Of a DNA stretch of 45,708 nt, positions 1-45,708 are shown piece by piece. Origin of the DNA: Erythrobacteraceae bacterium (GTDB lineage Bacteria > Pseudomonadota > Alphaproteobacteria > Sphingomonadales > Sphingomonadaceae); the NCBI GenBank assembly GCA_027487015.1, contig JAIYEK010000294.1, positions 1 to 45,708 on the forward strand, read 5' to 3'. The position numbers were made by a program, and so were the translations under genes. The stretch's first letter is position 1. The number at the start of each line of letters is the position of its first letter. The notes beneath the pieces were generated by a model. The model was not told the origin of the DNA and made no database searches. It worked only from the letters and a program-made list of their open reading frames with translations.

Positions 1-28
1 CCCGCCCTCGCAGCCCAAGCTGATGCCC

Positions 29-119
29 GGAGACGTGGGTGAGTGGCTGAAACCAGTTCCCTGCTAAGGAACCGTACTCTATCAGGGTACCGAGGGTTCG
101 AATCCCTCCGTCTCCGCCA
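29..119 (+). tRNA. tRNA-Ser (anticodon GCU), integration site; encoded CCA end
   Basis: Acceptor stem GGAGACG...CGTCTCC, anticodon stem-loop GTTCC-CTGCTAA-GGAAC with GCT at 63-65, long variable arm, GGTTCGAATCC T-arm, GCCA end. Confidence 0.95.
106..119 (+). repeat. attL core candidate: CTCCGTCTCCGCCA (tRNA 3' end)
   Basis: Exact 14-bp direct repeat of 39867-39880; integrase gene directly downstream. Confidence 0.8.
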
Positions 120-258
120 CCGGCCGATTTCAGGCCGTTTCTTCCCGCTTCAAAATCACACAAAAACAGCGCCTTAGGGCGCTCCCTGTGTTTCGGGCTA
201 TTGCATTCCGATGCGATCCGTTGCAATCTCGTGTGGGTAAGGATGTGGGGAAGGAAAG

Positions 259-1410
259 ATGGGCAATCTCACCGCCAACATGCTCCGGGGATCGCTTGAG
301 CCTGGACGCCATCACGATGGCGATGGGCTGTTCCTGAATGTCACCCCGACCGGTGCCCGTTCATGGATCTGCAGGGTCCAGAAAAATGGCCGTCGCAGAG
401 ATATCGGACTCGGCAGCGCGAAGAAAGTGAGTCTCGCACAGGCCCGGCAGCGGTCAGCCGAAGTCCGCGCGCAGGTTGAGGCAGGAATCGACCCCGTACT
501 TCAGCGCAAGAAGGCCGAGGGGATCCCGACCTTCCGGGAGGCGGCGGCCAAGGTCTTCAACGAGAACAACAAGAGCTGGAAAAACAAGAAGCACCGCAGC
601 CAGTGGCTGACCTCGCTTCAGACCTACGCTTTTCCGAAGATCGGCGACATCGCTGTCAGCGACATCGAGAGTTCGCACGTCCGCGATGTGCTGATCGCGA
701 TATGGCTCGAAAAGAACGAGACCGCGCGCCGGGTGCGTCAGCGGATAGGGATGGTGATCGATTGGGCGATCGCGAAGAACTATCGCGCGCACCCCTTGCC
801 GATGAATGCGATCAACAAGTCGCTTCCGAAAGTTCGCAATCGCCAGAATCACCTCGCGGCCTTGCACTATTCCAAGGTCGCAGCTTTCGTCGGGAAACTC
901 CGCGAACGTGAGAGCATCGGGCGCCTGGCTTTCGAGTTCCTGATCCTCACAGCGGCCCGCTCCGGCGAAGTGCGCGGAGCGCTCTGGTCAGAGATCGATC
1001 TTTCGGAGCGCACGTGGACGATCCCTGCCGAGCGCATGAAAGCCGACGTGGAACACATCGTGCCCTTGTCCGACGCCGCGCTGGATGTGTTGAAGCGAGC
1101 GCGCGTTCACAAGGAAGATAGCAATGACCTTGTGTTTCCAGGCACCCGCCATGGCAAACCAATGTCTGACATGACCCTGACGAAGATCTGCCGCGACGCC
1201 GAGATCGATGCTGTCCCGCATGGTTTCCGCAGCAGCTTTCGTGACTGGGTATCGGAAGAGACCGATTTTGACCGCGATGTTGCTGAAATGGCCTTGGCGC
1301 ACACGATAGCGAACCCGGTTGAAGCGGCTTATCGGCGCGGAAAACTCTTGCAAAAGCGCCGCAAGTTGATGAATCTTTGGGCGGATTATTGCGCTGCAAC
1401 GAGGACCTGA
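259..1410 (+). CDS. P4-type tyrosine integrase (DUF4102-like N-terminus)
   Basis: N-terminal DGDGLFLNVTPTGARSWICRVQKNGRRRDIGLG; catalytic-type motifs TAARSGEVRGALWSEID, HGFRSSFRDW, ALAHTIANPVEAAYRRG; next to tRNA 3' end. Confidence 0.95.
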   Translation: MGNLTANMLRGSLEPGRHHDGDGLFLNVTPTGARSWICRVQKNGRRRDIGLGSAKKVSLAQARQRSAEVRAQVEAGIDPVLQRKKAEGIPTFREAAAKVFNENNKSWKNKKHRSQWLTSLQTYAFPKIGDIAVSDIESSHVRDVLIAIWLEKNETARRVRQRIGMVIDWAIAKNYRAHPLPMNAINKSLPKVRNRQNHLAALHYSKVAAFVGKLRERESIGRLAFEFLILTAARSGEVRGALWSEIDLSERTWTIPAERMKADVEHIVPLSDAALDVLKRARVHKEDSNDLVFPGTRHGKPMSDMTLTKICRDAEIDAVPHGFRSSFRDWVSEETDFDRDVAEMALAHTIANPVEAAYRRGKLLQKRRKLMNLWADYCAATRT

Positions 1411-1439
1411 AGCCGGAGGGGCCCGTGGACCAGTCATCG

Positions 1440-2432
1440 ATGGGCACATTCGACTTGAGGACGGGCGAGGAACGGTTCCCCACGCTTTGGTCCGCCCTCC
1501 TTCAAGAGCACGGTGAAGATCCCCAAAAGACCCCCGAATCGGTCCTTGGCATCGCATTTCTTGACCGGCTCGACCCTGAGCAGGGCGAGTGGACGTGGCT
1601 CTATATGGGCAAATGGGCCAGTGTTGGTCTGTCGGTGGTAGGTGCTGCCCTCACGATTTTGACGACGATCGGAGACGGCAATCCCGTCCAGTGGCTGTGT
1701 CCGGCGGCCCTGAGTGGTGCGGCCGCATTGGAATGTGACCGGCGGCTGCGCAGACCGAGCCACCGGGAGCTTCAGGCACGCTTACGGACGTCCGAGCAGC
1801 ATAAGTGGTTTGTCCGCCTCGAGGCCTGCCGGGCAAAGTTCGAAGCGGGCAAATGCAGCGCCATGCGCCAACGTGGTGACGGCGCGTCCGTCATCGCTAG
1901 ACAAGAATTTGCAGGACTGAACGGCCTGCGATTGATCGTCCGCAGCGGCGCGATTGACGCCCGGGCGAAAGCACAGGAATTGTTCGTCGAGGTGCCCAAA
2001 GTGGTTCTGGACGAGCGAGTGAAATCTCGCGACACCGCCCCCGCACCGATGCCACAGCCTCAAGCTGACGAGCATGACTTGGGCCTCGGCATTGTCCCTG
2101 TTTCACCGGTCCGCGAAGCCGATCACCCCTTCACCGGCATCGCGGAAAGCGCATTCACCCAAGCCCTGAATACGTACCTCGAGGCCGCGCCAAAATCCCT
2201 GAGCGAGAAGGATCAGTTCCGCTTTGTGAACTTGGAAACCTGGAAAATCGTTCAGAGGGATCCTTGCCTCCAGACCGGTCAAATCGCCGCCAGGGTCAGG
2301 GAAGGCGCCGAGGAGCACAAGCGTCACATCGACTACACTGACGACGTGCTCGGCAAAATCGTCGGCAGGTCAGCCAGTGGCACCTATGGAGCGTTCAAGG
2401 CCTTCCTGATCAAGCAGGGCCTAGCCCGCTAG
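1440..2432 (+). CDS. Hypothetical protein with one or two predicted TM segments
   Basis: Long ORF (track start 1377, ATG at 1440 avoids integrase overlap); hydrophobic stretch WASVGLSVVGAALTILTTI. Confidence 0.6.
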   Translation: MGTFDLRTGEERFPTLWSALLQEHGEDPQKTPESVLGIAFLDRLDPEQGEWTWLYMGKWASVGLSVVGAALTILTTIGDGNPVQWLCPAALSGAAALECDRRLRRPSHRELQARLRTSEQHKWFVRLEACRAKFEAGKCSAMRQRGDGASVIARQEFAGLNGLRLIVRSGAIDARAKAQELFVEVPKVVLDERVKSRDTAPAPMPQPQADEHDLGLGIVPVSPVREADHPFTGIAESAFTQALNTYLEAAPKSLSEKDQFRFVNLETWKIVQRDPCLQTGQIAARVREGAEEHKRHIDYTDDVLGKIVGRSASGTYGAFKAFLIKQGLAR

Positions 2433-2433
2433 G

Positions 2434-2919
2434 TCACATGCTCCGCACGATCCTTGCATCATAGATCCACTTGCGCACCTTGCGGGCCTTGATCGCCGCG
2501 ATGTCGGGATGGCGCGGGTTGATAAGCACATTGCTTTCCTCCGGCACGATCACCGAGGGGACGCGGAGCAGCAGGCTGGTCGCAGCTCTGGCCCAGCGGG
2601 TGCCATAATCCGATGATGTGCGGCTCGCCGGCTCGGCATCCCACCCCACCGGCGCGGTCGTGTGATCGATCCCTTCCGCCGCGTTCCAGACATCATCCGG
2701 GATGACGATCTCGACGAGATAGCGATTGAGCGGCAGACCGCCCGAGTTGAGATGCACGATGGTCTCAAGCCCAGCGAGCGACCGGTTCGTCGAGGTGTAG
2801 ACCAGCGGCGTGCCCTTGTCGTTCCAGCGACCGCCAGTGATTTCCGCCCCCTTGCCTCTGAGATCGTCCGCTTCGTAGTCCTTGGTGTCAGTCGCAATCC
2901 GCCAGACCGATACACTCAC
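2434..2919 (-). CDS. RES-family toxin
   Basis: VWRIA...LRGKGAEITGGRWNDKGTPLVYTSTNRSLAGLETIVHL; GTG start overlaps upstream TGA at 2916-2919. Confidence 0.88.
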   Translation of the reverse strand: MSVSVWRIATDTKDYEADDLRGKGAEITGGRWNDKGTPLVYTSTNRSLAGLETIVHLNSGGLPLNRYLVEIVIPDDVWNAAEGIDHTTAPVGWDAEPASRTSSDYGTRWARAATSLLLRVPSVIVPEESNVLINPRHPDIAAIKARKVRKWIYDARIVRSM

Positions 2920-3437
2920 GCATAGGCTCCGCTCTGGATGCGGGAGAGCGCCTCGGCGACCATGGCCTGCCCCTCCATCGTGTCGAGCAGAGCCATCGGC
3001 GGGGTGCCGCCAAGCGCAGGCAGTGGCTCTTGCAGCCAGCGCGACAGCCATTCGGGCGCATCGAAGCCCTTGGGATCGCCAGACTCGGCAACAATCGCCT
3101 CGACCTGCCCGATCAGCCGCGCCACGCCGAGCAGGCGCTCGCTTTCATCGCTGGCGAGCTGCTCGCTCTGGGTGATCTTGCGGTTCACGGTGGCAGTCTT
3201 CAGCCCGAGCGCCTGATAGAATACCTTCTGCTCGACCCCGAGCGCCTGCACCAGCCGCTTGGCCTCGATGGCGGGGACGCCCTGCCGGATCATCGCAATC
3301 CGTGCCTGCGATGAGGCGGCGAAGAGCTCACGATAGCCGCCACCCGTCTTGGACGTTGCAAGGCTGCTGCCGCGCGAGGTTCCAGACTTGGTGCGCACGG
3401 ATCTGACTTTGTCGCTATAGGTCGCAGAGGTGGCCAC
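2916..3437 (-). CDS. DUF2384 Xre/MbcA/ParS-like antitoxin
   Basis: C-terminal APEWLSRWLQEPLPALGGTPPMALLDTMEGQAMVAEALSRIQSGAYA; GTG start after AAAGGAG; upstream of RES toxin. Confidence 0.88.
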   Translation of the reverse strand: MATSATYSDKVRSVRTKSGTSRGSSLATSKTGGGYRELFAASSQARIAMIRQGVPAIEAKRLVQALGVEQKVFYQALGLKTATVNRKITQSEQLASDESERLLGVARLIGQVEAIVAESGDPKGFDAPEWLSRWLQEPLPALGGTPPMALLDTMEGQAMVAEALSRIQSGAYA

Positions 3438-3446
3438 GATTGCTCC

Positions 3447-3477
3447 TTTGAGCATTCATATAGCGCATTTGAGCATT
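3447..3477 (-). promoter_or_regulatory. Candidate antitoxin operator: two direct AATGCTCAAA repeats spaced 21 bp
   Basis: TTTGAGCATT on + strand at 3447-3456 and 3468-3477, immediately upstream of the TA operon start. Confidence 0.5.
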
Positions 3478-3622
3478 ACATTCAATGCGGCGATATCACC
3501 TGATTGGTGTCACCTGAGCCCATCCCGAATTCCCAGAAATTCTGAGGAATCCCCAGAAACGGCTTCGTCCGCTCCCCGCCCTGTGAAAGCCTCTGCACGC
3601 ATTGCGACGTGGAGGAACGGCG

Positions 3623-3880
3623 ATGGAACGCGAGGAAACGAGCACTCTGATGACCACGGACGATCTCGTCCGGCACCTGCGCATGAGCAGGGTTACGATC
3701 TGGCGCAAACGGGCGGCGGGGGACTTCCCCAAGCCCTGCGCACTCGGCGGCGGGCAGCTGCGCTGGAAACGGCGCGACATCGACGAATGGATCAACGGGC
3801 TCCCGGTCAGTGATCCGGTTTGTCCGATCCCGCCCCCGCCGCCAGCACAGCGTCCGCGCGATTTCGGGAGGCTCCTGTGA
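3623..3880 (+). CDS. AlpA-like helix-turn-helix regulator
   Basis: LMTTDDLVRHLRMSRVTIWRKRAAGDFPKPCALGGGQLRWKRRDIDEWI. Confidence 0.85.
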   Translation: MEREETSTLMTTDDLVRHLRMSRVTIWRKRAAGDFPKPCALGGGQLRWKRRDIDEWINGLPVSDPVCPIPPPPPAQRPRDFGRLL

Positions 3881-4146
3881 TGACGGAGCCAGTTGCCCGG
3901 TTGCCGCTTTTCAGCGTCCCGACGCATTCGATCGTATTGATCGGGAATGTCGGTTCGCTCACAGTCATCTGTGATCGTCAGATAGCCTGCCCGGCTGACT
4001 GCCGTGGTGGAATCTTGCGGATCGGTGATGTCTCCGTCGCGCTCAGCTGCACCCATGCGCAAAACCTGGCGGAAAGGATCCGTGAGGCAATCGACGCGGC
4101 CATTCTGGGGACGCTCCCCCTGCCCGTAAAGCCGACCATCCAATGA
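3880..4146 (+). CDS. Small hypothetical protein
   Basis: ATG overlaps AlpA-like stop (TGATG); 88 aa ORF. Confidence 0.45.
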   Translation: MTEPVARLPLFSVPTHSIVLIGNVGSLTVICDRQIACPADCRGGILRIGDVSVALSCTHAQNLAERIREAIDAAILGTLPLPVKPTIQ

Positions 4147-4345
4147 GCGGGCCTCGCAGCACAGAGGCCCGGCCTCGCGGCAGTCTGTTGCGGCGTAACA
4201 GCCGCCTTGGCCCCCGCGGGAAATCCAGACGCTCCCAAGACCCCCAAAATCAAACTTCCCTTGGCTCGACTGAGCAAAGTGAATTGCACGCACCACGCTA
4301 CTGGCTAGCTGCCCTGAGGGTAGCCGAAAGTCCCGGAATTCTGCG

Positions 4346-4443
4346 GTTCTACGGCCTAGGTAGAACTCTAGGTTGCCCGCAAAAGCTCTGCGGTTTGCGG
4401 CGACGGCGTAGAGCTTTCGCCTACTCCCCTCGTAGAAGCGGGG
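4346..4443 (+). other. Candidate oriT / relaxosome region: three clustered inverted repeats
   Basis: GTTCTAC-ggcctag-GTAGAAC (4346-4366); GCAAAAGCTCTGCG/CGTAGAGCTTTCGC (4379-4392/4407-4420, 12 of 14 paired); CCCC/GGGG and CTAC/GTAG (4421-4443); lies directly upstream of mobilization genes. Confidence 0.55.
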
Positions 4444-4489
4444 ATTTCCGCCATCTCTCGCCTATTTCGATGATCTGGGAGCGCGTGCG

Positions 4490-5254
4490 GTGGCACAGGT
4501 AAATGTCGCCTACGAGGATCGGCTGCTCGCCCACCTCGACGCGGTCGCGGAAGGCCGCGGCCTGTCTCGTCCCGACTTGCTGCGCGCCATTGCGGAGGAG
4601 GCGGTGCGAGCCGGTGAACAAGGCAGAGCGATGTTCGAGCCGCCGAAACTGCCGATCGACCCCGGCACGGCCGTAACCCTCGCCTTGAAAGTCGAGCAGA
4701 TCAGTATCGACCTCGATCGCATCCTGCGCGCGGCGGAGCGACGTGAGAAGAGGATGGTGGAAGCCTTCAACGCGACCGACGAAGCGAACCGGGAGGCGAT
4801 GAACAGGCTCGGCGAAATGCTGGCAGCTAGGTTCGCGGAGGGAGCGACGCCCTTTTCAGAGTTGTTGGATGGGCATCTGGAAGAGGTCGAAGAACTGCAC
4901 AAACAGGTCATGTCGGCGGCGCTCGCGCCGGACTGGATCGCCGGGTTCAATGCACGGCTGGACGTCATCGAAGCTGCTGCGAAGACACCGCGCACCGTGA
5001 ACAGATATGAGATTGCACCAGACTGGCGCATGCCTGCCTGGCAACTCTGCATCGGCGCCGTCACTGGCCTGTTCGCGGCAGCCGTTGTCATCACAACGCT
5101 CGCGCGTCTCACCCCGGATGCCTGGATCGCTAATCCGATGGCGCGCGCGATGTACGGCAGCGCTGATCAGGCCATGTGCGAACTCTGGAAAGCCAAGCAT
5201 GGTGCCAAAGCCTGTCCGGTGCTCGTGCCCATGGTGGACAAGCCGAAGCCATGA
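4490..5254 (+). CDS. Ribbon-helix-helix-like / coiled-coil / TM mobilization accessory protein
   Basis: N-terminal VAYEDRLLAHLDAVAEGRGLSRPDLLRAIAEEAV; C-terminal TM LCIGAVTGLFAAAVVITTLA; overlaps relaxase start. Confidence 0.6.
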   Translation: MAQVNVAYEDRLLAHLDAVAEGRGLSRPDLLRAIAEEAVRAGEQGRAMFEPPKLPIDPGTAVTLALKVEQISIDLDRILRAAERREKRMVEAFNATDEANREAMNRLGEMLAARFAEGATPFSELLDGHLEEVEELHKQVMSAALAPDWIAGFNARLDVIEAAAKTPRTVNRYEIAPDWRMPAWQLCIGAVTGLFAAAVVITTLARLTPDAWIANPMARAMYGSADQAMCELWKAKHGAKACPVLVPMVDKPKP

Positions 5255-8200
5255 TGTCGCTCGGCCCCGTCGCATCAGCCGGTGCGGCCGAATATTATGC
5301 CTCGGACAACTACTATTCGCTGGAGAATGGCACCGATCAGAGCCTTTGGCAGGGCAGCGGCGCGCAGGCCCTGGGCCTTGAGGGCAAGGTTGAAACCGCC
5401 ACCTTCGAGCGCATTCTGGAAGGCAAATTGCCCGACGGCAGCGAAATCAATGCCAGTCGCGGCGAGCACCGCGCCGGCCTCGATCTGACCTTTAGCGCAC
5501 CAAAATCAGTCAGCCTGGTCGCACTCGTCGGCAAGGATCACCGGGTGGTGGAAGCGTTCCGGGCATCTGTAGCCCAGACGCTCATGTGGGCGGAAAAGAA
5601 CCTCGCGCAGGCCCGCGTCTGGCGGGACGGTCGGCAGGTGACCGAAAACACGGGCAACCTTGTCGTCGCGACCTTTACCCATGACGTCAGCCGCCAACTG
5701 GACCCGCAACTGCACGTCCACGCAGTGGTGGCTGGTGCAACGCTGGCCAGCGACGGCAAGTGGCATGCGCTCAAGAATGACGCGATCTATCAGCATCAGC
5801 GCACCCTCGGTGCCGTGCACAACGCCTATCTTCGCGAGGGCTTGGAGAAACTCGGCTACGAACTCGTGCCGGGCAACAATCCCGTGCTGGGAGAGTTCGA
5901 GATCGCAGGCATCTCGCGGGCCCAGATCGAGGCCTTCTCCGAGCGGCGCGCGCAGATCCTCGCCGCGCTGGATAAGGATGGCCGTTCCTCTCCGAAAGAA
6001 CGGGAGATCGCCGCCCTGGCGACGCGGCGGGACAAGGAACCCGCGATGGATCGTGAAGAGCGCGGAAAGGTGTGGGCGGAGAAGGCGGCGCAGGTGGGGC
6101 TCAATCTGCAGCCGATCATTGTGGCGGCGATGGAGCGGTCGGTGCGCGGAGAAACGTTGTGGTCGCGGATGGTTGAGGGGGTTCGCGGCATCCATGCAAA
6201 AGGGCTGGAGGTGGCCGCGGCAATGGGACTGACCCCGCGCTCCGGGGATGCGCTGGTGCCGGAGCGCAAGGGGGCGCTGGCTCCGCAGACCTTCGCGGCG
6301 GCCCACGCCGTGGCCTCTGCGATACGCGATCTCGGCGAGAACGAAGCCGGGTTCAACCGCCTTGATCTGGTGCGTGCCGCTCTCGAACGTCGCGGTCCGA
6401 TCAATGCCGATGTCGTGGAAGCCCGCATCGCGCACTTGCAGGATAAAGGCTTGCTGCTCGGCAATGAGCGGATGGTGACGCCCGCCAGCATGCTGGCGTT
6501 GGAGCAACGCGCCGCGCATGAGATCGCGGCTGGGCGTGGAGCGGTTGGAGCATTCGCCGACCGACCAACAGCAGCGTTGCGTGCGCAGCAAGCGGCGGCT
6601 GACCTCGGCATGCGCCCGCTCAACACCGGCCAGCTGCGCGCCGCTGTTGATGTTCTTGCGACCAATGACCGGGTCCATCTGGTGCAAGGCGGGGCTGGCA
6701 CAGGCAAATCGGCGGCGCTGGTGCCGGTCGCGGCGCTCCTGCGCGAAGAGGGCAAACAGGTGCATGCGCTGGCCATCGCCACTCGCACCGCACGCGATTT
6801 CGGCGAAAAGCTTGGCGTCGCAGGCAAATCGGTCGCCGCCTTTCTCGCGCGGCACCGCCCGGTGCTGGATGGCACCGCCAGTCCAGAGCAGGCCGCGAAC
6901 ACGGCAAGGGAGCTGCGCGGCGCGTGGATCATGGTCGACGAAACCTCTCTGGTCGGCACCGAGCAATTCGAAAAGCTGGTCCGCCTCGCCAATCTGGCCG
7001 GAGCCGAGCGGTTGGTGATGATCGGCGACACGAAGCAATTGCAAGCCATTGCGGCGGGCAAGCCCTTCGAACAGGCGCAGGAGCGCGGCACTCCCACCTC
7101 GCCGGTTACCGAAAACCTTCGCGCTGCCTCGCCTCAGATGAAAGCAGTTGCTGCGGCGCTCGAACGTGAAGATCTGCCAGGCGCCTTCGCCGCCCTCAAG
7201 GATCGCACGCTCGAACTGCCGCGCCTTGAAGGTATTGAAACTGCGGCGGCGATTTGGGTCAGCCGGTCACCGGAGGAGCGCGAGCAGACGCTGCTTCTCA
7301 CTTTGAGCCGCGCCATGCGCAGCGCGCTCAACACCGCGGTGCAGGAACAGCGCGCCGACAAGGGCGAGCTCGGCAAGCAGGCGCATGTGCAGACTGTCCT
7401 CGATAGGGTGACAATCACCAGGGAAGGCGCCCGACAGATGCGAGCCTACCGTGAGGGGCATATCGTCACCTTCAACAGCAACCTGCGCGCTCAGAACATC
7501 GCGCGAGGCGAGCGCGGCCGCGTGCTGGGCCATGATGGCGAGCGGGTCAGGCTCGAGATGCAGGACGGCCGGATGCAGACTTTCACCCCGGGTCGCCTCC
7601 CCCATAACCTGCAGCACGATGCCGTGTCGGTCTTCGCCGAGAAGCGCCTTGCCCTGCACGCGGGCGATCCGATCCGCTGGACTACCAATGATCATGCGCG
7701 CGGCCTCGCCAATAGTGATCTGGCCAAGGTCGAAAGCGTCGGCAAACACGGCATTACCGTCTCCACCAAGGATGGTGAGACAATCGACCTCAAGCATGGC
7801 GACCCGATGCTGGAGCGGCTCGACCTTGCCTATGCGGTCAACGCCCACATTGCCCAGGGCATGACCGCAAAGGACGGCATCATGGTGCTGAGCGAGAGCG
7901 AGCGGCGGCTGAACAGCACGCGCTCATTCCTCGTTGCAGCGACCCGGTTCACGGGCGACGCTATCCTCATCGTCGATGATGCGAACAAGATCGAGCGCGA
8001 TGTGGCGCGTAACCCCGGTGACAAGACCAGCGCTATCGAAGTTGCGCGCGGGCAAGCGATTGAGAACGAACCGGATAAGCGCGGCCCCATCATGACGGAC
8101 GAGCTACGGCGACTTGGTGCGGCGCTCGGGCCCGAGTTTGTCTTGGCGGTCCTCACGAACAAGGAGCGCGAACTCACGCTGGAAAAAGGTCTGGACCGCA

Positions 8201-8268
8201 GCGAACCCGGGCACGGATCGGGTGGGCGCGAGCTGGATCGCGAGCGCGACATGGAGCGAGGGCGGTGA
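5251..8268 (+). CDS. MobF-family conjugative relaxase with helicase domain (TrwC/TraA-like)
   Basis: AGAAEYYASDNYY, GLDLTFSAPKSVSL, DPQLHVHAVV (HxHxH-type metal site), Walker A QGGAGTGKSAAL, DETSLVG, GDTKQLQAI, AYAVNAHIAQGMT. Confidence 0.93.
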   Translation: MMSLGPVASAGAAEYYASDNYYSLENGTDQSLWQGSGAQALGLEGKVETATFERILEGKLPDGSEINASRGEHRAGLDLTFSAPKSVSLVALVGKDHRVVEAFRASVAQTLMWAEKNLAQARVWRDGRQVTENTGNLVVATFTHDVSRQLDPQLHVHAVVAGATLASDGKWHALKNDAIYQHQRTLGAVHNAYLREGLEKLGYELVPGNNPVLGEFEIAGISRAQIEAFSERRAQILAALDKDGRSSPKEREIAALATRRDKEPAMDREERGKVWAEKAAQVGLNLQPIIVAAMERSVRGETLWSRMVEGVRGIHAKGLEVAAAMGLTPRSGDALVPERKGALAPQTFAAAHAVASAIRDLGENEAGFNRLDLVRAALERRGPINADVVEARIAHLQDKGLLLGNERMVTPASMLALEQRAAHEIAAGRGAVGAFADRPTAALRAQQAAADLGMRPLNTGQLRAAVDVLATNDRVHLVQGGAGTGKSAALVPVAALLREEGKQVHALAIATRTARDFGEKLGVAGKSVAAFLARHRPVLDGTASPEQAANTARELRGAWIMVDETSLVGTEQFEKLVRLANLAGAERLVMIGDTKQLQAIAAGKPFEQAQERGTPTSPVTENLRAASPQMKAVAAALEREDLPGAFAALKDRTLELPRLEGIETAAAIWVSRSPEEREQTLLLTLSRAMRSALNTAVQEQRADKGELGKQAHVQTVLDRVTITREGARQMRAYREGHIVTFNSNLRAQNIARGERGRVLGHDGERVRLEMQDGRMQTFTPGRLPHNLQHDAVSVFAEKRLALHAGDPIRWTTNDHARGLANSDLAKVESVGKHGITVSTKDGETIDLKHGDPMLERLDLAYAVNAHIAQGMTAKDGIMVLSESERRLNSTRSFLVAATRFTGDAILIVDDANKIERDVARNPGDKTSAIEVARGQAIENEPDKRGPIMTDELRRLGAALGPEFVLAVLTNKERELTLEKGLDRSEPGHGSGGRELDRERDMERGR

Positions 8269-8343
8269 GCATGTCGATCCCACGACGCCACTGCCTCAAG
8301 CATCGCGAGCGCGGACCAATCCCGTCCTTCTTGCTTCCAGACA

Positions 8344-8368
8344 TTGGCTTAGCTATATACTTAGCCAA
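8344..8368 (+). promoter_or_regulatory. Inverted repeat TTGGCTTAG-CTATATA-CTTAGCCAA upstream of Phd-like antitoxin
   Basis: 8 of 9 bp arms around an A/T-rich centre, immediately 5' of the antitoxin start. Confidence 0.5.
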
Positions 8369-8379
8369 GGAGTAACCTC

Positions 8380-8613
8380 ATGGCCCAGTTCTCGGTTCAC
8401 GACGCCAAGACCAACCTCTCTCGCCTCATCGCAGAAGCCTTGGCAGGCGGTGAGGTCGTGATCGCGCGCGGCAATGTGCCGGCCGTGCGTCTGGTGCCGG
8501 TGCACCCGCGCGGTCAACGCCGCTTCGGCGCGCTCAAGGGCAAGATCACGGTCGACACCCGGTTCGATGAGCCACTGCCCGATGATGAGCTCGAAGGGTG
8601 GGGTCTCGCTTGA
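8380..8613 (+). CDS. Phd/YefM-type antitoxin
   Basis: FSVHDAKTNLSRLIAEALAGGEVVIARGNVPAVRLVPV; paired with PIN toxin. Confidence 0.88.
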   Translation: MAQFSVHDAKTNLSRLIAEALAGGEVVIARGNVPAVRLVPVHPRGQRRFGALKGKITVDTRFDEPLPDDELEGWGLA

Positions 8614-8996
8614 GGCTTCTGCTCGATACCCACGCGCTGATCTGGTGGTTGGCGGGTGACGATGCTCTCAGCCCCCGCGCCCGCGATGCCATTGCCGATG
8701 AGGCCAACGAGATAATCGTCAGCGCCGCCTCGGCGATGGAGATCACCACCAAATTCCGGATCGGTAAGCTGCCCGGCGCAGCTTTGCTGGCACAGGACTT
8801 CGAGGCGATCATCGCCGAACAGGGCTTCGGCGAACTGCCGATCAGCGTCCACCATGCGAGGCTCGCGGGTGAAATGAACATCGCCCACAAGGATCCGTTC
8901 GATCGTCTGCTGATCGCACAGGCGCAGGCCGAAGACATGGTTCTGGTTTCAAACGAGGCGCTGTTTGACGGGTTCGCGATCAAGCGGCTGTGGTGA
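8610..8996 (+). CDS. PIN-domain toxin (VapC-like)
   Basis: LRLLLDTHALIWWLAGD...AASAMEITTKFRIGKL...DPFDRLLIAQA; TTG start overlapping antitoxin stop. Confidence 0.9.
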   Translation: MRLLLDTHALIWWLAGDDALSPRARDAIADEANEIIVSAASAMEITTKFRIGKLPGAALLAQDFEAIIAEQGFGELPISVHHARLAGEMNIAHKDPFDRLLIAQAQAEDMVLVSNEALFDGFAIKRLW

Positions 8997-9127
8997 CCTC
9001 CACATCAGGATCTGGGCCAGATCGGCTTGGCTAGGGGCGGGGCGGTGAGCGCCACGCTCAGGCCGTCAGCAGCTTGGTTCACGTCAGCTGCGGCACTATA
9101 TTGGGCGAGAAGTAGCGGAGCATTGCG

Positions 9128-19043: not shown

Positions 19044-20553
19044 TACCAATGTCTTCATAGGCCTCGAGGATCATGCAGAGGTCGCCCCCAACTTCGCCGC
19101 GCTGCTGCAACTGACGGCGCGCTACGGCGTGGGCGTGTTCGTCCATGCTGCGGCAGTCGACGACATTCAGCGTGATCGCGATCTAGCGCGGCGCCGTGTC
19201 TCGCTCAGCAAAATTCGCAAGTTCCCTGTCATCGATAAGGTGATGGGCCTGGACCAGCCCGCGCTCGAGGCGCGGTTCGGGCCAATCCGAAAGCCCAATG
19301 ACTTGGTCGATGCGACGCTGCTGCACGCCCTAGACATCGGCGTCGCCGACTTCCTCGTTACGGAAGATCAGGGCCTGCACGAACGCGCCCGGCGTACTTC
19401 GGCGACGCTTAGCGACCGGGTCCTCTACGTCGCGGATGCGGTGTCGTTCCTGCGCACAACCTACGAACCAATCGAGGTAGCACTTCCTCAAATACAGGAG
19501 GTCGACGCGCACCGCATTCCGGCGGAAGACCCGATCTTCGCGAGCTTGCGAGGCGACTATCCAGGCTTCGACGCTTGGTGGCGAGAAAAGTGCGTAAAGC
19601 CGATGCGCAAATGCTGGGTGGTCGTTGACGAGGGCGCGATTGCCGGGCTGGTCGTGCGCAAGGATGAGGCACCGGGTGATACTGACGCGAGCCTGCCGGG
19701 TACTAGGATCCTTAAAGTATGCACCTTCAAAGTGCGGCCCGAGAGCCGCGGGGTCAAACTCGGCGAGCTACTGCTCAAGCAAATCCTCTGGTATGCACAG
19801 ACGAACCGGCACGATGTCGTCTACCTCACCACCTATGCAGGCCAAGCGACCCTCATAGATCTACTCGAATTCTATGGTTTCATGCACACTCATGACAACG
19901 CGAACGGTGAGCGCGTTTATGAGAAGACGCTCTCGAGGGACCCGCTCGCGATTGTCCAGGGCCAGTCCCTTTTCGAGCTTGCTCGCTGCAACTATCCGCG
20001 GTTCGCGACGGGAACGGGTGTCAACGCCTATGTCATTCCGATACAAGAAGCCTATCACGAAGTCCTGTTCCCGGAGCTGATGCAGCGTAGTCAGTTGAGC
20101 CTATTTGGCACGGCCGCGGATCTGGGCATCCACACGCCAGGCAACACGATCCGTAAAGTGTATCTGTGTCGCGCGAAGGCGCAGATCGTCCAGCCCGGTG
20201 CCCTCTTGTTTTTCTACAAGGGGAAGTCCGGGCACCCACCTTCGCAGGCGATCACTACCGTGGGTATCTTCGAAGAAATGGCGCTTGCCCGGTCGACCGA
20301 AGAGTTGCGTCGCATCGCGGGCGGACGGTCGGTCTACAGCGATACGCAGCTCACCATGATGTCAGCTACGCCCGCGCGCCCGGTCAAGGTCATCAACTTT
20401 CTGCTTGCCGGGCATTTTGACCCGGCCATGAAACTGCAGACCCTGAAGAAAGATGGAGTGTTCGCCGACCATCCCCCGCAATCGATCAAACAACTGGACT
20501 CAACGCAACAGGGCGCTTTGTTAAGTTATGCGCAGCTTGGGTTCGCGGTATGA
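19018..20553 (+). CDS. PIN-GNAT-PUA-like (ASCH/EVE) triple-domain protein
   Basis: PIN: YLIDTNVFIGLED, LVDATLLHA, FLVTEDQGLHERA; GNAT: LKVCTFKVRPESRGVKLGELLLKQILWYA...LLEFYGFMHTH; C-terminal KVYLCRAKAQIVQPGALLFFYKGKS...AITTVGIFEEM. Confidence 0.78.
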   Translation: MSVPKYLIDTNVFIGLEDHAEVAPNFAALLQLTARYGVGVFVHAAAVDDIQRDRDLARRRVSLSKIRKFPVIDKVMGLDQPALEARFGPIRKPNDLVDATLLHALDIGVADFLVTEDQGLHERARRTSATLSDRVLYVADAVSFLRTTYEPIEVALPQIQEVDAHRIPAEDPIFASLRGDYPGFDAWWREKCVKPMRKCWVVVDEGAIAGLVVRKDEAPGDTDASLPGTRILKVCTFKVRPESRGVKLGELLLKQILWYAQTNRHDVVYLTTYAGQATLIDLLEFYGFMHTHDNANGERVYEKTLSRDPLAIVQGQSLFELARCNYPRFATGTGVNAYVIPIQEAYHEVLFPELMQRSQLSLFGTAADLGIHTPGNTIRKVYLCRAKAQIVQPGALLFFYKGKSGHPPSQAITTVGIFEEMALARSTEELRRIAGGRSVYSDTQLTMMSATPARPVKVINFLLAGHFDPAMKLQTLKKDGVFADHPPQSIKQLDSTQQGALLSYAQLGFAV

Positions 20554-21098
20554 GCCAGCGCGTTGGACTATTGGGCCTTTCGGGCGTGGGTAAGACAACG
20601 ATGCTTAACCGGCTGTCCGAGAAACATGCGTTCACGCATTTAGAGGCGAGCCGTCTCATTAAGGCTGAGCAGGTGCGCCGGTCGATCACCGCACAATCAT
20701 CGGAAGCATTGCGGACAGGGCCGGTCCTCGACAACCAGGCATTGTTGATCGCCGGATTCCAACATGAGGCGAGCTCTATTAAGGGTGCGATTGTTTTCGA
20801 TGGCCATAGCGTGATCGATAGCGGCAACGGGTTGATCGAAATACCGGCAGCCGTTTTCGCAGCGCTTGAACTCAATGCAGTGTGCTTCTTGCAGGCAGCG
20901 CCCGCCGAAATCTTGGCGCGACGGCGGAGCGACAGCGCACGACAAAGACCGGCTCGGTCCGAGGAGGCACTAGCCGAACATCAGGCGAAGGCAATCGAGG
21001 TTGCAGGGGCAATAGCGGAGCAGCTTTGCCTGCCTTTCGCGCTCATAGGCGATGCGCAAGAAGCTAAGCTAGCCGCATTGATCCGCGGCCTGCCGTAA
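20550..21098 (+). CDS. P-loop nucleotide kinase-like ATPase
   Basis: RVGLLGLSGVGKTTMLNRLSEKHAFTHLEAS; 4-nt overlap with preceding gene. Confidence 0.72.
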   Translation: MSQRVGLLGLSGVGKTTMLNRLSEKHAFTHLEASRLIKAEQVRRSITAQSSEALRTGPVLDNQALLIAGFQHEASSIKGAIVFDGHSVIDSGNGLIEIPAAVFAALELNAVCFLQAAPAEILARRRSDSARQRPARSEEALAEHQAKAIEVAGAIAEQLCLPFALIGDAQEAKLAALIRGLP

Positions 21099-21383
21099 CT
21101 TCGCTAGGCCAACTGATGGCAAATAGTGCGATCTGAAAGAGAAAGTTATTTGTGTTTTCGGTCAGAAAATGCATCGCGCATACTTTTCGATGAGGCGCAG
21201 GCGCCAGAGTGACCTGACGCTTCAGTTCACGGTTTCCCGCTGCAGAACACTCCTAAGCCTGGTCACTGAGCCAATTGTACTCTCTTGTACTTTTTGGCAG
21301 CTAGCGCTTAAGGTGCGATGACCGTGATGAGGGTCCCAACTACGATTGATCGGCAGCGAAGCCGACCGCATGCCCCCAATACC

Positions 21384-22346
21384 TCATTCCTGCGGTGAAG
21401 GCACAGTCATTGACCCAATCGTCTCGATCTCTGCGATCCGCTGAAACTCAGACAGATATTCATGCCGATGGTTCGACAGCCAGCGAACCACCCGGGCGTT
21501 GCCGAGCAGCTTCGCGACATAGCCACGCGCGAAGGTCAGGTGGAGATTGTCGATGCCGTAGCTGTCTTCCACCGACTTCACTTGCGTCTGGAGAGTTGCA
21601 AGCTCCCGCTCCATCCGGGAAATCTGCTGGCTGGTAGGACCCGCTAGATCGTTCTTGCGCGCCTTCTTCGCTGGCGCTGCCAACTGATCTTCAGGCGTGG
21701 CCGCGAGGAGCGCGCGTGCGAAGATCAGCGAGTAATTGTTCTGTCCGATCATCAGGTCCGCCGCCTCGATCTGGCGCATCGGTGACATACGGCGCAGCAT
21801 GTCGAACACCCTCATCGAGCAATTGGTGTCCTTGAGCATGTCCGCAGTCTCTTCGCAGATGCCGTCGAGCAGGCGGAACCGCGCCCGGATCGAACCCACT
21901 TCCAGGCCGAGCGCGTCAGCGATCACGGCCTCGGTGACACCGCGCTCGATGGCGCGCACGATCATCCGGTGCTCCTGGATAGGCGGCAGGCGATTGACGC
22001 GCTTGTTGTAGGTGTAGGTCTCGTCATCGTTGGCGACGAGGCACTCGACCGTTTCGACGCCGAGCTGCTTCAGGACTTCGATGCGCAAATGACCATCGAG
22101 CAGGAAGTATTGCACTGGATTCTTCGGGTTGGGGACGACGGCAGGGGCTTCGACCAAGCCGATCGCTTTGATCGAGCTCACGATCTGGGCATATTTCCGG
22201 CTTTCCCGAACGCCTTCGCGCAATGTTTTCAGGGGCACGATCTGGTCGATGCGCACCGTTACAGACTGGCGCTCGAAGCCTAGTCGGACACGATTGTCGG
22301 CGCCGGGATCAGCGGGCGGGCGCTCTGCTGATGGCCAGTCAGTCAT
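21384..22346 (-). CDS. ParB/RepB-like nuclease-fold protein (second ParB paralogue)
   Basis: QIVPLKTLREG...VSSIKAIGLVEAPAVVPNP...FLLDGHLRIEVLKQLG; HTH region AIERGVTEAVIADALGLEVGSIRARFRLL. Confidence 0.8.
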   Translation of the reverse strand: MTDWPSAERPPADPGADNRVRLGFERQSVTVRIDQIVPLKTLREGVRESRKYAQIVSSIKAIGLVEAPAVVPNPKNPVQYFLLDGHLRIEVLKQLGVETVECLVANDDETYTYNKRVNRLPPIQEHRMIVRAIERGVTEAVIADALGLEVGSIRARFRLLDGICEETADMLKDTNCSMRVFDMLRRMSPMRQIEAADLMIGQNNYSLIFARALLAATPEDQLAAPAKKARKNDLAGPTSQQISRMERELATLQTQVKSVEDSYGIDNLHLTFARGYVAKLLGNARVVRWLSNHRHEYLSEFQRIAEIETIGSMTVPSPQE

Positions 22347-23238
22347 CGACTTCGCCCGCGATCCGCATGGCGAGCGCCCGGGGCATCGTCTCGAGCCCTT
22401 CCGCCCTGAGCAGGGTCAGAAATCCATCGTCGGTCAGCAAATCCTTGATCGCCTCGACGATGAAGAGAAGGCGGGTCTGGGTGAAATCCGACTTCTTCAC
22501 GAGCAGACGCTGCTTTTCCGCCTCGCGCTGATAGACCTGCATCAGGTCGCTGGCAGTCAGCTTGCGGGTGGACCCCTTCCGCCCAAACTTCCCCGCTGAA
22601 ATAGACTTGCTGCGCCCACGCATGCGGAGGTCGAGGAGCCGGCGAACCGAAGCGAGCTTCTTCCCTCTCAGCTTGCCAGTCTCATAGGCTTCCAGCAGCA
22701 GGTTTTGCGCCTCTTCGCTTTCGGCGCGCGAGATTTCCATCGCAAGGCTGATCGGGATCAGCCCCGTCTCGACCGCTGACAGCAGCCGTTCCTCGCCGCG
22801 CTCGAGCAGGGTCACGATCATGCTGACCCACCCACTGGTGATGCCGATTTTGCGGGAGATCTCGGCTTCGGTGTAACCGCGTTTCCGCAGCGCACCGATC
22901 TCGTTCATGACATCGATCGGGCGCTGCACCCGGCGGGCGATGTTCTCCACCAGGCTCATGACGAGGCATTCGCTTTCGCTGGCTTCGATCACGACCGCCG
23001 GAATCTCGGTCTGACCCAGCATCTGAAATGCTTCGAGCCGCCCCTCACCGCACACCAGATCGTACCGGGTGCCGCCAGGACCATCGTGCTTGCTGACCGT
23101 GATCGGACGCTTGAGGCCGATGGTCTCGATATTGTTGACTATCTCGCGGTGCTGACGCTTGTTGCGCGCCCTGGGGTTGAGCACGGTGATCCTCGAAATC
23201 GGGATCATCTCGATGGTCTGGGGGCGGGTGACGGTCAT
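22339..23238 (-). CDS. ParB-like protein
   Basis: NIETIGLKRPITVSKHDGPGGTRYDLVCGEGRLEAFQMLGQTEIPAVV; LVENIARR; HTH GYTEAEISRKIGITSGWVSMIVTLL. Confidence 0.85.
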   Translation of the reverse strand: MTVTRPQTIEMIPISRITVLNPRARNKRQHREIVNNIETIGLKRPITVSKHDGPGGTRYDLVCGEGRLEAFQMLGQTEIPAVVIEASESECLVMSLVENIARRVQRPIDVMNEIGALRKRGYTEAEISRKIGITSGWVSMIVTLLERGEERLLSAVETGLIPISLAMEISRAESEEAQNLLLEAYETGKLRGKKLASVRRLLDLRMRGRSKSISAGKFGRKGSTRKLTASDLMQVYQREAEKQRLLVKKSDFTQTRLLFIVEAIKDLLTDDGFLTLLRAEGLETMPRALAMRIAGEVDD

Positions 23239-24887
23239 CAGGCAGCCTCCGCAACTCTGACGGGCGCGGCGATCTCGTAGAAGAAATCAAGGGCGTCGAA
23301 CCGGTAGGCATCGAGCAGTAGATCGTTGTCCTCGGCGAGCCGCACACGTTCGGCCGCCACGTCCAGCCTAGGGAAGAGATAGTAGTCGAAGGGCTGCCGG
23401 TTGCTGGCGTCCATGCGGACCACCAGGGTGATGTCGGGCATCTTGGAGGTGTCGAAGCGGATCTTCCAGCGCAGCAGACCCGTCGGCGTGGGCGTGCAAC
23501 GGACGATGACGACGGACAGGCTGAACTCATCGTTCACGATGACCCGGTCAGTCTCCAGATCCTGCCATGCTTCGCTCCCTTGGGCCTTCAGGCCTTCAAG
23601 CACCTCGCGAAGAATGTCCGGGTGCAGGCGACGCAGCGCACGATTGACGGCAAGGTAGCGATAGTCGCGATCCGGGGAATACCCGACCAGGCTATAGGCT
23701 CGCAGCAAGCTTCCAAACCGCGACGAATAGGCGCTGCTGGAGGGCAGGCCTTCACATTCGTCGATGATGATCCCCGAGAGCAGGCCCTTGCTTTCGTAGA
23801 CCGTGCGCAATGCATCGATCATTTCGGCATCGGACAGCCTGAAGGACCGTGCGCCGATGAGCGCCTGCGCCGCATCGAACAGGTCCCGCTCGACGATGGC
23901 TTCGAACGCGCCGGGGCTGCGGATCCACATTTCGGGGTCGTTGCGGACCCGCTTCTTCTTCAGCTTGAACGACTGCCGGTTCCACACGTTGTCGCCGACG
24001 TACTTGCCGTTGATGAGGAGCTGATGGACCGTGCCGCGCGTCCACGGCCGCCCCAAATCGGTGACAATACCCCTGCCGTTGAGGTCATCGGCGATTTCGC
24101 GCTCGCTCAGCCCATCATGGACGAAAGCGGCGTAGACGCTGCGAACGACGGCGATTTCCTCATCCGGGCCGGGCGTCAAAATCACGCGGTCGGTCTGAAT
24201 ACTCTTGTGTTCGCCCCGCGAGAGCACGCCCTTGGTCGTGCCCGTTTCATCGATCAAGGTCCGGCGAAGCCCGAACCCGGCAGGTCCGCCTTGACGGTAT
24301 CCCTTCTCGATCAACCGTCCCTGCCCGGCGAAAACCTTGGTCGACAGCTCCCGGCTGTACTCCCCGGCCATCGCGCGCTTGACGCCTTTCACAATGGTCG
24401 AGACCGGGCTCCCGTCATTCTCGAACTGCTCCGCGCAATATTGCACGGCGATCCCGGCACGCTTGCAGATGTACTCGTAGTAGGCGCTTTCGTCGGCGTC
24501 CTGGAACCGGCCCCAGCGACTGATGTCATAGACCAGAACCATGGTGTAATCGGCGGCGCCACTCTGAACGTCGTCGATCAGCTGCTTGAGTGCGTCGCGC
24601 CCTTCGATCTTCAGCCCGCTTTTGCCGGCGTCTGCATAGGTCCGCACGATCTCGATCCCGCGCGCCGCAGCATAATGCCGGATCGCATCGGCCTGGTTCT
24701 CGGTCGAGTATTTCTGATGGTCAGTCGACATGCGAACATATTCGGCCGCGCGCACGAGCCGCGGCGCCTGTTCCCTGCCGTCACTGTCGTCGTAGCCCCA
24801 ATCCTTCAATTTCCGCCCTTTCAATAACGATGCTGCCGTGGCCAGGGCGACCAACCGCTGCAGCGCGAACCACGGACACTCCGCCAT
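23238..24887 (-). CDS. Large serine recombinase
   Basis: AAEYVRMSTDHQKYSTENQADAIRHYA...VLVYDISRWGRF...EYSRELSTKVFAGQ...GFGLRR; recombinase domain LNGRGIVTDLGRPWTRGTVHQLLINGKYVG. Confidence 0.9.
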   Translation of the reverse strand: MAECPWFALQRLVALATAASLLKGRKLKDWGYDDSDGREQAPRLVRAAEYVRMSTDHQKYSTENQADAIRHYAAARGIEIVRTYADAGKSGLKIEGRDALKQLIDDVQSGAADYTMVLVYDISRWGRFQDADESAYYEYICKRAGIAVQYCAEQFENDGSPVSTIVKGVKRAMAGEYSRELSTKVFAGQGRLIEKGYRQGGPAGFGLRRTLIDETGTTKGVLSRGEHKSIQTDRVILTPGPDEEIAVVRSVYAAFVHDGLSEREIADDLNGRGIVTDLGRPWTRGTVHQLLINGKYVGDNVWNRQSFKLKKKRVRNDPEMWIRSPGAFEAIVERDLFDAAQALIGARSFRLSDAEMIDALRTVYESKGLLSGIIIDECEGLPSSSAYSSRFGSLLRAYSLVGYSPDRDYRYLAVNRALRRLHPDILREVLEGLKAQGSEAWQDLETDRVIVNDEFSLSVVIVRCTPTPTGLLRWKIRFDTSKMPDITLVVRMDASNRQPFDYYLFPRLDVAAERVRLAEDNDLLLDAYRFDALDFFYEIAAPVRVAEAA

Positions 24888-24927
24888 CCCCGCACTTTCA
24901 CCAGTGTAGGCCGGAGAGGAGCGGAAG

Positions 24928-25554
24928 ATGTTGCCGAAAAAGGGCAGGAAGTTGCCGAAGTGGGAAGGGGTACTGGCAGGACGACAGATCTATGCCGAGA
25001 CCATCGCTCAGCTATTGGAGCGAGAGCACGGCGGAACGCACCGTGCGGTCAAACAAGTGATGAAGCTGACGGGTGCCAGCGAGCGAACCGTCAAGCACTG
25101 GCTTTCCGGTCAGCACGGACCCGATACTGTGTTCTTTCTGCGCCTGGTCACTAGCTCACCAGTGATCAGGGCATTCGTGATCGGGCTCATCGAAAGCTCG
25201 CAGGGGGCGGCCGATGATCGGCACGGAGTGGATCAAAAAGCTGCTCGCCGATCATTAAAGGCGTCCGATATGCAGCCGCTGCGGCAGGATCGTCGCCAGA
25301 ATGACCGTATAAATGACCCTAAAACTGACCCTATAAATGACCCAATAACCGATGCGCTGAGCGAGCGGCAGCGCTGGTTTCTTGGCCGAGTCGCGGCAGG
25401 CCATCGGTGCCGTGCAGCGGACATTTGTGGCCACTGGAAGGTCAGTGCAAAAACCGCGCGACGGGATATCGCCGCGCTGAGCGCAATGGGCTTGATCAGC
25501 TTCACAGGTGCGCGCCGCAACGGACGCTACAGGTCTGCTTCTGGGGGAGGATAG
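24928..25554 (+). CDS. Helix-turn-helix/winged-helix regulator with DPINDP-type repeat linker
   Basis: AVKQVMKLTGASERTVKHWLSGQHGPD; linker NDPKTDPINDPITD; C-terminal ADICGHWKVSAKTARRDIAALSAMGLI. Confidence 0.65.
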   Translation: MLPKKGRKLPKWEGVLAGRQIYAETIAQLLEREHGGTHRAVKQVMKLTGASERTVKHWLSGQHGPDTVFFLRLVTSSPVIRAFVIGLIESSQGAADDRHGVDQKAARRSLKASDMQPLRQDRRQNDRINDPKTDPINDPITDALSERQRWFLGRVAAGHRCRAADICGHWKVSAKTARRDIAALSAMGLISFTGARRNGRYRSASGGG

Positions 25555-25643
25555 TCCGGGCCGATTTTCAACCGGTCGTAGGCGCCAAGACCCATAGAAA
25601 GTGGAGAGGGAGGGTGGTGTCGAACTCAGCGAAGGAGATCGAC

Positions 25644-26330
25644 ATGCCCCTCTATCCCATCGATATCGAAAAGCGCCTGAAGGCCCTGCAGCGCCAAGCG
25701 CGGTACGAAGCGGAAGGCGCGCCCTACGTCATCTATGCCCTTCTCGATCCTGGTGAGCCCGGTCTGCCGTTTACCGAGGGTCCGTTCAACGGCATACCGT
25801 TCTATGTTGGGCAGAGCTGCGAAATCGAGCGTCGACTACGCCGGCATTTCCGAAAGTCGCAGAAACTCAACCCGGACTGCCAAATGGTCCATCGGCACAT
25901 AGCTCGGTTGTTCGCGCTCGGCCGATTGCCCCGGCTTGCCATTCTCGAGACGACCCAGACGCGCAGCCAAAGCCTGATGGCTGAATTGCGGTGGGGGCAG
26001 CACCTAATGCGCGCGGGGTTTCAGCTGACCAACACGAGCGCCGACATCGAACGGGTCATAAGCCACACTGAGTTGGAGGCATGGTTGGACTTTCGGCGCT
26101 CCTCGATGCTCGCCAGCGAGGCGGCGCAAGAAGGTGCGATGATCGTCCATAAATGTAACTGTGGTCATGTGGACCGGTGGATCGACCCGGCAGATTACGC
26201 GGCATGCTGGTCGAAGCGCCTTAGGGTCTGCAAAATTGCGATGCGGACCCAGCAATGCCCAGGGTGCGGCGAGGCATGCATTTGGTCGCTTGAAGATCGC
26301 GAACTTCTGTCGGCGTACTTTACCAATTGA
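25644..26330 (+). CDS. GIY-YIG-like protein with C-terminal Cys-rich (zinc-ribbon-like) region
   Basis: YVIYALLDP...GIPFYVGQSCEIERRLRRHFRKS; HKCNCGHVDRW...QQCPGCGEACIW. Confidence 0.65.
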   Translation: MPLYPIDIEKRLKALQRQARYEAEGAPYVIYALLDPGEPGLPFTEGPFNGIPFYVGQSCEIERRLRRHFRKSQKLNPDCQMVHRHIARLFALGRLPRLAILETTQTRSQSLMAELRWGQHLMRAGFQLTNTSADIERVISHTELEAWLDFRRSSMLASEAAQEGAMIVHKCNCGHVDRWIDPADYAACWSKRLRVCKIAMRTQQCPGCGEACIWSLEDRELLSAYFTN

Positions 26331-26383
26331 AATCCATAGCGCATTATCCTTTGTGTCGAGGATGAGATCGAGGATGTAAAATT

Positions 26384-28438
26384 GTGATTGGCTTGCTCGA
26401 CAATCCCTTCGCAGTCCTCGGTGTCACGCCTCGATCATCCAAGGCCGAGATACACGATGCAGTCGAAGACGCCCTTCTCGATGCTGAGGGCGTCGAAGAA
26501 GAGCGGCGGTTAGAGATCGCTAGGCAGGCCCTGATTTCACCGAATGAGCGCCTCAAGGCGGAATTGGGCTTTCTTCTTGAGCTTCGGCCCGCTGAGGCGC
26601 GAAAGGCGCTCCGGGCAAGAACGTATGCAGACTGGCGCGGCGTTGCACGGGATGCGGCGGGGATTTCCGGCCTCAACGCGCTGGTGGAGGCAATCTGTAA
26701 GGCCCCGGATATCCAATCTTTCGATGGCCCCTTCCGCGATCTTATAGGGGGCTGGGGGTGCATCAACGAGAGGAACATTGCTCAACAAATCAACGAGGAA
26801 CGGGCAATATCTGGGTTTACCGAGGTCCAGATTGCTGACGTTCGCGCGTCGTTGGCGGACCTTCGCACCCATCACGCATCGCGAACCATCGAAACCCTCG
26901 AGAAACTTGGCAGCGCGCCGCGGTATCTAGCAGATTTGCTCGTTTCGACCCTCAAGCCTGAGGGCAAAAGCCGCGAAGCGTTTGTGACTGCTGCCCTTGA
27001 TTCCTACGCCAATCGCGTGGGTGGCGCATTGGTCAGCGGCGCAGATCGGGTCTTGGCGACGCTGGAGACATACTCAGTTAGCGGCGAAGACGCCGATTTT
27101 GCAACGTTTGAGCAAGCACTTGAAGCGTGGGATGTTCTTGCACAGCCACTGCAAATCGCGGCCGAGGCCAAGGGCGCGGATGAGGAAAACTCAAAAGCGC
27201 TGTACGAGCAGATCCGCTCCGTCGCCATCGATCTCGCTAATGACGAAGATCGACACCACGAGGCACTCAAGATCACGAGCCTTTCGCAGCGGATTTTCGC
27301 TGAACTGCCGGGCGCCGTTGAGTTCCTGAAAAAGGACGCGCGCACGCTAAATGATGTGATCGCGAGCAAAACCCGGGACAAGCATCTGTTGCCTTTGGCT
27401 TTGGCGTTGGAACAGGCGCGCGAAGATCTTGCGGCGACCAGTCGCCAGTTGTCAGCCCACGGTTTCTCGGCATCTGCACCCAAGCCGGTTGGGCCCATCT
27501 GGTCAGCCTACGTCGGCCTTTTGTCTCGCGAAGTGGAGAAGGAAATTCGGGACATCGGCGCGAACCTGGTGCGCAACCTCTCGATCACGCTGTTCAACGA
27601 CAGGCAAGAGCCTGTTCAGGCAAAAATGCTGACCTCACAGCTAGCTGCTGATTCCGACTGGTTCTCGGCCGACGTCCGCACCCAGATAGAAGACGACGAT
27701 AGCTACCTCAATCGGAGCGTGAAGCTTCAAGAACTGCTCGCAGCGATGAAGCGGGAAGATTGGGGGCAGGCCAAGACCCTCTGTGAATCCCTCATACGTG
27801 TGTCGCCTGCTTCCGAGCTCGACGGCCTTCGGAAAATCGAAGCCGTGATCGATGAGAAGCGCAGGTCCCGCAATATCAGCAGGCTTGTCTGGGGCGGGAT
27901 CGCAGCGGCGGTGGTTGGCGGCGTCGTGCTGAATCAAAATGACCGCCCGGCGTACGAAGAGCCAGCTTATGAGGGTCCGTACATTGCGGAAGAGGAAATC
28001 GCGGCGCCCTCCGCCCAAGACGAGGAAAACGAGATAATCGTCAGGCAGGATTCTTCCGATGAAGAAGTGATGCCTTCCACATATCCGGTAGCGCCGCTCT
28101 CGCGTGCTGAGCTTCGCTACTGCCTTAGGCAATCTGAGAGGTTGGATCTCGCCCGAGATCTTGTTGACAGCTTTAGCCAGCAGACCCGATTTAACGCAGC
28201 GGTCTCAGATTTCAATTCGCGCTGCTCAAGCTTTAGATATGACGAAGCTGACATGTCGGTCGTAAGAGCTGAAATCTCTGCAATGCGCGATAGATTGAGA
28301 TCCGAGGCGGCCGAAATTGTCGGCGCAAACAGCATAGCCACGCCACCAATCTACACAGCTCCCTCAAGCAGTCCTTCGTACGAAGAACCTGCTTCCGACT
28401 TCGATGAGACGTTCGGTGTGGAAGATAATGGTCGATAG
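26384..28438 (+). CDS. Membrane-anchored J-domain-like protein (no HPD motif visible)
   Basis: NPFAVLGVTPRSSKAEIHDAVEDALLDAEG at N-terminus; TM LVWGGIAAAVVGGVVLN; directly upstream of GrpE-like and Hsp70 genes. Confidence 0.6.
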   Translation: MIGLLDNPFAVLGVTPRSSKAEIHDAVEDALLDAEGVEEERRLEIARQALISPNERLKAELGFLLELRPAEARKALRARTYADWRGVARDAAGISGLNALVEAICKAPDIQSFDGPFRDLIGGWGCINERNIAQQINEERAISGFTEVQIADVRASLADLRTHHASRTIETLEKLGSAPRYLADLLVSTLKPEGKSREAFVTAALDSYANRVGGALVSGADRVLATLETYSVSGEDADFATFEQALEAWDVLAQPLQIAAEAKGADEENSKALYEQIRSVAIDLANDEDRHHEALKITSLSQRIFAELPGAVEFLKKDARTLNDVIASKTRDKHLLPLALALEQAREDLAATSRQLSAHGFSASAPKPVGPIWSAYVGLLSREVEKEIRDIGANLVRNLSITLFNDRQEPVQAKMLTSQLAADSDWFSADVRTQIEDDDSYLNRSVKLQELLAAMKREDWGQAKTLCESLIRVSPASELDGLRKIEAVIDEKRRSRNISRLVWGGIAAAVVGGVVLNQNDRPAYEEPAYEGPYIAEEEIAAPSAQDEENEIIVRQDSSDEEVMPSTYPVAPLSRAELRYCLRQSERLDLARDLVDSFSQQTRFNAAVSDFNSRCSSFRYDEADMSVVRAEISAMRDRLRSEAAEIVGANSIATPPIYTAPSSSPSYEEPASDFDETFGVEDNGR

Positions 28439-28462
28439 TAACATCTCGGGAGAAGTTGCGTC

Positions 28463-28849
28463 ATGAGTTCGGAAAGAGCTGTTTCTGCCCCCGACGAGGT
28501 GGCTATCTCCGAGATGGCAGTCGATTTTTGGAAGTTGCTGCGCATCTCGGATCGAATGTTGGTGAGTCTGCCTGATGAGAGGCGCACGAGGTTTGCAGCA
28601 CAAACGAGGTTCTCGGCGGGCCGCTTGGAGCAGCATCTGGACGCACTCGATATCAGTCTGGCGACCTTCGAAGGTCAGGTGTTCGGTCCCGAGCTTCCCG
28701 CAATCGCAATCAATGCCGACGATATTGAAAGTGACCCGGCGCCAATCGTCGAGTCTGTTGTCGAGCCTGCCGTGATTTGGAGAGGCAGGGTAATCCAGAA
28801 CGCCAAAGTGATTTTGAAGGGGAGCAACGTCGATGTATCTCGGGATTGA
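28463..28849 (+). CDS. GrpE-like small protein (divergent)
   Basis: C-terminal FEGQVFGPELPA...VEPAVIWRGRVIQNAKVILKG resembles GrpE beta-domain pattern; overlaps Hsp70 start. Confidence 0.45.
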   Translation: MSSERAVSAPDEVAISEMAVDFWKLLRISDRMLVSLPDERRTRFAAQTRFSAGRLEQHLDALDISLATFEGQVFGPELPAIAINADDIESDPAPIVESVVEPAVIWRGRVIQNAKVILKGSNVDVSRD

Positions 28850-31343
28850 TCTGGGCACGTCGAACTCGGCGGTGGTAGGCGTTGATGATGCCGGTGTCCG
28901 GCTCTTCAAGACCAGTGATGGTAAGGATGTTCTGGCGAGTGTCCTTTATTTCGACCGTGGTGGACGCATGTCCGTCGGCACGAGAGCCTATGCTCAGTTG
29001 GAGCTTGCACCCGACAAGGTCGCGCACGGTTTTAAGCGGCTTATGGGAACATCCAGCACGATTGAACTGGCAGGAGCGGGCAAGTCTTTGACCCCAGAAC
29101 AAGCCAGTGCTGAAGTCATCCGTGAATTGCTCCGGCAAGTCGAAGCCGAGACCGGCGCCCGGGATGTTACCGGCGCGATCATCACCATTCCGGCCGCGTT
29201 CGATCAGATGCAGTCAGAAGCGACCATCCGGGCCGCGCATGAAGCAGGTCTTGCCAAGGTTGGATTGCTGCAAGAACCGGTTGCAGCAGCAATGGCTGCC
29301 CTTGAGGGCGCAGCACGCCGCGATGGCCGATTCCTCATCTATGATCTTGGCGGCGGGACCTTCGACCTGGCCCTCGTTGAAGCGACTGGCGGTGCGGTCA
29401 ACGTCATCGCGCATGAAGGCATCAAGATGCTTGGCGGAAGAGACTTCGACCGCACTATCGTCGATTCCATCATTCGCCCGTGGCTGAATGCAAATTTCCG
29501 CCTTCCGGAAAATCTGGCGTCGGATGATCGATACAAGCGCCTTTTGGCCGTCATGCGCAACAAGGGCGAGCTGGCCAAGATCGAACTCTCCACGCGGGAT
29601 CAGGCGGTGATCTATCTCAGCGAAGATGACGCCCGGACCGACGACCTGGGTGGCAATCCCATTTACGTCGAGGTCGAAATCTCGAGGGCACAGTATGAGG
29701 ATCTGATCAAGGATCGGATCATTGAAACCATTGAGCTTTCTCGAAAAATCCTCAAAGATAATGGCCTTACCCATGAGGATATCGACCGTGTAGTCTTCAT
29801 TGGCGGTCCGTCGAAAACTCCGGTCATTCGCGACATGGTCAGCCGTGAACTCGGTATTCCCGCAGACCACAAGATTGACCCTATGACCGCAGTTGCACGC
29901 GGTGCTGCGATTTTCAGCGAGAGTCGCGACTGGTCGGTCGAGAAGGGGCAGAAGAAATCAGCCCGCGGCGCAGTTGCGACGACCGGGGACTTCAAAGCGC
30001 GCGTGGTTTTTACGGCCAGGTCTGCAGATGATCGGGCAAGGTTGCGGGTAGAGGCCGAGACAGGGACTGGGGAATACAAATTCAAAGTCCTGGGTCCAGA
30101 TGGCTACGATAGTGGCTGGGCGCCTCTGGATGAAAAGGCTTCCATGACCGTGCCTCTCAACAAGCCGGGCAGACATGTTTTCACTGTCCAGATTGAGGAT
30201 GCTGGCGGCCAGAGGGTCTGCGAAGATCAGATTGTTGAAATCACCCGCACGGAAGCTTCCGCGGCTGCAATCCATGCCACCCAAACAGTGTCGGTAAAGA
30301 TCGCCGAGGGCCCCGCTTCCGAAAGAAGGAACGTGCTTCACCCCCTCATTAAAAGGGGATCGCCCTTGCCAATAGAGGGAACGGAAATCTTGCGTCTGCG
30401 CGAAAAGATGCGTGGTGGAACCCCTGGCAGGTTCGATGTTGAGCTTTTCAACCACGCTGACGGCGTGAACGATCCCGAGCTCAATCTTGCGATTGGTGTG
30501 TTTCGCATCCTAGCCGATGACATCCTCGATCCCGGAGAGATCGCTGAGGCAGGTACTGAAGTTCACATTCATTGGAAGATGGATGACAATGGCCTTATAA
30601 GGTGCTCTGTCGCCATCCCTGACCTGCAAGTCCACCTTCAAGACAAGTCCTTTTACGTTCCCCAGGCGGGTCAGGATCGTTTTGACGGCGAGGAAGGTGC
30701 GGCCTTGGCCGAGAGCAAGCTCGTCGATGCGGAGGGAGCCATCGAAGAAGCGCGGTCGGCCATGGGCGGCGAGCCTAAGCTCGAGCAATTGAAGCGGCGT
30801 CTCTCACGACAGAAGGAGTTGCTAGCCAATTCCAGCGATGCAGAAGCCCGGCGGTCCGTGACTGAGGAGGCTCTTCATGTGCAGCAGGAGTTGGCGCGCC
30901 TGAAGGAGGCCCCTGAACACCGCCGTGCCGTCCTTCTTCAGGAAATTGAGCACATCGAAGATGGCATCTCCGACCTTATTGAAACGATGGATCCCGCTAC
31001 CGTCGAAAGGCTCAACACCTTGCTCCGGTCGGCGCGCGAGGAGATCAGCAACGAAAACTGGTCGGGCGTGCGCCAGTTGGTCCAGCAGGCGCGCACTGTC
31101 TTCCAGCGATCGCTGTATGAGCAGCCGGCATTCATTTTTGCCATGTTCGAGCGGCTTGCAGCGGAGCGGCATTCTGCCCTCGACAAGGACCTCCACGACC
31201 GCTTGGTAGACCAAGGCTGGACAGCGGTTGAGCAGCAAGACGTCGAGAGTGTCCGGGAGGTGCTTGGCATGATTGTTCGCAACCGCATGCCAAATGAGTC
31301 CGAGAGCAGTGGCGTCACGATGCTTGCCGGGCTCATGCGCTGA
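28833..31343 (+). CDS. Hsp70-family protein with divergent C-terminal half
   Basis: MYLGIDLGTSNSAVVGV, ITIPAAFDQMQSEATIRAAHEAGL, LIYDLGGGTFDLALV, VVFIGGPSKTPVIRDMV. Confidence 0.93.
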   Translation: MYLGIDLGTSNSAVVGVDDAGVRLFKTSDGKDVLASVLYFDRGGRMSVGTRAYAQLELAPDKVAHGFKRLMGTSSTIELAGAGKSLTPEQASAEVIRELLRQVEAETGARDVTGAIITIPAAFDQMQSEATIRAAHEAGLAKVGLLQEPVAAAMAALEGAARRDGRFLIYDLGGGTFDLALVEATGGAVNVIAHEGIKMLGGRDFDRTIVDSIIRPWLNANFRLPENLASDDRYKRLLAVMRNKGELAKIELSTRDQAVIYLSEDDARTDDLGGNPIYVEVEISRAQYEDLIKDRIIETIELSRKILKDNGLTHEDIDRVVFIGGPSKTPVIRDMVSRELGIPADHKIDPMTAVARGAAIFSESRDWSVEKGQKKSARGAVATTGDFKARVVFTARSADDRARLRVEAETGTGEYKFKVLGPDGYDSGWAPLDEKASMTVPLNKPGRHVFTVQIEDAGGQRVCEDQIVEITRTEASAAAIHATQTVSVKIAEGPASERRNVLHPLIKRGSPLPIEGTEILRLREKMRGGTPGRFDVELFNHADGVNDPELNLAIGVFRILADDILDPGEIAEAGTEVHIHWKMDDNGLIRCSVAIPDLQVHLQDKSFYVPQAGQDRFDGEEGAALAESKLVDAEGAIEEARSAMGGEPKLEQLKRRLSRQKELLANSSDAEARRSVTEEALHVQQELARLKEAPEHRRAVLLQEIEHIEDGISDLIETMDPATVERLNTLLRSAREEISNENWSGVRQLVQQARTVFQRSLYEQPAFIFAMFERLAAERHSALDKDLHDRLVDQGWTAVEQQDVESVREVLGMIVRNRMPNESESSGVTMLAGLMR

Positions 31344-31461
31344 CGCATCCGGCCGTAGCTCAGGCATGGTCCGCCCATGTTGATCCTGATGGCAACGTGC
31401 TGAAGTCACGGGGTAATGGTCATCGTTGCCAGTCATCTCCCCCTGTGCTTTACCACGGGCA

Positions 31462-34400
31462 ATGACCAGCCCCGCCGACATCGACGCGTTTATTAGCGAA
31501 TGGCGCGGCACGGGCGGCAGCGAACTCGCCAACACCCAGTCCTTCATCAACGGCCTGGCCCGGCTGCTCGGCGTCGATCCCCCGCGCGGCGCGAAGGCTG
31601 ACGACACAGCGAATGACTACGTCTTCGAACGCCGCGTCTTTCAGGATAATGGCGACGGCACCACCAGTTTCGGCCGGATCGATTGCTACAAGCGCGGGTG
31701 CTTCATCCTCGAAGCCAAGCAGGGCAGCGAGGCTGACCGGGCGGCGGCCGACAAGGGCGAGGACGATCTCGACATCTTCGGCCAGACCGCCAAGACCCGC
31801 GTCGCCCGCGGCACTGCCCGGCGCGGCACACCCGGATGGGCCAAGGCGATGGTGCAGGCCAAGGGCCAGGCCGAACGCTACGCCAAGGCGCTGCCCATCG
31901 ATCATGGCTGGCCGCCGTTCCTGCTCGTCGCGGACATCGGATATTGCATCGAGGTCTATGCAGACTTCACCGGCACCGGCAAAGCCTACGCCCAGTTCCC
32001 CGACCGGGCGCGCTACCGGATCATGCTTGAGGATCTGCGGGACGAGGATGTGCGCGATCGCCTTCGCGCCATCTGGACCGATCCCAAAAGCCTCGATCCC
32101 ACCGCCCGCGCCGCCCGCGTCACCCGCGACATTGCCGATCTCCTCGCCACCGTCGCCCGCCGCCTCGAAAAGCGCGGCTACGATGCCGAGACCACCAGTG
32201 GCTTCCTCATGCGCGTGCTGTTCACAATGTTCGCCGAGGACAGCAAGCTGATCCCCGAGGGCAGCTTCACCCAGCTGCTCAAGAACCAGCGCGCCCATCC
32301 GGAACATCTCGAACACCAGCTTTCCGCGCTGTGGGCGGCGATGGACAAGGGCGAATTCTCTCCCGCGCTCGGCGTCCCGCTCCGGAAGTTCAACGGCTAC
32401 CTGTTCAAGGAGCGCACCGCCCTGCCCCTCGATGCCGAGGAGCTGGAGGTGCTGATCCAGGCCGCCGAACACGTCTGGACCGAGGTCGAGCCCGCGATTT
32501 TCGGCACCCTGCTCGAACGCGCGCTCAACCCCAAGGAGCGGGCCAAGCTCGGCGCGCATTACACCCCGCGCGCCTATGTCGAGCGGCTGATCGGCCCTAC
32601 CATCATGGAGCCGTTGCGTGCCGACTGGGACGGGGTGCGCGGCGCGGCTGCCACTCTGATCGAAGAGGGCAAGGCGGATGAGGCCAAGGCCTTTGTCGAG
32701 GCGTTCCATTCCCGGCTCGCCCAGACCAAGGTGCTCGATCCCGCCTGCGGCACCGGCAACTTCCTTTATGTCGCCATGGCACGCATGAAGGAGTTGGAGG
32801 GCGAGGTGCTCGATCTGCTGGTCGAGCTGGGCGACGACCAATATGTCGCCGAGCTGACCGGCCACACCATCACGCCCGAGAACTTCCTCGGTATCGAGAT
32901 CAACCCGCGCGCCGCCGCCATTGCGCAGCTGGTGCTGTGGATCGGCTATCTGCAATGGCATTTCCGCGTGAACGGTGCGGATCGCACCCCGCCCGAGCCG
33001 ATCCTGCGCGACGTCAAGACCATCGAAAACCGCGACGCCCTGATCGAGTGGGACGAAAAGGTTGCAGAGCTGGACGAGAACGGGGACCCCGTCACCCGCT
33101 GGGATGGCGAGACGATGAAGGAGCACCCAGTCACCGGCAAGAAGGTGCCCGACGAGACGGCGCGGGTGGAGGTATATCGCTATGTGAAACCACGCGCGGC
33201 AAAGTGGCCGAAGGCGGATTTCATTGTCGGGAACCCGCCGTTCATTGGCGGCAAAGATGTGCGCGACCGTCTGGGCGATGGCTACTTCAAGGCGCTGTTC
33301 GCGACTACGGACGTACCCGAGAGTGCCGATTTCGTCATGCACTGGTGGGACAAGGCGGCAAACGCCGTGCGCAAGGCAGGCACGCGCCGATTCGGTTTCG
33401 TCACCACCAATTCGATCACGCAGGTGTTCAGCCGCCGGGTGATTGCCAAGCACCTGGACGCCAAGGACCGGGTAAGCCTGCTGTTTGCCATACCGAACCA
33501 CCCTTGGGTGGATGAGAAGGATGGAGCGGCGGTGCGTATCGCCATGACGGTCGCCGCGCCGGGAAAGGCAGTGGGCCAGCACTGGAGCGTTGCCGACGAA
33601 AGCGGTGCGCCCGATCATCTCGTTTACACCGAGAGGGTCGGCCAGATCAGTGCCGACCTCAGGATCGGGGCGGATGTAACGTCGGCTATCGGTCTCAGGG
33701 CCAATGAAAAGCTGGCATCTCGTGGCGTTCAGCTGATGGGCGATGGGTTCATTGTCACATCGGAACAAGCCCACGCACTCGACGCAATTCGAGCCCTTTC
33801 GGCCCAGCCAGCAAAGATTCGCACGGGCGTCAGCGATGGAAGCACGATCATATTCGACTATCGAAATGGCCGTGACCTCGCTTCGCGCCCACGCGGTGTG
33901 AAGGTGATCGATCTATACGGGCTGAGCGAAGCCGATGTGCGTGACCAGCACCCGGCGGTGTATCAGCATGTGCTGGCCAACGTGAAGCCGCACCGCGCCC
34001 AGAACAATCGCGCAAGCTACAGGGAGAATTGGTGGCTGTTTGGCGAGCAACGTTCAGAGCTGCGTAAAGCTCTTCGCGGGGTAAACAGATACATCGCCAC
34101 TATCGAAACGGCCAAACACCGGGTTTTCCAGTTTTTGCCGATGTCGATCCTTCCAGACAACATGCTCGTCTGCATTGCCCTTGAGGATGGTTTTGCTCTC
34201 GGTGTCTTGTCGAGCTGTATCCATGTGCCGTGGGCGCTTGCATCGGGTGCACGGCTCGGGATGGGTGACGATCCGCGTTACAGTAAAACCCGCTGCTTCG
34301 ACCCCTTCCCATTCCCCGCCGACGTGTCCGAACCGCTCAAGGATAAGATCAGGGCCGAGGCCGAGGCGCTCGACGCGCTGCGCAAGCGGGTTCTTGAAAG

Positions 34401-34950
34401 CGATGAGGACCTGACCCTCACGAAACTCTACAACGTGCTCGAAGCCCTTCGGGAGGGCCGCGCGCTGACCGATGCCGAACGCGACATGCATGATCGCGGG
34501 CTCGTCACTCTGATCCGCCAGCACCATGATGCGATCGATGCGCTGGTTGCCGAAGCCTATGGCTGGCCCGCCGACCTCTCCGATGAGGAAATCCTCACGC
34601 GCCTCGTGGCCCTCAACAAGGAGCGCGCCGCCGAAGAAGCCCGCGGCCTGATCCGTTGGCTACGCCCCGAATATCAGGCGCCCGACTACAAGGCCCCCGT
34701 CACCCAGACGCTCGACCTTGGCGAAACCGCCGCCGCGCTGCCGGACAACGTCATCCCATGGCCCGGCTCGCTCCCCGAACAGGTCAGCGCCGTCCAATCC
34801 ATCCTCACCGCCGCCGCCACGCCCCTCGCGCCGCAAGACGTCGCCCGAGCCTTCAAGGGCAAACGCGCCGCTACCGTCCGTCCGGTACTGGACGCACTCG
34901 CCGGCATTGGCATGGCACGACGGCTGAAGGACGGGCGATATGCTGCTTGA
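31462..34950 (+). CDS. MmeI-like (type IIL/IIG) restriction-modification fusion enzyme
   Basis: N-terminal FGRIDCYKRGCFILEAKQGSEAD (D...ExK); MTase VLDPACGTGNFLYVAMARM and ADFIVGNPPFIGGK (NPPF). Confidence 0.88.
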   Translation: MTSPADIDAFISEWRGTGGSELANTQSFINGLARLLGVDPPRGAKADDTANDYVFERRVFQDNGDGTTSFGRIDCYKRGCFILEAKQGSEADRAAADKGEDDLDIFGQTAKTRVARGTARRGTPGWAKAMVQAKGQAERYAKALPIDHGWPPFLLVADIGYCIEVYADFTGTGKAYAQFPDRARYRIMLEDLRDEDVRDRLRAIWTDPKSLDPTARAARVTRDIADLLATVARRLEKRGYDAETTSGFLMRVLFTMFAEDSKLIPEGSFTQLLKNQRAHPEHLEHQLSALWAAMDKGEFSPALGVPLRKFNGYLFKERTALPLDAEELEVLIQAAEHVWTEVEPAIFGTLLERALNPKERAKLGAHYTPRAYVERLIGPTIMEPLRADWDGVRGAAATLIEEGKADEAKAFVEAFHSRLAQTKVLDPACGTGNFLYVAMARMKELEGEVLDLLVELGDDQYVAELTGHTITPENFLGIEINPRAAAIAQLVLWIGYLQWHFRVNGADRTPPEPILRDVKTIENRDALIEWDEKVAELDENGDPVTRWDGETMKEHPVTGKKVPDETARVEVYRYVKPRAAKWPKADFIVGNPPFIGGKDVRDRLGDGYFKALFATTDVPESADFVMHWWDKAANAVRKAGTRRFGFVTTNSITQVFSRRVIAKHLDAKDRVSLLFAIPNHPWVDEKDGAAVRIAMTVAAPGKAVGQHWSVADESGAPDHLVYTERVGQISADLRIGADVTSAIGLRANEKLASRGVQLMGDGFIVTSEQAHALDAIRALSAQPAKIRTGVSDGSTIIFDYRNGRDLASRPRGVKVIDLYGLSEADVRDQHPAVYQHVLANVKPHRAQNNRASYRENWWLFGEQRSELRKALRGVNRYIATIETAKHRVFQFLPMSILPDNMLVCIALEDGFALGVLSSCIHVPWALASGARLGMGDDPRYSKTRCFDPFPFPADVSEPLKDKIRAEAEALDALRKRVLESDEDLTLTKLYNVLEALREGRALTDAERDMHDRGLVTLIRQHHDAIDALVAEAYGWPADLSDEEILTRLVALNKERAAEEARGLIRWLRPEYQAPDYKAPVTQTLDLGETAAALPDNVIPWPGSLPEQVSAVQSILTAAATPLAPQDVARAFKGKRAATVRPVLDALAGIGMARRLKDGRYAA

Positions 34951-34965
34951 TAGGCGAGAGGGCGC

Positions 34966-37827
34966 ATGAAGGAAGACGACTTCAAGCTTTGGATGACCCG
35001 GGCTGGGTACGATTCCGGCACAATCAGCACACAGATTGCCCGCGCAAAGCGTCTCGATCAGACATACGGCGACCTCGACGAGCATTTTGACCGCGACAAG
35101 TTCACGGCAATCGCCGCGACCCTGAAATATTCCGCCCAGGACAAGCGGGATGGGACGCCGAACCCGTCAAAGCTAGAGATCGACGGGGATTTCTATTCGA
35201 ACCTCGCGAGCTACCGCGCCACGCTGAATTTCTATCAGCGGTTTCGCGACGACGATCAGGCCGGCCGCAAGCCTCGGCTACCGAAGTTGGTGGATGACCG
35301 ACTTTCTTCCGAAGTCACCCGAATGATGGGCGTGTTCAAGCAGCGAATGCCTGACTTCACGGGGTTCGCAGAGGAAACTGGGCAGTTCTGGGAATACGAA
35401 GGTCAATATAAGCGCGATGCCCGAGATGCGGTGATCGCCGCCGCAACCGACTTTGATCAGACAGATGCGGAATGCGGACGCAGAGTTTTCAAGGCTTTGG
35501 TTCAGGGGACACAGCAAGGTCTGCCTCTCAGCTGGCGGACCTATGCCGAAATCGGGAAAGCCGAAGGTTACTTGGAGATACGGTTTTACGAAACGGTGGC
35601 CAGCCTGGCTCGCTTGGAAGCGGGAGACCATGACGGGCTGTTGCGCTGTGCCCGCCAGCTCGAGAGCCTGAGGGAAGCCGGTATCTCGGTCATGCGGCGG
35701 GGAGAAGTTCTCGGCATAACGATTTCGATTTACGGCACCGTGAATGTCAATGATGCCTGTTGGTACAAGGCACGGACGTTTGATCGGCTCGGCAAAGCCC
35801 TGTTGGGCCACAAGCTATTTCCTTCGCCACAGTTCGAAATCGCTGAATTCGAAGAATTTCAGTGGACGATGAACAGGATCCGGGATCAGCTGGATGATTG
35901 GAATTGGCAAACAGGCAGCCTGACCGACGTCCAAGGGTTCATTTGGGTGGCAATGGCCGAGACATGGGGGGAAGCGCAGGTGGCAGACCTTACCCGCGAA
36001 GCCGTCGAGCAGGCGATGGACGAGTGTGAAGAAATCGGCGTCGACGCTTTTCTCGAGAAGTACAAGTTTGGCAAACCGCGAGATTATTGGACCAGACGCG
36101 AACCGGACGGGATGCTTTTCCCCGCCAAAGCCACAGTTGGCGTCGCGCACGGCTACATGCCCGGAGGCTCACCCCAAAGCGCCAAGGAGTTCTATGGCGG
36201 CTTCGGGGAGCAGGCTGCAAACGGCATTCTACAGCGCCTTGGCTTTGAAATCGTGACAGGAAAAGCGGAAACCCTGCCTCCGCGCTCAGAACGCAAGGTC
36301 GCTCCACCAATGAAGCCAACCAATCTCATCCTGTTCGGCCCACCGGGTACCGGCAAAACGTACGCCACAGCGGCTGAGGCCGTGAGGCTTTGCGGTGAGG
36401 AAGTTCCGGATGACCGTGATGTGTTGATGAAAGCCTATCGCAGGCTGGCCGATGCGAAGCGGATCGAGTTCGTCACGTTTCATCAATCGATGAGCTACGA
36501 AGATTTTGTCGAGGGCAAGCAGCCGGTGACGGGCGGGGATGGTGAGGAATCCTCCGGCGGCTTCAGGCTGGAGACCTTTCCTGGCATTTTCCGGCGTATT
36601 GCCCGTCGCGCCGAAACCAGCATCAGCCACTCCGCTGGACCCGACGCCATCCGGATCGACGGACGCCAAGTATTCAAGACGTCCATCGGCGAGGCCGCAA
36701 ACCCCGAAGATGCCTACCTTTTCGACGAAGCTATCTCACAAGGCCATACGCTGCTTGGGTTCGAGGACATCGACTGGAGTGATGACAAGTATGCCTCGCG
36801 CGAGGCAATCATTGACGCGTGCCGGGAGCAGGGTGATCGAGAAGGGGACTTGAATGCCCAGACCGGCCGGGTGCAGATGCCCTTCATCTTCCGCAATTGG
36901 GTGAAGCCCGGCGACCTCCTGATCGTGTCGAAGGGCAACAGCCTTTTCCGTGCAATCGGTGAGGTGACTGGCGGTTATGAGTTCGCACCAAGACCCGAAG
37001 GCGGCTATGCACATCGCAGGAAAGTCAGATGGTTATGGGTGGATCGAGAAGGCGTCCCCGTCAGCGAGATTTACCAGCGCAAGTTTAGCATGCGGACCAT
37101 ATATCTCCTGACAAAGGATGAATTGAATGTTGCGGCGCTCGAACGTTACATCAACAGCCAGCAGCCGACGCAGCAGGCGGTGCCCTCACCTGATCACTTC
37201 GTTTTGATAATCGACGAGATCAACCGCGCCAATATTTCCAAGGTGTTTGGGGAATTGATCACGCTTCTTGAGCCCGATAAGCGGCTCGGACAAGAGAATG
37301 AACTCAAGGTTAGACTGCCCTACTCGGAGGATGAATTCGGAGTTCCGTCCAACCTTCACATTGTTGGTACGATGAACACCGCCGATCGCTCTATCGCTCT
37401 ATTAGACACCGCTTTGCGCCGGCGGTTCGATTTCAAAGAGATTCTGCCTGATCCTGACGTGCTTGCAGGTGTATCTGACCGAACCGGTGTCGATCTGCCG
37501 AAGGTGTTAAAGGCATTGAACGAGCGGATCGAGTATATGTTCGACCGTGAGCATCAGATTGGGCACGCATACTTTCTTGGGTGCGAGTCACGTGCCGAAC
37601 TTGATCGCCGAATGCGTTTTCGGATCATTCCACTGCTAGCGGAATACTTCTTCGAGGATTGGACCAAGGTCGCCTTGGTGTTGGGCGATCGGGAAGGTTC
37701 TCGATTCTTGGAAAAGAGTGAACTCAGACCTCCGCTTGGCCTCGATGAGGATGGCGAGGCTCCCACAAGATGGCGGTGGAATGTTCGCACTGAGTTCTCC
37801 GAAGACGCCTATGCCGGTCTGATGTGA
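34966..37827 (+). CDS. mcrB: McrB-like AAA+ NTPase with extra N-terminal domains and a putative inserted EVE-like domain
   Basis: Walker A LILFGPPGTGKTYAT; FVTFHQSMSYEDFVEG; FVLIIDEINRANISKVFGELITLLEPDKR; GTMNTADRSIALLDTALRRRFDF. Confidence 0.9.
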   Translation: MKEDDFKLWMTRAGYDSGTISTQIARAKRLDQTYGDLDEHFDRDKFTAIAATLKYSAQDKRDGTPNPSKLEIDGDFYSNLASYRATLNFYQRFRDDDQAGRKPRLPKLVDDRLSSEVTRMMGVFKQRMPDFTGFAEETGQFWEYEGQYKRDARDAVIAAATDFDQTDAECGRRVFKALVQGTQQGLPLSWRTYAEIGKAEGYLEIRFYETVASLARLEAGDHDGLLRCARQLESLREAGISVMRRGEVLGITISIYGTVNVNDACWYKARTFDRLGKALLGHKLFPSPQFEIAEFEEFQWTMNRIRDQLDDWNWQTGSLTDVQGFIWVAMAETWGEAQVADLTREAVEQAMDECEEIGVDAFLEKYKFGKPRDYWTRREPDGMLFPAKATVGVAHGYMPGGSPQSAKEFYGGFGEQAANGILQRLGFEIVTGKAETLPPRSERKVAPPMKPTNLILFGPPGTGKTYATAAEAVRLCGEEVPDDRDVLMKAYRRLADAKRIEFVTFHQSMSYEDFVEGKQPVTGGDGEESSGGFRLETFPGIFRRIARRAETSISHSAGPDAIRIDGRQVFKTSIGEAANPEDAYLFDEAISQGHTLLGFEDIDWSDDKYASREAIIDACREQGDREGDLNAQTGRVQMPFIFRNWVKPGDLLIVSKGNSLFRAIGEVTGGYEFAPRPEGGYAHRRKVRWLWVDREGVPVSEIYQRKFSMRTIYLLTKDELNVAALERYINSQQPTQQAVPSPDHFVLIIDEINRANISKVFGELITLLEPDKRLGQENELKVRLPYSEDEFGVPSNLHIVGTMNTADRSIALLDTALRRRFDFKEILPDPDVLAGVSDRTGVDLPKVLKALNERIEYMFDREHQIGHAYFLGCESRAELDRRMRFRIIPLLAEYFFEDWTKVALVLGDREGSRFLEKSELRPPLGLDEDGEAPTRWRWNVRTEFSEDAYAGLM

Positions 37828-45708: not shown

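Follow-up and report, generated by a model that had tools for sequence, protein, structure and literature searches.

The analysed stretch of DNA, referred to here as the window (45,708 nucleotides), encodes a divergent Hsp70, a membrane-crossing J-like protein and a short GrpE-like protein, whose genes form a single co-inherited unit and represent a new and mobile form of the Hsp70 machine. The module is a complete second Hsp70 machine in which the J–Hsp70 contact of every canonical system has been dropped on both partners at once. Computational evidence supports the make-up of the module, the joint inheritance of its genes, the loss of the HPD contact and the anchoring in the membrane, and the architecture is assigned with high confidence. 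That it operates as a self-contained machine tethered to the cell envelope and carried as defence cargo is an evenly balanced judgement. No description of the trio was found in the open-access literature.

Four consecutive genes had been singled out in a sequence-only reading of the window, and their order and coordinates hold. All are on the forward strand, namely, a GIY-YIG-like gene (25644-26330), the gene of the J-like membrane adaptor (26384-28438; 684 aa, GTG start), the small gene encoding the GrpE-like protein (28463-28849; 128 aa) and the Hsp70 gene (28833-31343; 836 aa), the last two overlapping by 17 nt. They are located on an island whose left boundary is formed by the last 14 nt of a tRNA-Ser gene (106-119, forward strand), a 14-bp direct repeat CTCCGTCTCCGCCA, with an integrase gene beside it (259-1410). 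The tRNA-Ser end is repeated at 39867-39880 (forward strand), which sets the right boundary and gives an island of about 39.8 kb. Other genes of the island include a 1076-aa NACHT-domain protein (9631-12861, reverse strand; Pfam E 2.7e-7, above the cut-off, no PADLOC match) and a 1535-aa protein (13357-17964, reverse strand), which matched no Pfam or PADLOC model and in which a P-loop (GFQGSGKT) and a restriction-like N-terminus can be seen by eye. A gene pair at 18252-20553 (forward strand) matches the PADLOC phage-defence candidates PDC-M11B and PDC-M11A, and the region 31426-39131 (forward strand) encodes an MmeI-type IIG restriction-methylation enzyme and, after it, an McrB/McrC pair with McrB of the NxxD type. 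Separate DnaK, HscA, GrpE and DnaJ proteins are also encoded by the genome of the window, so the trio is an extra chaperone set; a profile search revealed no second copy of the small gene in this genome.

The ATPase domain of the Hsp70 (residues 1-362; 28833-29918, forward strand) matches Pfam HSP70 over residues 3-361 (E 1.5e-59), and its ATPase motifs are intact, as had been noted from the sequence. In the alignment, equivalents of the catalytic DnaK residues D8, K70, E171, D194 and T199 are present in 32 of 32 module Hsp70s, which, judged by these residues, are probably ATPase-competent. The J-docking residues are replaced. In DnaK, the aspartate of the HPD motif (Asp35) binds R167 and Q378, while the histidine binds L391 of the linker (PMC8215388). 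The equivalent of R167 is alanine, glycine, serine or threonine in all 32 module Hsp70s, that of N170 is glutamine or histidine and that of T173 is valine or isoleucine, while the arginine is kept by the genome's own DnaK and HscA. Since the J partner of the module also lacks HPD, the canonical contact has gone from both sides together. Alignment to the genome's own DnaK further showed that the LLLD interdomain linker is replaced in the window Hsp70 by an inserted beta-rich segment (residues about 390-475; 30000-30257, forward strand), which is probably Ig-like, with a Pfam match to Y_Y_Y no better than E 0.19. The C-terminal half, described at first reading as unlike DnaK, indeed has no Pfam or NCBIfam Hsp70 match; the description is only partly right, because a putative, divergent substrate-binding beta domain is visible there (residues about 480-605; 30270-30647, forward strand), with a weak second match colinear with the DnaK SBD-beta over residues about 502-605 (independent E 2.9).

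The small protein has no match in Pfam, and an hmmsearch of the PDB gave only a marginal GrpE match (E 0.23). Profile–profile comparison (hhalign) aligned it to GrpE over 125 columns with a probability of 96% (E 2e-9), while unrelated profiles scored about 1% or less. The AF2 model (pLDDT 92) consists of two helices and a beta wing, and the eleven best folds retrieved from the PDB by Foldseek are GrpE or GrpEL1 without exception (best E 1.1e-3). The GrpE-like character proposed for this gene is thus borne out by profile and fold; the small protein, too short for the long leading helix of GrpE, is a short GrpE-type protein and the predicted nucleotide exchange factor dedicated to the module Hsp70. 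The small protein of the window had 0 matches among 50,697 phage records.

The J-like protein probably begins with a J-like domain (residues 7-61; 26402-26566, forward strand), an assignment made with moderate confidence from the modelled helix order and a DnaJ profile. In the AF2 model (pLDDT 86) the N-terminal helices 8-12, 20-33, 37-51 and 53-61 follow the order of a J domain, with a shortened loop where the HPD would sit, and the best match of the DnaJ profile within the whole protein falls on this region, with weak scores (probability 34%, E 4e-4). A hmmsearch of the J domain against the PDB gave only repeat-driven or unrelated matches, and a fold search with the whole model retrieved generic helical repeats, uninformative on the J domain. 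The motif HPD is found in 0 of 74 J-like homologues. A transmembrane helix is predicted at residues 498-516 (27875-27931, forward strand; hydropathy 1.85 over 19 residues). Of the earlier description of this gene, the missing HPD and the late transmembrane segment are thus confirmed, and the J-like start passes weakly. The N-terminus is probably cytosolic, given its Hsp70 partner, and the C-terminal part is predicted to form a periplasmic helical domain (residues 574-646; 28103-28321, forward strand) with the conserved cysteine pair RYC...FNSRC. This two-cysteine motif is common to fused and split homologues. PG_binding domains neighbour the cysteine domain in loci L013 and L015; the fused J protein of Aminobacter contains a peptidoglycan-binding domain, and the Vibrio locus includes a gene for a peptidoglycan-binding protein. 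Taken together, these features support the earlier suggestion of a parallel Hsp70 machine that is tethered to the membrane and has J-like and GrpE-like partners.

Relatives were sought with a family-specific part of the Hsp70 as query in 84,980 species genomes, which yielded 277, and the best 80 of these 277 were kept; the set was enlarged by 6 loci from viral contigs and by plasmid loci, and 95 loci, including the window, were examined. The Hsp70 C-terminus was found in 94 of the 95 loci, the small protein in 74 and the J-like protein in 75, and in all 62 loci with usable proteins the three genes are on one strand. Tree distances across these 62 loci are correlated between Hsp70 and the small protein (0.92), Hsp70 and the J-like protein (0.93) and the small and J-like proteins (0.86), compared with r of 0.15 at most in 500 shuffles. 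The Hsp70 and small genes overlap or abut in most loci. The three genes are therefore a single co-inherited unit, more conserved than could be seen from the window.

The alphaproteobacterial layout is mostly J-like gene, small gene and Hsp70 gene. In beta-, gamma- and deltaproteobacteria and in viral contigs the order is mostly small gene, Hsp70 gene, a gene for an ATPase of 450-490 aa and two J genes, which encode the membrane/periplasmic and J-domain parts separately. The added ATPase of the Shewanella copy matches Pfam AAA, and PG_binding_1 is present in the membrane part of its J protein. The added ATPase was scored as IetA-like by PADLOC, which may reflect mere AAA kinship. About 20 Hsp70 relatives have no small and J-like partners and seem to represent another subfamily. 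Close relatives without these partners (L025, L026, L029, L032, L035, L042, L055, L056, L061 and others) come mostly from alphaproteobacterial MAGs. One close relative (L022) belongs to a cyanobacterial MAG and groups with sphingomonads; its contig may be misbinned.

The module is sparse and mobile. The J-like gene was detected in 3 of 401 genomes of the window organism's order, and the small gene in 1 of 150 genomes of the order of locus L074, that genome being the one used to choose the order, so the genes are not single-copy core genes in relatives. Together with the separate DnaK, HscA, GrpE and DnaJ, this agrees with the sequence-only reading, in which a housekeeping role was considered unlikely. 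Among 5,426 E. coli genomes one contains a close copy that is intact, and another a truncated copy, a search in which more divergent copies would be missed. The intact copy, in strain HeN100, is of the beta/gamma type, with the small, Hsp70, AAA and two J-type genes, and chromosomal (L187:18001-24784); it resides on a tRNA-Phe island together with the adjoining RADAR gene rdrB, a dptF fragment and cbtA. The truncated copy, in strain NH-21 (L188:12001-15679), lies between IS1 elements and retains only the AAA gene and the two J-type genes. Near-identical copies of the module were found across different genera, and the carriers include plasmids, Tn7-like elements (cargo in Shewanella and Aeromonas), tRNA islands and IMG/VR contigs.

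Carriage beside defence genes, noted for the window, is often seen across the loci. The window module is accompanied by PDC-M11A/B, the IIG restriction-methylation enzyme and McrBC, the Polaromonas copy has zorA nearby, and the Sinorhizobium copy adjoins a restriction endonuclease and Fic/VbhA; other neighbours comprise integrases, RepC, type I restriction, Wadjet JetC and a Pycsar-type TIR. Near the module, 86 PADLOC models (121 proteins) were matched in the first set of loci and 129 (127 proteins) in the second, compared with 32 (110 proteins) elsewhere in the genomes of the first set, the models being redundant, the control sites hand-picked and limited to those genomes, and the first-set IetA matches including the module's own AAA protein. 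The enrichment is modest and suggestive only, and part of the module copies are set among ordinary genes. No model of PADLOC-DB 2.0.0 matches the trio or the GIY-YIG gene, and membership of the trio in a known PADLOC system was rejected on this ground.

Judged by this context, defence is the likeliest selected function of the module, a role that we hold with about as much belief as doubt. In such a machine the J-like protein would hold the Hsp70 at the inner membrane by a contact other than HPD–R167, and the periplasmic cysteine domain, with peptidoglycan-binding domains in some relatives, would anchor the machine or report a disturbance of the envelope. When phage or other foreign DNA invades, the Hsp70 would grip or remodel a protein at the membrane and would then be reset by the GrpE-like protein. 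Counting against a defence role, no conserved nuclease, toxin or other effector accompanies the trio. A rather improbable version is an immune system in which the chaperone is the only active part, a stripped, import-motor-like Hsp70 with an HPD-less J-like tether and a GrpE of its own that would act directly on proteins located at the inner membrane or entering through it and so block phage or other foreign DNA. The main rival, ranked next after defence and possible at a distinctly lower probability, is tolerance of envelope stress, with the module as transferable cargo that shields membrane or envelope proteins from heat, metals or oxidants, or dissolves their aggregates, and has no anti-phage role. 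It would account for the chaperone make-up and for the periplasmic and peptidoglycan-binding domains, and there are precedents: HscC with the tail-anchored DjlB/DjlC alters sensitivity to Cd2+ (PMC8215388), and quality-control genes move as islands in tLST (PMC8290217). However, genes for restriction, defence and mobility are frequent neighbours, and the module is extremely sparse.

The module could help the mobile element itself, for example in replication or conjugative transfer, since its hosts include plasmids and an island with genes for a TraA-like relaxase and RepB/ParB, and the remodelling of plasmid and phage initiators is a known activity of DnaK (PMC8215388); yet carriers as different as plasmids, Tn7-like elements, tRNA islands and IMG/VR contigs have no element gene in common, which makes such a role improbable. 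It is still less probable that the chaperone serves to license an immune NTPase nearby, for instance the NACHT protein (9631-12861). The NACHT domain (E 2.7e-7) lies on the same island and bNACHT25 depends on DnaJ and its J-domain (PMC12169576), but the gene is more than 13 kb away on the opposite strand, and the only conserved NTPase beside the module elsewhere is the AAA protein. The chaperone-gated system with the GIY-YIG protein as effector, proposed in the sequence-only reading, is the least credible and very improbable. The GIY-YIG gene, which has a partial Pfam match below the cut-off (E 0.0014), is on the same strand as the J-like gene and about 54 bp from it, but no homologue at E<=1e-3 was found in any other Hsp70-carrying locus examined or on module plasmids, and the single tblastn match among plasmids is on one without the module. 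A weak GIY-YIG match (E 0.0046) occurs about 4 kb from the module in L019. Thus, of the four genes the trio recurs together, while the GIY-YIG gene is unlinked at all other module loci and, for this reason, is very unlikely to encode the effector; it was rejected as a module member and is regarded as a neighbour only. The preferred reading remains the membrane-tethered machine carried as defence cargo. As the module keeps its ATPase residues and an exchange factor, it raises the question of whether an Hsp70 cycle can run without HPD. Because it is found in defence islands and one copy belongs to a sequenced E. coli, the biochemistry and the defence role are both open to direct testing.

Among known systems, tLST/LHR islands likewise move protein quality-control genes, but the tLST gene set differs (ClpK, a small Hsp20, FtsH and others), and no tLST/LHR core genes were recognised among the window genes scanned. 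Hsp70 homologues also occur in the restriction islands of CoCoNuT systems, and an McrBC pair adjoins the window module. However, in the CoCoNuT Hsp70, CnuD, the ATP motifs are degenerate and the accompanying McrB is of the NxD type (PMC11090510), whereas the module Hsp70 motifs are intact, the adjacent McrB has MNTADRS (NxxD), and the other loci lack McrBC in a conserved layout; the McrB motif and the intact ATPase residues led to the rejection of a CoCoNuT-type McrBC–Hsp70 system (type III, NxD McrB/CnuB). In the E. coli HscC–DjlB/DjlC system, as in the module, the Hsp70 has J-type partners that are anchored in the membrane and encoded close by. DjlC acts as a J-domain protein in stimulating HscC, whereas the module J protein has a transmembrane helix but no HPD, and the module adds a dedicated GrpE-like gene and a large periplasmic domain. 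The mitochondrial import motor consists of Hsp70, Mge1, Pam18/Pam16 and Tim44, and Pam16 is an HPD-less J-like subunit. The module resembles it, as a comparison of working only, in combining a membrane-tethered Hsp70 with a GrpE-type factor and a J-like subunit that lacks HPD, but neither a translocase nor a Pam18-like J protein was found in the module. With DnaK–DnaJ–GrpE the module shares an Hsp70 with intact catalytic residues encoded together with GrpE-fold and J-like partners. Unlike that system, it has neither HPD nor equivalents of R167, N170 and T173, an insert replaces the DnaK linker, its GrpE is very short, its J protein crosses the membrane, and its genes are accessory and mobile.
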